Shown: piece after piece, positions 1 to 64,000 of the stretch
How positions within the stretch are numbered: position 1 is the stretch's first letter
How the letters are laid out: the number at the start of each line of letters is the position of its first letter
Assembly: GCF_006861775.1 (NCBI RefSeq)
Contig: NZ_VDGG01000002.1
Coordinates: 99,693-163,692, forward strand
DNA length: 64,000 nucleotides
From: Psychrobacillus soli
GTDB taxonomy: Bacteria; Bacillota; Bacilli; Bacillales_A; Planococcaceae
Direction of reading: 5' to 3'
Made by a program: the position numbers and the translations under genes
Notes under the pieces: generated by a model
What the model was told of the DNA's origin: nothing
What the model saw: the letters and a program-made list of their open reading frames with translations, nothing else
Databases searched by the model: none

Positions 1-236
1 GATGGCTGGAGCTGATCTGCTATCTTTTCTAGAATTAATATCGCCTTATCGCTTCCTTTTCCTGCTAACGATGCTTTTGTTTCGTCTTGTTCAATTACTT
101 GTAAGCCTACAACATCTTCATAAAAAGCTACTTGTCTCTTTAAGTCCCTCACTTTTAGAACAACATGCCCAATTTGTGTCTTTGGATGAATGACATATGG
201 AGCTTTTTTAGCCGTTGCATTCACTAGTTCAGTCAT
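1..236 (-). CDS. VOC-family (glyoxalase/dioxygenase-like) protein, N-terminal part
   Basis: Only the first 78 codons lie in the window; the gene runs off the left edge. The start is an ATG preceded by AGGAGAG about 8 nt upstream. The visible protein has the first beta-alpha-beta unit of a vicinal-oxygen-chelate domain: an IGHVVLKVRDL strand with the metal-position His, then a helix with VAFYEDVVGL. This resembles the CatE/YfiE-type ring-cleavage or glyoxalase proteins of bacilli, which bind a divalent metal. The substrate cannot be told from this fragment. Confidence 0.75.
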   Translation of the reverse strand, partial: MTELVNATAKKAPYVIHPKTQIGHVVLKVRDLKRQVAFYEDVVGLQVIEQDETKASLAGKGSDKAILILEKIADQLQP

Positions 237-368
237 AAAATCTCTCCTCATTTTCTTTTATGTACAAGAAATTTAATTTAATCCCTAGTTATTCTGTATG
301 TTTATTATAGATTAGCATGAGGATAATTGAATTGCAATAGTTTAACAAATTTAACAACACAAACAAAA

Positions 369-402
369 CCCTTTCGAATAGAGGATGCTCTATTCAAAAG
401 GG
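369..402 (-). terminator. Intrinsic terminator after the nucleotidase gene
   Basis: A 15-bp near-perfect stem with a 4-nt loop, followed on the minus strand by TTTTGTTTGT. It closes the ABC-F/nucleotidase operon before the VOC gene. Confidence 0.8.
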
Positions 403-463
403 CTTTACAATTTGTTCAAATCGTCATTTGAAATAAAATTTCTCCGAGTGTCCTTCAGTACCT

Positions 464-988
464 TTAGTCTTTAAAATATTGTTCTACTTCTTTCCAGTTA
501 TTTAATCGGACATAGGAAGTATTATTCATATTATGTGGTGCAGAAAATAATAAACCTTCACCTTCAAAGTTTTCTAAATTTAAAGGCGTATCATCAATTA
601 AGTAATCTGCTCGAATGATACTTTTATCTCCACAAAAAACGAAATGTTTTTCATTCAAGAAAGGAAAGTGTTTTTTTAACCATTGATACTTAGGTGCGAG
701 CGACGCAGGAAATTCCATAGCCGCAGTAACTATGAAAATTTCATATTGCTCATTTAGTCGTCGTAATGCATCTTGACTTCCTTCAATAACATCAAGACCC
801 TGAAAAAAAGATTCCTCTGCTAAATAAACATTCACTTTATCGTTAAAACGATGATCTAACTCCGCTAATAGTTTTCCATGAAGATGATCTACCGTATAGT
901 TTGAATTGTATTCTGCATTAAATAGCTGCAGACATTTTAAACTAAAAGCCGAAATTACTTCATCCATATCAATTGCAATACGTTTCAA
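464..988 (-). CDS. 5'(3')-deoxyribonucleotidase-like HAD hydrolase (NT5C type)
   Basis: A 174-aa HAD-superfamily phosphatase. Motif I is near the N-terminus as IDMDEV (Asp7 nucleophile, Asp9 acid/base). Motif II is IVTA near residue 87, and a late acidic motif YLIDDTPLN near residue 130 supplies Mg2+ ligands. Length and layout fit the NT5C family, which dephosphorylates (deoxy)nucleoside monophosphates. The start is TTG; its first bases overlap the TGA of the upstream ABC-F gene (TTGA), with GGAG about 8 nt before it, so the two are probably translationally coupled. True substrate unknown; YqfW at 40.6-41.2 kb is a second nucleotidase-like HAD protein in the window. Confidence 0.85.
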   Translation of the reverse strand: MKRIAIDMDEVISAFSLKCLQLFNAEYNSNYTVDHLHGKLLAELDHRFNDKVNVYLAEESFFQGLDVIEGSQDALRRLNEQYEIFIVTAAMEFPASLAPKYQWLKKHFPFLNEKHFVFCGDKSIIRADYLIDDTPLNLENFEGEGLLFSAPHNMNNTSYVRLNNWKEVEQYFKD

Positions 989-2853
989 TCGTCATTCTCC
1001 ATCCATTTCTCCAATAATTTCTCTAATTGCTGCTCTTGTTGCTTTTTAGTTTCTAATAATCGCTCATAATTCTCCCAATCGTTTTCCAACTCTATTTGAC
1101 TAACTATTTTTTCGATTTCTAATTCTAATGCAGCAATTTGCTCTTCAACTGGTTGGTCTTGTTTTATCTTTGTTTGAGTTAGTTTTGCTGTTTCCTTTAT
1201 TTCCATTATTTTAGTAGGTGGATTGGTCGCTTGTAACTCCTCCCATTTTGCACGAGCCCACTCATATGGACCTTCAAACGTGGTTAGCTCTCCTTGATCT
1301 AGCCACGCGGTTCTAGGGAATAATTTATTTAAAAAGTATCGATCGTGAGAGACAGCCAGTATCGTTCCTTGGAAGTCTTCCATTGCATCTTCCAATACTT
1401 CTCTAGAATCTATATCAAGATGGTTGGTCGGTTCATCTAGCATCAATAAGTTTATATCCTGATGCATTAACTGAGCAAGGCGCAGACGCATGCGTTCTCC
1501 CCCGCTTAAATCACTTACTCGTTTAAACACATCGGGTCCGTAGAACATAAATTTTGCTAATATGTGACGCGCATCCCCTTCGAAGACATTTACTTCACTT
1601 CGAAACACATCGATCAGTCGAGCTTTCGGATCTGCTATATGAAAATGCTGCGATAAAAATCCTACTCGGACATTACTACCAAGCCGTGCAGCCCCTTTAT
1701 CCACCGGAATTTCTCCACGAAGTAAGTTTAGTATCGTGGATTTTCCAGTGCCATTCCGTCCGACAATTGCTATACGGTCCTTCCAATAAACATGTAAATT
1801 CGCATCTTGAAGTAGCAATTTTGCGTCGAATGATTTGCATACTTCTTCCATCACGACCACTTCTTTTCCGCTCCTCGGAGCAGCTTCAAAAGACAGGTTC
1901 ATTTTTTTCGGATCAACTAGCGGTTTTCTTACTTTTTCCATCCGTTCCAGCGCTCGCTCCATATTTCTTGCTTGACGATGTAAACCGGCGTTAGGAGGAA
2001 CCGCTTCATTTGCCCATATTTTTAACCGTTTAATCGCTTCTCTCATTTTCTTTATCTTTTTTTGTTGTTCCTCATATTCCTGAAACTCACGCATCAATCT
2101 CTCTTCTTTTTCAACGATAAAGGAAGAATAATTCCCGTGATAAAGTGTTAGTTCGCCTTCCTCTAAATCTGCCACTTTTGTTACGACTTGGTCTAAAAAG
2201 TAACGGTCATGCGAAATGATAACAACTGTGCCAGCATAAGTGACTAAATATTCCTCTAGCCATTCGACTGCAAATAAATCTAAATGATTCGTCGGTTCAT
2301 CGAGTAACAATAAATCAGGCTTCGTCAGTAAAAGTTTACCTAGCATGATCTTCGTCTGTTCTCCACCACTTAAACTTGAAAAAGATTGCGAAACAAAATT
2401 AGATAACTGAAGTCCTTGAATCACTTTATCTAGTTCAGATTCCATTACATAACCACCTAGGTTTGTAAACTCTTCTTGAACGTCTCCATAAGTTTGTAGT
2501 ATTTTTTCCATATCTTCTGGATTTGAGGTAGACAACTTCTCCTCAAGTTCTTTCATTTTCTTTTGCAATTCGTTTAATGTCTGAAAAGCACTATTTAACA
2601 CATCATAACCCGTGATTTCTTCAGAATAGATAGGTATTTGCGCCAAATAACCAATCTTCGTTCCTTTTTTAAAATGGATACTTCCTTTGTCCATATCTTC
2701 AATTCGAGCAATCAACTTGAATAAGGTTGTCTTTCCGGTCCCGTTTCGCCCAACAATACCAAGTCTATCTCCCGTTTTAATAGAAAGAGAAAGATTTTCA
2801 AAAATTGTATTTCCTCCGAGCATTTTACTAATTTCTTGTATTGTACATATCAT
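985..2853 (-). CDS. ABC-F family ATPase, probable ribosome-protection/antibiotic-resistance type
   Basis: A 622-aa soluble protein with two ABC domains and no membrane segments. NBD1 has Walker A GRNGTGKTT near residue 36, signature LSGGEQ and LLLDEPTNHLD. NBD2 repeats GRNGTGKST, LSGGERMRLR and MLDEPTNHLD. The inter-domain linker is charged and helical, and a C-terminal coiled coil of about 70 residues is rich in Glu, Lys and Gln. I chose the ATG at 2853 because AAAAGGAAG lies 8 nt upstream; the frame stays open further upstream without a good RBS and runs through the attenuator hairpin. ABC-F proteins bind the ribosomal E site; those under leader-peptide attenuation (Vga, Lsa, VmlR types) displace antibiotics. 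I cannot assign the exact subgroup. Confidence 0.88.
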   Translation of the reverse strand: MICTIQEISKMLGGNTIFENLSLSIKTGDRLGIVGRNGTGKTTLFKLIARIEDMDKGSIHFKKGTKIGYLAQIPIYSEEITGYDVLNSAFQTLNELQKKMKELEEKLSTSNPEDMEKILQTYGDVQEEFTNLGGYVMESELDKVIQGLQLSNFVSQSFSSLSGGEQTKIMLGKLLLTKPDLLLLDEPTNHLDLFAVEWLEEYLVTYAGTVVIISHDRYFLDQVVTKVADLEEGELTLYHGNYSSFIVEKEERLMREFQEYEEQQKKIKKMREAIKRLKIWANEAVPPNAGLHRQARNMERALERMEKVRKPLVDPKKMNLSFEAAPRSGKEVVVMEEVCKSFDAKLLLQDANLHVYWKDRIAIVGRNGTGKSTILNLLRGEIPVDKGAARLGSNVRVGFLSQHFHIADPKARLIDVFRSEVNVFEGDARHILAKFMFYGPDVFKRVSDLSGGERMRLRLAQLMHQDINLLMLDEPTNHLDIDSREVLEDAMEDFQGTILAVSHDRYFLNKLFPRTAWLDQGELTTFEGPYEWARAKWEELQATNPPTKIMEIKETAKLTQTKIKQDQPVEEQIAALELEIEKIVSQIELENDWENYERLLETKKQQEQQLEKLLEKWMENDD

Positions 2854-2911
2854 ATAATTCGCTTCCTTTTCAATTAGATTCAATTCAGCTGGAAGCATTT
2901 TTCTGCACAAA

Positions 2912-2938
2912 AAAAGACTGCCTGAAAAGCAGTCTTTT
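2912..2938 (-). terminator. Transcription attenuator in the ABC-F leader
   Basis: A 10-bp stem with a 7-nt loop followed by seven T on the minus strand, located between the leader ORF and the ABC-F start codon. Immediately upstream on the transcript is a second inverted repeat, CCATGT-2 nt-ACATGG (2939-2952). The arrangement promoter, leader ORF, hairpin with T-tract, resistance-type gene is that of ribosome-mediated attenuation. Confidence 0.8.
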
Positions 2939-2971
2939 CCATGTGTACATGGTTCAGAAAGAATGACTTTA

Positions 2972-3103
2972 TCAGCTGTGAAATTCATTTAATTTGCTAA
3001 AAATGGACAGACTAATCCCGTTTTCAGCAATTTCATGAGTAATCGCACAAGATGTGGATAAAAATTCCAATATAAATCTATGTGCATTCACAGCGTTTTT
3101 CAT
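2972..3103 (-). CDS. 43-codon leader peptide upstream of the ABC-F gene
   Basis: A short ORF starting ATG with a very strong GGAGGTG ribosome binding site 7 nt upstream, beginning MKNAVNAHRF and ending FHS before TGA. It lies between a good sigma-A promoter and the attenuator hairpin, whose stem starts about 34 nt after its stop codon. No protein family is recognised. Its job is inferred to be sensing: a ribosome stalled by an antibiotic on this ORF would change leader folding and allow read-through into the ABC-F gene. Confidence 0.7.
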   Translation of the reverse strand: MKNAVNAHRFILEFLSTSCAITHEIAENGISLSIFSKLNEFHS

Positions 3104-3137
3104 TCTTTCTTCACCTCCGTTCGATATAGTTAATTTA

Positions 3138-3166
3138 ATATTATCACGATTTTTCTAATAATTCAA
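3138..3166 (-). promoter_or_regulatory. Sigma-A promoter of the leader/ABC-F operon
   Basis: Minus-strand TTGAAT (3161-3166), 17-nt spacer, TAATAT (3138-3143) preceded by TG one base upstream (extended -10). It lies about 18 nt before the RBS of the leader ORF. Confidence 0.7.
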
Positions 3167-3170
3167 TGGA

Positions 3171-3398
3171 TTATTCAGTTGGTTTTTCAAAAGTTGGATC
3201 ATTCATATCGTCACCAGTGTCCGGTATACCAAGATCATTTTCTTTGTTGACCTCTTCATTTCCGGTGTTCGGAATATTTTTTTCACGGCTATCCATTTGC
3301 GTTTCAGGATTTGCAGGATCGTTTGAATCGCGATTGGAACCACACGCAGATAGCATAAGCATTGAAACGAGTAACACTATGGAAATTCTTTTGTTCAT
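3171..3398 (-). CDS. Small hydrophilic lipoprotein
   Basis: A 75-aa protein with a Lys/Arg start, hydrophobic core and lipobox LSAC (Cys at about residue 19), so it should be lipid-anchored on the outer face of the membrane. The mature part is Asn/Asp/Glu/Pro-rich and probably disordered. RBS AGGAGG lies 7 nt before the ATG. I recognise no family. It is followed closely by the promoter of the ABC-F leader. Confidence 0.7.
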   Translation of the reverse strand: MNKRISIVLLVSMLMLSACGSNRDSNDPANPETQMDSREKNIPNTGNEEVNKENDLGIPDTGDDMNDPTFEKPTE

Positions 3399-3481
3399 TT
3401 ATTTTCCTCCTACTTTTTCGTTAGAATGCACTAATTTAACAGCTTTATACAAAAATGAATAAACGACCATTGTAAAGAAGT

Positions 3482-3545
3482 GACCACTGGTATTTTTACT
3501 GCAAGCGGACGCTTTTTAGCGGGATGAGCGATGAGCCACCTGCAG
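3482..3545. repeat. Repeat family A, partial copy
   Basis: Half of the large palindromic repeat found in fuller form at 20465, 22226 and 53518: the section with GCGGACGCTTT and GCGATGAGCC, next to CTGCAGCAAAATT. It abuts the iteron repeat (family E). Confidence 0.65.
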
Positions 3546-3549
3546 CAAA

Positions 3550-3790
3550 ATTAAAGGAGAAATTGCTTGCTTATCTGTACTGACTCGCTAAAACCAAATA
3601 TTATACAATTTTTCATGTGAGTTCATCCAAAAAATGGTTAAAAGCAACAGATTGGTCATTGAAAGCAATCAATTCTATTTGGAAAGCAACCAAATTGCTG
3701 ATGAGAGCAATCAATTCTTAAAATAACAAGTTTACTTGGAGTGAGACGACGATGAACACGACGCTATATTCCAATAAATGGTTGAATCAA
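3550..3790 (-). repeat. Repeat family E with four 21-bp-period iterons
   Basis: About 240 nt that match 53281-53530 in inverted orientation at roughly 70% by eye. It contains four copies of (A/G)A(A/G)AGCAA(C/T)(C/A)(A/G)AT starting at 3640, 3661, 3682 and 3703, an exact 21-bp period. No ORF is credible. In both copies it adjoins a family A repeat at CTGCAG. Confidence 0.65.
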
Positions 3791-3925
3791 TCGAACTTTA
3801 TCAAAGTAAATAATCCATTTATTTAGAGACAGCATTTTCTAATTAGGTGTACTAAATAGTGCGGAGGGGAACTGAGCAATGTACATCATTTATAACAACA
3901 GACGCCAAATTAGCAAGAAATCCCC

Positions 3926-4115
3926 ATTAATTGTAGCGGAAGGACGGCGACTCGACCCGAGGCCAACAGGATGTTGGTCACGAAGGCGTTGCCACACGAT
4001 GGGGCGCTCTTAGCCTTTGTTCCTCTGTGAGACAGATGAACCCTCGCAAGCGAACGCACAGCATCGACGATGATTCATCGCTCACCCGGCGGAAAGCGTC
4101 CGCCCTCCAAGAACA
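3926..4115. repeat. Composite repeat: family A palindrome with a nested two-hairpin module
   Basis: Family A arms (GGCGACTC on the left; TCATCGCTCACCCGGCGGAA on the right) flank a two-hairpin module at 3961-4015 (family B). The same nesting is seen at 53518-53690. The rest of 3399-4154 shows no gene. Confidence 0.7.
3961..4015 (-). repeat. Two-hairpin module, copy 1 (family B)
   Basis: Hairpins at 3963-3977 (CCAAC-5 nt-GTTGG) and 3991-4005 (GCCAC-5 nt-GGGGC, one mismatch), separated by a 13-nt linker. Read on the minus strand the order is H1, linker, H2, as in the other copies. Confidence 0.75.
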
Positions 4116-4144
4116 AGAAAAAACCCCAGTACATTGACTGGGGC
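4116..4144 (-). terminator. Terminator after the Spo0M-like gene
   Basis: CCCCAGT-6 nt-ACTGGGG stem followed on the minus strand by a run of T. Confidence 0.8.
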
Positions 4145-4154
4145 TTACTTTTCC

Positions 4155-4550
4155 TTATTCTTCTATATCAAAGTAAATTTCATCTTCATCGCTGAATTCT
4201 TTGCCTTGCTCAAATAAAACGGTCGTTCGTAAAATTAATTTGGAGAATTCCTCCGCTTCGTCTGGAATCCATCTTTCATCTGGCATGATTTCAAACGGAA
4301 TCATTTGCATATCTTTCGAAGCGACAGATCCAACTAATTCAATTGAATGTTTAGAGATAATTTCGGAAACAAGCTCGTTTCTTACTTTAAAAACCTCTAG
4401 TTTAATATTTTCTATCGATTCATCGTCGTGTACACCATCAATATAAATGGTACCAGAAAGATTAATACCATGCTCAATAAAAGGGTGATCTACGACTGTC
4501 TCAATTTTAATCGATTGTACTTCTATTGAAGATTTAAACTTCTTTGCCAT
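4155..4550 (-). CDS. Spo0M-like (arrestin-fold) domain protein
   Basis: A 131-aa protein made almost wholly of predicted beta strands, with an acidic C-terminal tail. The pattern IKIETVVDHPFIEHGINLSG followed by a GTIYIDGV strand resembles the N-terminal arrestin-like domain of Spo0M sporulation-control proteins, but it is about half their length, so the assignment is tentative. I chose the ATG 3 codons into the open frame because AAGGTGG sits 10 nt before it, whereas it would touch the upstream TTG. It starts 5 nt after the upstream permease stop and is probably co-transcribed with it. Confidence 0.6.
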   Translation of the reverse strand: MAKKFKSSIEVQSIKIETVVDHPFIEHGINLSGTIYIDGVHDDESIENIKLEVFKVRNELVSEIISKHSIELVGSVASKDMQMIPFEIMPDERWIPDEAEEFSKLILRTTVLFEQGKEFSDEDEIYFDIEE

Positions 4551-4555
4551 TACTC

Positions 4556-5761
4556 TCAATCCACCTTGTTATTTGTATGCTCATATTGATTTTCCAAATT
4601 CGGTTCAAATCTATTATACCGTTTTTTAAATATAGTGTATAAATGCGAAACAATTACTTTCAGTATTGCATACCCTGGAATCCCTAACACAACACCTGGA
4701 ACTCCAAATAACGCTCCAGAAGTAATTAATACGAAAATAATCGTAATTGGATGCACATGAAGGGATTTCCCCATAATTTGTGGAGAAATAAATTTTCCTT
4801 CTACAAACTGAACAATAGTCCATACGATCGCAAGTTTTACTAGCATAAATGGATCGGACGATACAAGTGCAATAATTACGGCCGGAGTTATTGCAATAAC
4901 AGGACCTAAATAAGGTACGACACTTGTCACCATAGCAATAACACCGAGAAGTAACGCATAATCCATTCCAATGATTGTAAAACCGATAAATATCATAAAC
5001 CCAATACACATGGACACTAAAATTTGTCCTTGAATATAAGCACTGATCTGGTTATCAATACTTTTGAAGACAGATTGAAAATCATCCCGCATGCGTGGTG
5101 GGAAAACTCCAATCACAAATCTCGGAAGCTTTTCTCCATCTTTTAGTAAATAAAATAGAATAAATGGTACCATTATGATAGATAGAACAAAGCTCGTTAC
5201 CGCTCCGACAACAGATGTAATGCCAGTTGCTACACTTGCAATTGTACTTTGAAATAATTTCCCCACTTCCGTAGGAACGCTTCTCAACATTTCCATCGCA
5301 TCTTGTTCAATTTGTAAATAATAGTCTGAAACAAACGAGGTTCTTAAAAAACCGTCTAAAGAGTTCAGTAACTGAATCAGGTAAACAGGTAATTCCTCGA
5401 CTAACCTAGTAGACTGTGATTTTAAAAATGGAACAACTAAAAATACGAGTAAGGTAATTAATCCGATTAATGCTAGGAAAATGATTAAAATACCCCATAC
5501 TCTCGGAATTTTTATCTTTTCGATCAAGCGCAATATGGGGCGCAATAAATAAAATGCTATGACCGCTAGAATAACAGGTAAAACGACATTTCCTAGAAAT
5601 ATAGTTAATGGACTAAAGATAAACGACACTTTGCCGTATACCATAATAATTAGTCCGATCAATAATATTACGATAAATGTGAAGAACGTATTACGTCCTC
5701 CTAAAAATTTTATGTATCTTGTAGAAAAAAAAGAAGGTTTTTCAGGCTCCACTTTTATCAA
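4556..5761 (-). CDS. AI-2E family transporter (YueF-like permease)
   Basis: A 401-aa integral membrane protein with about eight hydrophobic segments: two near residues 28-80, one near 90-115, then a cluster from 180 to 365. A large hydrophilic stretch lies at about 120-180. The LGVIAMVTSVVPYLGPVIA stretch and the later GxxLGIPGYA region are typical of the AI-2E/UPF0118 family. Members move small molecules or Na+/H+ and are not all autoinducer exporters. Start taken as TTG; a GTG three codons later is the alternative, as the AAAGGG ribosome site is not ideally spaced for either. Confidence 0.85.
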   Translation of the reverse strand: MIKVEPEKPSFFSTRYIKFLGGRNTFFTFIVILLIGLIIMVYGKVSFIFSPLTIFLGNVVLPVILAVIAFYLLRPILRLIEKIKIPRVWGILIIFLALIGLITLLVFLVVPFLKSQSTRLVEELPVYLIQLLNSLDGFLRTSFVSDYYLQIEQDAMEMLRSVPTEVGKLFQSTIASVATGITSVVGAVTSFVLSIIMVPFILFYLLKDGEKLPRFVIGVFPPRMRDDFQSVFKSIDNQISAYIQGQILVSMCIGFMIFIGFTIIGMDYALLLGVIAMVTSVVPYLGPVIAITPAVIIALVSSDPFMLVKLAIVWTIVQFVEGKFISPQIMGKSLHVHPITIIFVLITSGALFGVPGVVLGIPGYAILKVIVSHLYTIFKKRYNRFEPNLENQYEHTNNKVD

Positions 5762-5864
5762 ACACCCTTTCTTATATAGTTTATTTTACGGACAAATGAG
5801 AAGATTGGCAAATAATCAAATACACCTCGGCGTATTTGCGTCCAGATCGAGTAAGGAAGTTAGT

Positions 5865-5920
5865 GTCTAAGAACGTCGCGTCCTTGCGACAAAGACTAAC
5901 TGACCTGCATCACGCAGGCC
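5865..5920 (+). repeat. Two-hairpin module, copy 2a
   Basis: H1 GTCGC-6 nt-GCGAC (5875-5890), 13-nt linker, H2 CCTGC-ATCAC-GCAGG (5904-5918). Confidence 0.75.
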
Positions 5921-5975
5921 TGAGCTTGCTCGATAAATTCCTCTAAAAAATCTGTGACATCCGCCGGAAGCTTTG

Positions 5976-6030
5976 GGCCATCAGGATGATGGTCACTTAG
6001 GCGTTGCCGCAGGACGCGGCGACCTTAGCC
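5976..6030 (-). repeat. Two-hairpin module, copy 2b
   Basis: On the minus strand H1 is GCCGC-GTCCT-GCGGC and H2 is CCATC-ATCCT-GATGG, with a 13-nt linker. The H2 stem differs from copies 1, 3 and 4 by a compensated base pair. Confidence 0.75.
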
Positions 6031-6144
6031 AAAGTTCCTTGATATTCAGCCAAGGTTGTGAGAACACTAAATTGTATGATGTTTTGCATTCATCTCACTA
6101 CTCATAGAAGCGGGAGACTTTTGCGGAATAATGTTAAAGCATTA

Positions 6145-7086
6145 TTATTTTTTCAAAAAGTCATCAATAGCTTGTTTATTTTTTTCCTTATTAATTACAA
6201 TGACTGAACCTGCATGTTTAAAACTAGTAAAGGAGTAAGTTCCTTCTACAGGTATTGTTAATTTTTCCATCTCGAGTTTTCCGCTAATGAGCGCATCTAC
6301 AATACGTTTTGCTTTATCCGCTCTAGAATAATCTGTTTCGATATACCCTTCTGCAGCCCCTAAAAACTTCGGTGTATTAGATAAATTCCCTATTGATAGT
6401 AGTTCGTTTTTTAATGCTTCCATGACTATTTGTTGTCTCGCAACACGTCCAAAATCACCTTCAGCATCCGAGCGAAACCTCGCATAACCAAGCAGTTCTT
6501 TACCTGTTAAATTTTGCTGTCCTTGGACGAGTGAAACCCCAATCTTCTCTGACATATCTTTTTCTACATTCACTGGCACACCATTCGGTGCAAGAATGTC
6601 TACAAGCGATTCAAAGCTACTAAAATCAATTAGCGCATAATGATGAATAGGAAGATCAAACATTTGTTGAATCGTATTTTTTAATAACTGAACTCCTCCA
6701 AGATAATATGCTGTGTTTAGTTTATAGGATTGATAATCGGGAATATCTGCATATATATCCCGCATAAATGAAATGACTTTCACGTCATTATCTTGCTTAT
6801 CCCACGAAACGAGCATCATCGTATCCGACCGCGCTTGTTTTTGTCCTCTTGAGTCAACCCCAAGAACTAAAATATTTTCCCGTTCCCCTGCTTGTATTTT
6901 ATCTCCTTCAAAATCAATCGTTAAATCCACTTCTTTATTAGCCGACTTATATCCGACAGAATATTGAGTAACCGAGTAAATTCCACCTAATAGTATTACT
7001 AAAACAAGAAATAATGTAAGGACTCGTCCTATTCGAAGTCGTTTTTTCCGCTTACGTCTTGTTGGTATTTGTCGTTCTTCTTCCAT
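6145..7086 (-). CDS. LytR-CpsA-Psr (LCP) family cell-wall ligase
   Basis: A 313-aa type II membrane protein with a basic cytoplasmic start, one membrane span at about residues 22-44 and an extracellular LCP domain. Family motifs visible: ILVLGVDSR, SDTMMLVS, ISFMRDIYADIP with the conserved Arg-Asp, KLNTAYYLGG, and GYARFRSDAEGDFGRVARQQ with the Arg residues that hold the polyprenyl pyrophosphate. LCP enzymes (TagT/U/V) transfer teichoic acids or related glycopolymers from the lipid carrier to peptidoglycan. ATG with AAGGAGCG about 8 nt upstream. Divergent from msrA; stands alone. Confidence 0.92.
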   Translation of the reverse strand: MEEERQIPTRRKRKKRLRIGRVLTLFLVLVILLGGIYSVTQYSVGYKSANKEVDLTIDFEGDKIQAGERENILVLGVDSRGQKQARSDTMMLVSWDKQDNDVKVISFMRDIYADIPDYQSYKLNTAYYLGGVQLLKNTIQQMFDLPIHHYALIDFSSFESLVDILAPNGVPVNVEKDMSEKIGVSLVQGQQNLTGKELLGYARFRSDAEGDFGRVARQQIVMEALKNELLSIGNLSNTPKFLGAAEGYIETDYSRADKAKRIVDALISGKLEMEKLTIPVEGTYSFTSFKHAGSVIVINKEKNKQAIDDFLKK

Positions 7087-7205
7087 TATGAAATCGCTCC
7101 TTTATATGTTATATAATAACGTATTTTCAACGTTTAAGTTTCGGAATTTTGTACATTTTAGCTTCTCATGGTAAAATTCATGTTGCAATAATGGGAGGAA
7201 TGATA

Positions 7206-7724
7206 ATGATGGAAAAAGCGACATTCGCGGGTGGCTGTTTTTGGTGCATGGTCAAGCCATTTGATTCATGGGATGGCATACATAAAGTAACTTCGGGCTA
7301 TATGGGAGGGCATGTAGAAAATCCGACATATGAGGACGTAAAAAAAGGTACATCCGGGCATTTAGAAGTAGTCGAAATTCAATACGACCCTTCTATTTTC
7401 CCGTACAATGAGCTACTCCAAATATTTTGGCAACAGATTGATCCAACAGACGCAGGAGGCCAGTTCCAAGATCGCGGAGAAAGCTACCAATCGGCAATAT
7501 TTGTACATTCGGAAGAACAACGAAAGACTGCAGAACAATCGAAAGAACAACTAGCAGCAAGTGGCAAGTTTTCTAAACCAATCGTAACAGAAATTAGAGA
7601 AGCAAAAACCTTCTACGAAGCAGAGGATTATCATCAAGATTTTTATAAAAAAAGCCCAGATCACTATAAAGAAGACAGAGCACAATCAGGTCGAGACGAA
7701 TTCATTCAATCACACTGGAAGTAA
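7206..7724 (+). CDS. msrA: Peptide-methionine (S)-S-oxide reductase MsrA
   Basis: A 172-aa enzyme reducing methionine-S-sulfoxide in proteins and free Met. The catalytic motif FAGGCFWC is at residues 6-13 (nucleophilic Cys first, followed by the second Cys typical of bacilli), with [27 protein letters not shown] and a C-terminal [14 protein letters not shown] chose ATG 7206 (MMEKATF) because GGGAGG lies 7 nt upstream; the frame is open further upstream but without a ribosome site. MsrA uses thioredoxin as electron donor. It ends in a bidirectional terminator shared with the GGDEF gene. Confidence 0.96.
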
Positions 7725-7727
7725 AGA

Positions 7728-7762
7728 ACAGAGCTAGTATACTATTGCTAGCTCTGTTTTTT
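7728..7762. terminator. Bidirectional terminator between msrA and the GGDEF gene
   Basis: ACAGAGCTAG/CTAGCTCTGT 10-bp stem, 10-nt loop, then TTTTTT on the plus strand. Its right arm overlaps the last codons of the convergent GGDEF gene. Confidence 0.8.
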
Positions 7763-9103
7763 CGCATATTTTACAATCAAATTTCTCCCCAATTCTTTTG
7801 CCTCATACAACGCTCGATCTGCTTGCTTTATCATTTCATCCACGGAAGTGTCCACCCCACTCCCCGCAATACCAGCTGAGAATGTTATCGTAATCGAATG
7901 GTTCTTTATGAGCATTGGGTTTTTGGCAAAGTTTTTCTGCAAGCGCTCCAAGACATCATAAGCTTGTACATCTGTCGTTTCAGGAAAAATAATAAAAAAT
8001 TCTTCCCCACCCCATCTTCCAACAATATCTTGCCCACGCACGTTTATTTGTATAAATGCTGCAAACATTTTTAATGTTTCATCCCCAACGGAATGCCCAT
8101 ACGTATCATTAATTCGTTTGAAAAAATCCAGATCAATAATCGCAATAGAATAGGATTCCTTTGTATATTTTACTGTTTGCTGTGCCTCTTCTAGTTCTTC
8201 TAAAATTTTCCGTCTATTATATAAAGAAGTTAACGGATCGGTAATAGAAAGTTCTTTTATTTGTTTCAGCAGAACTTCTAACTCCTCATTCCTTTTTAAT
8301 AGCAGTGCTGCTGTATTTTTTTGCTCGGTAATATCAACATGCGTCCCAATCATTACTTTCTTTAGATGCTTGTCTTGGATGAAAATGATTTTTCCTCGTG
8401 ACAAAATCCACCGATACGTACCATCTTTATGAAGCATTCGAAACTCCGACTCATATTTTTCTAATTGTCCAGCAATATATTGCTCTAAAGTTGTTTTTGC
8501 GTTCTGTAAATCGTCTTCATGCATAAGTTGTTCCCATTCTTTAAATGTATTCGAGATTTCATTCGATTCATAGCCGAGCATCTTCTTCCAATCATCGGAA
8601 TAAAACACATGATTCAGTTCAGTATCCCATTCCCATACGCCTTCTTCCGCATTTTCGATCGCAACTTGATAGCGTGTAGCTAAAAGTTCTTTTTCATTTA
8701 GCTGTTGGAACAATGCCGTTTCATCAATCACATATGTGTACACAGAGCGCATATTGGATAGTATGTCTTCTTCTTGAATATAACTATATGTTCGAATATA
8801 TTTTATTTGTTTATCTTTTGAATGGATTTCATAGGATTCATACCAAAAAGTATCCTTATTTTCAATATGTGTTTTCACATTAGAAATAAAAATGGCTTGA
8901 TGCTCCTCTACAAAAACATCTATTAATCTTGTCTTTCCTGAAGTCAATTCCTCTACGGAGTAACCGAAAACTGCTTCTACATTTGGCGAAACAAAGTCAA
9001 TTGGATTCATGTTTTCATCCCAAAACCAATGCATAAAAATAATTGGACCGGTCTTTATTGATTGTTGAAAAGCTTCTTGAAAATAATGATTCAATTGACT
9101 CAC
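7748..9103 (-). CDS. PAS-PAS-GGDEF diguanylate cyclase
   Basis: A 451-aa soluble protein. Two PAS folds (about residues 20-130 and 145-260, the second ending in GTHVDITEQK, a PAC motif) are followed by a short coiled coil and a GGDEF domain (about 285-445). The active site is RWGGEEF, a functional variant, with an RGQD product-inhibition I-site five residues before it. It should make cyclic-di-GMP from two GTP in response to a ligand or redox signal at the PAS domains. No membrane span. Start is GTG with AAGGA about 8 nt upstream. No EAL partner in the window. Confidence 0.92.
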   Translation of the reverse strand: MSQLNHYFQEAFQQSIKTGPIIFMHWFWDENMNPIDFVSPNVEAVFGYSVEELTSGKTRLIDVFVEEHQAIFISNVKTHIENKDTFWYESYEIHSKDKQIKYIRTYSYIQEEDILSNMRSVYTYVIDETALFQQLNEKELLATRYQVAIENAEEGVWEWDTELNHVFYSDDWKKMLGYESNEISNTFKEWEQLMHEDDLQNAKTTLEQYIAGQLEKYESEFRMLHKDGTYRWILSRGKIIFIQDKHLKKVMIGTHVDITEQKNTAALLLKRNEELEVLLKQIKELSITDPLTSLYNRRKILEELEEAQQTVKYTKESYSIAIIDLDFFKRINDTYGHSVGDETLKMFAAFIQINVRGQDIVGRWGGEEFFIIFPETTDVQAYDVLERLQKNFAKNPMLIKNHSITITFSAGIAGSGVDTSVDEMIKQADRALYEAKELGRNLIVKYAKKQS

Positions 9104-9238
9104 CTCGACATCCTTTTTTATTTCAATTTTACTATAAAATCCTCTAAAACTCCACGAAATAACTAATTATTCGGAATATTTTTATTCTAAATATCGAGTA
9201 TTTATTTTGCTTTCAAAATACCTAGTTGGCCCTAATCG

Positions 9239-9247
9239 TGCTATAAT
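9239..9247 (+). promoter_or_regulatory. Extended -10 promoter of ykpA
   Basis: TGCTATAAT lies 32 nt before the start codon; no strong -35 box is seen at 17 nt. Confidence 0.55.
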
Positions 9248-9278
9248 AAGAGCATTGTGAATTTTAGGAGGTACTAGC

Positions 9279-10883
9279 ATGATTGCAGTAAGTAATGTAA
9301 GTCTTCGTTTCGGTGATCGAAAATTATTTGAAGACGTAAATATAAAGTTTACACCAGGTAACTGTTACGGTTTAATCGGTGCAAATGGAGCAGGAAAGTC
9401 AACATTTATCAAGATTTTATCTGGGGAAATAGAGGCACAAGAAGGTAATGTCATTATGAATCCAGATGAACGTTTAGCAATTCTAAAACAAAATCACTTC
9501 GAGTATGAAGAGTATACAGTTTTAGAGACAGTTGTTATGGGGCATAAACGTTTGTATGAAGTAATGAATGAAAAAAATGCTATTTACATGAAAGAAGACT
9601 TTTCAGATGAAGATGGAATGCGCGCAGCTGAACTAGAAGGTGAATTCGCAGACTTAAACGGTTGGGAAGCAGAGTCAGAAGCAGCGATCCTTTTACAAGG
9701 ATTGGGTATTCCTGATAGTATGCACCAAAAGAAAATGTCTGAGTTAACTGGTTCTGAAAAAGTAAAAGTGTTACTATCACAAGCCCTTTTCGGAAAACCA
9801 GATGTCCTGTTACTAGATGAGCCTACCAACCATTTAGACATTAAAGCAATTCAATGGTTAGAAGATTTCCTAATCAATTTTGAAAACACCGTAATTGTTG
9901 TTTCCCATGACCGTCACTTCTTAAACAAAGTATGTACGCATATTGCGGACTTAGACTTTAGTAAAATTCAAGTATATGTCGGTAACTATGATTTCTGGTA
10001 TGAGTCTAGTCAACTTGCATTGAAGTTAGCATCTGATCAAAACAGTAAAAAAGAAGAAAAGATTAAAGAGCTTCAAGCCTTTATCGCTAGATTTAGTGCA
10101 AATGCTTCTAAATCTAAACAAGCAACTTCTCGTAAGAAAATGTTAGATAAAATTGAGTTAGATGATATTAGACCATCATCTCGTAAATACCCTTATGTTA
10201 ATTTCTCGATGAAACGTGAAATCGGAAATGACGTTTTACAAGTACAAGATTTAGGCTATACATTTGAGGGAGAAAAACTATTCTCTAAAATGAACTTCAC
10301 ATTAAATAAAGAAGATAAAATTATTCTTCTTGGAGATGAATTAGCAAAATCTGCATTACTTCGTGTGTTAGCAGAGGAAGAAGAAGCGCAAGAAGGTTCC
10401 ATCCGCTGGGGTGTTACTACTACCCGTGCATACTTCCCTCTTGATAATGCAAAATATTTCCAAGGAACTGAGACTTCACTTGTAGACTGGTTACGTCAAT
10501 ATTCGCCAGATGATGAAAGTGAAACATTCCTACGTGGATTCCTAGGTCGTATGCTATTCTCTGGTGAAGAAGTGAAGAAAAAACCATCTGTACTTTCAGG
10601 TGGAGAAAAAGTTCGTTGTATGCTTTCTAAAATGATGCTTTCAGAGTCAAACGTACTTTTACTAGATGACCCTACGAACCATTTAGATTTGGAATCTATC
10701 CAAGCACTAAATAATGGATTGACTGCATTTAAAGGTGCCATGATCTTTACATCACATGACCATCAGTTCATTCAAACAATCGCTAATCGTGTGATTGAAA
10801 TCCGTGAAGACGGTTCTATTTTAGATAAACAATTAACTTATGATGAATTCCTTGAGTGGAAAGAATCACAAAAACTTTCATAA
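9279..10883 (+). CDS. ykpA: ABC-F family ATPase YkpA (YbiT-like)
   Basis: A 534-aa soluble ABC-F protein; the start MIAVSNVSLRFGDRKLFEDV is characteristic of YkpA. NBD1 has GANGAGKST near residue 34, a variant signature LTGSEKVK and LLLDEPTNHLD. The linker (about 245-300) is basic. NBD2 has a strongly degenerate Walker A (GDELAKSAL in place of GxxGxGKS/T), an intact LSGGEKVR signature, and LLLDDPTNHLD with Asp at the position of the catalytic Glu. Such proteins act on the ribosome in translation quality control. RBS AGGAGGT lies 6 nt before ATG. Monocistronic, with its own terminator. Confidence 0.9.
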   Translation: MIAVSNVSLRFGDRKLFEDVNIKFTPGNCYGLIGANGAGKSTFIKILSGEIEAQEGNVIMNPDERLAILKQNHFEYEEYTVLETVVMGHKRLYEVMNEKNAIYMKEDFSDEDGMRAAELEGEFADLNGWEAESEAAILLQGLGIPDSMHQKKMSELTGSEKVKVLLSQALFGKPDVLLLDEPTNHLDIKAIQWLEDFLINFENTVIVVSHDRHFLNKVCTHIADLDFSKIQVYVGNYDFWYESSQLALKLASDQNSKKEEKIKELQAFIARFSANASKSKQATSRKKMLDKIELDDIRPSSRKYPYVNFSMKREIGNDVLQVQDLGYTFEGEKLFSKMNFTLNKEDKIILLGDELAKSALLRVLAEEEEAQEGSIRWGVTTTRAYFPLDNAKYFQGTETSLVDWLRQYSPDDESETFLRGFLGRMLFSGEEVKKKPSVLSGGEKVRCMLSKMMLSESNVLLLDDPTNHLDLESIQALNNGLTAFKGAMIFTSHDHQFIQTIANRVIEIREDGSILDKQLTYDEFLEWKESQKLS

Positions 10884-10888
10884 TATTA

Positions 10889-10922
10889 AAAGCGTGAGAC
10901 AAATGGGTCTCACGCTTTTTTC
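10889..10922. terminator. Bidirectional terminator after ykpA
   Basis: AGCGTGAGAC-6 nt-GTCTCACGCT stem with T-runs on both strands; it overlaps the 3' end of the convergent DUF1232 gene. Confidence 0.85.
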
Positions 10923-11398
10923 TTCTTTTTAATAAATCGACCAAGCAGTGAACTAGCCGGTAGTTTTCCTAGTAGGGAATCACTCGTTTCCGCAATTTTC
11001 TTCAAGGCATGTAATAATTTTTCATCGCCTGTCCAATGTTCTTCAATTATGTCCTGAGAAAACCTATTCAATAGTATATTTACTACAAAAGTGGCAACTA
11101 TAATATCATCAATAAATCCACCAGGTCCAATTAATCCTTCCGGCAATACGTCTATAGGCGTAATAAAATAAAGTATTCCACTTCCTATAATTGTTTTACT
11201 TTTCGAATCAATTCGATTATCTAATAATGATTTTACTAACAAATGGAACAAATCAGGTGCAAATAACAAATACGGAGTGACCTTCCCCTTTTTTCCTGTT
11301 TTCGAATCTACATACGTTGTTATTTTAGATCGTAGTTTCTCGTAAAAATCTCGCTGTTCCTCATAAGGAGGTAATTCTTTTTTTAATTCAATATCCAT
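10910..11398 (-). CDS. YkvA-like DUF1232 membrane protein
   Basis: A 162-aa protein with the DUF1232 core: GILYFITPIDVLPEGLIGP followed by GFIDDIIVATFVVNILLNRF, a hydrophobic hairpin with conserved Asp residues near the middle, and a Lys-rich C-terminus. Function of the family is unknown. The second ATG of the frame was chosen because GGAAGGGG then sits 8 nt upstream; it would touch the first ATG. Convergent with ykpA and divergent from the next lipoprotein. Confidence 0.78.
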   Translation of the reverse strand: MDIELKKELPPYEEQRDFYEKLRSKITTYVDSKTGKKGKVTPYLLFAPDLFHLLVKSLLDNRIDSKSKTIIGSGILYFITPIDVLPEGLIGPGGFIDDIIVATFVVNILLNRFSQDIIEEHWTGDEKLLHALKKIAETSDSLLGKLPASSLLGRFIKKKKKA

Positions 11399-11504
11399 GT
11401 TCATCTCCCCTTCCTTATTTTCACTATACCAAAAATTTGACGAATTGAAACATAATACGACTGCAGCCGTCTAATTTATAACGAATATATGAGGAGGTAA
11501 CCAT

Positions 11505-12152
11505 GTGAAAAAGTATCTACTCATTTTTATCCCAACACTGTTCCTTATCGCATGTGGTGCGGAAGAACAGAACGTGAATGAAACAACAACAACAACAACA
11601 CCTAGTTCACCTACTGAAAATACATCGACACTAGCGGAAGAAAACGTGAACTTATCCAATTTCTTTATGCCAAATAACTCGATCGCACGCTTTAAAGGCG
11701 AAGGAAATGAATTCGCAACTTACACCTTAACAACAAAGCATTTGTATGATGATTATGTGGCAACTTATGAAGACAATGGTGGTACAGTTGTAGAAAGGAT
11801 ATACTCTATTCAACCAGATAAAATTAGCTTAATTGCTCAAAATGGGGAAGCGTATGAAATCAAAAATCATACTTTAACAGAACTTGAGTCGATGGATGAA
11901 ATAGAAGTATATTTACAATCACCATTTGTAGTTGGTACAGATTTTAATGGTTGGAAAATCACTTCAACGTCAACAAAACTAGATACAACCCTTCAATCCT
12001 TTCAAGATGTCATTGTGTTAGAAAAAATAGATCAAGGGTCCATATCAAGAAAATATTTCGCCAAAAACTTCGGCGAGATTAAACGCGAATTTATAGTGGA
12101 AGAAGGCGAAGAACCATTTATCGTTACTTCTACAATTGAAGAGGTTTCATAA
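11505..12152 (+). CDS. Lipoprotein with poly-threonine linker
   Basis: A 215-aa secreted lipoprotein. Signal sequence with lipobox LIAC (Cys at about residue 17), then a run of seven Thr encoded by near-identical ACA codons followed by a Ser/Thr/Pro-rich linker, then a beta-rich domain from about residue 45. Start is GTG with AGGAGG 7 nt upstream. The ACA microsatellite could vary in length without shifting the frame. No known family recognised; secretion and anchoring are the only supported functional statements. Confidence 0.78.
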   Translation: MKKYLLIFIPTLFLIACGAEEQNVNETTTTTTPSSPTENTSTLAEENVNLSNFFMPNNSIARFKGEGNEFATYTLTTKHLYDDYVATYEDNGGTVVERIYSIQPDKISLIAQNGEAYEIKNHTLTELESMDEIEVYLQSPFVVGTDFNGWKITSTSTKLDTTLQSFQDVIVLEKIDQGSISRKYFAKNFGEIKREFIVEEGEEPFIVTSTIEEVS

Positions 12153-12229
12153 GAAAAGTGCAAGCACCTATGTTTGCCTAGACACTGAAGAAAAAAGTTT
12201 ATACTTTCTGATCTTTTAAAAAAAGAAGC

Positions 12230-12243
12230 TCCTCCATTGCGAG
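12230..12243 (+). repeat. Direct repeat flanking the IS1182 element, left copy
   Basis: TCCTCCATTGCGAG; the right copy at 13924-13938 reads TCCTCCATTGTAGAG. Left of it lies AAAAAAAGAAGC, the T-tract half of a terminator whose other half is on the far side of the IS. Confidence 0.7.
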
Positions 12244-12293
12244 GGCACTGAAAAACTTACGTTTTTAAATTCATATCGTTTTTTCAAACAAAA

Positions 12294-12335
12294 ACAGGCA
12301 ACTTCTTGTTCGATTTTGAACAAGAAGTTGCCTGT
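12294..12335 (-). terminator. IS1182 transposase terminator
   Basis: A perfect 18-bp stem with a 6-nt loop; TTTTTG follows on the minus strand. Confidence 0.8.
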
Positions 12336-12352
12336 TTCTTTGATCTTTTCTA

Positions 12353-13810
12353 TTATTTTTCTCTTAACAATGTGAGTATTCGCTTGAGATTGACCGCAAA
12401 CATCTCTGTGGCACCTTGTATTTCCATGCCAAATAGACCCGCAGATGATGCTATATCATACCCGTGTCCATGCTTCAATTCGCTATTCTTCGCTTCAATT
12501 TTATAGCGTGATTTAGCGATTTCTTTAAATTTAGTTGTCTGTTGAAACACCTCTTGTACGGTGTGTTCAGCCGACTTAATCGTCACAGAGTACGTTTTAC
12601 TTTTTGCGCCTTCTTTATAACATCCCTCTCGCATCGGGCAGACTTTGCACTTTTCGATATCAAAATAATACGTCTGGCTTTGATTTTTGTTCGTTCCTTT
12701 CCTACCAGTGCGTGCTTTTCTGGTAGCGAGGTGACCTGCTTTACAAACAAACATACCTGCATCTTTATTAAACTCAAATTTATCTTCTTCTTTTCGTGGG
12801 CCTTGCGTAAGAATTGGGTTCAACTTTGCGACGAGCGCCATTTCGTTTTCTTTCGTGTATTCAATATTTGCCTTTTCAGAGTAAGCTGCGTCCCCAATTA
12901 CCGTATCAATTTCCATACCTGTCTGTGTACTTTTTTCAATCAATTCTTGAAGATATTTCCCATCGCTTTTTTCTCCTGTTGTCACAATTGCAGCGGTAAT
13001 GATTCGTTCGTCGCTCATCGCGATATGTGTTTTGTATCCGAAGAAAGAAGAATCCGCAGTTTTATGGCCAACACGTGCATCATCATCTGCCGAATAGTGA
13101 AGCTGTTCATGGTAATCTTCCACTACCTCTTTTAAAACATTTAATTTTTCTTTTACAGCGGGAATATGGGCGATTTTTGGTTCGCTTTCGATGACTGCGA
13201 TTACTTCTTCACAGTAAGCTACTTCATCTTTTACTTCGTTAGAAGTGGTTTTCGGTGGGAATTTTTCTTTCATTGATTCATCAAATTGATAAACAGTTTT
13301 TCGAACGTTTTTGGATTTCTCTTGTAAAAATTCTTTCGGTGATTTTTGATTATAACGTGCTTTTGTATGGGTGGCATCTACAATAATAGTTGTACTTTTG
13401 ATAATTTTCTTTTCAAGTGCGATTTCAACTGTTTTCCCAATAAGCAGGTCTAATAAGCTTACGTCTTTAAGACGAAGCCTGCGGAATTTTGTAAGTGAAC
13501 TTGGATCGATAACTGGGTCTTCCGGTGCGATATCTAAGAAATATTTAAAGGACATATCGTATTTTGAACGTTCCACAATATCTATATCTGAAACATCAAA
13601 AATGGCCTTTAACAATAAATACTTAAACATACGAATCGGAGGAATCGCATTACGTCCATTGGCTAAACAGTATTTTGTTTTCAATTCTTCTTATATAAAT
13701 GTAACATCGACTAGCTCATTAATCTGACGGAGCATATTATCTTTTGGGACGACGATATCGTAAATCGCTATGAAAGGACTTAAGTTGAGCGTTTCTTGGT
13801 TTGAAATCAT
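12353..13810 (-). pseudogene. IS1182-family transposase with premature stop
   Basis: The full reading frame begins at ATG 13810 with MISNQETLNLSPF but meets TAA at 13691-13693 (codon 40). There the sequence reads TFI-stop-EELKTKYCL, where a Tyr or similar residue would be expected. After the stop the frame is intact for 443 codons with a DUF772-type N-terminal region, DDE residues in VDATHTKARY and VIGDAAYS, a Cys cluster (CKVCPMREGC) and YKIEAKNSELKHGHG with the final Glu. Re-initiation at TTG 13684 is possible but there is no evident ribosome site. Minus-strand gene, convergent with the upstream lipoprotein. Confidence 0.85.
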
Positions 13811-13855
13811 CTGGAACACCACCTGCATTTAATAATTCTATTATAAATGAAAAAA

Positions 13856-13892
13856 GCGAGGTATTCGACGATTGAATCGTCGAATACCTCGC
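13856..13892 (-). terminator. Strong hairpin upstream of the IS1182 transposase
   Basis: A perfect 17-18-bp stem with a minimal loop followed by TTTTTT on the minus strand. Reading from the cold-shock gene toward the transposase it should stop incoming transcripts, a common way for an IS to avoid external activation. Confidence 0.65.
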
Positions 13893-13923
13893 TTAGTTAA
13901 ATTATCTGGACTTTTTCAGTGGC

Positions 13924-13938
13924 TCCTCCATTGTAGAG
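13924..13938 (+). repeat. Direct repeat flanking the IS1182 element, right copy
   Basis: TCCTCCATTGTAGAG, near-identical to 12230-12243. It is also the loop and stem of the split cold-shock terminator. Confidence 0.7.
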
Positions 13939-13954
13939 GGCTTCTTTTTAACTA

Positions 13955-14155
13955 TTAAAGTTTAACTACGTTTGCAGCTTGCGGTCCGCGGTTACCTTCT
14001 ACAACTTCAAATTCTACTTTTTGTCCTTCTTCAAGTGATTTGAAACCTTCACCTTGAATAGCAGAGAAGTGTACGAATACATCGTTTTCTCCTTCTACTT
14101 CGATAAAGCCAAATCCTTTTTCCGCGTTAAACCATTTTACTGTGCCTTGTTTCAT
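13955..14155 (-). CDS. Cold-shock protein (CspA/CspB family)
   Basis: A 66-aa single OB-fold RNA/ssDNA chaperone beginning [20 protein letters not shown], with RNP1 (KGFGFIEV) and RNP2 (DVFVHFSAI) motifs and the C-terminal NRGPQAANV. The frame is open 9 codons upstream, but the chosen ATG has GGGGG 7 nt before it and gives the usual length. A promoter about 140 nt upstream leaves a long untranslated leader with a long-range inverted repeat, typical of cold-regulated csp genes. Its terminator has been split by the IS1182 element. Confidence 0.95.
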
Positions 14156-14197
14156 GTTATTACCCCCAAAAAAATTAATCAATATGCGAAAAACAAA

Positions 14198-14257
14198 AAT
14201 TCACATATTCCATGAAGTACCGACATCACATCGATCACTACATAGGATATGTGAATT
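14198..14257 (-). promoter_or_regulatory. Structured 5' leader of the cold-shock gene
   Basis: AATTCACATATTCC (14198-14211) pairs with GGATATGTGAATT (14245-14257), making a long imperfect hairpin in the untranslated leader. Known csp leaders refold with temperature; that role here is inferred. Confidence 0.5.
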
Positions 14258-14292
14258 ACAAATACTGTTTCTCACTTTAAATTGTTAACTAA

Positions 14293-14320
14293 AGTATACC
14301 AGTTGGATAAATATAGTCAA
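14293..14320 (-). promoter_or_regulatory. Sigma-A promoter of the cold-shock gene
   Basis: Minus-strand TTGACT (14315-14320), 16-nt spacer, TATACT (14293-14298) with an upstream TG. Confidence 0.75.
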
Positions 14321-14346
14321 CAAGTTTTTTTATAATTCTAAATCGT

Positions 14347-14625
14347 TTACTTTGGAGTGTTCCAAATGAGACCATGATAAATTTGTAATTCATCTTCACA
14401 TGATTCACAATAGCATTGTTCTTTCATTGACCAAAAAGCCCAGTACTTATCCCCCTTCGCTTGTTCATTTGGGAACTTGACTCGAAATTCATCCAATGTC
14501 TGATTTAAATAATTTATTGCTTCTTCCTCTTGCTCAAAAGTCATTTTTTTCACAATATGTTCTTCCCAACCTTCAAAAGCCCACCAAGGTTCGTAATCTG
14601 CTTTCATATAAATAACTTCAAACAT
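14347..14625 (-). CDS. DUF1033 family protein
   Basis: A 92-aa soluble protein beginning MFEVIYMKADYEPWWAFEGW, with aromatic-rich conserved positions, an acidic helix, and a C-terminal CYCESC cluster that could bind metal. It matches the small DUF1033 family of Bacillales, of unknown function. The third ATG of the frame is used because AGAGG lies 8 nt before it; it is too close to the earlier ones. Lies upstream of, and in the same direction as, the cold-shock gene but separated by that gene's promoter. Confidence 0.75.
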   Translation of the reverse strand: MFEVIYMKADYEPWWAFEGWEEHIVKKMTFEQEEEAINYLNQTLDEFRVKFPNEQAKGDKYWAFWSMKEQCYCESCEDELQIYHGLIWNTPK

Positions 14626-14784
14626 GTTCATCGCCTCTAACATTTATTGTTAACTAATATTGTACTGCCTCGACAAAAAATGTCTACTCATATGACTTTT
14701 ACACGGTCAATGAATTGAAAATATGTGTAATATAAGTTAAGTTATAGTTAACACAATTTATGTAATAATAAAGGAGAAGATAAG

Positions 14785-15066
14785 TTGAAAAAGCGGGCGC
14801 ATATTCATATGCATGGGGATGTAGATGGAGTTGGCTTTCGATTTCTAGTAAAACAAAAAGCACAATCTCTTAGTTTAAAAGGGTATTGTATACAAAATGA
14901 GCAGCTTGAAATTATTATCGATATAGAAGGCGATGTAAATCGTTTAGATGAATTTATTGAATTTATTCAAAAAGGGGTATCTCCTTTGTCAAAAGAAAAT
15001 GCCTTCGCAATCCAAATATTCGAGCATCTAAAAGGATATACAAAAATGGAAACCGATGTCGTCTAA
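14785..15066 (+). CDS. acyP: Acylphosphatase
   Basis: A 93-aa acylphosphatase fold. The phosphate-binding loop is HGDVDGVGFRF near residues 10-20 with the catalytic Arg in GFRF, and the catalytic Asn is in GYCIQNEQ near residue 38. It hydrolyses acyl phosphates such as acetyl or carbamoyl phosphate. The first Gln of the usual loop VQGVGFR is Asp here. Start is TTG with AAGGAG 8 nt upstream. Followed after about 70 nt by xpaC with its own RBS. Confidence 0.88.
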   Translation: MKKRAHIHMHGDVDGVGFRFLVKQKAQSLSLKGYCIQNEQLEIIIDIEGDVNRLDEFIEFIQKGVSPLSKENAFAIQIFEHLKGYTKMETDVV

Positions 15067-15138
15067 ATCTACCGAAACATGAAACCTTCTTCCTTCCCAT
15101 TCGTATATTATACTGTAGATAAAAGGAGGTAACCTATT

Positions 15139-15816
15139 ATGACTGAAGTAATGAATACGGTTATTCGGCATATTATCAATATACCCATTATGTTCATATC
15201 CTGGTTTGTTTTCTTTTTCCCATTCGACATCGGATACTTCATAAGTTCCGCACTTGCAATTGTCGTATACTTAGTGTCGAATTTTAGTATAAAAAAGATG
15301 CAACATCGTAGAATTATGAAAAAACACCAACTTACTCACTCTGAATATTTCCATATACAAAAGCAATTAAAAGAAGCGAAAGCAAAAATTCGAACGCTGA
15401 ATAGCCACTATTTAAAAGTACGATCCTTTAGTTCATTCAAACAATTATTTGACATGAATAGATTGGCAAAACGGATTATTTCTTTAGTGAAAGAGAATCC
15501 ACGTAAGTTTTATCAAGTAGAAAAGTTTTTCTACGCACACTTAGATTCTGCTGTAGAGCTCACGTCCAAATATACGCTTTTAGTGTCACAACCGATGAAA
15601 AATCAAGATTTAAAAATAGCTTTAGCAGATACACGTGAAACATTAGAATCGATGAATTCCATTATGGAGGACGATCTAAAAGATGTACTAGCTTCTGATA
15701 TTGAGCATCTCAAAATGGAACTAGATTTCGCTAAACTATCCGTACGTAAAAAAGAACAACCTCTATATTTAGAAGGAGAATCAGACAATGAGCGAAAAAC
15801 AAGTCAATATGAGTGA
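15139..15816 (+). CDS. xpaC: XpaC-like 5-bromo-4-chloroindolyl phosphate hydrolysis protein
   Basis: A 225-aa protein with two adjoining hydrophobic segments near the N-terminus (about residues 14-50) and a long, charged, helical cytoplasmic part. Length, topology and its overlap with a TelA gene match XpaC, named for X-phos hydrolysis in B. subtilis; its true role is unknown. RBS AGGAGG 10 nt before ATG. The last 29 nt overlap the start of the TelA gene, so the two are co-translated. Confidence 0.82.
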   Translation: MTEVMNTVIRHIINIPIMFISWFVFFFPFDIGYFISSALAIVVYLVSNFSIKKMQHRRIMKKHQLTHSEYFHIQKQLKEAKAKIRTLNSHYLKVRSFSSFKQLFDMNRLAKRIISLVKENPRKFYQVEKFFYAHLDSAVELTSKYTLLVSQPMKNQDLKIALADTRETLESMNSIMEDDLKDVLASDIEHLKMELDFAKLSVRKKEQPLYLEGESDNERKTSQYE

Positions 15817-16975
15817 TGATTTATTAATGGATGAATTATTGGCAAGTCCATTTGAACTAAATACGACAAAGCAGCAAGCAGTGACTACAGCGGACGAGCC
15901 AGCACCTACAAAACTAATTGATCGGTTAACTGAAGCAGAACAACAAAAAGCTAGACAACTGGCGAACCAAATACCTGCTGGTAATTACGAAGCTATTTTG
16001 ACATATGGAGCAAACGCACAGACCGAATTATCTCGTTTCTCCCATCAGATGTTAGATCATGTACAGAAAAAAGACATCGGTCCCGTTGGTGATATTTTAG
16101 GTGATCTGATGAACAAGCTGTCTGATATTAATCCGGAAGAACTGACAACACAAAAAAAATCAGGTATCAAACGATTATTTAATCGAGTCAATCGTTCTGT
16201 ACAAGAAATGATGACAAAATACCAAAAATTAAGTACGCAAATTGATCGCATCGGCATACAACTGGAACATTCTAAACGCGGTTTAGTGGAAGACGTGCAT
16301 ATGTTAGATAAATTATACGATCAAAACAAAACGTATTTCCAAGCGTTAAATGTATATATTGCTGCAGCGGAAGTAAAAAAAGAAGAAATTCTAAATGTCA
16401 CCATCCCTGAGATGCGACGAAAAGCAGAAGAATCGAATGATCAAATGGCTTATCAAGAAGTAAATGATATGGCACAATTTGTCGACCGTTTAGAAAAACG
16501 CATGTACGATTTACAATTGTCTCGCCAAATTACGATTCAAAGTGCGCCGCAAATACGCATGATTCAACAAACAAACCAAACGCTAGCAGAAAAAATCCAA
16601 TCTTCCATCATGACGTCTATCCCACTTTGGAAAAACCAAATTGCGATTGCATTAACACTTAATCGCCAGCAAAAAGCGGTAGAAGCACAAAAGCAAGTGA
16701 CGAAAACAACAAATGATTTATTACTGAAAAATTCAGAAATGCTAAAAGTGAATAGTATTGAAACAGCAAAAGAAAATGAACGTGGTATCGTTGAAATTGA
16801 AACATTAAAGAAAACGCAAGAAAACTTACTGCAGACAATCGAAGAAACGATGCGCATTCAAGCAGATGGCCGAATAAAACGAAAAGCAGCTGAAATTGAA
16901 ATTGGACGCATGGAAGAGGAATTGAAACAACGCCTCTTACTAATAGCCGACCAATCCAAAAACCGTCCTTCTTAA
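15788..16975 (+). CDS. yaaN: Toxic-anion resistance protein, TelA family
   Basis: A 395-aa, almost wholly helical, soluble protein. Sequence such as NYEAILTYGANAQTELSRF, GDILGDLMNKL and the core IPLWKNQIAIALTLNRQQ is typical of TelA/YaaN. The family is linked to tellurite and other toxic-anion tolerance and to envelope stress; the mechanism is unknown. RBS AAGGAG lies inside the end of xpaC. Shares a terminator with the convergent VWA gene, so XpaC-TelA and MoxR-VWA, both parts of Ter-like systems, sit side by side. Confidence 0.9.
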   Translation: MSEKQVNMSDDLLMDELLASPFELNTTKQQAVTTADEPAPTKLIDRLTEAEQQKARQLANQIPAGNYEAILTYGANAQTELSRFSHQMLDHVQKKDIGPVGDILGDLMNKLSDINPEELTTQKKSGIKRLFNRVNRSVQEMMTKYQKLSTQIDRIGIQLEHSKRGLVEDVHMLDKLYDQNKTYFQALNVYIAAAEVKKEEILNVTIPEMRRKAEESNDQMAYQEVNDMAQFVDRLEKRMYDLQLSRQITIQSAPQIRMIQQTNQTLAEKIQSSIMTSIPLWKNQIAIALTLNRQQKAVEAQKQVTKTTNDLLLKNSEMLKVNSIETAKENERGIVEIETLKKTQENLLQTIEETMRIQADGRIKRKAAEIEIGRMEEELKQRLLLIADQSKNRPS

Positions 16976-16992
16976 CGAAGAACGGTTTTTTC
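16958..16992. terminator. Bidirectional terminator between telA-like gene and yojO
   Basis: AACCGTCCTTC-TTAAC-GAAGAACGGTT stem flanked by A and T runs; overlaps both 3' ends. Confidence 0.8.
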
Positions 16993-18874
16993 AAGTACTT
17001 TTCACAACATGATGAAGCATTTTACGAAGCAAGCGTAATGTCTCGTCTGAAAACTTTTCAAGCGATGCGGCAGCTGCGGTTTTCTTTCCGAATATTAATC
17101 GGAACAAATCTAATTGCTCTTCTGTTGCTTCTGTATCATTCAAAAATAAATGAAGTACAGATATATGCTTTCGCTCAAGCTCTACAACGGCTTCTGCGGT
17201 ATCCATAATTCCATTTTGCGCATAGCCAAATGCTGAAGGTTCTCCATCGGAAAAAACGAGTAAAAATTTATGTGTTTCTGGCCTACTCTCTAACCTTTTC
17301 CCCATCCATCTTACTGCAAATCCATCCCGATTATCTTCATGGGCTTCCATCGATAAAATGTTCAACCCACTATCTCTTCCGCCATCTTCTAATTTATGAA
17401 TCCACTCAAATGTGTTTGGCTGCATTGTTTCAGACGCTTCAAATGCATCCTCGTAATGTAATACAATCTCATGAGAAATATGAAGCTGTCTAAGCACATC
17501 GTGAAACAACAAAACTGCTTTTTTAGTTTCCTCTAGTTTATCCTGCATCGAAGCAGATCCATCAACCAGTAAGCCAAAAACAGCATTTAACTGTGTACTT
17601 GGTGCGTTTTTTTTATAAAAAGGTTTAGGTCGTTCTTCCGTCCAAAGTGCAGTTAACTTTGAGCCAAGCCTACCTTTTGACAAATTAAGTCGCTTATCTA
17701 TCTTTTTTTGTTCCATTCGTTTTTTTATCTCTTGCACGAATGCTTTTACATAAGGTGCTTGATCTTGACGAAAAACTTGTAGATGTAGTTTATGTAGACT
17801 GGATAGAGATCCGTCCATTCTTTTTTCCTCGTACACTACTTGTGCATGTTCTTTTCCAAATGCTTTTCCTGCTTTTTTCTTTGCACTAGATTTTTCATCA
17901 TCTCTTTCTGTTGCAAGGCCCTCTCTACTATTACCTACTGAAGCCCCTTGGCCAATTTCCGTAATATCATGACCTTCCTCGCCTTCCCCCGAAGCAAGCT
18001 GTTGATCTGCCTTACCGTCTCTTCCATGCTCTAGTTCGTATTGTAAATGCACTCCATCTTCTTGTTCATTTTCTCGATGCCAAGTGCGGAATATTTCTTC
18101 AATTGTTTCTTTCTGTCCTTCCTCGCCCATCTCAGAATCTTTTACACCTTGATGATAATGAAAATCTTCTGTTGGTAAATTAGACTCCGAAAGAATCGCA
18201 TAATATTCATGTAATGCATCTTCTTTTATATATTCTTTCAATAAATAGTAGAGTTGATATACTATGTCAATAGAGTCTTGTGTATTTTTACTTTCATAGA
18301 CATTTTGAATGATTTGATTTGCTAACTGAAAAGTTTCCGGTCCATTTGCATGCATCGTACCTTCATACATACCGATGTATACATAGCTAAGAAATGCATC
18401 CGCTAAAAAACCTTTTTGACTATTCACTAGTAATTGCTGTTTATGAAAAGCTAAATATGTTTGAACTCTTGCCCTAAAGTGTTTAGTAGTACCAACTCTA
18501 TTTTTCTGAATCATTTCGATTAAGCGGAATTCTTCTATGCAAAATAAAAGCTGGTTGAGCAACTTTGGAAAATCCTTTTCTTTTTCTAGAGAAAACGCTT
18601 TCCAAGCGCTCACATCAAATAATTTCCAAAACCCTTCTGCTAATAAATAAATATCCGATAACCGGCCAGCATGCATAATTGCTTCTTCACGGTGCCTCCA
18701 AAATACGCTTAATGAGATCGTTTGATCCGCCGGATGATATTCGATTAGCTTTCTTTCGTTCACAAGAATCTTATGATTATTTGTTAGCGCTTTTGCAACA
18801 TTTTCATAGTGCATTAACTTTCGAGCATCTAATGTTTCATTATTAAACTGGATAAACCGATTAACAGAGCCCAT
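16991..18874 (-). CDS. yojO: VWA-domain protein (YojO-like, CoxE/NorD type)
   Basis: A 627-aa soluble protein. The first 240 residues are helical, the centre (about 250-340) is acidic and low complexity, and the last 190 form a von Willebrand A domain with an intact MIDAS: LVDGSASM (DxSxS), a Thr/Asp region GGRDSGLN, and VFSDGEPS. VWA partners of MoxR ATPases act as substrate or metal-insertion adaptors. It starts 9 nt after yojN, so it forms an operon. The NorD-like link to nitric-oxide reductase maturation is only family knowledge; no nor genes are here. Confidence 0.85.
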   Translation of the reverse strand: MGSVNRFIQFNNETLDARKLMHYENVAKALTNNHKILVNERKLIEYHPADQTISLSVFWRHREEAIMHAGRLSDIYLLAEGFWKLFDVSAWKAFSLEKEKDFPKLLNQLLFCIEEFRLIEMIQKNRVGTTKHFRARVQTYLAFHKQQLLVNSQKGFLADAFLSYVYIGMYEGTMHANGPETFQLANQIIQNVYESKNTQDSIDIVYQLYYLLKEYIKEDALHEYYAILSESNLPTEDFHYHQGVKDSEMGEEGQKETIEEIFRTWHRENEQEDGVHLQYELEHGRDGKADQQLASGEGEEGHDITEIGQGASVGNSREGLATERDDEKSSAKKKAGKAFGKEHAQVVYEEKRMDGSLSSLHKLHLQVFRQDQAPYVKAFVQEIKKRMEQKKIDKRLNLSKGRLGSKLTALWTEERPKPFYKKNAPSTQLNAVFGLLVDGSASMQDKLEETKKAVLLFHDVLRQLHISHEIVLHYEDAFEASETMQPNTFEWIHKLEDGGRDSGLNILSMEAHEDNRDGFAVRWMGKRLESRPETHKFLLVFSDGEPSAFGYAQNGIMDTAEAVVELERKHISVLHLFLNDTEATEEQLDLFRLIFGKKTAAAASLEKFSDETLRLLRKMLHHVVKST

Positions 18875-18883
18875 CTACATCCC

Positions 18884-19747
18884 TCACTTTATCCAAGAAG
18901 AGGCTAATTCTAATACGAGTTCTCTTTCTTGTTCATCCTCTAACTTCTCTGCAATTGCGTAGTTTATCGCACGCATAGGCTCCATATATTGAGCTAATTC
19001 TGTAGCATCTAGTAAGCTTCGTATAGATGCTGCCTCTTCTGAAAGCAGTCCTTGTTTTACTTGTCCCATTAAATCTTCCGCTAAATGCAATATTGCCGCT
19101 ACTAAATGTCTCTCCGCCGTTGGGAAAAGTTCATTCCATAAGTTTTCAAGCAGTTGCCCAGAAATATATGGGACAGAAAAAGAGACAAAACGGTTTTTTA
19201 ATGCTTCATTCATTGGAGTAGTACCTATATATCCTTCATTAATTGCAGCGATGACGGAAAAATCAGGGTGTGCTTGAATAACTTCTCCCGTAAAAGGATT
19301 CGTCAGCATTCTTCTATAATCGAGCACACTATGTAAAATAGGTAATGTCTCTGCTTTTGCCATATTAATCTCATCTATATATAAAATATGTCCTTTTTTC
19401 ATCGCTTCAATGACGGGACCTTCCACAAACTCTATCGCATTCGTCCCATCTTTTAAAACAATCGTTTTAAATCCGAGTAATGCCTCTGCATCTAAATCGA
19501 CGGAGCAATTGATGCTTTGGACTGGTTGCATAAAATAGTGTGATACGGTTTCTGCCAGTTTCGTTTTACCTGCCCCGGTTGGCCCTTTGAGTAAAACAGG
19601 CTTTTTCAATGAAACGGCGATCAGAACGTCATGGAACAAATCATTATTCGGCGATAAATAACCGCCTGATCCTATAAGGCGACTATCTTCCTCATTATGT
19701 ACTCTGTTTATTCGTATATGTTGTTCTTTCGTTAATAACTCATTCAT
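18884..19747 (-). CDS. yojN: MoxR/NorQ-type AAA+ ATPase (YojN-like)
   Basis: A 287-aa AAA+ chaperone with Walker A GPTGAGKTK near residue 56, Walker B HILYIDEINMA, sensor 1 IAAINEGYIG, Arg finger region ALKNRFVSF and a C-terminal lid. NorQ/CbbQ proteins remodel target enzymes together with a VWA protein, which is the next gene (yojO). ATG with AGGAG about 8 nt upstream. A terminator for the preceding small gene lies directly before it. Confidence 0.9.
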   Translation of the reverse strand: MNELLTKEQHIRINRVHNEEDSRLIGSGGYLSPNNDLFHDVLIAVSLKKPVLLKGPTGAGKTKLAETVSHYFMQPVQSINCSVDLDAEALLGFKTIVLKDGTNAIEFVEGPVIEAMKKGHILYIDEINMAKAETLPILHSVLDYRRMLTNPFTGEVIQAHPDFSVIAAINEGYIGTTPMNEALKNRFVSFSVPYISGQLLENLWNELFPTAERHLVAAILHLAEDLMGQVKQGLLSEEAASIRSLLDATELAQYMEPMRAINYAIAEKLEDEQERELVLELASSWIK

Positions 19748-19764
19748 ATTGTAGTCTCCTTATG

Positions 19765-19797
19765 AAAAAAATCCGATGAGTATTCATCGGATTTTTT
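19765..19797 (-). terminator. Terminator of the DUF6501 gene
   Basis: ATCCGATGA-4 nt-TCATCGGAT stem with a T-run on the minus strand, just before the yojN ribosome site. Confidence 0.8.
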
Positions 19798-19994
19798 TAT
19801 TGAAAATATTCTTTGTAGAAGCCGCCGACTTTTCCAGAATTGTCAACAACAAATAGAAACTCTTCTGTTTCATTTTTTACTTCGTATGTTTTTCCAACTG
19901 TTAGTACATTACTTACTAAGAATTTCTTAGCGTCTGTATGTACACATGTTACAGTTTTAAGCGTTGGTTTTGTATCCCAATTTGTATGTATCAT
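19797..19994 (-). CDS. DUF6501 family small protein
   Basis: A 65-aa protein beginning MIHTNWDTKPTLKTVTCVHT and ending GGFYKEYF; beta-rich with the conserved YEVKNETEEFLFVVDN stretch. It resembles a small Bacillales family of unknown function. I chose the ATG three codons inside a GTG-started frame because AAGGAAGTG is 6 nt before it. A palindrome overlaps its promoter (20017-20034), suggesting dedicated control. Confidence 0.72.
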   Translation of the reverse strand: MIHTNWDTKPTLKTVTCVHTDAKKFLVSNVLTVGKTYEVKNETEEFLFVVDNSGKVGGFYKEYFQ

Positions 19995-20016
19995 GTTATC
20001 CACTTCCTTTTATTAT

Positions 20017-20034
20017 AGTATACGAAAGTATACT
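20017..20034. promoter_or_regulatory. Palindromic operator overlapping the DUF6501 promoter
   Basis: AGTATAC-GAAA-GTATACT, a perfect 7-bp inverted repeat. On the minus strand it spans a TATACT -10 box that lies 17 nt after TTGAAT. The regulator is unknown. Confidence 0.55.
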
Positions 20035-20134
20035 TTATAATTCAATCTGTTAGCTTTTTTTATTGCTATTCAAAAAGAGAAAAAATGGAGCAGCTCCTCC
20101 AAATGAAGAAACTACTCAAATGTTCTAAATAAAG

Positions 20135-20335
20135 TTATACATTTATCTCTTCTTTGACACCGTTTGACAATAAAAAAGTTGCTAATTGCTCAATAATCAA
20201 ATCATCTTGTGGAGGATTAAAAGCTGCACATTGCACATCTCTAAATAAACGTTCTAACTTATTTCCTTTCGTAAAACTCCGCCCACCAACAATTCTCATC
20301 GTTTTTGCAACTATTTCTACAGCATGATTGCAAAT
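20135..20335 (-). pseudogene. Remnant of an acyl-CoA dehydrogenase-family gene, C-terminal end
   Basis: A 66-codon open stretch with no start, reading NHAVEIVAKTMRIVGGRSF, then KGNKLERLFRDVQ and a C-terminal helix before TAA. This is the C-terminal helical domain of acyl-CoA dehydrogenase/flavin monooxygenase-type proteins (YdbM-like). It is cut at about 20335, exactly where the inverted-repeat flank of the IS4 element begins, and the remaining part is not found on the other side in this window. Confidence 0.75.
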
Positions 20336-20626
20336 TTATAAAGTGGAATAATAAAGTGATAGAGATATAGAACAACAGCGTTAATGCGCCTGTCTCTGGC
20401 CCGATTTTTCACATGCGAACGGAATGGAATGACGCGCATAATAGGGATACTGCGCGGTAGTGCGTCAACTAGTGTCCGCTAGGATTTCCACTGCTGAGCG
20501 GACGCTTTCCGCCGGGTGAGCGATGAGCCATTCCCGTCGCTTAGGCGTACGTTTGAATGTCTCATTTTGCCCACTCATCCGGCAGGAGTCGCCGGCCATA
20601 GCTGTATACTTAACAAATTTCTAGTT
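20336..20626 (+). repeat. Left inverted repeat flanking the IS4 transposase (includes family A copy)
   Basis: Matches 22184-22450 in inverted orientation at about 75-80% by eye. It includes a full family A palindrome (20465-20612), an outer AATAGGGATACTGCGCGGTA block and an inner CCATAGCTGTATACTTA block. Confidence 0.7.
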
Positions 20627-20645
20627 GATTACTAGATTGAAAAAG

Positions 20646-20686
20646 CCTTTAAGTTGGTAAACAGAGTTAAAACAACTTAAAGGAGG
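20646..20686 (+). promoter_or_regulatory. Hairpin burying the transposase ribosome binding site
   Basis: CCTTTAAGTTG (20646-20656) pairs with CAACTTAAAGG (20673-20683). The SD AAAGGAGG (20679-20686) is half inside the stem. IS4-group elements are known to hide their SD this way in read-through transcripts. Confidence 0.6.
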
Positions 20687-20692
20687 TTCATC

Positions 20693-22051
20693 ATGACAAA
20701 TTACGGTTTACTTCATTTGAAAAAATGTTTTGAGTTATTAAGTTCATCAAAAATGAATGAGCTTGCTCGAGAAACAGGCTTCATTCAACGCGAGCGTCAA
20801 ATAAAAGTCAGCAATTTTCTTCCTTTTCTTTTCCGGAATCACCAAAAAATGATTTCTGATACGTTACAAGAGCTTTGTCTAGATCTTCAATTACATCATA
20901 TTCCTATGACAAAAGCCGGTTTAAACAAGCGATTCAATAATCATTGTATCGACTTTTTACAAGCAGTTTGGGGCGAACTTTTTCAACTTCAATTTCGTGA
21001 AATACTGGCGAAAATGCCAATCAATAAAAAGTTCCCTTTCAAGCGTTTCCGTATCTTAGATGGAACCGCATTTAAATTACCGATAACTTACGAATTGATA
21101 TTTAAAGGGACGAGCGGCGCTGGGGTTAAGATTCAAGTCGAGTTCGATTATTTAAGTGGGCAGTTTTTATGGTTGACTTCAGAGGATGGAAAAGCGGCAG
21201 ATATCCACGCAGGATTCGAACGACTGGCCCATCTGGAGCCGAAAGATTTATGTGTACAGGATCTTGGTTACTATCATTTAGATTTGTTTGAAGAAATCGA
21301 ACGTCGTGATGCATACTTCCTTTCACGTGCACGTTTAGATACACAGTTCTTTTTAGAAGTCGCAAATCCACCTCGGCATCCAGATGGGAGATATGTAGAA
21401 AAACATCGCTATATTCAGGTGCATATGAGAGAGGAAATACAAGATTTGGAAAGAGGTTGTTCGAAAGAATGGCCGATTATGTATATTGGGCACCATAAAA
21501 AAATGGCTATGCGTTGTGTTATTTATCGTCATACAGAAAAACAAGAAGCGGAACATAAAAAAAGAATGGCCCGTAAACACCAGAAAAAAGCGAGACAGAC
21601 ACCAAAAGAGCATGTACTAGAGTTAGCTGGTGTAACGGTTTATTTAACAAATTTACCGGCGTCCGTTTCAGCAAAAGAGATCGGACATTTATACAGCTTA
21701 CGTTGGCAAATTGAATTATTGTTTAAAACGTGGAAATCACATTTGAAAGTACACCAAATTAAACAGGTAAAACCAGAACGGTGGCTTTGTCATTTTTACA
21801 CGCAATGTATTGTTCTTTTACTAAGCGTGTTAGGAATGGCCACCTTGAGAAAAATGATTTGGATGAAGTCCAAGAAACAATTGAGTGAAGACTTGACCAT
21901 TCGATTATTAAGCAAAAATATAAGTCGACTTTCAAAAGCTAGTGGTAAGAGTTTACAAACGTGGCGAAGCATTTGGAAGGACTTCATCCCAATTATAGAA
22001 GCAAACCAAATGAAAACTACTAAAGCGAACCACTGGACTCTATTTAGCTAA
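20693..22051 (+). CDS. IS4-family (IS231-type) transposase
   Basis: A 452-aa intact DDE transposase. First Asp in RILDGTAFKLP near residue 122, second in CVQDLGYYH, and the Glu in the IS4 signature YSLRWQIELLFKTWK, which fits Y(2)R(3)E(6)K exactly. The C-terminal tail is basic. ATG with AAAGGAGG 6 nt upstream, partly sequestered in a hairpin. No clear short terminal repeat was found; instead long inverted repeats flank the gene on both sides. Confidence 0.93.
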   Translation: MTNYGLLHLKKCFELLSSSKMNELARETGFIQRERQIKVSNFLPFLFRNHQKMISDTLQELCLDLQLHHIPMTKAGLNKRFNNHCIDFLQAVWGELFQLQFREILAKMPINKKFPFKRFRILDGTAFKLPITYELIFKGTSGAGVKIQVEFDYLSGQFLWLTSEDGKAADIHAGFERLAHLEPKDLCVQDLGYYHLDLFEEIERRDAYFLSRARLDTQFFLEVANPPRHPDGRYVEKHRYIQVHMREEIQDLERGCSKEWPIMYIGHHKKMAMRCVIYRHTEKQEAEHKKRMARKHQKKARQTPKEHVLELAGVTVYLTNLPASVSAKEIGHLYSLRWQIELLFKTWKSHLKVHQIKQVKPERWLCHFYTQCIVLLLSVLGMATLRKMIWMKSKKQLSEDLTIRLLSKNISRLSKASGKSLQTWRSIWKDFIPIIEANQMKTTKANHWTLFS

Positions 22052-22183
22052 TGAAAATCGACAACAACCCCAAATTTTAAAAAACAGAATAAAATGGTGT
22101 ATTTAATGCGGTCATTTTTAGTTCATACTTCTTCTGTACCCAATAAAAAAGAAGATGAATCAGTTTGGTGAAAAAAAAGAGTG

Positions 22184-22450
22184 AACTAGAAACAATTTTT
22201 CGTTATTTTTTATGGAGTATTTCTAAAGTATACAGCTATGGTCGACGACTCCTGCCGGATGAGTGAGCAAATGAGACATCCCTACGACGCCTAAGCGGCG
22301 GGGATGGCTCATCGCTCACCCGGCGGAAAGCGTTCGACTACAGCGAAAATCCTAGCGGTCACTTCCTTACCACGCAGTATCCCTATTATGTGGGACATTC
22401 TATTCATTTTTCCCACATACCATATCGGTTAGAGATAGGCGTTGGCGTTT
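22184..22450 (-). repeat. Right inverted repeat flanking the IS4 transposase (includes family A copy)
   Basis: Contains AAAGTATACAGCTATGG, the family A palindrome (22226-22372) and CGCAGTATCCCTATTATG, mirrored at the left flank. No ORF; the rest of 22052-22533 shows nothing else. Confidence 0.7.
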
Positions 22451-22532
22451 TTGCTATTATGTGCAAGTTAGATAAGTAAAAAAACGATGGGCTATCCCGG
22501 AAAAACCGTTCCTCTCAAACCGAACTCCACAT

Positions 22533-22567
22533 AAAAACCCAGGTTAGACGCGCTAACCTGGGTTTTA
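22533..22567 (-). terminator. glyS terminator
   Basis: AAAACCCAGGTTAG-5 nt-CTAACCTGGGTTTT, a 14-bp perfect stem. Confidence 0.88.
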
Positions 22568-22575
22568 AAAAAATA

Positions 22576-23958
22576 TTAAAATTGTAGTTGTTCTTCAATA
22601 TAAGCTTTTACTTCCGCAATCGGCATTCTTGTTTGTTCCATCGAATCACGGTGGCGAACCGTTACTTGACCATCTGTTTCGGAATCGAAATCGTATGTGA
22701 TACAGAATGGTGTTCCGATTTCGTCTTGACGACGGTAACGTTTTCCGATCGATTGAGATTCGTCATAGTCAACCATGAAATGTTTACTTAAATCGGAGAA
22801 TAACGCTGTTGCGCCTTCTGATAATTTTTTCGATAATGGTAAAATTGCTGCTTTCACAGGAGCTAAAGCAGGGTGGAAACGTAATACAGTACGTTTATCG
22901 TCACCTTCTAGCTGCTCTTCGTCGTATGCCTCACAAAGGAATGCTAGCGTAACGCGGTCTGCTCCAAGAGATGGCTCGATACAATAAGGTACATAGCGCT
23001 CATTCGTAATTGGATCAATATAATTAAAATCTTCACCAGAATGCTCCATATGTTGTTTTAAGTCAAAGTCTGTACGGTCAGCGATACCCCATAGCTCTCC
23101 CCAACCAAATGGGAATTTATATTCGATATCTGTCGTTGCATTAGAATAGTGGGACAGCTCATCTTCTGAGTGGTCGCGTAAACGAATGCTATCTTCTGCA
23201 ACGCCTAAGTTTAATAACCAATCCTTACAATAGTTGCGCCAGAATTCAAACCATTCCATATCTTCGCCTGGTTTACAGAAAAATTCTAATTCCATTTGTT
23301 CGAATTCTCTCGTACGGAATGTAAAGTTACCAGGAGTAATTTCGTTACGGAAGCTTTTCCCTACTTGTGCAATACCAAATGGCATTTTTTTACGCATAGA
23401 ACGCTGTACATTCTTGTAGTTAACGAAGATACCTTGTGCTGTTTCAGGACGTAAGAAAATTTCATTAGTAGAGGATTCTGTTACCCCTTGGAACGTTTTA
23501 AACATTAAGTTAAATTGACGAATATCTGTATAGTCAAACGCTCCACAAGAAGGGCAGACTACATTATGTTCTTTCATGATTTCTTCCATTTTTTCAAATG
23601 AAAGTCCATCAATAACCATTTCAATACCTTTTTTATCAAGTGCATCTTCGATAATTTTGTCTACACGATGACGAGATTTACATTTTTTACAGTCGATCAT
23701 CGGATCATTAAAATTACCGATATGTCCAGATGCTACCCATGTTTTTGGATTCATTAAAATGGCTGCGTCCAATCCTACGTTGTACGGAGATTCTTGAACA
23801 AATTTTTTCCACCATGCTTTTTTAATATTATTTTTCAATTCCACACCAAGTGGACCGTAGTCCCAAGTGTTCGCAAGTCCGCCATAAATTTCAGAGCCAG
23901 GGAATACAAATCCTCTTTGTTTTGCTAAGCTTACGACTGTTTCCATTGAAAATTCCAT
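22576..23958 (-). CDS. glyS: Glycyl-tRNA synthetase, single-chain (alpha2) type
   Basis: A 460-aa class II synthetase charging tRNA-Gly. Motif 1 region near [20 protein letters not shown], a Cys pair CKKCKSRHR with CPSCGAF (zinc-like insert), motif 2 near [22 protein letters not shown], motif 3 near [10 protein letters not shown], and a C-terminal anticodon-binding domain starting about residue 360. This is the eukaryote/archaea-like single-subunit form used by many Gram-positives rather than the GlyQ/GlyS pair. GGAGGG 6 nt before ATG. Controlled by the T-box upstream, with a family B repeat between the two. Confidence 0.97.
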
Positions 23959-24049
23959 AACAAACCCTCCATTTTTAACTTAATTCAGCAGAAGTCCCTT
24001 GCTTCTATAAGTGCTGGATAATGCAATAATTTCTTCAATTCAATGGGGT

Positions 24050-24235
24050 TCAAGCCCATTGAATGTCGAAGAACTCTGGCTAAAATCGCCGCGTCGTGCG
24101 GCAACGCCTGAGTGACCAACATCCTGTTGGCCCAAAGCCTCCGGCGGATGCCACAGATTTTGAAGGGAGTTAATTGAGCAAGCTCAATTCAAATCTGGGC
24201 GCAATCACGTCGAGTCGTGATTGATTATTGCTTTC
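24050..24235 (-). repeat. Long modular hairpin repeat (family B) in the glyS leader
   Basis: Same element as 5805-6045, inverted: hairpin CAATCAC-8 nt-GTGATTG (24202-24223), GAGCTTGCTCAA, CATCCGCCGGAGGC and one two-hairpin module at 24078-24138. It lies between the T-box terminator and the glyS ribosome site, so it should be transcribed as part of the glyS mRNA. Confidence 0.75.
24078..24138 (+). repeat. Two-hairpin module, copy 3
   Basis: H1 GCCGC-GTCGT-GCGGC (24088-24102), 13-nt linker AACGCCTGAGTGA, H2 CCAAC-ATCCT-GTTGG (24116-24130). Confidence 0.78.
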
Positions 24236-24242
24236 AAAAAGA

Positions 24243-24425
24243 AAAAACTCGTCTCCGGGCTAAATTAGCCCGGGGACGAGTTTTACACCCGCGGTTCCAC
24301 CCCGATTGATTGTACAATACAATCCTCTTTGAAAGCATAAGCTCCGAGCTGCCGTTTCCTGTTTTGTGGACTTTCACTATCACCACTCGCTAGATTACAG
24401 TACTTATAATGCTCTTCAACGCTTT
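24243..24425 (-). promoter_or_regulatory. T-box riboswitch controlling glyS
   Basis: On the minus strand: a Stem I with basal AGCAT/ATGCT pairing and an AGTA loop-E motif, a terminal part with GTCCAC, the T-box sequence GGGTGGAACCGCGGG, and a 19-bp terminator stem (24244-24284) followed by T-run. The antiterminator would pair the T-box with the terminator 5' arm. The Stem I 3' side carries a GGC triplet (Gly) at the specifier region within AAACGGCAG; its exact register could not be fixed by eye. Uncharged tRNA-Gly should turn glyS on. Confidence 0.9.
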
Positions 24426-24438
24426 ATTATTTGTTGCT

Positions 24439-24467
24439 ATTGTAACATGAGCTTGTTTACTTCGCAA
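24439..24467 (-). promoter_or_regulatory. Promoter of the glyS T-box transcript
   Basis: Minus-strand TTGCGA (24462-24467), 17-nt spacer, TACAAT (24439-24444). Confidence 0.75.
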
Positions 24468-24520
24468 TAAAGGAGTAAGTAGTATATAATAATTTAGTAT
24501 AAGCATAACAATTTGAGGCG

Positions 24521-25159
24521 GTGATTCCAATCGAACTCAACAAACGGCAAAACGAAATTTTGGACATTGTAAAAGGAAATGGCCCTATAACTGGTGAACA
24601 AATTGCAGAACGACTAAAGTTAACTAGATCTACCCTGCGACCAGATCTTGCTATTTTAACAATGGCTGGCTTTTTAGACGCCAGACCGCGCGTTGGTTAT
24701 TTTTATTCTGGCAAAAAAACAAGCCAAGCAATTTCAGATAATATCGCCCAGATGATCGTAAAAGACTTTCAATCCATTCCCGTTGTTGTTGAAGAAAGCA
24801 TGACAGTATATGATGCGATTTGTCATATGTTTTTAGAAGACGTAGGATCTTTATTTGTAGTGGATAAACAATCTTTATTATCTGGTGTGCTTTCGAGAAA
24901 AGATTTTTTACGTACAAGTATTGGAAATCAGGATTTAAATAAACTCCCAGTACATATGATTATGACGAGGATGCCAAATATTACGTATTGTACGAAAGAA
25001 GATACAATTATTGAAGTGGCAAATAAACTAATGAGTCGTCAAATTGACTCATTACCAGTTGTGAAAAAAAGAAAAGATGGTTTAGAGGTAGTTGGAAGAA
25101 TTACGAAAACAAATATTACACGTGCTTTCTTGTCTTTAGCCGATGACCATGACTTATAA
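24521..25159 (+). CDS. ccpN: Transcriptional repressor CcpN
   Basis: A 212-aa regulator with an N-terminal winged helix (GPITGEQIAERLKLTRSTLR, about residues 20-40) and two CBS domains (about 80-205), which bind ATP/ADP. CcpN represses gluconeogenic genes (gapB, pckA) during glycolytic growth. The GTG start gives an N-terminus aligned to CcpN (xxIELNKRQ); the GAGGCG ribosome site is unusually close. It is immediately followed by ppsR, the standard Bacillales pairing, and diverges from the glyS T-box promoter. Confidence 0.93.
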   Translation: MIPIELNKRQNEILDIVKGNGPITGEQIAERLKLTRSTLRPDLAILTMAGFLDARPRVGYFYSGKKTSQAISDNIAQMIVKDFQSIPVVVEESMTVYDAICHMFLEDVGSLFVVDKQSLLSGVLSRKDFLRTSIGNQDLNKLPVHMIMTRMPNITYCTKEDTIIEVANKLMSRQIDSLPVVKKRKDGLEVVGRITKTNITRAFLSLADDHDL

Positions 25160-25170
25160 GGAGTGACACA

Positions 25171-25980
25171 ATGAAAATGTTAAACCTGTTTATTGTCTCA
25201 GATTCAATCGGTGAAACGGGAGAACTAGTGGCAAAAGCGGCGGTAAGTCAGTTTAGACCTGGTCTACAACATACGAAGTTAAAGAGATTTACCCATATAG
25301 ATTCGTTGGATCATATTAAAGAGATAACGGAACTTGCAAAAGAACAAAATGCAATTATTTTATATACGCTCGTGCAAACGAATATGCGAGATGCATTATT
25401 GGAATATTGTAAAGCGTACGAACTAGATTCAGTAGACTTAATTGGTCCCGTTATTAATTTACTAGAGAGTAATTTAGACGAAAAGCCATTTGAAGAACCT
25501 GGATTAGTTCGTAAGTTAGATGAAGATTATTTTAAGAAGATTGAAGCAATTGAATTTGCGGTAAAATATGATGATGGAAGAGATCCTAGAGGTCTATTAC
25601 AAGCAGACATCGTATTAATAGGCGTTTCCAGAACTTCTAAAACGCCATTGTCTCAATACTTAGCACATAAAAGATATAAAGTGGCAAACGTGCCATTAGT
25701 ACCGGAAGTAGAACCACCGGAAGAACTTTTCCTAGTAGATCCTGCAAAATGTTTTGGCTTAGTAATCACACCAGAAAAACTAAATTCTATCCGCAAAGAA
25801 AGATTGATAGCAATTGGTTTAAATGATGACGCTAGTTATGCTAGAATAGAGAGGATAAACGAAGAGATTACCCATTTTGAAAAAGTGGTAAAAAAAATCG
25901 GATGTACTGTGATCGATGTAACCAATCGGGCAGTAGAAGAAACGGCCAATTTAGTTATAAATCACATTCAACAAAAATAA
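25171..25980 (+). CDS. ppsR: Pyruvate,phosphate dikinase/PEP synthase regulatory protein (YqfL)
   Basis: A 269-aa DUF299 bifunctional kinase/pyrophosphorylase. N-terminal FIVSDSIGETGE is characteristic, the P-loop is GVSRTSKTPLS near residue 150, and the C-terminus contains DVTNRAVEETANLV. The family turns PPDK or PEP synthase off by ADP-dependent phosphorylation and on by Pi-dependent dephosphorylation. AAGGAG 7 nt before ATG, 11 nt after ccpN, so one operon. Ends in a terminator. Confidence 0.94.
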   Translation: MKMLNLFIVSDSIGETGELVAKAAVSQFRPGLQHTKLKRFTHIDSLDHIKEITELAKEQNAIILYTLVQTNMRDALLEYCKAYELDSVDLIGPVINLLESNLDEKPFEEPGLVRKLDEDYFKKIEAIEFAVKYDDGRDPRGLLQADIVLIGVSRTSKTPLSQYLAHKRYKVANVPLVPEVEPPEELFLVDPAKCFGLVITPEKLNSIRKERLIAIGLNDDASYARIERINEEITHFEKVVKKIGCTVIDVTNRAVEETANLVINHIQQK

Positions 25981-25995
25981 TTTCAAAAAAAAATG

Positions 25996-26028
25996 AACCG
26001 ATTCACATTTGTGAAAAGGTTTTTTTAT
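25996..26028 (+). terminator. Terminator after ppsR
   Basis: AACC-2 nt-TTCAC-4 nt-GTGAA-2 nt-GGTT hairpin followed by seven T. Confidence 0.75.
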
Positions 26029-26203
26029 CTTGCGAATAGAATAAAGTATAGATTAATAATATAAAATGTTTTATAATAGTTATTTGTGGAAAAAAGAATT
26101 ATAACTATATGAAACTTTTTTTATGAATTATTTTGTCGATTCTTGCAGGATTTTTCTTGTTTATCTCGAATTAATAACAGTAGCAAGTAAAGATGGTGAA
26201 ATA

Positions 26204-28033
26204 ATGACAAATCGTATAGAAGAAGAAGTTATCGAACAAGTTAGGAATAACACAGATATTGTCGATGTTGTTAGCGAATATGTTCAACTTACGAAACGAG
26301 GTAGAAATTATTTTGGTTTATGCCCATTTCATGGAGAACAAACACCATCTTTTTCAGTAACGCAAGAGAAACAGATTTTTCATTGTTTCGGGTGTGGTGC
26401 TGGTGGAAATGTAATTACATTTTTAATGGATATCGAAAATCTTTCTTTCCAAGATGCAGTAAGTAAACTTGGAAGCCGAATTGGAATTTCGATTGAAGAA
26501 AGTTCCTCCGATCATTCAGAAGTTAAAGCACCTGTCTCAAAAGAAGTATCCATTATGAAAAAAGCGCATGAATTTGCGAGCGATTATTTTCATCATTTAT
26601 TACTTCATACGGAGGAAGGAGAAAATGCATTACATTACTTAGAGGAAAGAGGGTTTTCTACTGAAATTATCGAAAAGTACAAAATCGGCTGGTCATTACC
26701 TAATTGGGACGCTTTAACAACATTATTAGCACGAAAAGGTATGGATTTGCAAGAAATAGAGAAAACTGGGCTTATTATCCGAAAAGAAAATGAATTAAAG
26801 TATTTCGACCGTTTTAGGGGAAGAATTATGTTCCCTGTTTTGGATGAAACAGGACATGTCATTGCTTTCTCAGGAAGAATACTTGAAAAAAGTGAAAATG
26901 AAGCAAAATATTTAAATAGCCCTGAATCACCTATATTCCAGAAAAGCCAAGTACTTTATAATTTAGATAAAGCTCGCCTAGAAATTCGTAAACAACGAAA
27001 CGTGGTTGTCTTTGAAGGTTTTCTGGATGTGATTGCAGCATCTACTGCAGGAATTTCCAATGGCATTGCAACTATGGGGACGGCTTTGACGTCTCAACAT
27101 ATTACAAAACTGAATAGATTGACTTCAAACGTCACATTATGTTATGACGGGGATAAAGCTGGTATGGAAGCAGCTAAAAGAGCAGCAATTGCATTGCAAG
27201 CTCAAAACATTCAAACAGAAATAGCAATTATACCGGATGCAATGGATCCAGATGATTATATTAAGAACTACGGGGAAGAAGCTTTTCGAACGAAAATTAT
27301 GGAAAAGCCTCATTCTTATTTATCCTTTATGATGATTGTCTCGAAGCGTGATAAGAATTTTAATAATGAAAATGATACTTTACAGTATATTCAAGAAATA
27401 TTGGAAATACTGAGTGAGAGAAATTCTTCTGTAGAGCGCGATTTGTACATTCGACAACTTTCACAAGAAACAAACGTTTCGGAAGATGCAATCTATCAAC
27501 ATTTACGAAAACTTCAAGGAAAAAAAGCTAAACAAGTTAAAAGTGAACCATCTATTCCTCAACCAACTAATCAGGAAATGACTAAAAAGAAGAGGACTAT
27601 TTCGGCAGATGAAAGAGCAGAACGAATGTTACTTTCTCATATGTTGCACAATGCACAAATAATTGATATTGCACGAAATAATGCTGGAGATCCATGTTTT
27701 ATAAGAGATGCATACGAAGCAGTTTATGTGCGCTTAACTGGATTTTATGAACAGTATCCAGATGGAGATTATCAGCGATTTTTAGAAGTACTTAATGATG
27801 CACAACTTAGAAATATAGTTATGGAAGCTGCGCTCTCAGAACGTGATCCAGAGCATGAAACAGAGGAAGTCATGGACTGCTTGCGCCATATTCGAAAATA
27901 CCGGATAGAGCAACAAATTGAGCGGAAATTACATGAAGCAAAAGAGGCTGAAAAAATGGCGGATATGACAAAAGCTTTGCAACTTGCTCAAGAAGCTATT
28001 CAGTTAAAAAAGTCGTTAGCAACTTTTGAATAA
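26204..28033 (+). CDS. dnaG: DNA primase
   Basis: A 609-aa primase. CHC2 zinc finger (CPFHGE ... [10 protein letters not shown]) is at about residues 40-65; the RNA polymerase core spans about 130-320, including the TOPRIM part [11 protein letters not shown] and [13 protein letters not shown]; the C-terminal third binds DnaB helicase. It makes RNA primers at the replication fork. The frame is open 27 codons upstream; [13 protein letters not shown] matches the family start, though only a weak GGTGA lies before it. A yqxD gene, often upstream in bacilli, is absent. Precedes sigA by 28 nt. Confidence 0.97.
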
Positions 28034-28061
28034 ACATCCGGTAGCAAAAGGAGGATTTCTT

Positions 28062-29186
28062 ATGGCGGACAAGTCTGAACGTACAAAAGAAACGGATATT
28101 GAATTATCATTAGAAGAAGCAAAAAAACAATTAATCGAATTAGGTAAAAAAAATGGTGAGTTAACGTATCATGATATTGCGGAAAAACTAGCTCATTTTG
28201 AATTGGAATCGGATCAGATAGAAGAATTTATCGATCATTTAGAAGGTAAAGAAATTGAACTTAGCCGAAAAGATGGCGATGAAGAAGATTTAGATCGTTT
28301 GATGAAAGGGAAAGAAGAAACTTTCGACTTAAATGATTTAAGTGTGCCACCTGGCGTAAAAATTAATGATCCGGTTCGTATGTATTTAAAAGAAATCGGA
28401 CGTGTGGATCTACTTAAAGCATCTGAAGAAATTGCACTTGCGGAAAGAATCGAACAAGGGGATGAAGAAGCTAGAAAACGTCTAGCAGAAGCAAACCTTC
28501 GTCTAGTAGTAAGTATTGCAAAGCGTTATGTAGGTCGTGGAATGCTGTTCTTAGATTTAATCCAAGAAGGAAATATGGGACTTATTAAAGCAGTAGAAAA
28601 GTTTGATCACCGTAAAGGGTTCAAATTTAGTACGTATGCTACTTGGTGGATTCGACAAGCGATTACTCGTGCCATTGCAGACCAAGCTCGTACTATCCGT
28701 ATTCCAGTGCATATGGTTGAAACGATCAATAAATTAATTCGTGTACAAAGACAATTACTGCAAGACTTAGGTCGCGAGCCTTCTCCAGAAGAAATTGGAG
28801 AAGAAATGGACTTACCTCCAGAAAAAGTACGCGAAATTCTAAAAATTGCACAAGAGCCAGTTTCTTTAGAAACGCCTATTGGAGAAGAAGACGATTCGCA
28901 CTTAGGCGATTTTATCGAAGATGCGGATGCTCAATCCCCTTCAGATCATGCTGCGTATGAACTATTAAAAGAACAATTAGAAGATGTGTTAGATACATTA
29001 ACAGATCGTGAAGAAAATGTACTACGCCTTCGATTCGGCTTAGATGATGGTCGTACGAGAACGCTTGAGGAAGTAGGCAAAGTATTTGGTGTAACACGAG
29101 AACGTATTCGTCAAATCGAAGCGAAAGCACTGCGTAAACTTCGTCATCCTTCTCGCAGTAAACGTCTAAAAGATTTCTTAGAATAA
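28062..29186 (+). CDS. sigA: RNA polymerase primary sigma factor SigA
   Basis: A 374-aa housekeeping sigma factor. Region 1.1 is short and acidic. Region 1.2 is [16 protein letters not shown]. Region 2 contains [20 protein letters not shown] and [20 protein letters not shown] (-10 recognition and melting), and region 4 has [15 protein letters not shown] (-35 recognition). AAAGGAGG 7 nt before the ATG rules out the in-frame start 12 codons earlier. Co-transcribed with dnaG. Confidence 0.98.
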
Positions 29187-29196
29187 TTTTCAGAAG

Positions 29197-29222
29197 AGAC
29201 ATCCTTGTAGGGTGTCTTTTTC
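29197..29222 (+). terminator. Terminator after sigA
   Basis: AGACATCC-5 nt-GGGTGTCT stem followed by TTTTTCT. Confidence 0.75.
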
Positions 29223-29267
29223 TGTTTTATACTTATGGTTAACTGTCAGATGAAATGAGGACGAGCA

Positions 29268-29831
29268 ATGTCAGTGCAGCGTAAGCAAATTATTATTAAC
29301 GAAATTGCGTTTTGGAAGAAAAACAAACTTCTTCCAGAACATTATTGTGACTTTCTAACCGCGCTTTACGCACAGGGAGAAGAGGTAGGGGATGAGAGGA
29401 AAGAGAATTATTCCCAAGCAATATTGGCGAAAGAAAAAAAGAACAATACTTTTTTTTACGTGATACTCGGATTTATTACAGTCCTATTAATAGCATCACT
29501 AGTACTAATAACAACTGCCGCATTTATTCCCATTATTGTTACCGGAATGGCGATATTCGCATTTTTATACATAGCTATTAAACTGGCAAAAACAAAATCG
29601 GTGATGACACCCTTATTATTTGTTTTTTCAGCCCTATTACTTTTAGGAATATCATTTAAAGTATGGGACGTTTATTTTATTGATTATCCTTTCGTTTTAA
29701 TTGGATTAATGATCGGGAATTGCTTACTATGGTTGTTTTCAGGATTGCTTTTGAAACTTGTATATTTTAGTGTTTCAGGCATTGTTGGATTAGTACTTAT
29801 TTTAGTTTACTTATTTAAATTTTATTTATAA
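29268..29831 (+). CDS. Uncharacterised polytopic membrane protein
   Basis: A 187-aa protein with a soluble, helical N-terminal 55 residues (RKQIIINEIAFWKKNKLLPE, then HYCDFLTALYAQGEE), resembling the N-terminal element of DUF2157-like membrane proteins, then about six tightly packed hydrophobic helices. No catalytic motif is evident. The start is ATG with GAGGA 7 nt upstream. It sits alone between the sigA and downstream terminators; no function is offered. Confidence 0.7.
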   Translation: MSVQRKQIIINEIAFWKKNKLLPEHYCDFLTALYAQGEEVGDERKENYSQAILAKEKKNNTFFYVILGFITVLLIASLVLITTAAFIPIIVTGMAIFAFLYIAIKLAKTKSVMTPLLFVFSALLLLGISFKVWDVYFIDYPFVLIGLMIGNCLLWLFSGLLLKLVYFSVSGIVGLVLILVYLFKFYL

Positions 29832-29838
29832 TTGTTCA

Positions 29839-29870
29839 AACGTCAACAGACTCGAATGTTGGCGTTTTTT
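29839..29870 (+). terminator. Terminator after the membrane-protein gene
   Basis: AACGTCAACA-8 nt-TGTTGGCGTT stem (one G-T pair) and six T. Confidence 0.8.
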
Positions 29871-29871
29871 A

Positions 29872-30163
29872 TTATTTATCTTGACTCTAATCTATTAATT
29901 TTTTGTGTTAAATAATACTGTTGATTTCCAATCACTCATAAAAGAAAGGACATCTAAAAGAGAATAAGATTTATACATTTTAAGTGTGTATTGTCACTTG
30001 TACTGTGAGTGATAGGGAATGTTTTACATAAGGCAAGGTAGAGGGATAGACCTGTTAACTAGTAAGAATCTTGAAGAAGAGCATTTCTGCTAATTTTCTT
30101 CTGCTGGTAAAAGAGTATACGACAAAGAATAGTTAGCATCTCTTGCATAGAGGAGCTACTTGG
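29872..30163. other. Long intergenic region without a recognised gene
   Basis: About 290 nt with no credible ORF or RBS. It shows small hairpins (e.g. GGTAGAGGGATAGACC near 30037) and leads into the hairpin at 30164. It could hold a small RNA, but I found no family signature and no clear promoter. Confidence 0.35.
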
Positions 30164-30189
30164 GCACCCGAAATTGCATCTTCGGGTGC
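30164..30189. repeat. Family D hairpin, copy 1
   Basis: GCACCCGAA-8 nt-TTCGGGTGC. Its 20-nt core is identical, in inverted orientation, to the core of 60409-60434. Confidence 0.7.
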
Positions 30190-30255
30190 TTCCTTTATAA
30201 GTTGGAAAGTGTTTTTTCACTAATTATCCTAAAAGATCTTAACCTTAATCGTACT

Positions 30256-30396
30256 GTTTGAGGAGGGCTACGGACAGACAAGCGCAATAAGATTACCGAG
30301 AAAAGAGTGGCTGGTCGTGACGTCAATCACGACCAGCCACTAAAAAAACAAACGGTAATAATATAGCTAAAAGTCTGTCCAAAGCCCCACGGAAAC
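30256..30396. repeat. Family C structured repeat, copy 1
   Basis: Folds as nested arms: GTTT/AAAC, GGGC/GCCC, GGACAGAC/GTCTGTCC, ATTACCG/CGGTAAT, then a perfect 15-bp terminal hairpin AGTGGCTGGTCGTGA-6 nt-complement. The 5' arm from CTACGGAC to ATTACCGA is shared with the copies at 60148 and 60655 while the terminal stem is not. Confidence 0.72.
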
Positions 30397-30558
30397 GATA
30401 GAAATAAGTTTTGACCCTAAATGGCGCTTTCGCTTTTCTTAATACGGTTGAGAACTTTTCAACATAGCCTACTTTTTTTATATAAATCTCCAAAATATTT
30501 TTATTTTCAGTATAATGAAATAGTAAGCGTTTTTATATTTACAAAGGGGATGGAAGAA

Positions 30559-31698
30559 ATGAACTTTGATTTGACACAAGAACAAGCAATGATCCGTAAA
30601 ACAATTCATGAATTTGCGGATGAAGTAGTTGCACCAGGTGCGATTGAGCGGGACAAAACGAAAGAGTTTCCAAAAGAAATCTTTAAACAGCTAGCCGACA
30701 TGGGGATGATGGGTTTGCCGTTTGAAGAAGAGTATGGCGGAGCAGGAGCAGATACAGTAAGTTTCGCTATTGTGACAGAGGAACTGAGTCGCGCATGTGC
30801 TTCAACCGGAATTACTTACTCTGCACATATTTCACTTGGAGGAGCTCCTCTAAACTTGTTTGGAACGGAAGAACAAAAACAAAAGTATTTAGCACCAATT
30901 TGTACAGGAGAATCATTCGGAGCATTTGGGTTAACAGAACCGAATGCTGGATCGGATGCAGGCGGCACGCAAACGTCTGCAAAAGAAGATGGCAGCGACT
31001 TTGTTATTAATGGTAATAAGTCATTTATTACAAATGCTAGCTATGCCAAACATCTAGCTTTAACGGCAATAACGGATGTTAAGGATGGTAAAAAAGAAAT
31101 ATCAGCGATTATCGTACCAACAGATGCGGAAGGGTTTACGGTCATCGACAATTACGAAAAAATGGGGTTAAATGCCTCTAATACAACGGAATTAGTACTT
31201 GAAAATGTTCGAGTACCGCAAGAAAACTTGCTTGGGAAACGTGGCAATGGATTTAGACAATTTTTAGTGACGCTTGATGGCGGGCGAATTGGTATAGGAG
31301 CGATGGCAGTTGGAATTGCACAGGGTGCATTTGATCGTGCATTACGTTATTCAAAAGAACGTAAACAATTTGGAAAAACCCTTTCTGAATTCCAAGTAAC
31401 GCAATTTAAGTTAGCAGATATGGCGATGAAAATCGAATTAGCTCGAACAATGGTATATAAAGCGGCATGGCTGAAAGACCAAGGACGGGCATTTGGAAAA
31501 GAAGCTGCTATGTGCAAACTGTATGCGTCTGAAATTGCGATGGAAGTGGCAGATCAAGCGATTCAAATTCATGGTGGATATGGCTACATGAAAGAATATG
31601 AAGTAGAACGATTCATGAGAGATGCAAAATTGCTTGAAATTGGAGAAGGAACATCTGAAGTGCAGCGCATGGTAATCGCAAGACATATTGGTTGCTAA
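30559..31698 (+). CDS. Acyl-CoA dehydrogenase, short/branched-chain type
   Basis: A 379-aa FAD flavoenzyme catalysing alpha,beta-desaturation of acyl-CoA. FAD/substrate signatures GAFGLTEPNAGSDAGG and IHGGYGYMKEYEVERFMRD are present, and the catalytic Glu is in IGEGTSEVQR near the C-terminus, as in butyryl- and isobutyryl-CoA dehydrogenases. AAGGGG 9 nt before this ATG; the earlier in-frame starts have no ribosome site. Electrons go to ETF. Stands alone between the family C repeat and cccA. Confidence 0.94.
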   Translation: MNFDLTQEQAMIRKTIHEFADEVVAPGAIERDKTKEFPKEIFKQLADMGMMGLPFEEEYGGAGADTVSFAIVTEELSRACASTGITYSAHISLGGAPLNLFGTEEQKQKYLAPICTGESFGAFGLTEPNAGSDAGGTQTSAKEDGSDFVINGNKSFITNASYAKHLALTAITDVKDGKKEISAIIVPTDAEGFTVIDNYEKMGLNASNTTELVLENVRVPQENLLGKRGNGFRQFLVTLDGGRIGIGAMAVGIAQGAFDRALRYSKERKQFGKTLSEFQVTQFKLADMAMKIELARTMVYKAAWLKDQGRAFGKEAAMCKLYASEIAMEVADQAIQIHGGYGYMKEYEVERFMRDAKLLEIGEGTSEVQRMVIARHIGC

Positions 31699-31834
31699 GT
31701 CGAAATTATGTCTAAAATGTCACAAAGAAATAAAACTTCCTCTTTAAGACTTTTCGTTTTCGGTAGAATGCAGTACAATATTAGTGTTGACTAATTCTAT
31801 TTAGAAAAGTATGTATCAAGAGGGAGGGTAAATT

Positions 31835-32200
31835 ATGAATAAGAATCCAATTATTCCATTTATACTAATTATGGCATTTGGAATTGGTTTAATTTTCTTC
31901 TTATCAATGGAAGGCGTAAGCAACAAAGAAGAGATGGCTCAAAACGAAGAAGCTACTGAAGGCGGTGAAACCGCATCGGCTGGCGAGTTCGATCCGGAAG
32001 CACTTGCACAAGGTAAATGTATCGGATGTCATGGTAATAGCTATGAAGGACAAGGTGCTTTCCCGTCACTAGTAGGAACGCCTCTTTCAGAAGATGAAAT
32101 CAAAGACGTGTTAGCGAATGGTAAAGGTGCAATGCCAGGTGGCTTAGTACCAGCTGAAAACATTGATGCTATGGCTGCGTGGGTTAAATCTTTAGAATAG
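31835..32200 (+). CDS. cccA: Cytochrome c550 (membrane-anchored)
   Basis: A 121-aa protein with an uncleaved N-terminal membrane anchor (about residues 6-24), a Glu/Ala/Gly-rich linker, and a small cytochrome c domain with the haem motif CIGCH near residue 62 and the axial Met in GAMPGGL near 100. It carries electrons to the terminal oxidases on the outer membrane face. Follows sigA region genes as in B. subtilis. GGAGGG 9 nt before ATG; own terminator. Confidence 0.95.
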   Translation: MNKNPIIPFILIMAFGIGLIFFLSMEGVSNKEEMAQNEEATEGGETASAGEFDPEALAQGKCIGCHGNSYEGQGAFPSLVGTPLSEDEIKDVLANGKGAMPGGLVPAENIDAMAAWVKSLE

Positions 32201-32210
32201 TATCATTTTC

Positions 32211-32251
32211 AAAAAGACCTTCGATTCTGTAAAAGAATCGAGGTCTTTTTT
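32211..32251 (+). terminator. Terminator after cccA
   Basis: AAAGACCTTCGATTC-7 nt-GAATCGAGGTCTTT, one bulge, then T-run. Confidence 0.85.
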
Positions 32252-32290
32252 ACTTTTTGTTATAATGAAATCTGGAAGAGGTGTTTACTA

Positions 32291-32983
32291 ATGAATGCAA
32301 AAAATTTATCGGAAAGATTGAAAACGGTCGCTTCCTTTGTTGAAAAAAATACGATTTTGGCGGATATTGGAAGTGATCATGCTTATTTGCCTTGTTATTT
32401 AGTACATACAGGTATTATTACACAAGGAATTGCAGGAGAAGTGGTAAAAGGTCCTTTTGAGTCGGCGCAAAAGCAAGTGAGAAGTGAAGGGCTAGAAAAA
32501 CAAATAGATGTACGTTTTGGAAATGGACTAGAAGTTATTCAGCCAACTGACAAAGTGCAAACCATAACCATTGCAGGTATGGGAGGTCCACTTATTGCTT
32601 CCATATTAGAAGCTGGGAAAGAAAAGCTTAAAACAGTAGAAAATTTAATATTACAACCGAATGTGCATGCCAAAGCTATCCGGGACTGGGCGCAAAAAGA
32701 AAATTGGAAAATCGTGAACGAAACAATACTGGAAGAGCATGACAAAATTTACGAAATTATTGTACTTCAAAAAGGTCAAATGCAACTAACTGAACAAGAA
32801 CTACTTGTTGGCCCATTTTTGACAAAAGAAAAATCAGCTATATTCCATAAAAAATGGTCAAATGAACTAAGCGAATGGCTACGAATCATGGACCAACTAA
32901 GTAAAACATCTGAGTCCCCTGAAGTACAACAGAAGAAAGAAGAGCTTGAAAGAAAAATTGCTTTAGTGAAGGAGTCGTTATAA
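32291..32983 (+). CDS. trmK: tRNA (adenine(22)-N1)-methyltransferase
   Basis: A 230-aa SAM-dependent methyltransferase (YqfN). Motif I is LADIGSDHAYLP near residue 25, with ITIAGMGGPLI as the NPPY-like/DUF633 signature near 93, then a C-terminal coiled coil. It makes m1A22 in tRNA. The next gene starts 2 nt later; the pair trmK-yqfO is conserved in Firmicutes. Confidence 0.93.
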   Translation: MNAKNLSERLKTVASFVEKNTILADIGSDHAYLPCYLVHTGIITQGIAGEVVKGPFESAQKQVRSEGLEKQIDVRFGNGLEVIQPTDKVQTITIAGMGGPLIASILEAGKEKLKTVENLILQPNVHAKAIRDWAQKENWKIVNETILEEHDKIYEIIVLQKGQMQLTEQELLVGPFLTKEKSAIFHKKWSNELSEWLRIMDQLSKTSESPEVQQKKEELERKIALVKESL

Positions 32984-32985
32984 AA

Positions 32986-34104
32986 ATGAAGGAAACAAAT
33001 GGTCAACAGATCATCTCTCTTTTTGAACAATGGGCACCAAAATCTCTAGCTGTCGTAGGTGATTCGATTGGACTCCAGGTAGGCACTTTGAATAAGACGA
33101 TTTCTAAAGTACTTGTCACACTTGATGTAAACCCAAAAGTTGTACAAGAAGCGATAGAGCAGGGCTGTCAGTTAATCATTGCGCATCATCCCCCTATATT
33201 TCGCGGAATGAAAAATATGCGGACAGATTTGCCACAAGGAAAACTGATCGAACAATTAATCAAACATGATATTGCGGTATATGCAGCTCATACAAATCTC
33301 GATATAGCGACTGGCGGAGTAAATGATTTACTTGCAACTGCATTGCAACTAGAAAATGTGAAAATATTAGAGCAAACAACTGCTGAAAAGTTAATGAAAT
33401 TAGCAGTATTCACGCCAAAAGAATCGACCGAACAAGTAAGAATGGCACTAGGGGATGCAGGAGCCGGTCAAATTGGTGATTATGCTAATTGTAGCTTCAC
33501 TTCACAAGGAGAAGGACGATTTAAACCGTCTGAAAGTGCTGATCCTTATATTGGTAAAGCAAATGAGCTTGCTATTGTAGAAGAAGATAAAATTGAAGTA
33601 GTATTTCCAGTTTCGATAAAAAATCGTGTTTTAAAAGCTCTGCTTACGACACATCCGTATGAAGAGCCAGCGTATGATTTATACTTTCTGGACATTGAAG
33701 TGAACGAAAAAGGGCTTGGAAGAGTAGGAACACTGCCAAATCCGATTGTGCTTTCTGAATATGCACAAACAGTGAAACACCAATTACATGTTCCATTTGT
33801 TCGTGTAGTAGGAGAGTTGGATAAATCTGTCCAAAAGGTTGCAGTACTAGGTGGAGACGGAAATAAATACATTCAAACAGCAAAAAGAGCAGGTGCGGAT
33901 GTATTGATAACAGGAGATATGTACTTCCATGTGGCGCAAGATGCCGAAGCAATTGGTCTGGCAATAATTGATCCTGGTCATCATATTGAGCAGATTATGA
34001 AGACAGGTGTAGCAAACTATATGAACACAGCATGTCATGATAAAAAACTTGCTTGTACATTTATCCCATCCAAACTGTCAACAGAACCATTTCAACTAAT
34101 ATAA
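32986..34104 (+). CDS. yqfO: Nif3-like dinuclear metal-centre protein (YqfO)
   Basis: A 372-aa member of the Nif3/DUF34 family, here with the long form carrying an inserted PII-like domain (about residues 130-235, ending LTTHPYEEPAYDLY). Metal ligands are visible in IIAHHPPIF and AHTNLDIA near the start and in ITGDMYFHVAQDAE and DPGHHIEQ near the end. It was once annotated GTP cyclohydrolase 1 type 2, but the role is unsettled. Directly after trmK, probably co-translated. Confidence 0.92.
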   Translation: MKETNGQQIISLFEQWAPKSLAVVGDSIGLQVGTLNKTISKVLVTLDVNPKVVQEAIEQGCQLIIAHHPPIFRGMKNMRTDLPQGKLIEQLIKHDIAVYAAHTNLDIATGGVNDLLATALQLENVKILEQTTAEKLMKLAVFTPKESTEQVRMALGDAGAGQIGDYANCSFTSQGEGRFKPSESADPYIGKANELAIVEEDKIEVVFPVSIKNRVLKALLTTHPYEEPAYDLYFLDIEVNEKGLGRVGTLPNPIVLSEYAQTVKHQLHVPFVRVVGELDKSVQKVAVLGGDGNKYIQTAKRAGADVLITGDMYFHVAQDAEAIGLAIIDPGHHIEQIMKTGVANYMNTACHDKKLACTFIPSKLSTEPFQLI

Positions 34105-34141
34105 AAAGAAGCTGCTTCTGGCAAGGGAAGCAGCTTCTTTT
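34103..34141. terminator. Bidirectional terminator between yqfO and ispH
   Basis: AAAAGAAGCTGCTTC-8 nt-GAAGCAGCTTCTTTT, a 15-bp stem. Confidence 0.9.
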
Positions 34142-34143
34142 AC

Positions 34144-35124
34144 TTATTTATTAACTGGATATGGTTCAATTCGATCTACAGGTTTTGGTACTTTAATTTT
34201 TGGTAATATTTTTTCCGGCATTACTTTTTTCGTTGTATCATGTGTTGTAGGATCATTTGGGTCGTACTTTTCTAAAAACTGAATAACTTCTTTCACAATT
34301 GGGGTTGGAGTAGATGCTCCAGCGGTAACCGCCACATGGTTTATATTTTCTAACCATTCTAGCTTAAGGTCCGAAACGTCTCCAATGCGATAAGAGGGAG
34401 TTCCAGCAATTTCCTCTGAAACTTGTGTCAATCTATTAGAATTATTACTCATCGGATCTCCAACAACGATAAGGAGTTCCGCTTCACCAGCTTGTTCCGC
34501 AACTGCTTCTTGTCGCACTTGCGTAGCAAGGCAAATTTCTTTATGCACATCAATATGCGGATACTTTTCGGTTAGCTTTTCCATTAAATGTACTACGTCC
34601 CATTGAGACATCGTTGTTTGATTCGTTACGAGTAATTTATCTGTTTCCAGCGTTAAGTTTTCAACATCTTCTAGCGTTTGAACAAGATGTACTTTGTCTG
34701 GGGCAACGCCAATCGCACCTTCTGGCTCTGGGTGACCTTTTTTTCCAATATAAATGATGTCAAAGCCTTCAGCTGTTTTTTCTCTTATCAAATCATGTGT
34801 CACCGTAACATCTGGACAAGTTGCATCAATAGAAACTAATCCTTTTTTACGAGCAAGTTCTTTTACTTCGGGAGATACCCCGTGTGCCGTAAATATTACA
34901 GTACCTTCGTCCACTTTGGAAAGAATATCTAAACGGTTTTCACCGTCTAACGTAATTATCCCATCTTGCTCAAAAGCATCTGTTACATGTTTGTTATGGA
35001 CGATCATTCCTAAAATATATATTGGCCGAGGAAGAGAAGTGTCCAGTGCAGCATTTCGAGCAATGATCATTGCATCGACTACACCATAACAATATCCTCT
35101 AGGCGAAATTTTTTGTACAATCAT
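34144..35124 (-). CDS. ispH: 4-hydroxy-3-methylbut-2-enyl diphosphate reductase
   Basis: A 326-aa iron-sulfur enzyme, last step of the MEP isoprenoid pathway (HMBPP to IPP/DMAPP). Three cluster Cys are visible in [22 protein letters not shown] and [12 protein letters not shown]; substrate His residues in HNKHV and FTAHGVSP, and the SNNSNRL motif is intact. GAAGGGAG about 8 nt before ATG. Pairs functionally with ispG at 41.2-42.3 kb. Confidence 0.97.
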
Positions 35125-35227
35125 ATCAGAAACTCCCTTCAGGTTCGAACATACACCTATTATAACGGAGCCCTAGGATGAATACAAAAGTTTAAGTTTT
35201 TTCACTAGTAAACCAACTACTTAAATT

Positions 35228-35827
35228 CTAGAAAGGTGGTTGGAAAATACGTGGAAGGGAAGCCCCGTTTGTAACAGAAGAGGCAGTCCTTGCTACAGCA
35301 GAAGCAGCAGACGCTGTATTTGTAGTAGCTGCCGCTGCGGCTGCATTAGGAACGTTTTGAAACCCACGGTATAACTTTAATAGTGCAGGTACATTTTGAA
35401 TCATTGGTGCATATTGCCTTACCATTGGAGTAAGCTGTTGAGCAGTATTTAAAAATTTGTCTGCCGTCTGTAAATAGGACATTGCTTTACTTGGCCCTTG
35501 TGCTGCCTGAGCAGCTTGAGTTGCTCCTTGGGCCATCCCTCCGAAGGGATTACTTGATTGCATCCTACCAGCCATATTTCCAATATTGCCTAAAAAGTTA
35601 CCTGTTGGACTATTTGGGCCCATATTGGAGGCTAAATTCCCAATGTTACTCAGAAATCCCCCGCCTTGGCTAGTAGGTGCGGTAGGAGCGGAAAAGTTTC
35701 CTGCACCACCACCAAAAAATCCTCCAGCAGGCGGAGAAGGTGGAATGTTAGGTGCCCCTGTAAAGTTTAAAAAGCCCCCACCGGTGTTTCCGGCTTGTGA
35801 AAACGGATAAAAAGATTCATAGCGCAT
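35228..35827 (-). CDS. yqfQ: YqfQ/VrrA-family low-complexity protein
   Basis: A 199-aa protein. The first 100 residues are Gly/Asn/Pro/Phe-rich with imperfect repeats of GGGFLxNxGN type; the second half has a helical conserved part (SYLQTADKFLNTAQQLTPMV and VPALLKLYRGFQN) and an Ala/Thr-rich tail. Position between ispH and cshB and composition match YqfQ, whose B. anthracis counterpart VrrA is a variable-number-repeat locus. Function unknown; spore association is suggested only by family. RBS AAAGGAG before ATG. Confidence 0.82.
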   Translation of the reverse strand: MRYESFYPFSQAGNTGGGFLNFTGAPNIPPSPPAGGFFGGGAGNFSAPTAPTSQGGGFLSNIGNLASNMGPNSPTGNFLGNIGNMAGRMQSSNPFGGMAQGATQAAQAAQGPSKAMSYLQTADKFLNTAQQLTPMVRQYAPMIQNVPALLKLYRGFQNVPNAAAAAATTNTASAASAVARTASSVTNGASLPRIFQPPF

Positions 35828-35898
35828 TTTTTCATCTCCTTTCGAACAAATAAAGACTAATCTATTCTATGCAAATTATACGTTTTATGTACAATCGT

Positions 35899-35906
35899 GG
35901 TACAAT
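35899..35906 (+). promoter_or_regulatory. Extended -10 element before cshB
   Basis: TGGTACAAT-type element (TG, one base, TACAAT at 35901-35906), 26 nt before the ATG; weak -35. Confidence 0.5.
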
Positions 35907-35931
35907 AAAGAAATGTGAGGGAGGGACTAAA

Positions 35932-37230
35932 ATGTCCAAATATACAGATTATAATTTTCAGCCTTTTTTACAAAATGCAATTGATAAATTAGGCTTCCAA
36001 GAACCAACGCCAATTCAAAAAGAAATCATTCCTTTGGTGTTAAAAGGGAAAAGCGCGATTGGTCAAGCACATACTGGAACAGGAAAAACACATAGTTTTT
36101 TGATCCCAATTGTTGAAAAAATAGATGCTAGTAAACAAGAAGTACAAGCAATTATTACATCACCAACAAGAGAGCTTGCAACCCAAATTTATAAAGAGTT
36201 GAACAAGCTAGTAGAAGGTACGGAGATTCAAACGAAATTATTTATAGGTGGTACAGACAAAGTACGTTCCATCGAAAAGTTAAAAACACAGCCGCAAATT
36301 GTCGTAGGTACACCAGGAAGACTTCGTGATTTAACCGTAGAACAAGCATTACTCGTGCATACTTCGAAAATTTTAGTAGTCGATGAAGCAGACTTAGCAT
36401 TCGACTTAGGATTTATCAATGAAATCGATCAGTTCGCATCTCGTATGCCAGAGCAACTGGAAATGTATGTATTCTCTGCAACGATTCCGGAGAAACTACA
36501 ACCTTTCTTGAAAAAATATATGGATGCACCCGTTCATATTAAAATCGGAGACAAACGACCGGTTGCAGAAGGCATTGATTTTACTGTCGTGCCAGTGCGT
36601 AGTAAATCACGGAAAAAACGCTTACTTGAGGTTATGGAAGGGATCAATCCATATTTAGCGATTATTTTTGCCAATACAAAGCAAAATGCAAACGAAGTAG
36701 CGTATTTCTTACAAGAAAATGGGATGAAAGTCGGCGTAGTGCACGGAGATATTGCTCCTCGTGAACGTATACGTGTCATGAAGCAAATTCATGATCTAGA
36801 ATTCCAATATATCGTCGCAACCGATCTGGCAGCACGAGGGATTGATATTCCGGGTGTAAGCCATGTGATTAACTATGAAATTCCGGATGATTTAGAGTTT
36901 TTCATACACCGTGTAGGAAGAACGGCACGTGCAGGACTTACTGGTTCAGCCATCACCCTATATGAGCCTTCGGATGAAGATGCGTTAAATCGTATCGAAA
37001 AGATGGGAGTTACATTCGAACATAAAGATGTGATTAATGGCGAATGGTCTGAGTTAAAAGAAAGACATGCCCGTAAAAATCGTCCGAAAATGGAAAATGA
37101 AATAGATGCAAAAGCAAAAGCGCTAGTGCGTAAACCGAAAAAAGTAAAACCTGGTTATAAACGCAATATGAAATGGGAAATGGATAAAGTGAAGAAAAGA
37201 GAACGTCGCATTAAAAACCGTAAGAAATAA
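35932..37230 (+). CDS. cshB: DEAD-box RNA helicase CshB
   Basis: A 432-aa helicase: Q motif [10 protein letters not shown], motif I AHTGTGKT near residue 46, Ia PTRELA, Ib TPGRL, II VDEAD, III SAT, and in the second RecA fold [15 protein letters not shown] and [10 protein letters not shown]; the tail is Lys/Arg-rich for RNA binding. CshB helps mRNA turnover and cold adaptation in bacilli. GGAGGG 7 nt before this ATG; the frame's earlier ATG lies upstream of the promoter. Followed by nfo after 13 nt, as in B. subtilis. Confidence 0.95.
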
Positions 37231-37243
37231 GGGGGATATACCA

Positions 37244-38128
37244 ATGCTATTAGGTTCACATGTTTCGATGAGTGGAAAAGAAATGCTTCTTGCATCTAGC
37301 AAAGAAGCAGCTTCTTATGGTGCAAATACATTTATGATTTATACAGGAGCACCTCAAAATACTCGTAGAAAACCAATAGAAGAATTGAATATTGAAGCCG
37401 GATTGCAACATATGAAAGAAAACGGAATATCCAATATTGTTGTACATGCTCCGTATATTATCAATTTAGGGAATACAACAAAACCAGAGACATTCGCACT
37501 TGGCGTCGATTTTCTTCAAAAAGAAGTAGAACGAACTGCTGCTATTGGGGCGACTCAAATTGTATTACATCCTGGTGCTCATGTTGGCGCTGGAGCAGAG
37601 GCAGGAATTGCTAGGATTGTGGAAGGATTAAACGAAGTATTATCCCAAGACTTCCCAGTACAAATTGCACTAGAGACGATGGCAGGTAAAGGTTCGGAAT
37701 GTGGTCGTACATTTGAAGAGCTTGCCCAAATTATTGATGGCGTTGTAAATAACCATCGTCTATCCATTTGTCTAGACACATGTCATATACACGACGCTGG
37801 ATATGATGTCGTAAATGACTTTGATGGTGTGTTAAATGAGTTTGACAAAACTATTGGACTTGATCGTTTAAAAGTACTCCATATCAATGATAGTAAAAAT
37901 GTACGTGGAGCAGCAAAAGACCGACATGAAAATATTGGGTTTGGAGAAATTGGTTTTGAAGCATTATTGCATGTCGTGCATCATCCACAATTGACGGAAA
38001 TTCCAAAAATTTTAGAAACGCCTTTTGTTGGAATAGATGCAAAAACAAAACAAGCTCCTTACAAAATAGAAATCGATATGCTTCGTTCCAAATCATTTAA
38101 TCCTGAAGCAATTGATGCATTACGTTAA
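37244..38128 (+). CDS. nfo: Deoxyribonuclease IV (AP endonuclease)
   Basis: A 294-aa TIM-barrel trinuclear zinc enzyme incising DNA 5' to abasic sites. Start [12 protein letters not shown] is diagnostic. Metal ligands: [40 protein letters not shown] and HINDSKN with DRHENIGFG. Co-transcribed with cshB. Spore DNA repair is its best-known role in bacilli. Confidence 0.97.
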
Positions 38129-38137
38129 TAAATTTAG

Positions 38138-38175
38138 TGCCCTCTTCTAGCGAAAAGAAGAGGGTGCTTTTTCGA
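38138..38175. terminator. Bidirectional terminator between nfo and yqfT
   Basis: GCCCTCTTCT/AGAAGAGGGTGC stem with T-runs either side; overlaps the end of yqfT. Confidence 0.8.
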
Positions 38176-38407
38176 TTATTTCTTTATACAGAGCTGTGGC
38201 ACGTTTTTCCCCGAGCAATGTGATAAGCTTTTGTTGGATAGGAAGAGGAACCCCAAGCACAAGCCAAGACAATGATATTTCTTGGAGAAGAGGATGAACT
38301 CCTTTTATTTCTTGGTCGGATAATTGAATATCAAATCCTTGTAAAATAGTTTTAAATTCTTTTCTAGAACAGCTTTGTAATTGTAGAATAAACTTCGCAA
38401 TATCCAT
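38147..38407 (-). CDS. yqfT: DUF2624 protein YqfT
   Basis: An 86-aa helical protein beginning MDIAKFILQLQSCSRKEFKT, convergent with nfo. Size, sequence style and position match YqfT of B. subtilis; function unknown. RBS GAAAGGG about 8 nt before ATG. Confidence 0.75.
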   Translation of the reverse strand: MDIAKFILQLQSCSRKEFKTILQGFDIQLSDQEIKGVHPLLQEISLSWLVLGVPLPIQQKLITLLGEKRATALYKEIIEKAPSSFR

Positions 38408-38475
38408 CTAAACACCCTTTCAAGTATTCTTTATTTACATAGGACAAGTTTTCCTCTATACTTGAGTATTGTAAA

Positions 38476-38490
38476 TCGTAACGATTATGA
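38476..38490. promoter_or_regulatory. Zur-box-like operator before znuC
   Basis: TCGTAAC-G-ATTATGA, a 7-1-7 imperfect palindrome (5 of 7 pairs) inside AAATCGTAACGATTATGAATT, close to the Bacillus Zur consensus AAATCGTAATNATTACGATTT. It lies 22 nt before the start codon. Confidence 0.7.
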
Positions 38491-38512
38491 ATTAGAATAG
38501 AGGAAATTAAAC

Positions 38513-39280
38513 ATGGCTACACCATTAATAAAATTAGACAATATATCGTACCAATATGAACAAACAAAAGCGTTAACAGATATAAATTTAACAATTGAAG
38601 AAGGAGACTTTTTAGCAATCATTGGACCAAATGGATCTGGAAAGTCAACATTATTAAAAATAATACTTGGGTTACTGAAGCCGACAAAAGGGGATGTGCT
38701 CCTTTTTGGTAAACCCGTCAATCAATTCAAAGAAAAAGAAAGAATCGGCTATGTTTCCCAAAAATCGAATGCTTTCAATACAGGTTTTCCTGCAACCGTA
38801 GAAGAAGTTGTACGAAGTGGCCTAGTGAAAAAAATCGGTTTATTTCATCGATATCCGAAAAATGTGCAAAAAGAAGTAAGGCAAGCTCTAAAATCAGTAG
38901 GAATGGAAAACTTCGCAAATCATAACATTGGAGATTTATCTGGTGGCCAACAACAGCGTGTATTTATTGCCAGAGCATTAATAAGTAATCCAAAGGTATT
39001 AATACTCGATGAGCCGACGGTTGGTGTGGATAGCAAAAATGTTCGTTCATTTTATCTTATGTTAACGCACTTAAATCGGGAACATAAGATTACAATTGTT
39101 TTAGTAACGCATGATGTGGATGCTGTATCGAAAAGTATTAGTCATGTAGCATGTCTGAATCGGACGATTCATTTTCATGGATTTAAAAATGACATGGATA
39201 CGATGAGTGATGAGCAGTTAGAAGCATGGTACGGACATGCAGTACGAAAAGTGGAACATCGAAATGAGGTGCAAGTATGA
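38513..39280 (+). CDS. znuC: Zinc ABC transporter ATP-binding protein
   Basis: A 255-aa ABC ATPase. Walker A GPNGSGKST near residue 39, Q-loop YVSQKSN, signature LSGGQQQR, Walker B LILDEPTVGVD, H-loop THDVD. Overall it resembles the ZnuC/AdcC group. First gene of znuC-znuB-zur behind a Zur-box-like palindrome, which supports zinc as substrate. No substrate-binding lipoprotein gene is adjacent, so ZnuA must be elsewhere. Confidence 0.93.
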   Translation: MATPLIKLDNISYQYEQTKALTDINLTIEEGDFLAIIGPNGSGKSTLLKIILGLLKPTKGDVLLFGKPVNQFKEKERIGYVSQKSNAFNTGFPATVEEVVRSGLVKKIGLFHRYPKNVQKEVRQALKSVGMENFANHNIGDLSGGQQQRVFIARALISNPKVLILDEPTVGVDSKNVRSFYLMLTHLNREHKITIVLVTHDVDAVSKSISHVACLNRTIHFHGFKNDMDTMSDEQLEAWYGHAVRKVEHRNEVQV

Positions 39281-40125
39281 TAGAATCGATACTTCGCTAT
39301 GAGTTTCTTCAAAATGCGTTTGCGTCTGGTTTAATCATCGGTGTAATTGCACCCCTTCTTGGGGTATTCATCGTTGTGCGGAGGCTTTCTCTTATTGCAG
39401 ATGCGTTAAGTCATGTCACGCTAGCAGGTATCGCAGGAAGCTTGTATATAAGTCAGTCAATTGGTGCGCTAGCCCTATTAAATCCTCTGTATTTAGGAAT
39501 TGCAGCATCGGTGACAGGTTCTTTGTTTATCGAGCGTCTTCGCAGATTATATAAACATTATGAAGAACTTGCTATTCCTATTATTATGTCAGCTGGTCTT
39601 GGTTTTGGAGCTATTTTTATCTCTCTTGCTGAAGGATTTAGCTCGGATTTATTTAGTTATTTATTTGGCTCTGTATCTGCTGTTAGTCGCCAAGATTTAT
39701 GGATTGTAGTGATCATTGCTGTCATTGTTATTTTATTTTTGTGTATATTTTTTAAAGAATTATTTGTACTGTCTTTTGATGAAGAGTATGCGAAGGCATC
39801 TGGTCTTCCGGCAAAATGGATACATGTGTTATTTATGGTCGTGACGGCATTAGTAATTGCGGGATCTATGCGCATAGTTGGAATATTACTCGTTTCGTCC
39901 TTAATGACTTTGCCGGTTGCTGCGGCGATGCGTATTTCTAAAAGTTTTAAACAAGCGATCTTTTTCTCGATTACATTTGGAGAATTGGCGGTCATTATAG
40001 GCTTAGTAAGCGCATTTTATTTAGATTTAGCGCCTGGCGGTACTATCGTCGTGACATCAATTATTATCTTACTTCTTACAATTTTATCGAAAAAATGGAC
40101 GAAGAAGGGAGTTCTTTCGCAGTGA
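39277..40125 (+). CDS. znuB: Zinc ABC transporter permease
   Basis: A 282-aa ABC-3 family permease with about eight membrane segments; conserved GVIAPLLGVFIVVRRLSLIA (about residues 22-41), ADALSHVTLAGIAG and late SLMTLPVAAAMR. Starts at ATGA overlapping the znuC stop by 4 nt and ends overlapping the zur start by 4 nt, so the three are tightly coupled. Confidence 0.94.
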   Translation: MIESILRYEFLQNAFASGLIIGVIAPLLGVFIVVRRLSLIADALSHVTLAGIAGSLYISQSIGALALLNPLYLGIAASVTGSLFIERLRRLYKHYEELAIPIIMSAGLGFGAIFISLAEGFSSDLFSYLFGSVSAVSRQDLWIVVIIAVIVILFLCIFFKELFVLSFDEEYAKASGLPAKWIHVLFMVVTALVIAGSMRIVGILLVSSLMTLPVAAAMRISKSFKQAIFFSITFGELAVIIGLVSAFYLDLAPGGTIVVTSIIILLLTILSKKWTKKGVLSQ

Positions 40126-40532
40126 ATATTGAAAAAGCATGGGAAATTCTAAAAAAAGAAGGCTTTAAAAAAACGGATAAACGAGAACAAATTTTAGAAA
40201 TTTTTTCACAAACGGAGAAATATATTACAGCAAGGGATATTTTAGATGTGATGATGGCAGAACATCCAGGGATGAGTTATGATACGATTTATCGAAACTT
40301 AAGTACATTTGTGGATTTAGGTATTTTAGAAGAAACAGAGCTTACTGGAGAAAAACATTTTAGAATGCAATGCGAAGCAGATCACCATCATCATCATTTT
40401 ATATGCATGTCCTGTGGGAATATTAAAGAGATTCATTATTGCCCGATGGAAACACTTCAAAATGCAATTCCAGGGTATCAAATTGAAAATCATAAGTTTG
40501 AGATTTACGGAAACTGTCCGGAATGTCATTAA
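40122..40532 (+). CDS. zur: Fur-family zinc uptake regulator
   Basis: A 136-aa Fur-family repressor. Winged helix with YDTIYRNLSTFVDLG as recognition part; regulatory zinc site in EADHHHHHFICMSCG and structural zinc by CMSC plus the C-terminal CPEC. GTG start with AAGGGAG 10 nt upstream overlaps the znuB stop (GTGA). Location in the znu operon and the palindrome upstream make Zur the likely identity, and the operon probably self-regulating. Confidence 0.92.
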   Translation: MNIEKAWEILKKEGFKKTDKREQILEIFSQTEKYITARDILDVMMAEHPGMSYDTIYRNLSTFVDLGILEETELTGEKHFRMQCEADHHHHHFICMSCGNIKEIHYCPMETLQNAIPGYQIENHKFEIYGNCPECH

Positions 40533-40533
40533 A

Positions 40534-40567
40534 AAAACCTCGCCAAACATTGATTTGGCGAGGTTTT
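40534..40567 (+). terminator. Terminator of znuCB-zur
   Basis: AAAACCTCGCCAAA-6 nt-TTTGGCGAGGTTTT, 14-bp stem. Confidence 0.9.
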
Positions 40568-40604
40568 ATTGTTCTTTTATCATTTGTCTTAATTTTAAAA
40601 GGAC

Positions 40605-41180
40605 TTATTTTGGCAATGCAAATTCCTTTTCAATCCAGTTGTTTGCTTCGATCCAATTATTCACACGAATGACTCCGGTTGGAGCAGGTTGTTGATTGTA
40701 CGGTGTGTTAAACAATAATACGGGAATGTCTAATTCTTCATGTATTTCAACCGCATTATCATGTTTGTCTTCAAAGAAGACGTGCACTCCATATTTTCGA
40801 GCGGTTTCGATTTTTTTATGTGTACCGATTAATTCGATATGATCGTAAAGCAACTCTTGCTCTTTAAACCAGTTCAGCGTAACATCCATTACATTTTCCC
40901 CGCGGGCAGAGATGAAAAACAGCTCATATTTTTCTTTCCACGCAGACAATACTGCATGAGCATCTTGTTGAATAGGGGAGGTTGCATAAATAGTTGCTTC
41001 TGATTTTTTAAACCACTCATAAAACTCTAATTCAGTAACTGGAAATGCTTTTGTTAAATCATATTCTTTAATATCACTTAATTGTAGATCACATTTAAAT
41101 GCTTCATTAATATGTGGAAGCAAAGAAGTAGGGCATGTTACAGTCCCGTCTATATCGATTCCGAATCGAATATTCGTCAT
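40605..41180 (-). CDS. yqfW: Nucleotidase-like HAD hydrolase YqfW
   Basis: A 191-aa HAD phosphatase with motif I FGIDIDGTVT at residues 6-15, motif II FISARG near 93, a Lys near 122 (THKKIE) and late acidic motif FFEDKHDN. Synteny with zur and ispG and length match YqfW, a putative nucleotidase. Ends GVIRVNNWIEANNWIEKE, with a small internal duplication NNWIE. Starts 12 nt after ispG stop on the same strand, so likely co-transcribed. Confidence 0.86.
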   Translation of the reverse strand: MTNIRFGIDIDGTVTCPTSLLPHINEAFKCDLQLSDIKEYDLTKAFPVTELEFYEWFKKSEATIYATSPIQQDAHAVLSAWKEKYELFFISARGENVMDVTLNWFKEQELLYDHIELIGTHKKIETARKYGVHVFFEDKHDNAVEIHEELDIPVLLFNTPYNQQPAPTGVIRVNNWIEANNWIEKEFALPK

Positions 41181-41192
41181 ATTCCCGACTCC

Positions 41193-42299
41193 TTACGCTT
41201 TTTGTTTTTCTAGTTCTTGCTGTGCAAAATATTCTGCTGCAATTTTATCGATTTCAATTTTTAGTTCTTCAACCATTGTTTCTTCTGGTACTTTACGTAC
41301 TGTTTTTCCTTTACGGAATAATAGACCTTCTCCGCGCGCTCCCGCAATCCCGATATCTGCTTCACGTGCTTCACCAGGGCCGTTAACTGCACAGCCTAAT
41401 ACTGCAACTTTGATAGGTGCTTTAATATGAGAGATGTATTCTTCTACTTCATTTGCAATAGAAATCAAATCGATTTCAATACGTCCGCAAGTAGGGCAAG
41501 AGATTAAAGTTGCTGCATTAGATGATAAGCCAAATACTTTTAATAACTCACGAGCTACTTTGATTTCTTCCACAGGATCTGCGCTTAAAGATACACGTAG
41601 CGTATTACCAATTCCCATAGATAGTAATGTACCTAAACCTGCAGCACTTTTAATAGATCCAGCGAAAAGTGTACCTGACTCTGTAATACCTAGATGTAAC
41701 GGGTAGTCAAATGCTTGAGATGCTTTTCTATATGCTTCTACTGCTAAATTTACGTCCGATGCTTTCATCGATACGATAATATCGTGAAAATCTAAGTCTT
41801 CTAAAATTTTAATATGATGTAGAGCACTTTCTACCATACCATCTGCAGTTGGGTAACCATATTTTTCTAGAATTTTCTTCTCTAAAGAACCGGCATTTAC
41901 TCCAATACGAATTGGAATCCCTTTTGCTTTTGCTGCATTCACAACTGCTTCCACTTTCTCTTTACGCCCGATATTACCCGGGTTAATACGAATTTTATCT
42001 GCACCTTGCTCAATTGCAATCAGCGCAAGTTTATAGTCAAAATGGATATCCACTACTAGCGGTATATTAATTCGTTTTTTAATTGCTCCGATCGAATTTG
42101 CAGCGCGTTCATCTGGACAAGCAACACGAACGATTTGACAACCAGCTTCTTCTAATCGCAAAATTTCTGCAACGGTCGCTTCCACATCATGTGTTTTAGT
42201 CGTCGTCATACTTTGGATAAATAGTTCGTCACTGCCACCTATTGTTAAGTCTCCAACTCGAACTGGACGAGTTTTCGAACGATGAATTATTTCACTCAT
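41193..42299 (-). CDS. ispG: 4-hydroxy-3-methylbut-2-en-1-yl diphosphate synthase (flavodoxin)
   Basis: A 368-aa enzyme of the MEP pathway converting MEcPP to HMBPP with a 4Fe-4S cluster. TIM-barrel N-terminal domain ([29 protein letters not shown]) and a C-terminal cluster domain with ligands in ISCPTCGR and [12 protein letters not shown] plus a conserved Glu. Highly typical. ATG start with GAGAGA about 6 nt upstream. Confidence 0.97.
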
Positions 42300-42388
42300 G
42301 TAATTCTCTCCTTCTCGAGGCTTTATGCCATCACTACGATCATTTTATCAGTCTTTAGAAGGTATTGACAAGGAAGAAACCTCTTTTT

Positions 42389-42721
42389 CTAATTTTTACA
42401 TTGTGCAGGTGTTGTATACACTGGCAAAAGTACATGCTCACCTGCGATAAAACTTTGATTGATCAGATGTGGATTCAATGTATAAAAATCATTTAATCTC
42501 TCTGTAAAAGAAATGGGCTCTTGCGTTGGATACAGTGAAAATAAAGAGTAAATCGTATCTCCTCCAACGATTTCGATTGATATATAATCGAGTGTTTCTA
42601 CACATTCTTCTTTTGATGACTCTACAGGATAATAAGCAAGTGGGATTGTACCTTCGAATAGATCTACTTTCACTATATAGAACGAGATTAAGAGTAAGAT
42701 AGTTGCAACGAATATTTTCAT
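42389..42721 (-). CDS. yqfZ: LysM-like membrane-anchored protein YqfZ
   Basis: A 110-aa protein with an N-terminal signal/anchor (about residues 2-20) and a LysM-like extracellular domain with GGDTIYSLFSLYP and AGEHVLLPVY. Two Cys (near 40 and 108) could pair. LysM binds peptidoglycan. The start is ATG with AAGGGGG and a T7 spacer; that SD is the 3' arm of the upstream gene's terminator hairpin. Synteny with ispG supports the YqfZ name. Confidence 0.8.
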   Translation of the reverse strand: MKIFVATILLLISFYIVKVDLFEGTIPLAYYPVESSKEECVETLDYISIEIVGGDTIYSLFSLYPTQEPISFTERLNDFYTLNPHLINQSFIAGEHVLLPVYTTPAQCKN

Positions 42722-42765
42722 AAAAAAACCCCCTTGTCCTACTGTATGCATGACAAAAGGGGGTT
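42722..42765 (-). terminator. Terminator of yqgB that overlaps the yqfZ ribosome site
   Basis: On the minus strand AACCCCCTTTTGTC pairs with GACAAGGGGGTT (2-nt bulge), followed by TTTTTT and directly by the yqfZ ATG. The GGGGG of the 3' arm is the only SD for yqfZ. Confidence 0.75.
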
Positions 42766-42769
42766 ATGC

Positions 42770-43279
42770 CTATCTTTTAATCGGATAGTATTTAGTAGCG
42801 AGGACTATATACACAAACGTGATTATATAAACTACTATTTGCACATAGCTACTTGTCCACTGAAGCAATGTTGCTAAAATGGAAAGTAGCATCGGAACTG
42901 TACTGGCAAAAAGAGTTGTTCGCCAAATATGTCGATATTCTCCTCTTCGTTTTCTTAAATAGAGAATACCGCTCCCGATGTACGCGAATATACTTATTTG
43001 TACAAAGATTAATACTGTATTAAGCACAAATAAAAATACAAATGCAAAGGGGTAGAGTAGCCACTGGATTTTAGAAAAGTATTCCAGTAATCCTTCCATA
43101 GTTGTTTGCTGATCGGATATTCCACTCGTAAAAAAAACGAATGAAATAAGGCTCATCATGAAAATATAGCTAAATATGTATTGCATTACTTTTCCTATCG
43201 GAATAAGTCGAAACGCCGCGATTTTTTTCGGACTATGTAAACTAGCTTTGAAAATTTGATATAAATTCACAAACGTCAC
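42770..43279 (-). CDS. yqgB: DUF1189 membrane protein YqgB
   Basis: A 169-aa protein with about four hydrophobic segments (near residues 32-50, 73-100, 118-140 and 143-165). The start LYQIFKASLHSPKKIAAFR is typical of DUF1189. Synteny (before yqgC and sodA) matches YqgB. Function unknown. Divergent from the Na/Pi transporter. Confidence 0.8.
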   Translation of the reverse strand: MTFVNLYQIFKASLHSPKKIAAFRLIPIGKVMQYIFSYIFMMSLISFVFFTSGISDQQTTMEGLLEYFSKIQWLLYPFAFVFLFVLNTVLIFVQISIFAYIGSGILYLRKRRGEYRHIWRTTLFASTVPMLLSILATLLQWTSSYVQIVVYIITFVYIVLATKYYPIKR

Positions 43280-43359
43280 CCTTTCCTACTAATTTTAGCA
43301 TCTTTCAATAGAAGGAGACAAAAGAAAGGTGTGGCAATTGTAAAGAAATTATTAATATG

Positions 43360-43398
43360 TATACTTTAGCTTTACATTTCCTTTATACTTTATACATA
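43360..43398 (+). promoter_or_regulatory. PhoP-box-like repeats before the Na/Pi transporter
   Basis: Hexamers at an 11-bp period: TATACT (43360), TTTACA (43371), TTTATA (43382), TACATA (43393). The two central ones fit the PhoP consensus TT(A/T/C)A(C/T)A. Confidence 0.55.
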
Positions 43399-43448
43399 AT
43401 GCAATCTAAAACATGCGAAATTTGTCGAAACAGGAGTTGAATTACGAC

Positions 43449-45080
43449 ATGGAGCTGAATTGGCAAGAGATGCTCTTTGAGTTTTTTGGTGGATTAGGGA
43501 TATTCTTATTCGCCATTAAGTTTATGGGTGACGGTTTACAAAAAACCGCTGGAAATAAATTACGAGATTTATTGGACCGGTATATCACCAATCCACTATC
43601 GGGGGTTGCTGTAGGTATACTTTTTACTTTGTTAATCCAATCAAGTAGCGGTACGATTGTAATTATAATAGGACTAGTTAGCGCAGGTTTTATGACACTA
43701 AGACAATCTATAGGTGTCATTATGGGTGCTAATATAGGGACAACGGTGAAAGCTTTTGTCATTGGTTTTGATATTGGCGAGTATGCACTTCCTATCATGG
43801 CAATCGGAGCTTTTTTAATTTTCTTATTTAAAAAGAAGTCTATGCAAAATATTGGGGAGATCATCTTCGGTTTTGGTGGTCTATTTTTAGGATTGGAATT
43901 AATGACAAGTGGGATGAGCCCGCTTCAGCATTTATCTTCTTTTACGGGTTTCACTTTAAAGATGAGTGAAGATCCGCTATTAGGTGTTATTGCTGGTACA
44001 GTTATGACAATGCTTATCCAAAGTTCAAGTGCATCCGTAGCATTTTTGCAAGGGTTTTATTCGGAGGGGTTAATTTCTTTACATGGTGCATTACCCATTT
44101 TATTTGGTGATAATATAGGTACCACTATTACAGCGATTCTTGCTTCTATTGGAGCTTCGGTAAGTGCAAGGAGAACTGCTGCTGCACATGTTCTGTTTAA
44201 TGTAGTTGGAGCAATTGTATTTCTTATTTTCTTAACCCCTTTTACGTTGTATATGGAGTGGGTAGCGGACGTGCTTTCATTAGAGGATAAAATGCAAATT
44301 GCATTTGCACACGGAACGTTTAATGTAGTGAATGTTATTCTTCAGTTTCCCTTAATAGGTGCTTGGATTTACTTATTAGTAAAAGTCTTGCCTGGAGAAG
44401 ATGTCAATTCAAAATACAAACCGAAACATTTAGAGGAAGATTTCATCGAAGAATCCCCGTCGATTGCTATTGGACAAGCAAAAGAAGAAATATTGCGTAT
44501 GGGAGAATTTAGTGTACAAGGGTTAGAAAAAACATATGATTATTTAAGAAATGGACATCAACATGATGCAGAAGAAGCGTATCGATTAGAAGATGCGATT
44601 AATCATCTAGATAAGAAAATAACCAATTATTTAGTGAAGATATCTTCCCAACCGCTTTCAAGTCAAGATTCAACTAGGCATTTTATGTTATTAGGTACAG
44701 CGCGTGATATCGAACGGATAGGCGATCATTTTGAAAATATTATCGAATTGATTGATTATCAAGGGGAACAACGCCTTCAATTAACCTCAGATGCTTTAGA
44801 AGATATTTCAGAGATGTTTGAGTTGACTATTAATACGGTAAAAAAAGCATTAGAGGCATTAGATTTAAATAATGACCAATTAGCACGTGAAGTGGTGGAA
44901 CAAGAACAAGTTATTGATCGAATGGAACGTCAATTTAGAAAAAATCATATTATTCGTTTGAATGAAAGATTATGTAGTGGTCATGCAGGAGTAATGTTCG
45001 TGGATATTTTAAGTAATTTAGAAAGGATAGGGGATCACTCTATGAATATCGCAGATTCGGTCTTAGGCAAACGTATATGA
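43449..45080 (+). CDS. Na/Pi cotransporter with C-terminal PhoU domain (NptA/YjbB-like)
   Basis: A 543-aa protein. The first 310 residues form a membrane part with two inverted Na/Pi cotransport repeats, each with a QSSS motif (LLIQSSSGT and MLIQSSSASV) and GxNIGTT (GANIGTTV, GDNIGTTI). The last 200 are a cytoplasmic helical PhoU-like domain with ARDIERIGDHFENI and NLERIGDHSMNIAD metal motifs. It probably imports or exports phosphate under PhoU-type control. AGGAG lies 12 nt before the chosen ATG; an ATG 12 codons earlier lacks an RBS. Overlaps yqgC by 4 nt. Confidence 0.9.
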   Translation: MELNWQEMLFEFFGGLGIFLFAIKFMGDGLQKTAGNKLRDLLDRYITNPLSGVAVGILFTLLIQSSSGTIVIIIGLVSAGFMTLRQSIGVIMGANIGTTVKAFVIGFDIGEYALPIMAIGAFLIFLFKKKSMQNIGEIIFGFGGLFLGLELMTSGMSPLQHLSSFTGFTLKMSEDPLLGVIAGTVMTMLIQSSSASVAFLQGFYSEGLISLHGALPILFGDNIGTTITAILASIGASVSARRTAAAHVLFNVVGAIVFLIFLTPFTLYMEWVADVLSLEDKMQIAFAHGTFNVVNVILQFPLIGAWIYLLVKVLPGEDVNSKYKPKHLEEDFIEESPSIAIGQAKEEILRMGEFSVQGLEKTYDYLRNGHQHDAEEAYRLEDAINHLDKKITNYLVKISSQPLSSQDSTRHFMLLGTARDIERIGDHFENIIELIDYQGEQRLQLTSDALEDISEMFELTINTVKKALEALDLNNDQLAREVVEQEQVIDRMERQFRKNHIIRLNERLCSGHAGVMFVDILSNLERIGDHSMNIADSVLGKRI

Positions 45081-45559
45081 TCGAAATTATTGGATGGATT
45101 TTAATCGTTGCTAGTTTTGTAGTGGCTTATATCGGAACGTTTTATCCAATTATTCCATCGGTAGTTTTCATACTGCTTGGGTATGTTTTATATGGGCTAT
45201 TTTTCTCTTTTACGGAGCTAAGTTGGTTATTTTGGGTAATTCAGGCGCTATTTATTGTTTTACTGTTTAGTGCGGACATGGCTGCCAATGCTTTTGGGGT
45301 AAAGAAGTTTGGAGGCACGAAAGCAGGAGTATGGGGCAGTACAATCGGGCTACTTTTCGGACCGTTTGTTATTCCGGTCGCCGGCATTTTAATCGGACCA
45401 TTTCTAGGAGCTGTGCTTGCAGAATTAATCGTCACGAGAGAAGGCTTGAAACAGGCGGTGAAATCTGGAGTGGGTTCATTGATCGGATTTTTAACATCTT
45501 CTGTTGTGAAAATCGTTATTCTGACTGTGATGCTTGGTATTTTTATCTTTTTTATCTAA
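45077..45559 (+). CDS. yqgC: DUF456 membrane protein YqgC
   Basis: A 160-aa protein of about five hydrophobic segments with Gly-rich helices (GIYPIIPSV-like start, KFGGTKAGVWGSTIGLLFGP, GPFLGAVLAEL). Clear DUF456. ATGA overlap with the transporter stop indicates coupling. Precedes sodA as in B. subtilis. Function unknown. Confidence 0.85.
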   Translation: MIEIIGWILIVASFVVAYIGTFYPIIPSVVFILLGYVLYGLFFSFTELSWLFWVIQALFIVLLFSADMAANAFGVKKFGGTKAGVWGSTIGLLFGPFVIPVAGILIGPFLGAVLAELIVTREGLKQAVKSGVGSLIGFLTSSVVKIVILTVMLGIFIFFI

Positions 45560-45674
45560 ATTCGGTCAAAAGTATGAGATTAAATTAAGTTCTTTTCGTT
45601 GATGGATTACTTTTATTTTGATACGCTAATATACGGAAAGAATTTTCTAAAATATTCTTTAGGAGGAAACAAAC

Positions 45675-46283
45675 ATGGCATACGAATTACCACATTTACC
45701 TTACGCGTACGACGCACTAGAACCACATATCGATAAAGAAACGATGAATATTCATCATACGAAACACCATAACACATATGTAACGAACTTAAACAATGCA
45801 GTAGCAGGTAAAGCAGACTTAGAAGGCAAATCAGTAGAAGAGTTAATTGCTAACTTAGATGCTCTTCCAGAAGATATTAAAACAGCAGTTCGCAACAATG
45901 GTGGCGGACATGCTAACCACTCACTATTCTGGGAAATCCTTTCACCAAACGGTGGCGGAAATCCAACAGGTGAACTAGCTTCAGCAATCGAAGCAAAATT
46001 TGGTAGCTTTGAAGCTTTCAAAGAAGAGTTCGCTAAAGCTGCAACAACTCGTTTTGGCTCAGGTTGGGCTTGGCTATCTGTTGCTAACGGAGAATTAGAA
46101 CTTTCTTCAACAGCTAACCAAGATTCACCAATCATGGAAGGTAAAACGCCAGTATTAGGATTAGACGTTTGGGAGCATGCTTACTACTTAAACTACCAAA
46201 ACCGTCGCCCTGACTACATCGGATCTTTCTGGAATGTAGTAAACTGGGATGAAGTTTCTAAACGTTACGAAGCTGCTAAATAA
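45675..46283 (+). CDS. sodA: Superoxide dismutase, Mn/Fe type
   Basis: A 202-aa SOD. Metal ligands His27 (MNIHHTKHH), His near 82 ([10 protein letters not shown]), Asp and His in [11 protein letters not shown]. The GGGG...GGG pattern and AGS/GSGWAWL are typical of the Mn enzyme SodA of bacilli. Converts superoxide to peroxide and oxygen in the cytoplasm. AGGAGG 8 nt before ATG. Monocistronic with a strong terminator. Confidence 0.97.
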
Positions 46284-46305
46284 TTTCATCTAAAAAAGAA
46301 ACTTA

Positions 46306-46341
46306 GCACACACTTTTACGTCTAAAAGTGTGTGCTTTTTA
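46306..46341 (+). terminator. Terminator after sodA
   Basis: GCACACACTTTTA-4 nt-TAAAAGTGTGTGC, 13-bp stem, then T5. Confidence 0.9.
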
Positions 46342-46378
46342 TGTTACAATGAAAGCTAATAATGAAGTAGGTGAACTT

Positions 46379-48613
46379 ATGCGTAAAATTCCCAATAAAC
46401 GTGCACAAAGTGTGAAAGCAAAACAACGAGCTAATATTACTTTTCGTATGAACATACTTTTCTTTTCCATATTCATTCTTTTTACGATGTTAATATTACG
46501 TCTAGGCTATTTACAAATAGTAAAAGGAGAAGACTATACGAGAGCTATAGAAAGAACAGAAGAAGTTCCTGTCAATACAAGCGTACCTCGAGGGCGAATT
46601 TTTGATAGTGAAGGACGTATTTTAGTAGACAATAAACCTCAAAGAGCTATTACTTATACAAAAATGCAAACAACTACTGCAGAAGATATGTTTTTAATAG
46701 CTGAAGATTTAAGTTTACTCATTGAAAAAGATACAAAAGCTATTACGAAAAGTGACTTACAAGATTTTTGGTTACGCAAATATAAAGAAGAAGCAAATGA
46801 TTTAATAACGGACAAAGAAAGAAATGAAATTGATAAAGAGGAAGACTTATCGAAAAAAGAAAAAAATGCTGCGATTAATCGCTTAATAAGAAGCAAGATT
46901 TCAGAAGAACAATTGAATTCATTTTCGAAACAAGAGTTAGAAGTAATTGCGATATACAGAGAAATGGCTTCTGGGTACGCTTTATCTCCGCAAATTATTA
47001 AGGGTGGGGACGTCGCTACAAAGGAACTTCAACCTGGCGAAATTTCAGAAGAAGTGACAGTAGAGGAATTTGCACGTGTATCGGAGCGTTTAGGAGATTT
47101 AAAAGGTGTCAATACGACAACTGACTGGAGACGAGTTAAAAATTCCACACTGGCCATTTTAGGAACGACAACATTACCAAAAGAGGGCATACCAAAAGAT
47201 CGTTTAGACTATTTCTTGTCACGAGACTATTCTCGGAACGATCGTGTTGGGAAAAGTTATATTGAACAACAGTATGAGGAAGTGCTTCAAGGGCAGAAAA
47301 GTGTAGTCAAAAATATAACAGATGGAAAAGGACGCGTTGTTGACATCCAAACCGTGTATGATGGCGAGCCAGGGAAAGATTTAGTTTTAACTATTGACAG
47401 TGAACTACAGATAGAAATGGAAACCATCTTAGAAAAAAAATTATTAGAAATGAAAAATAATAATGCGGGCACCAAATATTTAGACAGAGCGTTTTTAGTG
47501 ATGCTAGATCCATATACGGGAGATGTTCTGTCATTAGTAGGGAAACAAATTGTAAAAGATTCAAAAACGGGTAAACAAACAGTTCGAGATTTTGCGTTTG
47601 CATCTTTTACAACAGCATATGAAGTAGGCTCTACCATAAAACCGGGTACGGTACTTACTGGGTATCGCGAAAATGCGTTGTCTCCTGGTGACGTATTAAT
47701 AGATCAGCCCATTCGCATAAAAGGTTCTAACCCAAAAAGTTCCGTGTTTAATCGATCGGGCAGAATTGCAATGAATGATTTAGAAGCAATTGAGCGTTCT
47801 TCTAACTCTTATATGTTCCAAATAGCATATGGTTTAGCCGGTCGAACTTATCAGCCGAATCAAGGAATAAATTTTGGTCCGGAAGCGTTTCAGAAAATGC
47901 GTAATGGCTATGCACAATTAGGACTTGGTGTTCCAACTGGCATTGATTTACCTGGTGAAGTGTCAGGAGTTGTGGGCGGTTTAGAAATGGGGAAATTACT
48001 CGACTTAAGTATTGGTCAGTATGACACGTATACCCCTTTACAACTTGCCCAATTCGTTGCGACGATTGCAAACGGAGGAAATCGAATTCAGCCCCATGTT
48101 GTGAAAGAAATTAGAGAACCATCTGCTGATGGGGTACAGCTTGGAAAAATGGTGAAGGAAATGAGTCCTAGTATTTTAAATACAGTAGACAATACGAGGG
48201 CAGAAATAGAACGTGTGCGTCAAGGAATGCAACGAGTATATTTTGGAAATAAAGGAACTGCACGTTCCGCTTTTGCTAATGCAAAGTATACCGGTGCGGG
48301 GAAAACGGGTACAGCACAGTCGTTCTTTTATGATCCTGAAAAAAAGCAAAATTTACGAACTGTTAATTTAACGCATGTTGGTTTTGCCCCATTTGACAAT
48401 CCAGAAATCGCATATGCAGTTGTCGTACCATGGGCATCATTAGAATCTAGTTACAAAACGAACTTTACAACTCCACTTACGAAAGAATTAGTCGACAAAT
48501 ATTTTGAATTAAAACAAAAAAATAATACATTAAAAGAAAATGAGTCTACAGCAACACCTCTCATTAAAGCCCCATATACAAATGATTCGATTGATGAAGA
48601 ACATGCCGAATAA
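46379..48613 (+). CDS. pbpA: Class B penicillin-binding protein (PBP2A-like transpeptidase)
   Basis: A 744-aa membrane-anchored transpeptidase. Basic N-terminus, one span at about residues 23-45, the class B dimerisation part starting VPRGRIFDSEGRIL, and the transpeptidase domain with SxxK (GSTIKPGT, about residue 417), SxN (SSN) and KTG (GAGKTGTAQ). Position after sodA matches PbpA (YqgF), which acts in rod elongation. The ATG here has AGGTGA about 6 nt upstream; earlier starts lie in the sodA terminator. The C-terminal tail is hydrophilic. Confidence 0.92.
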   Translation: MRKIPNKRAQSVKAKQRANITFRMNILFFSIFILFTMLILRLGYLQIVKGEDYTRAIERTEEVPVNTSVPRGRIFDSEGRILVDNKPQRAITYTKMQTTTAEDMFLIAEDLSLLIEKDTKAITKSDLQDFWLRKYKEEANDLITDKERNEIDKEEDLSKKEKNAAINRLIRSKISEEQLNSFSKQELEVIAIYREMASGYALSPQIIKGGDVATKELQPGEISEEVTVEEFARVSERLGDLKGVNTTTDWRRVKNSTLAILGTTTLPKEGIPKDRLDYFLSRDYSRNDRVGKSYIEQQYEEVLQGQKSVVKNITDGKGRVVDIQTVYDGEPGKDLVLTIDSELQIEMETILEKKLLEMKNNNAGTKYLDRAFLVMLDPYTGDVLSLVGKQIVKDSKTGKQTVRDFAFASFTTAYEVGSTIKPGTVLTGYRENALSPGDVLIDQPIRIKGSNPKSSVFNRSGRIAMNDLEAIERSSNSYMFQIAYGLAGRTYQPNQGINFGPEAFQKMRNGYAQLGLGVPTGIDLPGEVSGVVGGLEMGKLLDLSIGQYDTYTPLQLAQFVATIANGGNRIQPHVVKEIREPSADGVQLGKMVKEMSPSILNTVDNTRAEIERVRQGMQRVYFGNKGTARSAFANAKYTGAGKTGTAQSFFYDPEKKQNLRTVNLTHVGFAPFDNPEIAYAVVVPWASLESSYKTNFTTPLTKELVDKYFELKQKNNTLKENESTATPLIKAPYTNDSIDEEHAE

Positions 48614-48618
48614 TATCG

Positions 48619-48665
48619 AAAAAACCGGACATCCTATTAAAAGAATAGGTTGACCGGTTTTTTAT
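48619..48665 (+). terminator. Terminator after pbpA
   Basis: AAAACCGG-3 nt-TCCTATT-AAAAG-AATAGGT-3 nt-CCGGTTTTTT. Confidence 0.82.
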
Positions 48666-48689
48666 AATTTTAATCTATTCGACGTATAG

Positions 48690-48728
48690 TTTACAAAAGC
48701 TTTACATTAGATTCATACCGACTCAACA
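48690..48728 (+). promoter_or_regulatory. PhoP box before pstS
   Basis: Four hexamers at an exact 11-bp period: TTTACA (48690), TTTACA (48701), TTCATA (48712), TCAACA (48723). This is the direct-repeat layout bound by phosphorylated PhoP in bacilli. Confidence 0.8.
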
Positions 48729-48793
48729 TGAAACCTTTAAAGTAGTTTTTGTAACAAAGAATAGAAAAACATAATTTTAGGGGGATTTACCTG

Positions 48794-49789
48794 ATGAAAA
48801 GCTGGAAGTACTTATTAATGACTACAATGGTTGGTTCAGCGCTTGCGCTTGCTGCTTGTGGGGACGACTCTGACACAGAGACAACAGAAGAAACACCTAC
48901 AGAAGAAACAGCTGGTGAAACTGGAACAGAAACGGAAACACCTGCAGCAGAAGAAGCAGCAATTGAAGGATCTGTTTCTGGTGACGGTTCAAGTACAGTA
49001 GCACCTATTACAGAAGCTCTTGTAGAAGAATATGCTGGAGTTCAAGGTAAAGTTCAAGTAACAGTTGGTGTATCAGGAACAGGTGGCGGTTTTGAAAAAT
49101 TCATCGCTGGCGAAACTGATTTCTCAAACGCATCTCGTCCTATTAAAGATGAGGAAAAAGCAGCACTTGCAGATGCAGGTATTGACTTCACTGAATTCCA
49201 ACTTGCGAACGATGGTTTAACAGTAGTAGTTAGCCAAGAAAACGACTGGGTAGAAGATTTGACAGTGGAAGATCTTAAAAAATTATGGATCGAAGATGGA
49301 ACTACTAAAAAATGGTCTGACATTAATCCAGAATGGCCAGCAGAAGAAGTAGTTTTCTATTCACCAGGTACAGATTCAGGAACATATGACTACTTTGATG
49401 AAGTAATTCTTGATGGGGAAGATCTTGCTAAATCTGCAACCCTTTCTGAAGATGACAACGTATTAGTACAAGGTGTACAAGCTGATAAAAATGCAATTGC
49501 ATTCTTTGGATATGCTTACTACCTAGCTAACCAAGATACATTAAAAGCGGTTAAAATTGGTGGGGTAGAACCTAACAATGAAACAATTGAATCTGGAGAA
49601 TATTCTCCACTATCACGCCCGCTATTCGTTTATGCAAAAAACAGTGCTCTTTCTGAAAACCCAGCATTTTATGACTTCATGAAATATACACTTGAAAATG
49701 CAGGTGAAATGGCTGAAGCAGTTGGATATGTAAGTCTTCCAGCTGAAAAGTATGAAGAAGGTCTATCTACTTTAGAAGGTTTAAAATAA
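48794..49789 (+). CDS. pstS: Phosphate-binding lipoprotein PstS
   Basis: A 331-aa lipoprotein: signal with lipobox LAAC, a Thr/Glu-rich linker of about 35 residues, and a periplasmic-binding fold with phosphate loops GDGSSTVAPI, GVSGTGGGFEKF and SPGTDSGTYDYF. Captures Pi outside the membrane for PstCA. First gene of pstS-C-A-B-phoU, behind a PhoP box. GGGGG about 9 nt before ATG. Confidence 0.97.
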   Translation: MKSWKYLLMTTMVGSALALAACGDDSDTETTEETPTEETAGETGTETETPAAEEAAIEGSVSGDGSSTVAPITEALVEEYAGVQGKVQVTVGVSGTGGGFEKFIAGETDFSNASRPIKDEEKAALADAGIDFTEFQLANDGLTVVVSQENDWVEDLTVEDLKKLWIEDGTTKKWSDINPEWPAEEVVFYSPGTDSGTYDYFDEVILDGEDLAKSATLSEDDNVLVQGVQADKNAIAFFGYAYYLANQDTLKAVKIGGVEPNNETIESGEYSPLSRPLFVYAKNSALSENPAFYDFMKYTLENAGEMAEAVGYVSLPAEKYEEGLSTLEGLK

Positions 49790-49875
49790 GTTTGAAAAGG
49801 TAAACCGAGAGTGTAAGTGAATGAGTAGCATATTTGCTACTCTTTTCTTACGTTTTGGTAAAAGGGGGATTCACC

Positions 49876-50823
49876 GTGGCTCAAAAACAAGTATCTGATC
49901 AACCATCAGTGCAAGAGCTAATTGCAAAATCAAGTAGTAAGAAGCAAAAACAACTAATAGAAAAAATGATACCATATATTTTATTATTAATAGCTTCGAT
50001 CTCTGTTTTAACGACAATTGGAATAGTAGCAACTTTGATAGTCGAAACAATTATTTTCTTTAAAGAAATTCCTGTTTTTGAATTCTTATTCGGTACCGAA
50101 TGGTATCCATTTGCTAATAAAGAACCTGCGTTTGGTATACTACCATTAATCGCTGGAACTTTAAAAGTAACTGTTATTGCAGTTATTGTCGCAGTACCTT
50201 TTGGTATCGGCTCTGCCATATTCCTAAGTGAATATGCTTCTGAGACTACAAGAAGAATTATTAAGCCGATTTTAGAAGTATTAGCTGGAATTCCTACAAT
50301 TGTTTATGGTTTCTTTGCTTTAACATTTGTAACGCCATTATTGCAACAATTTATTCCAGATCTAAAAATATTCAATGCGTTAAGTCCAGGTATTGTTGTT
50401 GGAATAATGATTTTACCAATGATTGCATCTTTATCTGAAGATGCAATGTCATCGGTACCAAATTCGATACGTGAAGGCGCTCTTGCAATGGGGTCTACTA
50501 AATTAGAAGTAGCTCTTAAAGTTGTAGTGCCTGCAGCATTATCTGGAATTATTGCTTCAGTTGTGCTTGCTATTTCACGAGCAATTGGTGAAACGATGAT
50601 CGTTTCTCTTGCCGGAGGGTCAACGCCAAAATTCGACTGGGATGTGACTGGATCGATTCAAACGATGACTGCCTATATTGTACAAGTTTCTTCTGGTGAT
50701 GCGGGCTACGGAACAACTATTTACTATTCTATCTACTCAGTTGGTTTCACATTGTTCTTATTTACACTGGTGATGAACCTAATTGCTCACGCTATTTCGA
50801 AAAAATATCGGGAGGAATATTAA
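49876..50823 (+). CDS. pstC: Phosphate ABC transporter permease PstC
   Basis: A 315-aa permease with six membrane segments; EAA loop REGALAMGSTKLEVALKVVVP near residue 210. The start is GTG, with AAGGGGG 8 nt upstream; the frame is open further upstream without an RBS. Ends 1 nt before pstA. Confidence 0.96.
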   Translation: MAQKQVSDQPSVQELIAKSSSKKQKQLIEKMIPYILLLIASISVLTTIGIVATLIVETIIFFKEIPVFEFLFGTEWYPFANKEPAFGILPLIAGTLKVTVIAVIVAVPFGIGSAIFLSEYASETTRRIIKPILEVLAGIPTIVYGFFALTFVTPLLQQFIPDLKIFNALSPGIVVGIMILPMIASLSEDAMSSVPNSIREGALAMGSTKLEVALKVVVPAALSGIIASVVLAISRAIGETMIVSLAGGSTPKFDWDVTGSIQTMTAYIVQVSSGDAGYGTTIYYSIYSVGFTLFLFTLVMNLIAHAISKKYREEY

Positions 50824-50824
50824 T

Positions 50825-51703
50825 ATGAAATATGTAAATCATGAATCAGTTGTAAAAAGAATGATGAATCGACTCACAATAAATAAAATATTTAAAGCGA
50901 TTTTCTTTTTTGCGACATTATTCGCGTTACTCGCATTAGCAATTTTGTTTTATCGAATCATTACACAAGGAATTGGCTATTTAACGCCCGAGTTTTTCCA
51001 AAACTTTGGATCTCGTTTCCCTGCCAAAGCAGGGATAAAAGCAGCGCTTATTGGTTCTATTTGGTTAATGTTCGTAGTTGCACCTGTATCTATCATTTTA
51101 GGTGTTGGAACTGCTATTTACTTGGAAGAATATGCGAAGAAAAACAGGTTGACTGACTTTATTCGGATGAATATCTCGAATCTTGCTGGAGTACCATCCG
51201 TTGTATTTGGGTTACTTGGTTTAACCATTTTTGTTCGTGCGTTGTCTTTGGGAAATAGTGTTTTAGCTGCAGGATTTACAATGAGTTTGTTAATACTTCC
51301 TGTCATTATCGTTGCATCCCAAGAAGCAATTCGTGCTGTTCCAAATGATGTCAGAGAAGCTTCTTATGGAATGGGTGCTACAAAATGGCAAACAGTTGTG
51401 AAAATTGTATTGCCGTCTGCGATTCCAGGGATATTAACCGGCGCTATTTTGGCACTTTCACGAGCGGTAGGAGAAACAGCACCTCTTATCGTAATTGGGA
51501 TTCCAGTTATTATTCAGTTTCTTCCGACTGGCTTACTAAGCCAATTTACCGCATTGCCTATGCAAATTTACGATTGGGCAAAACGTCCGCAGCACGATTT
51601 CCAATTTGTAGCTGCTGCTGGAATTCTTGTTTTAATGATCTTTTTGTTGATCATGAACTCAATCGCTATATTTATTCGTAATAAATTCTCAAAAAGGTAT
51701 TAA
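50825..51703 (+). CDS. pstA: Phosphate ABC transporter permease PstA
   Basis: A 292-aa permease, six membrane segments, EAA loop REASYGMGATKWQTVVKIVLP near residue 180. GGGAGG 9 nt before ATG inside the end of pstC, indicating coupling. Confidence 0.96.
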   Translation: MKYVNHESVVKRMMNRLTINKIFKAIFFFATLFALLALAILFYRIITQGIGYLTPEFFQNFGSRFPAKAGIKAALIGSIWLMFVVAPVSIILGVGTAIYLEEYAKKNRLTDFIRMNISNLAGVPSVVFGLLGLTIFVRALSLGNSVLAAGFTMSLLILPVIIVASQEAIRAVPNDVREASYGMGATKWQTVVKIVLPSAIPGILTGAILALSRAVGETAPLIVIGIPVIIQFLPTGLLSQFTALPMQIYDWAKRPQHDFQFVAAAGILVLMIFLLIMNSIAIFIRNKFSKRY

Positions 51704-51723
51704 CATGACTAGGGGGAAGTATA

Positions 51724-52524
51724 ATGGTACAATCGTTAGAAAATGGGTCAAATACACGAAATGATACATCAAGTATCGTGTATAATACACAACAGTTAAA
51801 TTTATGGTATGGAAATCATCATGCACTGAAAGATATAAATTTGCAAATTAAGGAAAATGAAGTAACGGCGATTATTGGACCTTCTGGTTGCGGGAAATCT
51901 ACTTATATTAAAACATTAAATCGCATGGTAGAATTAGTACCTACTGTGAAGACATCTGGTAAAATTTTATACCGGGACCGCAATATTTTCGATAATGATT
52001 ATGGTGTGGAAGAGTTGCGTACAAAAGTCGGGATGGTATTCCAAAAGCCAAATCCTTTTCCAAAATCCATTTATGATAATATTGCATATGGACCAAGAAT
52101 CCATGGTATTAAAAACAAAAAGATTTTAGATCAAATTGTGGAAAAAAGTTTACGCGGAGCAGCTATTTGGGATGAAGTAAAGGATCGACTGCACACGAAT
52201 GCCTACAGTCTTTCTGGTGGTCAGCAACAACGTATATGTATCGCACGTTGTTTGGCAATCGAACCAGATGTCATCTTAATGGATGAACCTACTTCTGCAC
52301 TAGATCCTATTTCTACGTTAAAAGTGGAAGAACTGATTCAGGAATTGAAGCAAGATTATTCTATAATAATTGTTACGCATAATATGCAACAGGCAGCGCG
52401 TATATCAGATAAAACAGCTTTCTTCTTAAATGGAGAAGTAGTAGAATTTGATAATACGGATGTTATTTTTTCAACTCCTGAAGATAAGCGTACAGAAGAT
52501 TATATTTCAGGTCGTTTTGGATAA
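51724..52524 (+). CDS. pstB: Phosphate ABC transporter ATPase PstB
   Basis: A 266-aa ATPase with Walker [10 protein letters not shown] near residue 52, Q-loop [12 protein letters not shown], signature LSGGQQQR, Walker [14 protein letters not shown] and H-loop VTHNM. The N-terminal 20 residues are a Ser/Thr/Asn-rich extension. Only one pstB is present, against two in B. subtilis. Confidence 0.97.
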
Positions 52525-52543
52525 GGAAAGGGGTAAATAGTAA

Positions 52544-53203
52544 ATGGTGGGAAGAGAAAAGTTTAATGCAGAATTACAAAAAGTACAAGACTTGTTACTA
52601 GAATTAAGTAATACTGCTATTAGCACATTGGACAAATCAATGGATTATTTATTAGGGAATGATATTGAAGGTGCGTTAACTGTTATTAATAATGATGTCC
52701 ATATTAATCGTATGGAAGAAGAAGTTAATGACCGTGTCATTTTATTAATTGCTAAACAACAACCCGTTGCAACTGACTTAAGAAGGTTGATGGTGCTAGT
52801 AAAAATAGCTTCCGATATGGAACGTATTGGTGATTATGCAGTTAATATCGCAAAAGAAACGATTCGTATTGGAAAAGATGAGCATATTGAGCCTATTCAT
52901 TTGTTGGATGAAATGCGTGTGAAAACAATCGCTATGTTAAAGCAAATATTAGATGCATTTATCCATGAAAATATAGATGAGGCAAAGAAAATCGCGAAAC
53001 TAGACGATGAAGTAGATGAGTTATACGGGCATGCAATACGAACGCTTCTAAATGTTGGAGTAAAAAAGCCGGAGCAGCTTAGCCAAGTTACACAATTATC
53101 ATTTGTTTGTCGTTATTTAGAAAGATCTGCAGATCACGCGACAAACTTAGCAGAGCGTTTATTGTATTTGCTAAAAGGGAAGCATTACGAGTTAAATAAT
53201 TAA
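52544..53203 (+). CDS. phoU: Phosphate signalling protein PhoU
   Basis: A 219-aa helical protein with the two PhoU repeats; metal motifs KIASDMERIGDYAVNIA near residue 87 and RYLERSADHATNLAE near 188. Links Pst transport to PhoR signalling. AAAGGGG about 10 nt before ATG. Last gene of the operon, before a terminator. Confidence 0.96.
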   Translation: MVGREKFNAELQKVQDLLLELSNTAISTLDKSMDYLLGNDIEGALTVINNDVHINRMEEEVNDRVILLIAKQQPVATDLRRLMVLVKIASDMERIGDYAVNIAKETIRIGKDEHIEPIHLLDEMRVKTIAMLKQILDAFIHENIDEAKKIAKLDDEVDELYGHAIRTLLNVGVKKPEQLSQVTQLSFVCRYLERSADHATNLAERLLYLLKGKHYELNN

Positions 53204-53207
53204 AAGA

Positions 53208-53252
53208 AAAGCACAAGGTCCTGTTTAAGCGAGGACATCTTGTGCTTCTTTT
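53208..53252 (+). terminator. Terminator of the pst operon
   Basis: AAGCACAAG-1 nt-TCCT-9 nt-AGGA-3 nt-CTTGTGCTT then TTTTT. Confidence 0.85.
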
Positions 53253-53280
53253 TTATATGTAGCGTGATATAGGGAAAGTG

Positions 53281-53530
53281 CGTCTTAGTCATTGTCATCT
53301 CAATCCAAGTAAACTTGCTATTTTAAGAATTGGTTGCTTTCACGAGCAATTTGGTTGCTCTCATGCTCATTTGATAGCTTTCGGAATAGAATAAGTCGCT
53401 TTAAATGACTGGAGTGTTGCTTTTATCCATTTATTGGATTCGCGCAGTCCAAATATTGTATAAGATTTTGTTTTTAGCGAGTCTATACTAAATAAGTAAG
53501 CAATTAATTCCTTTGATTTTCGCTGCAGGC
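53281..53530 (+). repeat. Repeat family E, copy 2, with iterons
   Basis: Inverted match to 3550-3790. Iterons ATTGGTTGCTTTC (53329), ATTTGGTTGCTCTC (53349) and ATTTGATAGCTTTC (53369) at a 20-21-bp period. Joins a family A repeat at GCTGCAGG. Confidence 0.65.
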
Positions 53531-53690
53531 GACGACTCCAACCGAGGCCAACAGGATGTTGGTCACGAAGGCGTTGCCACACGATGTGGCGCTCTTAGCC
53601 TTTGTTCCTCTGTTGAGCAAAATGAGACTTCACACGTACGCCTAAGCGGCGGCCCGGCAGCGAAAATCACAGCGGTCACCCGATAACGCT
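53518..53690. repeat. Composite repeat: family A palindrome with a nested two-hairpin module, copy 2
   Basis: CAGGCGACGACTCC on the left and AAATGAGACTTCACACGTACGCC on the right (continuing GGCAGCGAAAATCACAGCGG) are family A; the module at 53546-53600 interrupts them at the same place as in 3926-4115. No gene is seen in 53253-53739. Confidence 0.7.
53546..53600 (-). repeat. Two-hairpin module, copy 4
   Basis: On the minus strand H1 is GCCAC-ATCGT-GTGGC and H2 is CCAAC-ATCCT-GTTGG with a 13-nt linker. Confidence 0.78.
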
Positions 53691-53739
53691 TTTACGACAC
53701 ATTATCCTATATTGCACCAACTATCTTTCATATGGGCAG

Positions 53740-54207
53740 TTATTTTGTAATTGTTTCTGCAATTTGTTTCATGGTCATTGTGGAGTTAAGTTCATATTGT
53801 CCAATTTGAATGTGGCCAGATAGATCTTGAGCAACTAAATAATCTTCGAAATCCTGCTTATTTTGTATAATTCCTGCTTGCTCCAAAAAAGAACTAATAT
53901 CGCTGGACGTCATACCGGATTGAATATGAAGAACGATATTTACAGCTTTAGTAGACGAGTTCCCAGCAGTTTCTATCTTTTCTTCTATTTCAGTAGTTGT
54001 TTGTACTGTTTGTGCATTTTCTAAGTCTAGTTGGAGTTGGGCTAATTGATCTTTAACACTTTTTAACTCGTGCTGAGCTTGATCATATGATTGCTGTGTA
54101 ACTCCATCAGTTTTCGTCTCTTCTTTTCCAAGCATTTGGGTTGTTTGAAAAATGGCACCGGCTAGAAACAGACCGATGCCGAGGGAACGGATTGCAGCTT
54201 TATTCAT
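53740..54207 (-). CDS. Membrane-anchored protein with MltG-like C-terminal domain
   Basis: A 155-aa protein with one N-terminal span (about residues 8-25), a coiled coil (about 40-65) and a C-terminal 65-residue domain: HIQSGMTSSDISSFLEQAGI, later GQYELNSTMTMKQIAETI. The latter resembles the LysM-like N-terminal domain of endolytic transglycosylase MltG, but the catalytic part is absent. Position suggests a counterpart of yqzC/yqzD of B. subtilis. Overlaps the upstream gene by 4 nt. Confidence 0.65.
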   Translation of the reverse strand: MNKAAIRSLGIGLFLAGAIFQTTQMLGKEETKTDGVTQQSYDQAQHELKSVKDQLAQLQLDLENAQTVQTTTEIEEKIETAGNSSTKAVNIVLHIQSGMTSSDISSFLEQAGIIQNKQDFEDYLVAQDLSGHIQIGQYELNSTMTMKQIAETITK

Positions 54208-54557
54208 CTATTGCCACCACCTATTACTGACTGCACCTCTTCTATAGTAAGTGAGGAGCGATTACTAATTTCTTTTAACGAATATCCCTGTTTATGTAAT
54301 TCCAGAACTTGACTTTTGATGATTTCATGAACGACTGGTTTTTTCATCGTTTTTTTAGGTATTGTTATTTTTGTTGATTCGATTAACAATTCTTCTTCTA
54401 CTACTTTTAATCTGCGTTTTAAAGCACTCGTCTCTTGAAACAAGGAGAAAGTAAGTTCCTCGACTTCGGCTTCTACTTTTTTACTGGAATCCTTAACGAA
54501 AAAGGAAAGGACGATCATTAATATACCGATAATCATTATAATAATGGAAAAATCCAT
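54204..54557 (-). CDS. Small membrane protein with coiled coil and HTH-like end
   Basis: A 117-aa protein with an N-terminal span (about residues 3-21), an acidic coiled coil (about 27-62) and a C-terminal helix-turn-helix-like part, ELHKQGYSLKEISNRSSLTI. Start chosen at ATG with GAGGTG 6 nt upstream; a GTG three codons earlier overlaps that SD. Forms a two-gene operon with the next gene. Envelope-linked regulation is possible but not shown. Confidence 0.65.
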   Translation of the reverse strand: MDFSIIIMIIGILMIVLSFFVKDSSKKVEAEVEELTFSLFQETSALKRRLKVVEEELLIESTKITIPKKTMKKPVVHEIIKSQVLELHKQGYSLKEISNRSSLTIEEVQSVIGGGNR

Positions 54558-54657
54558 TGCATTCACCTCTATATAATAAGTTCTTCTTCTAATACTAACA
54601 TATCCTAAAAAACTTTGAATAAATTCTTGTGTTAATTGTAGATTTTATTGGATTATA

Positions 54658-54666
54658 TGCTATAAT
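54658..54666 (+). promoter_or_regulatory. Extended -10 promoter of rpmG
   Basis: TGCTATAAT, with a TTGTAG 19 nt upstream of the -10 as a weak -35. Confidence 0.55.
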
Positions 54667-54732
54667 TGATTAGTCGTATAAATCATGCTCAAGTTTTATA
54701 TTTAATCCTGGCAAAGAGTGGGAGGGACAACC

Positions 54733-54882
54733 ATGCGCGTTAATATTACATTAGCTTGTACAGATTGCGGAGAGCGCAACTATATTTCTAAGAAAAACAA
54801 GCGTAACAATCCAGAACGTCTTGAACTTAAAAAATATTGCTCACGTGAAAAGAAATCAACTCTTCATAGAGAAACGAAATAA
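54733..54882 (+). CDS. rpmG: 50S ribosomal protein L33
   Basis: A 49-aa ribosomal protein, [20 protein letters not shown] to LHRETK. It has CTDC in the first half and a single Cys (KKYCSREKK) in the second, between the classic four-Cys zinc form and the Cys-free form. GGAGGG 7 nt before ATG. Own promoter and terminator. Position before yqgN matches rpmGA. Confidence 0.95.
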
Positions 54883-54888
54883 TAACTT

Positions 54889-54921
54889 AAACCAAAACCA
54901 AATGCGGTTTTGGTTTTTTTC
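54889..54921 (+). terminator. Terminator after rpmG
   Basis: ACCAAAACC-6 nt-GGTTTTGGT then T7. Confidence 0.88.
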
Positions 54922-54942
54922 TATTGTCTGGGAGGGAAAAAC

Positions 54943-55527
54943 TTGTCGAAATTGATATTAAGAAATGATATGAAAAACCAATTAGCTTCTTTAAATCATG
55001 ACTCCTATTTAACCTACTCAAAAGAAATTGAAAACCGTCTTTTAATAGAAGAAAATGTGAACAATGCTTCCGTTATTGGAATTACTATTTCTGCCTATCC
55101 TGAAGTAAATACAGAAGGAATCATCCAGCATCTATGGGAATTAGGTAAAACCGTTGTCGTACCTAAATGCAGCCCTAAAGACCGTTCCATGACGTTTTAT
55201 AAAATAGACAGCTACAACCAACTAGAAACTGTTTACATGCAGCTACTAGAGCCTAATCCTCTTTTAACGGTAGCAGTTGCACCAACCGAAATTGACTTGC
55301 TTATTGTGCCAGGAATTGTGTATAGTAAAACAGGTTATCGGATTGGCTATGGTGGTGGCTACTATGATCGATTTTTGACAAATTATGCAGCACAAACAAT
55401 GTCGTTAGCATTCGATTTTCAAGTTGTTGACAAAGTGGTAACAGATGCGTTCGATATCCCTGTCGATAAAATCGTAACGAATAAGGAAGTAATACCATGT
55501 AAACAGAATCGGGAAAAGGAAGTATAA
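54943..55527 (+). CDS. yqgN: 5-formyltetrahydrofolate cyclo-ligase
   Basis: A 194-aa enzyme converting 5-formyl-THF to 5,10-methenyl-THF with ATP. The C-terminal signature IVPGIVYSKTGYRIGYGGGYYDRFL near residues 135-160 (shown here only in part) carries the nucleotide loop; N-terminal Arg/Lys region KLILRND. Start TTG with GGGAGGG 7 nt upstream. Confidence 0.93.
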   Translation: MSKLILRNDMKNQLASLNHDSYLTYSKEIENRLLIEENVNNASVIGITISAYPEVNTEGIIQHLWELGKTVVVPKCSPKDRSMTFYKIDSYNQLETVYMQLLEPNPLLTVAVAPTEIDLLIVPGIVYSKTGYRIGYGGGYYDRFLTNYAAQTMSLAFDFQVVDKVVTDAFDIPVDKIVTNKEVIPCKQNREKEV

Positions 55528-55528
55528 G

Positions 55529-55723
55529 ATGAATTCAGTATATGACGTTATGCAATTAATAAAACGTTTTGGTATTTATGTGTACACGAAAGATCGGTTA
55601 GCCGATTTGGAGATGATGGAAGAGGAAATAAGGGAGCTTTATCGTATGCAAATGATTGATGCGAAAGAATTTCAAATGGCTTTACTATTATTAAGGCAAG
55701 AACAAAGTAAATACAAGCATTAA
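55529..55723 (+). CDS. yqgQ: YqgQ family protein
   Basis: A 64-aa helical protein, MNSVYDVMQLIKRFGIYVYT start, characteristic of YqgQ (DUF910), thought to be a small nucleic-acid-binding three-helix bundle. Starts 1 nt after yqgN stop. The B. subtilis neighbours yqgP (rhomboid protease) and glcK are absent here. Confidence 0.88.
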   Translation: MNSVYDVMQLIKRFGIYVYTKDRLADLEMMEEEIRELYRMQMIDAKEFQMALLLLRQEQSKYKH

Positions 55724-55724
55724 C

Positions 55725-55757
55725 AAACGGCAGACACACAGAAAATCTGTCGTTTTT
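55725..55757 (+). terminator. Terminator after yqgQ
   Basis: AACG-1 nt-CAGA-11 nt-TCTG-1 nt-CGTT followed by T7. Confidence 0.75.
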
Positions 55758-55946
55758 TTCTTTTTGTAAATAAAATGAAACTTTTCAGATGTACAACCGT
55801 CTATTAAGTGGTATGAGAATAAGAGACATGTAAAATTATATCATCAAACCTATCCATTTTTGTTGATTTATTGTGAAGAAAGTATTAAGATATACTCTGT
55901 TACTTTTACTCATACTATGAAGAGTAAAAAAGGGGAGGATGTAGGC

Positions 55947-57851
55947 ATGAGAAAGAAAAGTTGGCCGACACATTCTATTCTTGTTCTAGCTATTGTGGCC
56001 ACATGGATAAAAACCTATATTGTTTACCACACAAGCTTTGATATGAAAATCGAGAATATGATGCAACAAGTAATACTATTAATTAATCCGCTCAGTTTTA
56101 TATTATTTATTTATGGGATTTCTTTATTTTTCAAAAATCCTAAAATAAAAAATAGATATATCGTCACTATAAGTTTTATACTGTCTGCGGTGTTATATGC
56201 AAATGCTGTGTTTTATCGTTTTTTCACAGATTTCATTACACTACCAGTATTGTTCCAAACAAGTAATTTTGGAGACCTGGGTACGTCAGCAGTAGAAAGC
56301 ATTTATTGGTCCGATATTTTCTATTTCACGGATGTTGCGATTATTATTATTGCATTAAAATGGTTGAAAATTGGAGAAATAACATCTGTTATTAAACCTG
56401 CTGTTAGAAGAGCATACTTTGTGTTAACGGCAGCTATATTATTTTTGAACTTAGGGCTATCTGAAATCGAAAGACCGCAATTGTTGACAAGAAGTTTCGA
56501 CCGGGAAATGTTAGTGAAAAATATAGGCTCATATAATTATCATTTATATGATTTGTATATTCAATCTAAATCGCACGCGCAGCGAGCACTTGCTGATGGA
56601 AGTGAGCTAGTTGAAGTAAATAACTACGTCCGTTCGAACCAAGCGGAACCAAACGCAGAAATGTTCGGACTTGCAAAAGGTCGTAATCTAATCGTCATTT
56701 CTATGGAATCATTACAAAACTTCGTGATTAATAACGATATGAATGGACATGAAGTAACGCCATTTTTAAATTCATTAACGCAAGATAAAGATACATTTTA
56801 TTTTTCAAATTTCTACCATCAGACTGGTTTAGGGAAAACGTCTGACTCTGAATTTTTAGTAGAAAATTCCCTTTATCCGTTAGGTGGGGGAGCCGTATTC
56901 TTTACACATAGTGGAAATAAATTTCACTCTATGTCAGAGAGTTTAAATGAGCAAGGCTATTATACGAATGTCATGCATCCGAATAATAAAAGTTTCTGGA
57001 ATCGTGATATGATGTATCAAGCACTTTCCATTCAAAAATATTATGATGTAAATAGTTACGAAGTAAACGAGGGAGATGCGGTAAACTGGGGAATGAAAGA
57101 TATCCCATTCTTTGAGCAATCCGTATCGCTCATGAAAGAAATGCCTCAGCCATTTTATTCACGTTTAATCACATTAACGAACCATTATCCTTTTGACTTG
57201 GATGAAGAGGATCAATTGATACCACCTTATGATTCCAATTCTCGTACGTTAAATAAATATTTTCAATCTGTCCGTTACATGGATGAAGCGTTGAAAACAT
57301 TATTTGATGATTTAAAAGAACAAGGTTTATATGATAATTCCATTATTGTCATGTATGGAGACCATTATGGTATTTCTGAAAACCATAATAAAGCAATGTC
57401 TCAATATTTAGGGAAAGAAATTACACCATATGAATCTGCAAAATTACAACGTGTCCCATTCTTTGTTCATATACCGAATAGTGGAAAAGGGGAAGAAATT
57501 ACAGAGACTGCTGGTCAAATTGATATCCGACCAACTATTTTGCATTTGCTTGGTGTGGAAACTGCTAAAGATATGCAATTAGGTGCAGATGTATTTTCTG
57601 ATGAACATGAAGAGTTCGTTATTTTCCGCGATGGTGGATTTGTCACGGATAAATTAGTATTTGCAAATAATGCTTGTTATGACAACGAAACAGGCGAACA
57701 GATTGAAATCGAAAGTTGCCAGCCATTTATAGACCGTGCGTCACAAGAGCTGGGATACTCGGATCAAATTATTAATGGTGATTTACTGAGATTCTATGAT
57801 TTAAAAACAGGAAATCTGTTATTAGATCAGGCAGAGCAAAAAAAACCGTAA
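55947..57851 (+). CDS. yqgS: LTA synthase-family sulfatase (YqgS-like)
   Basis: A 634-aa polytopic enzyme: five membrane spans in the first about 190 residues, then an extracellular sulfatase-fold domain. The Mn2+/nucleophile site is visible as ISMESLQN, GLGKTSDSEF (Thr nucleophile), and YGDHYGISENHN. LtaS-type enzymes transfer glycerol-phosphate from phosphatidylglycerol to lipoteichoic acid. GGGGAGG 8 nt before this ATG; the earlier start in the frame lacks an RBS. Which LtaS paralogue role it has (primer, stress or main) cannot be told. Confidence 0.92.
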   Translation: MRKKSWPTHSILVLAIVATWIKTYIVYHTSFDMKIENMMQQVILLINPLSFILFIYGISLFFKNPKIKNRYIVTISFILSAVLYANAVFYRFFTDFITLPVLFQTSNFGDLGTSAVESIYWSDIFYFTDVAIIIIALKWLKIGEITSVIKPAVRRAYFVLTAAILFLNLGLSEIERPQLLTRSFDREMLVKNIGSYNYHLYDLYIQSKSHAQRALADGSELVEVNNYVRSNQAEPNAEMFGLAKGRNLIVISMESLQNFVINNDMNGHEVTPFLNSLTQDKDTFYFSNFYHQTGLGKTSDSEFLVENSLYPLGGGAVFFTHSGNKFHSMSESLNEQGYYTNVMHPNNKSFWNRDMMYQALSIQKYYDVNSYEVNEGDAVNWGMKDIPFFEQSVSLMKEMPQPFYSRLITLTNHYPFDLDEEDQLIPPYDSNSRTLNKYFQSVRYMDEALKTLFDDLKEQGLYDNSIIVMYGDHYGISENHNKAMSQYLGKEITPYESAKLQRVPFFVHIPNSGKGEEITETAGQIDIRPTILHLLGVETAKDMQLGADVFSDEHEEFVIFRDGGFVTDKLVFANNACYDNETGEQIEIESCQPFIDRASQELGYSDQIINGDLLRFYDLKTGNLLLDQAEQKKP

Positions 57852-57852
57852 G

Positions 57853-57886
57853 AAAAAGCACAGACATTGGTCGTCTGTGCTTTTTT
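57853..57886 (+). terminator. Terminator after yqgS
   Basis: AAGCACAGAC-7 nt-GTCTGTGCTT then TTTT. Confidence 0.9.
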
Positions 57887-57965
57887 GGTGAAACAAATAG
57901 CAAACTAAGGCGTCTAATGATAAGAGCAGGAACTTAGTATATTGAAATAAGAAAGGGGGAGTCGA

Positions 57966-59084
57966 TTGAAAAAGGTTGCGATACTGATTTTATGCTTGTT
58001 TTTTCTACAAGCGTGTAAAGAAAAGAATATCCAAGTAGAAGTCCCAGATTCACCGATTACCGAAGAAGTCCCACAATCTTATCCAACCGATACCGATATT
58101 GAAATGGCTCCTTCTAAACAAATACCGTCTTTACAGTTAGATCGTTCCGTCTTTCATAGTGTCATTGGATGGATGTCTGATGATGAAATACTTTTCATAT
58201 TAATGGAAAATGGAGAGTGGACGGTTCAATCCTATACATTGTCCACGGAAATGTGGAAAAAGATATATGCTACAACAACACCAATTATTCAAGGCGAAAT
58301 TCATCCGAGCAAAGAAATGATTCTTTTACATACATCCAGTAATTCCTCCTCTGCAGAAGTTCTTTTATTACATAAGGATGGTTACGTCGCACAAAGTTTG
58401 TTTTTCAAATCTGCTGAAATGTATATGAACTGGCATCCTGAAAATCCAAATCTAATCGTATTTACGACATTTTACGAAGATTGGACATACGATACGTTTA
58501 TTTATGATGGAATAACACAAAATTTAGAAACAATCGAAGTAGAGAATCCGTTTATCAAGTGGTATGACGATAATCGGTTAATGGTGTTTAAATGGGCGGA
58601 AAGTAGTCTGGATGGTAGTGAACTTTTCCTTTATTCCATAAAAGAGAAGACTTTAGAAAAAACGGCTTGGAATCATGTATTGGATATACAAAATTTAGGG
58701 GATAGCATGTTTTATATGACGATAAACGAAAAACAAAACCAATTTGAGTATCGATTGGAAGAGAAAGGAACGAATCGTGTTTACGAGTGGTCTTCTCCAG
58801 CTGTTAGTAATTATTCAGAATGGGTTGTGCCGAATATGTCTATCATTCAGCCGAATCAGCTAATAATGCTACAATCGAAAAAATCGGGGAATGTGGATGC
58901 GTTTACAGATAAAAGTGTACTCTCTAGTGTTTCGTTAAATGGGGCAAAACAATTTGGGGAAATAGATGTTGTGCCAATTGATTGTTCCCCAAATGGAACA
59001 GTTTGCCTTGGTGGGTATGAAAAAGAAAATTGGATTCAATTAGATCCATTTAAAGAACAAACCTGGTTGGAGTTAAAGGAATAG
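57966..59084 (+). CDS. yqgU: Lipoprotein YqgU-like
   Basis: A 372-aa lipoprotein with lipobox LQAC (Cys near residue 17), a Pro/Thr/Glu-rich linker, then a repeating beta-strand pattern (e.g. VIGWMSDDEILFIL, FIKWYDDNRLMVF), suggesting a beta-propeller. Synteny between yqgS and yqgX fits YqgU. Two Cys near the C-terminus may form a disulfide. Start TTG with AAAGGGGGAG upstream. Function unknown. Confidence 0.8.
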   Translation: MKKVAILILCLFFLQACKEKNIQVEVPDSPITEEVPQSYPTDTDIEMAPSKQIPSLQLDRSVFHSVIGWMSDDEILFILMENGEWTVQSYTLSTEMWKKIYATTTPIIQGEIHPSKEMILLHTSSNSSSAEVLLLHKDGYVAQSLFFKSAEMYMNWHPENPNLIVFTTFYEDWTYDTFIYDGITQNLETIEVENPFIKWYDDNRLMVFKWAESSLDGSELFLYSIKEKTLEKTAWNHVLDIQNLGDSMFYMTINEKQNQFEYRLEEKGTNRVYEWSSPAVSNYSEWVVPNMSIIQPNQLIMLQSKKSGNVDAFTDKSVLSSVSLNGAKQFGEIDVVPIDCSPNGTVCLGGYEKENWIQLDPFKEQTWLELKE

Positions 59085-59122
59085 AAAAAAGCTGCCATAC
59101 ATATAGTATGACAGCTTTTTTC
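59085..59122. terminator. Bidirectional terminator between yqgU and yqgW
   Basis: AAAAAGCTG-CCATAC-5 nt-GTATGA-CAGCTTTTT. Confidence 0.85.
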
Positions 59123-59131
59123 TTGTACATT

Positions 59132-59311
59132 TTAGTGTAAACTTGGTGGATAGCCTTGGTTCAAAACAGTCATGACTGTAAAGAAGCCAAAAACTGCAAA
59201 AGTACCAAAGTTAAACAGTACTCCTAGCACATTCTTTTCTTTGAAAGCTTGGAAAGTGCCGATTACAGCTAAAATTGTAACTAGTCCAAAAATAACCATT
59301 AATAAGTTCAT
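59132..59311 (-). CDS. yqgW: DUF2759 small membrane protein YqgW
   Basis: A 59-aa protein with two membrane helices (about residues 2-20 and 29-50) and a short polar tail. Matches YqgW (DUF2759), of unknown function. AAGGAG 8 nt before this ATG; the frame is open 15 codons upstream without an RBS. Confidence 0.78.
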   Translation of the reverse strand: MNLLMVIFGLVTILAVIGTFQAFKEKNVLGVLFNFGTFAVFGFFTVMTVLNQGYPPSLH

Positions 59312-59464
59312 GAAAGACACTCCTTTCGACATCAGAAAATGAATGTCGCTTTGCATATTCCTCTTCTATTGTAATTGTATTCTCCAACTTTGTCGAGTGA
59401 AAAAAGTGGCGAAACGTTGAACAACAGATGGATTATCGTTTAAACTAATAAAGAGGTGATTTAA

Positions 59465-60103
59465 ATGTTAAACATACGTAGCTATCCACTAGGATTTATT
59501 CAAACTAACTGTTATATTATTTCGAATGCGGAAAAAGAGTGTTTAATCTTTGATCCAGGTGGAGAAGGAGAAAAACTAATAAGTGAAGTTCGCAGGTTAA
59601 ATTTGAAACCACTTGCAATACTTTTAACACATGCTCATTTCGATCATATTGGAGCAGTGGAAGATGTACGAGAAGCTTTTCGTATACCTGTATACATTCA
59701 TACTGCGGAAAAGAAATGGTTGCTTGATCCGTCTAAAAACGGTTCTGCAAAGTATGCCGAAATTCCATCTATTATTTGTAAAGCTGCGGATAATATTTTA
59801 GAAAATGAATCGAATTTGGCAATTGGTAGTTTTGAAATGCAGTTATTGCATACACCAGGGCATTCCCCAGGGAGCATAACTTATTATTTTGCAGATGCAG
59901 AATTTGCGATAGTAGGAGATACTCTGTTTCAAAATAGTATTGGGCGTACTGACTTACCAAGCGGCAATCAGGCAGAATTGATGAAATCCATTCATACGAA
60001 GCTGTTAGCATTACCGGAGTCTACAATCATTTATCCAGGTCATGGGCCAGCGACAACAATCGAGGATGAAATGGAGTCCAATCCATTTTTAAATGGATTC
60101 TAA
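59465..60103 (+). CDS. yqgX: MBL-fold hydrolase YqgX (glyoxalase II-like)
   Basis: A 212-aa metallo-beta-lactamase-fold enzyme. Metal motif THAHFDHIGA near residue 57, then HTPGHSPGS near 130, GDTLF near 150 and YPGHGP near 194. Likely a thioester or small-metabolite hydrolase; bacilli YqgX is listed as glyoxalase II-like. RBS GAGGTG 7 nt before ATG. Confidence 0.92.
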   Translation: MLNIRSYPLGFIQTNCYIISNAEKECLIFDPGGEGEKLISEVRRLNLKPLAILLTHAHFDHIGAVEDVREAFRIPVYIHTAEKKWLLDPSKNGSAKYAEIPSIICKAADNILENESNLAIGSFEMQLLHTPGHSPGSITYYFADAEFAIVGDTLFQNSIGRTDLPSGNQAELMKSIHTKLLALPESTIIYPGHGPATTIEDEMESNPFLNGF

Positions 60104-60147
60104 CAAGAAAAGCGAAAGAATACCATTTTATATTTGTGCGTTTTCGG

Positions 60148-60252
60148 TTCGCTTAGGACGAAATGATCGCTACATCATTACCGAGGTCTAAGTTTAGCAG
60201 GAAGTGCCTGCGTCAGTTCCTGCTAAACTATTTTCGATAATCTTGAAGTGAA
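60148..60252. repeat. Family C structured repeat, copy 2 (short)
   Basis: 5' arm CTTAGGACGAAATGATCG... to ATTACCGAG, terminal 12-bp hairpin GTTTAGCAGGAA/TTCCTGCTAAAC, then TCGATAAT (pairs with ATTACCGA, one mismatch) and AAGTGAA (pairs with TTCGCTT). Confidence 0.68.
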
Positions 60253-60268
60253 TAATTAAAGGAGCATA

Positions 60269-60323
60269 GTCTAAGTACGCGACATCGTGTCGCAACGACT
60301 GTGTGACCTGCATCGTGCAGGCC
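60269..60323 (+). repeat. Two-hairpin module, copy 5 (six modules in all)
   Basis: H1 GCGAC-ATCGT-GTCGC (60279-60293), 13-nt linker, H2 CCTGC-ATCGT-GCAGG (60307-60321). Both stems differ from copy 3 by compensated pairs while GTCTAAG, loops and linker are retained. Confidence 0.78.
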
Positions 60324-60408
60324 TCCGTCACGCACCTACAATGTTTAAAAGAAAAGGGCGATTTCTTTTCAAAATAAAAGAATAGCCACCCCTCTATTCA
60401 TTGTGCAA

Positions 60409-60434
60409 GTGCCCGAAGATGCAATTTCGGGCAC
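60409..60434. repeat. Family D hairpin, copy 2
   Basis: GTGCCCGAA-8 nt-TTCGGGCAC; its 20-nt core is the exact reverse complement of the core at 30167-30186. Confidence 0.7.
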
Positions 60435-60564
60435 TCTATCACTTTCGATCAAGTGTTCCTTGCTTATTTTTTGCAAAGTGAGCGCGGGCAACATGGTGAC
60501 GCTATATTGAAGAGGGACATTTCCTTCTAATCGAAAAGGTGGAAATACGATAGAAAAGGACTGA

Positions 60565-60595
60565 GCAGCCAAAATTAGATCTTTGGCTGCTTTTA
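60565..60595 (+). terminator. Orphan terminator-like hairpin
   Basis: GCAGCCAAA-8 nt-TTTGGCTGC followed by TTTTA. No ORF ends upstream of it, so it may end a small RNA or be a relic. Confidence 0.5.
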
Positions 60596-60654
60596 TCTAG
60601 CTAGGAAAGTGGGCTATTCTTTAGTTTCCCAAAGCTTTAGCACTTTGATTACCC

Positions 60655-60796
60655 GTGCTTTTGGAGATCTACGGACGAACGACTACCACACGATTACCGA
60701 AAAAATACGTAAGGATGCGAAAAAGTCGCATCCCTACGTATAAAGAAGTCTCGGTCATAATGTAGAACTGGTTCCTTTCAAAGACTCCAAAAGCAC
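60655..60796. repeat. Family C structured repeat, copy 3
   Basis: Outer GTGCTTTTGGAG pairs with CTCCAAAAGCAC (12 bp), then GATTACCGA with TCGGTCATA, then a 15-bp terminal hairpin TACGTAAGGATGCGA-5 nt-partner with one mismatch. Same length (142 nt) and 5' arm as copy 1 but a different terminal stem. The whole stretch 60104-60879 has no credible gene. Confidence 0.72.
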
Positions 60797-60879
60797 CTAT
60801 ACATAAAGTTCCTATTGTGTTAACGCAATTTGCTGGTTACTTTTAATTAGTCAAAACGTGTGTTTTTTTCTAACAATAG

Positions 60880-60908
60880 AAAAAAGCAGCTCAACATGAG
60901 CTGCTTTT
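60880..60908 (-). terminator. Terminator of yqgY
   Basis: AGCAGCTCA-3 nt-TGAGCTGCT with T-run on the minus strand. Confidence 0.85.
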
Positions 60909-60921
60909 CTTCTTTGGACGA

Positions 60922-61164
60922 TTAATGTCCAGCGCCTGGTACGTGCATAAAAGTAGTGTAGTATGTAAAACCTGCGAAGAAGAACATTAAGTAAGCCCCG
61001 AAGATATACATATACATACGTTCAGAAAGGTTTAAAAACCCTAAAAGAAGGAATAATCCCGTATTTGCTAGAAATATTAGAGATGCTTCTGACATACCAC
61101 CTAAATAAAAGAAAACTGCGAAAATCCCTGTCCAGAAAGCCATCACTTTATACATATTGCCCAT
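60922..61164 (-). CDS. yqgY: DUF2626 small membrane protein YqgY
   Basis: An 80-aa protein starting MGNMYKVMAFWTGIFAVFFY, with three membrane segments and ending FMHVPGAGH. Matches YqgY (DUF2626); function unknown. AAAGGAGGG 8 nt before this ATG decides the start. Confidence 0.85.
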   Translation of the reverse strand: MGNMYKVMAFWTGIFAVFFYLGGMSEASLIFLANTGLFLLLGFLNLSERMYMYIFGAYLMFFFAGFTYYTTFMHVPGAGH

Positions 61165-61304
61165 TTGTAGTCCCTCCTTTTGCAACGACACAAATATTCT
61201 CTTATTCATTATAGATGATAATGTTGATAACTGTAAACTGATAATTGCATTTCACAATTGAATCTACATACGATTGTCACAATTATGATTCATCTACAGT
61301 TTCA

Positions 61305-61985
61305 TTATAGAACTTCTATTTGATATACGCAATTGCTACAATGATTTTGCATGCTTTCTGTTTGAACAAATTCATTGGTTGGAAAGAGTGCGTCAAATTG
61401 GCCTTTTAAAAAAGATTCGTGAAGTGCGCAAACAAGTGCTGGATATTTATGTAACTGATCTTTAAAAGGGCAATTATAAATAGAAAAAGTAATGACTTTT
61501 TTGTCCTCTTTTTCTGTAATTTGAGGTATGTACCCAATTGCATTTGCTGCTTTTGTTAATATTTCCATTTTACTTTCAAACGTCTGTGTAGAAGAGGGGA
61601 CGTATTTTATAACTGATCGTCCATGTTGATAACTAATTTCTTGTGCCTTTGTTAGTGCTACTTCTCCCATTGAATCGACTAACTCTAATAGCCATTGCAA
61701 CAATACATGATTTTCTTGTTTAGGAAAACTTAAATAGATTGGATCTTCTGCAGGAAAATATATTCTAGCGGGGCGTCCACCTTTTCCGTTGTTTACTAAT
61801 TCAGAAGAAACTAATTTGGAGTCGTTTAATTTTGTTAAATGCAGTCTTGCAACATTTGGATGTATGCCAAAATGATTGGCAATTTCTTGTACATTTACTT
61901 GTTTCTTTTCTTTCACTATAAATTGATAAATGGAGTATCTAGTTTCATCGGCTAGTGTATTTGTAAGCTTTAAAGTATCCGGCAT
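61305..61985 (-). CDS. HTH (ArsR/DeoR-like) regulator with C-terminal Cys cluster
   Basis: A 226-aa regulator: winged helix at about residues 5-70 (VNVQEIANHFGIHPNVARLH and the wing GGRPARIYF), a helical middle, and a C-terminal sensor part with Cys at IYNCPF, LVCALHES and HCSNC. Similar Cys layouts in SufR-type regulators hold an Fe-S cluster; that is an inference here. It precedes comGA with a 337-nt gap, so it is divergent from the competence operon and could act on it. AAAGGAG 8 nt before ATG. Confidence 0.8.
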   Translation of the reverse strand: MPDTLKLTNTLADETRYSIYQFIVKEKKQVNVQEIANHFGIHPNVARLHLTKLNDSKLVSSELVNNGKGGRPARIYFPAEDPIYLSFPKQENHVLLQWLLELVDSMGEVALTKAQEISYQHGRSVIKYVPSSTQTFESKMEILTKAANAIGYIPQITEKEDKKVITFSIYNCPFKDQLHKYPALVCALHESFLKGQFDALFPTNEFVQTESMQNHCSNCVYQIEVL

Positions 61986-62322
61986 ACTATTTTCTCCTTT
62001 CCCATCTTCTCTTTAATTATAATTAAGAATAACAAAATGACAAATTAAAGTTGTATAGAAATTATAACGACTGTTGATTAGCTATTTTATTCCTAATAAT
62101 TTATTAACATTTAAGTCTAGCGCGTTCCGAAGACACGCTAAAACATTTAGCGATAATATTAATACTATCTCTAATGAAACGGATAATTTAGGGAATACAG
62201 CGTGAATAATGAATTATAAGAAAATTTAATAAAATGACTTTATTTATTTTGAAATTAGAAGTATACTAAATTTGTACAAGTTGTTTGCGGTCACAGCTTG
62301 TATCTGGAGAAAGGAACGATGC
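61986..62322. promoter_or_regulatory. Intergenic region upstream of comGA
   Basis: AT-rich. A TATACT -10 candidate is at 62262-62267. AAAATGACTTTAT (62231-62243) resembles one ComK half-site (AAAA-N5-TTTT with one mismatch). No ORF is credible. The ComK role is inferred from the known control of comG in bacilli. Confidence 0.4.
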
Positions 62323-63339
62323 ATGCAACAAGTAGAAAATACAATTGAACAAAAATGTGTTCAATTATTAAGAAAAGCGCATAGATTTGGTGCTTCTGAT
62401 TTGCATATGATCCCAAACGAAGAAAATTATTTTTATTATTTTAAGAAAAACACTCAAATGTTTGAAGCAGGGAAGCTTACCCTCCATTTGGGTGAACGTA
62501 TTATATCATTCTTCAAATTTTTATCCTCTCTTGATATCAGCGAAAAAAGAAAGCCACAAAGTGGTTCATTTCAACAAACATTCAATTCTCAAAAATACTC
62601 ATTTCGTGTTTCAACATTACCATCGGTTTACGGAAAAGAAAGTCTCGTTATTCGTTTGCAACAACATGACAATGCAAAAATAATACATGCTTTGTCATTG
62701 TTTCCAGATGCCTCTGAAAAAATAGTGGAGCTTGCGAACAATCGACAAGGACTCATTCTTTTTGTTGGTCCAACTGGATCTGGAAAATCAACGACTATGT
62801 ATTCGCTCACAAAATATTGTTCGGAAAACTTAAATCGACATGTTATTTCATTGGAAGACCCTGTCGAAAATAGTCAATCGCATTTATTGCAAATCCAAGT
62901 AAATGAGCGATCAGGTGTAACCTATTCAACGGGGTTAAAAGCCATTTTAAGGCATTCTCCAGACGTGATTATGATTGGTGAAATTCGTGACGAAGACACT
63001 GCTAAAGCTGCCATCCAGGCATCCTTAACGGGCCATTTAGTCGTGTCCACAATTCATGCAAAAGATGGCGTTGGGGCACTTTATCGTTTAATGGATCTAG
63101 GTGTTTCCTCAGAAGAACTAAAACAAACCATTACTGGTATTGTCACGCAAAGGCTAGTAACAGTAGCGAATTTGAAGCAACCGGAGCTTTCTGCTATTTT
63201 CGAAATTATTTCAGATGAATTTTTAGTAGAGGCATTAAACTCTCTTTTTACTGGTAAGGATTTTCATATCCCACATGCCATTACTCTTTCCTATCAAATT
63301 GAGAGAGGAGTAAGAGAAGGTGTTATTCAAAGAAATTAA
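62323..63339 (+). CDS. comGA: Competence pilus assembly ATPase ComGA
   Basis: A 338-aa GspE/PilB-type traffic ATPase. N-terminal ASDLHMIP box, Walker A GPTGSGKST near residue 150, Asp box LEDPVEN, Walker B VIMIGEIRDEDTA and His box STIHAKD. It powers the transformation pseudopilus at the inner membrane. The GspE zinc motif of four Cys is absent, as in ComGA generally. ATG chosen with AAGGA 7 nt upstream. First gene of comG; comGB starts 20 nt before its stop. Confidence 0.96.
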   Translation: MQQVENTIEQKCVQLLRKAHRFGASDLHMIPNEENYFYYFKKNTQMFEAGKLTLHLGERIISFFKFLSSLDISEKRKPQSGSFQQTFNSQKYSFRVSTLPSVYGKESLVIRLQQHDNAKIIHALSLFPDASEKIVELANNRQGLILFVGPTGSGKSTTMYSLTKYCSENLNRHVISLEDPVENSQSHLLQIQVNERSGVTYSTGLKAILRHSPDVIMIGEIRDEDTAKAAIQASLTGHLVVSTIHAKDGVGALYRLMDLGVSSEELKQTITGIVTQRLVTVANLKQPELSAIFEIISDEFLVEALNSLFTGKDFHIPHAITLSYQIERGVREGVIQRN

Positions 63340-64000
63340 AAAATACTTCACTAGAAAAGGCGAAACAATCCCAGCTAATATGCAGTCCCCATTTTTAAGT
63401 AGATTGAGTGACTTATTGAAGGAAGGTTATACATTTCATGAAGCTGTGACTATGTTGCTACCTTTTCATGTAAAAAATGCGGATAAAGTGATTCATCAAG
63501 TAACGGAAGTCCAAAAAGACGGTTTAAATGTGACAGAAGTATTTAAATTGCTTGGTTTTCCGAGTCGCTTACTTTTACCTATTAATTTAGCGATGATTCA
63601 TGGGCAATTACAAGAAACAGTCTCGATTCTTGGAGTGAATGCGGGTATTTATGAACGAGCAAAAAAACGATTAAATAATTTGTTAATATATCCCCTCTTT
63701 TTGTTTGTCGTCATTTTATTGTTGTTTACGATTTTCAGGCTATATTTTCTTCCGAATATGGAGTCCTTACTTGGTACGAGGGAGGCGCTTGAATCCGAAA
63801 GCACAATCGTATGGACAAGTATACTATTGCAAATGCCAAATACTTTTTTACTATTAATTGTTTTATTAGCACTACTTTTAAGCGTATTTCTGTTCTTCAT
63901 AAATAAGAAAAAAGTGGAAACGCAGCTAAACTTTTATCGGAATATACCAGTTTTAAATAGTTGGTACCGACTACTTTTGACTAGAGTTTTCTCAAGAGAA
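63320..64000 (+). CDS. comGB: Competence pilus membrane protein ComGB, N-terminal part
   Basis: Open to the window end: 227 codons, with no stop seen. GTG start 20 nt inside comGA with GGAG 9 nt upstream. GspF fold: FLSRLSDLLKEGYTFHEAVT as the first cytoplasmic GspF domain, then a membrane segment (about residues 118-137), an extracellular loop and a second span (about 171-193). It is the platform protein working with ComGA. Confidence 0.9.
   Translation, partial: MLFKEIKKYFTRKGETIPANMQSPFLSRLSDLLKEGYTFHEAVTMLLPFHVKNADKVIHQVTEVQKDGLNVTEVFKLLGFPSRLLLPINLAMIHGQLQETVSILGVNAGIYERAKKRLNNLLIYPLFLFVVILLLFTIFRLYFLPNMESLLGTREALESESTIVWTSILLQMPNTFLLLIVLLALLLSVFLFFINKKKVETQLNFYRNIPVLNSWYRLLLTRVFSRE

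Follow-up and report, generated by a model that had tools for sequence, protein, structure and literature searches.

Hairpin repeats of Psychrobacillus as putative terminator-like end modules of a non-coding MITE with IS4Sa-type ends

Hairpin modules and a decayed composite in the window

The stretch of DNA analysed here (the window) is 64 kb long and is carried by contig C14 of the Psychrobacillus soli genome (G000); positions given without a contig are those of the whole window. An initial annotation had pointed out three stretches (30256-30396, 60148-60252 and 60655-60796), named family C, with a common 5' arm, self-complementary tips and pairing outer arms, and on direct reading of the sequence all of these are present. 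The shared arm GGAC...ATTACCGA is found in each of the three, and the outer arms of the third copy read GTGCTTTTGGAG at 60655-60666 and CTCCAAAAGCAC at 60785-60796. The pattern GGACN{10,26}ATTACCGA has four matches in the window, three of which are the family C copies, against 0.04 expected from dinucleotide shuffles. The three copies represent three subfamilies (C1, C2 and C3), and the orientation of C2 is opposite to that of C1 and C3; this reversal is hidden because the module is itself an imperfect palindrome, both arms of which read GGAC...ATTACCG inward. The features of interest are the following.

30164-30189, + strand: small hairpin h upstream of C1 (GCACCCGAA-ATTGCATC-TTCGGGTGC), from the sequence and a loop and stem scan
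30262-30394, + strand: C module of subfamily C1 (covariance model match G000:C14:129954-130088:+, 94.6 bits)
30306-30341, no strand assigned: tip hairpin of C1 (AGTGGCTGGTCGTGA ... TCACGACCAGCCACT; words at positions 30306 and 30327)
60101-60862, + strand: decayed composite, left terminal inverted repeat lost and right one degenerate (homology to the complete copy on G000:C80)
60140-60253, - strand: C module of subfamily C2, the left end module (nhmmer and covariance model match G000:C14:159832-159957:-)
60192-60228, no strand assigned: tip hairpin of C2 (GTTTAGCAGGAA ... TTCCTGCTAAAC; words at positions 60192 and 60217)
60255-60321, + strand: Bacillaceae-1 RNA (RF01690), between C2 and the middle part (cmscan 72 bits, gathering score 35)
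60409-60435, - strand: small hairpin h1, whose loop reads ATTGCATC on the - strand (loop match 60416-60426, - strand; stem statistics)
60564-60591, + strand: small hairpin h2, inverted partner of h1, terminator-like on the - strand; its loop is mutated here and intact in other copies
60655-60796, + strand: C module of subfamily C3, the right end module (60663-60798 as a subfamily member; covariance model match G000:C14:160355-160486:+, 113 bits)
60695-60741, - strand: terminator-like hairpin of C3, 16 pairs with tail TTTTTCGGTA (terminator scan)
60845-60862, - strand: degenerate right terminal inverted repeat (AATTAGTCAAAACGTGTG on the + strand; 4 of 15 fixed positions off consensus)

C2 and C3 belong together as the two ends of one decayed composite of about 760 bp (60101-60862). 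A nearly whole second copy lies on contig C80 of the same genome (query 2-723, 83% identity), and partial copies are many. The complete copy at G000:C80 measures 800 bp; it ends in CACACGTGTTGATTAACC and CACGTCTGTTGATTAACC and is flanked by GAATGCTAT and GGATGCTAT. As put together from parts of a 14-copy alignment and from the reading of individual copies, the order within the composite is left inverted repeat, C module (-), h hairpin, middle part, inverted h hairpin, C module (+) and right inverted repeat. The window composite lacks the left end and begins right at the stop codon that closes ORF 59465-60103 upstream of it, and it carries no transposase gene, there being no ORF of 80 amino acids or more between 60104 and 60921. 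A compact form of 299 bp has one module and both ends (L045), and in one cluster of G000 (L023) a left part of C1 type is fused to a right part of C3 type with an IS4-type end. The h hairpins form inverted pairs within the composite, and their ATTGCATC loop is constant while the stem is variable; over the collected loci, in which these elements abound, 46 of 210 ATTGCATC/AATGCATC sites have a stem of 8 pairs or more, compared with 0/34, 0/50 and 0/30 for three control words.

The Bacillaceae-1 RNA appears to be a discrete insert. Composite copies on contigs C69 and C24 match the query to position 158 and again from 225, so that this RNA is skipped; several copies of the composite other than that of the window are without it. 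The impression of an insert extends to L025, L030, L014 and G001 loci among L324-L334, and in several G001 copies Bacillaceae-1-like sequence breaks into an h hairpin; from where it is found, this Rfam "sRNA" looks like something that behaves as a mobile repeat. Further intergenic repeat families occupy 3945-4103, 5960-6043, 20422-20618, 22219-22405, 24064-24132 and 53268-53652 of the window, and several of them overlap Bacillaceae-1 RNA matches. On contig C38 of G000, locus L098 has tandem right-end-like motifs, CATTCGTG... and CACGTCTG..., with repeated ATAAAATAG around them, and this double right end is perhaps the remnant of a second insertion.

We built a covariance model on an alignment (A1) of 67 C modules, which are 69 full-length modules minus three (two of L096 and one of L145) plus C2 of the window. 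Instead of the three copies originally counted, the window's genome has the module in at least 42 places, in 32 clusters (70 rows merged at E <= 0.001, with 150 of 1905 candidates scored), and E-values reach 8e-29. At E <= 1e-5, with strict filters by which weak matches are lost and at most 12 candidates scored per genome, it occurs in at least 37 of 261 genomes of the order; these comprise all 19 Psychrobacillus genomes, 7 genomes of a second genus and 11 of a third, that is, three of the order's 19 genera. In three loci of G015 (L185, L177 and L125) the tip of the module is shortened and its stem lacks part of one arm. The C1 module of L018 (G000:C35:9108-9285) has its tip duplicated and inverted around an N, which may reflect misassembly at a palindrome.

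Ends, target duplications and a partner insertion sequence

Better-preserved relatives of the window composite have terminal inverted repeats (TIRs) of the form CACNNNTGTTGATTAACC and 9-bp target duplications (TSDs). We refer to these non-coding elements as the MITE; those in which both a C module and a TSD are seen span 253-800 bp. For a statistical comparison, all inverted CACNNNTGTTGATTAACC pairs with up to 3 mismatches each and 230-1300 bp apart were taken from the collected loci (n=50, including five copies of an insertion sequence (IS) and ten pairs with neither C module nor IS, and perhaps also some pairings across elements). The flanks agree in at least 8 of 9 positions in 25 of these 50 pairs, 16 of them at 9/9, compared with a mean of 0.7 and a maximum of 5 in 1000 trials in which the right flanks were dealt at random; the remaining 25 show no clear TSD. 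By kind, a duplication is seen in 16 of 35 pairs with a C module, in 5/5 IS copies (two of which, L289 and L293, probably represent a single insertion recorded twice in related entries) and in 4/10 others. The bases immediately beyond the 9 bp agree in just 6 and 4 of the 25 pairs, and thus the duplication is 9 bp long.

At up to one mismatch, the end motif is present in 11 of the 19 Psychrobacillus genomes, with 11, 24 and 22 copies in G000, G003 and G015, and in 11 of 12 genomes of two other genera, with 93 copies in G204 and 91 in G248. The same motif read backwards, as a control, gave 6 matches in five genomes (G001, G008, G009, G012 and G018), none in G000, G003 and G015, and none in any of the 12 genomes outside Psychrobacillus. 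Some single matches to the end motif, for example in G010 and G011, fall within reading frames and look like chance. G009 also contains elements with the ends CACNNNTGTTGATTATCC (L176 and L181; also L161 and L170), and two elements so ended, of 930 and 703 bp, have 9-bp duplications and no C module by the profile used.

Occupied and empty versions of one site were compared over the 19 genomes. In the gap between two genes that we take, from their translated ends, to be holA and rpsT, G000 and G005 carry an element with GAAATAAAT flanking it on both sides, and G013 has a 0.4-kb remnant with two blocks that match the composite. Both flanks were found in 17 genomes (G012 and G007, in which the left flank was not found, are not comparable), and the 14 others of these have no composite match in the gap, which measures 12-59 bp in G008, G015, G009, G017, G014 and G018; in the remaining eight its length is 62-400 bp.

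The C module also occurs apart from these ends. Many C1-type modules are without IS4-type ends, for example 11 aligned copies from G001, a genome with zero end-motif matches at up to one mismatch, and other repeat families seem to be nested at the ends of C1-type repeats. The C module is therefore not confined to the MITE, and is older or wider than it.

A Pfam PF01609 search of nine genomes, together with an end-motif scan of viral contigs, led to an IS with the same ends. The intact copy (L259) is in G246, a genome of a related genus with 57 end-motif matches; it is 1258 bp long and has the ends CACGCGTGTTGATTAACC and CACGCGTGTTGATTAACT, the TSD CCTTGATAG and one 375-aa frame. The product of this frame matches NCBIfam NF033592 (IS4 family transposase) with 200.9 bits, the cut-off being 115, and PF01609 (DDE_Tnp_1) with 100.7 bits over profile positions 3-200 of 200; a YREK motif (YKSRWAIETFFRWIK, spaced Y-2-R-3-E-6-K) was read by eye in the translation. 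Table 1 of PMC2266710 gives the IS4Sa subgroup as 1150-1750 bp long, with ends CA------T and repeats of 8-10 bp. Insofar as that table describes the subgroup, the size of L259 (1258 bp), its ends CACGCGTGT, its 9-bp repeats and its YREK motif all agree with it, and L259 fits as a putative member of this subgroup of the IS4 family. What it has in common with the window element is the ends of about 18 bp alone; the window element is without a transposase and has other interior modules. The partner IS may already bear a name in ISfinder.

Three TIR-bounded IS copies of 1133-1260 bp on viral contigs (L289, L292 and L293, from IMG/VR), with CACNNNTGTTGATTAACC-type ends, are flanked by 9-bp duplications, and their transposase-like frames are either broken or split. 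When 35 genomes were searched with the L259 protein, 13 gave some match, and G246 alone had an intact frame with matching ends; the 19 Psychrobacillus genomes, that of the window included, yielded no intact transposase of the L259 type with such ends. Other complete IS4-type frames, with 26-35% identity, are present in G009, G102, G214, G246 and G204, and the loci available for them (for 30 of 40 matches) do not show these ends; IS relics with one or both ends lie in G214, G144, G232, G181 and G015. Within the window's genome, contig C48 has a broken transposase relative, 41-42% identical, with no matching ends seen. Two frames of the window (20693-22051 on the + strand and 12353-13684 on the - strand; G000:C14:120730-121515 and 112081-112776) match PF01609, and no CACNNNTGTTGATTAACC-type ends were seen around them (L262, L274). 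At L307 (G102:C246) an IS4-type transposase, 33% identical, lies between ends CACTAGTGTTGCAT..., and we read it as a related IS with different inner ends. An autonomous element was also sought as a TIR pair 2-3 kb apart, and the ten regions obtained consisted of other frames and separate elements, with no transposase frame recognised. No solved structure was found for an L259-type transposase, and distant-mode searches gave no match in phages (query window:60500-60870) or in plasmids (query L208:1240-1760).

Covariation and one-sided T-runs of the C module

The terminal stems had been described as unrelated and swapped between copies. When more modules are aligned, the tips align instead, with an apex GAC(2-5 nt)GTC common to 49 of the 67 modules in A1. 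The 45 pairs of A1, in figures that kinship among the copies inflates, are formed in 88.7% of cells (78.0% with partners shuffled, 30-44% with partners slid), 305 cells are changed on both sides (102 shuffled), and the covariation score is 0.329 (0.154 shuffled). Pairs with double changes number 29 against 23.6 in the shuffles, 3 of 500 of which reached the observed value, and in the other four of five measures 0 of 500 did so. The outer tip stem (helix 5) is 94.4% paired, and each of its 11 pairs has double changes that keep the pairing; the four outer helices pair more weakly, at 83-88%.

At least 5 T among the 8 nucleotides after the tip are found on the - strand in 59 of the 67 A1 modules and on the + strand in 2/67. 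With a second tip-finding method, which has a stricter boundary, the asymmetry stays and the share falls, to 40/67 vs 1/67 in A1 and 33/70 vs 2/70 in modules outside A1, so that the T-run is met in 73 of 137 units; modules falling short of it number 8/67 by the first method, and 27/67 and 37/70 by the second. In the window, the terminator scan finds the 16-pair stem of C3, followed by TTTTTCGGTA on the - strand, and the same scan lists no terminator for C2. Modules that lie close together show the order "-+" in each of the 10 such clusters of the window's genome and in 21 of 26 pairs over the collected loci (three are "++" and two "--"). In this order, a transcript that comes in from either side would meet the T-run on its own strand, and thus a T-run on one strand, together with inward-pointing pairs, makes the modules look like paired inward-facing intrinsic terminators. 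We infer that C modules are intrinsic terminators that would stop transcription from either neighbour.

No C unit lies within an ORF longer than 150 amino acids. By simple ORF calls, 32 of 61 units are between tandem genes, 20 between convergent and 4 between divergent genes, and 5 with no gene on one side are unclassified (the 61 come from 69 modules, second modules of the same element and L145 being left out, and two elements are counted twice). The 54 gene neighbours in the window are 35 tandem, 9 convergent and 10 divergent. The 27 clusters in the window's genome divide into 17 tandem, 8 convergent and 2 divergent (p 0.018, on a baseline of the intergenic lengths of the window alone, 2690 bp convergent and 4101 bp divergent). 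At tandem sites the predicted terminator faces the incoming gene in 18/32 units and away from it in 14/32, and so has no bias.

Interpretation and comparison with known systems

We consider it probable (about 0.78) that the hairpins of family C are the end modules in a non-coding MITE of modular build, with the ends of an IS4Sa-type IS, and that the modules act as inward terminators. As far as sequence comparison can tell, the ends of the MITE match those of the IS, 9-bp TSDs are found with both, occupied and empty sites exist, and the IS is intact in a related genus; the suggestion of a hairpin-cassette mobile element made at the outset holds in substance, with TIRs, 9-bp TSDs, empty sites and an IS with the same ends. 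Since those ends are the ends of an IS4Sa-type IS, its transposase would move the MITE in trans, acting on the inverted-repeat ends, and transposition by such an enzyme is what we propose. The usual composite has two inverted C modules at its ends and two inverted h hairpins between them; in most modules a T-run follows the long tip hairpin, and on one strand only, which is the strand that transcripts from the adjacent flank read. The modules would in this way stop transcription entering from either neighbour, and such termination could make it tolerable, or even useful, for the element to insert downstream of a gene. Within the window's genome the element looks like a fossil, because the window copy is without its left end and the only relatives of the L259-type transposase found there are broken and without matching ends.

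The covariation by itself could come from arm-to-arm copying of DNA hairpins without selection on RNA. On this account the element would be a plain MITE of foldback DNA, in which template switching or cruciform repair keeps the arms complementary and the covariation is mechanical, with no selected RNA role, and the covariation does peak in the near-perfect tip (helix 5), where copying from arm to arm would be easiest. However, such copying predicts no strand asymmetry, and the one-sided T-run (59/67 vs 2/67, and 33/70 vs 2/70 in other units) therefore counts against it, as does the greater frequency of the elements at convergent than at divergent sites; we regard foldback DNA as an unlikely explanation. 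We give still less credit to the h-C core being a trans-acting structured ncRNA with a conserved ATTGCATC loop, picked up by several mobile elements, which seems to us quite improbable. Such an RNA would suit h hairpins that keep their loop while the stem changes, and C modules that are found both with and without IS4-type ends, but a consensus scan of 60080-60930 found zero promoter-like sites (1.5 in shuffles), and high copy number, decay and truncation are more like a repeat than a gene. No Rfam family reaches its gathering score over the C module, RF01690 alone doing so, as a separate insert beside it; four sub-gathering matches near 60709-60952 (E 0.05-0.4) were taken as chance. The tip words match nowhere else in the window either: each, with 1-2 mismatches allowed, matches only its own two arms, and within the window the guide or target function once envisaged for the tips thus gains no support. 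The early idea of a structured RNA is supported in a narrow sense, by the one-sided terminator signature and the strong covariation.

It could also be supposed that the arm is common by coincidence and that the tips are unrelated repeats, so that the family would be a matter of nested insertions or of three chance-like copies. One neighbouring insert does exist, the Bacillaceae-1 RNA that adjoins C2 at 60255-60321, but the tips themselves are homologous and covarying, and since the genome has the module in at least 42 places, with E-values as low as 8e-29, this supposition has practically no probability left. Alongside the MITE with inward terminators that we prefer, there is the wider and rather doubtful, if still conceivable, idea that the h-C unit is a self-contained terminator module exchanged among several mobile elements, found in IS4Sa-type MITEs and also in C1-type repeats that are without such ends, some of which are hybrids. 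On this idea, symmetric inward-facing terminators would make each insertion transcriptionally inert, so that copies could accumulate where genes end and come to serve the host as its own terminators.

The preferred reading ties structured non-coding repeats that all searched Psychrobacillus genomes contain to one transposon mechanism and to a nameable type of transposase. Should the terminators work, the MITE would clearly exemplify a transposable element equipped with paired insulators, with a bearing on how repeats spread without harm to their neighbours and on how genes gain new 3' ends. Covarying hairpins in genomes such as these, the Rfam "sRNA" insert included, may be mobile DNA.

A search of the open-licence literature turned up no article that deals with an element of this kind in these bacteria. 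That MITEs are moved by insertion sequences with the same ends is well known. Mobile insertion cassettes, which are non-autonomous and have the ends of IS231 (IS4 family), carry passenger genes, whereas the family C element carries none. MITEAba12 of Acinetobacter, a 113-bp element whose partner is ISAba12, has two outward-facing promoters and no predicted terminator in the parts of PMC6382973 that describe it. By that description it resembles the family C MITE in being non-coding, in its short TIRs and 9-bp duplications, and in having been assigned to its IS by its ends, with identity confined to the TIRs (PMC6382973); family C elements with a TSD differ from it in being 253-800 bp long and modular and in having inward terminator-like hairpins. 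Insertion sequences are said, in a passage of PMC9208149, to supply terminators to neighbouring genes. The bcr1 repeat of the Bacillus cereus group, structured and about 150 bp long, has mobile element characteristics according to the title of the original report, as cited in PMC2267715; compared by description only, bcr1 and family C are both structured Bacillales repeats, in different host groups. Two repeats of Streptococcus pneumoniae treated in PMC3049150 come near to family C, again by their descriptions only. SPRITE is, like the family C element, a terminator-like mobile repeat; it is enriched at the 3' ends of genes, its ends are AAAA/TTTT, and attempts to define a TSD for it did not succeed (PMC3049150). 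BOX shares with family C a modular and highly structured make-up with TIRs and TSDs, in a size range of 67-637 bp (PMC3049150). Unlike the family C element, neither is described in the relevant parts of that paper as having paired inverted terminator modules. We class the element among the MITEs, with ends of the IS4Sa type; what is new in it is the exchangeable, paired, inward-facing putative terminator modules.
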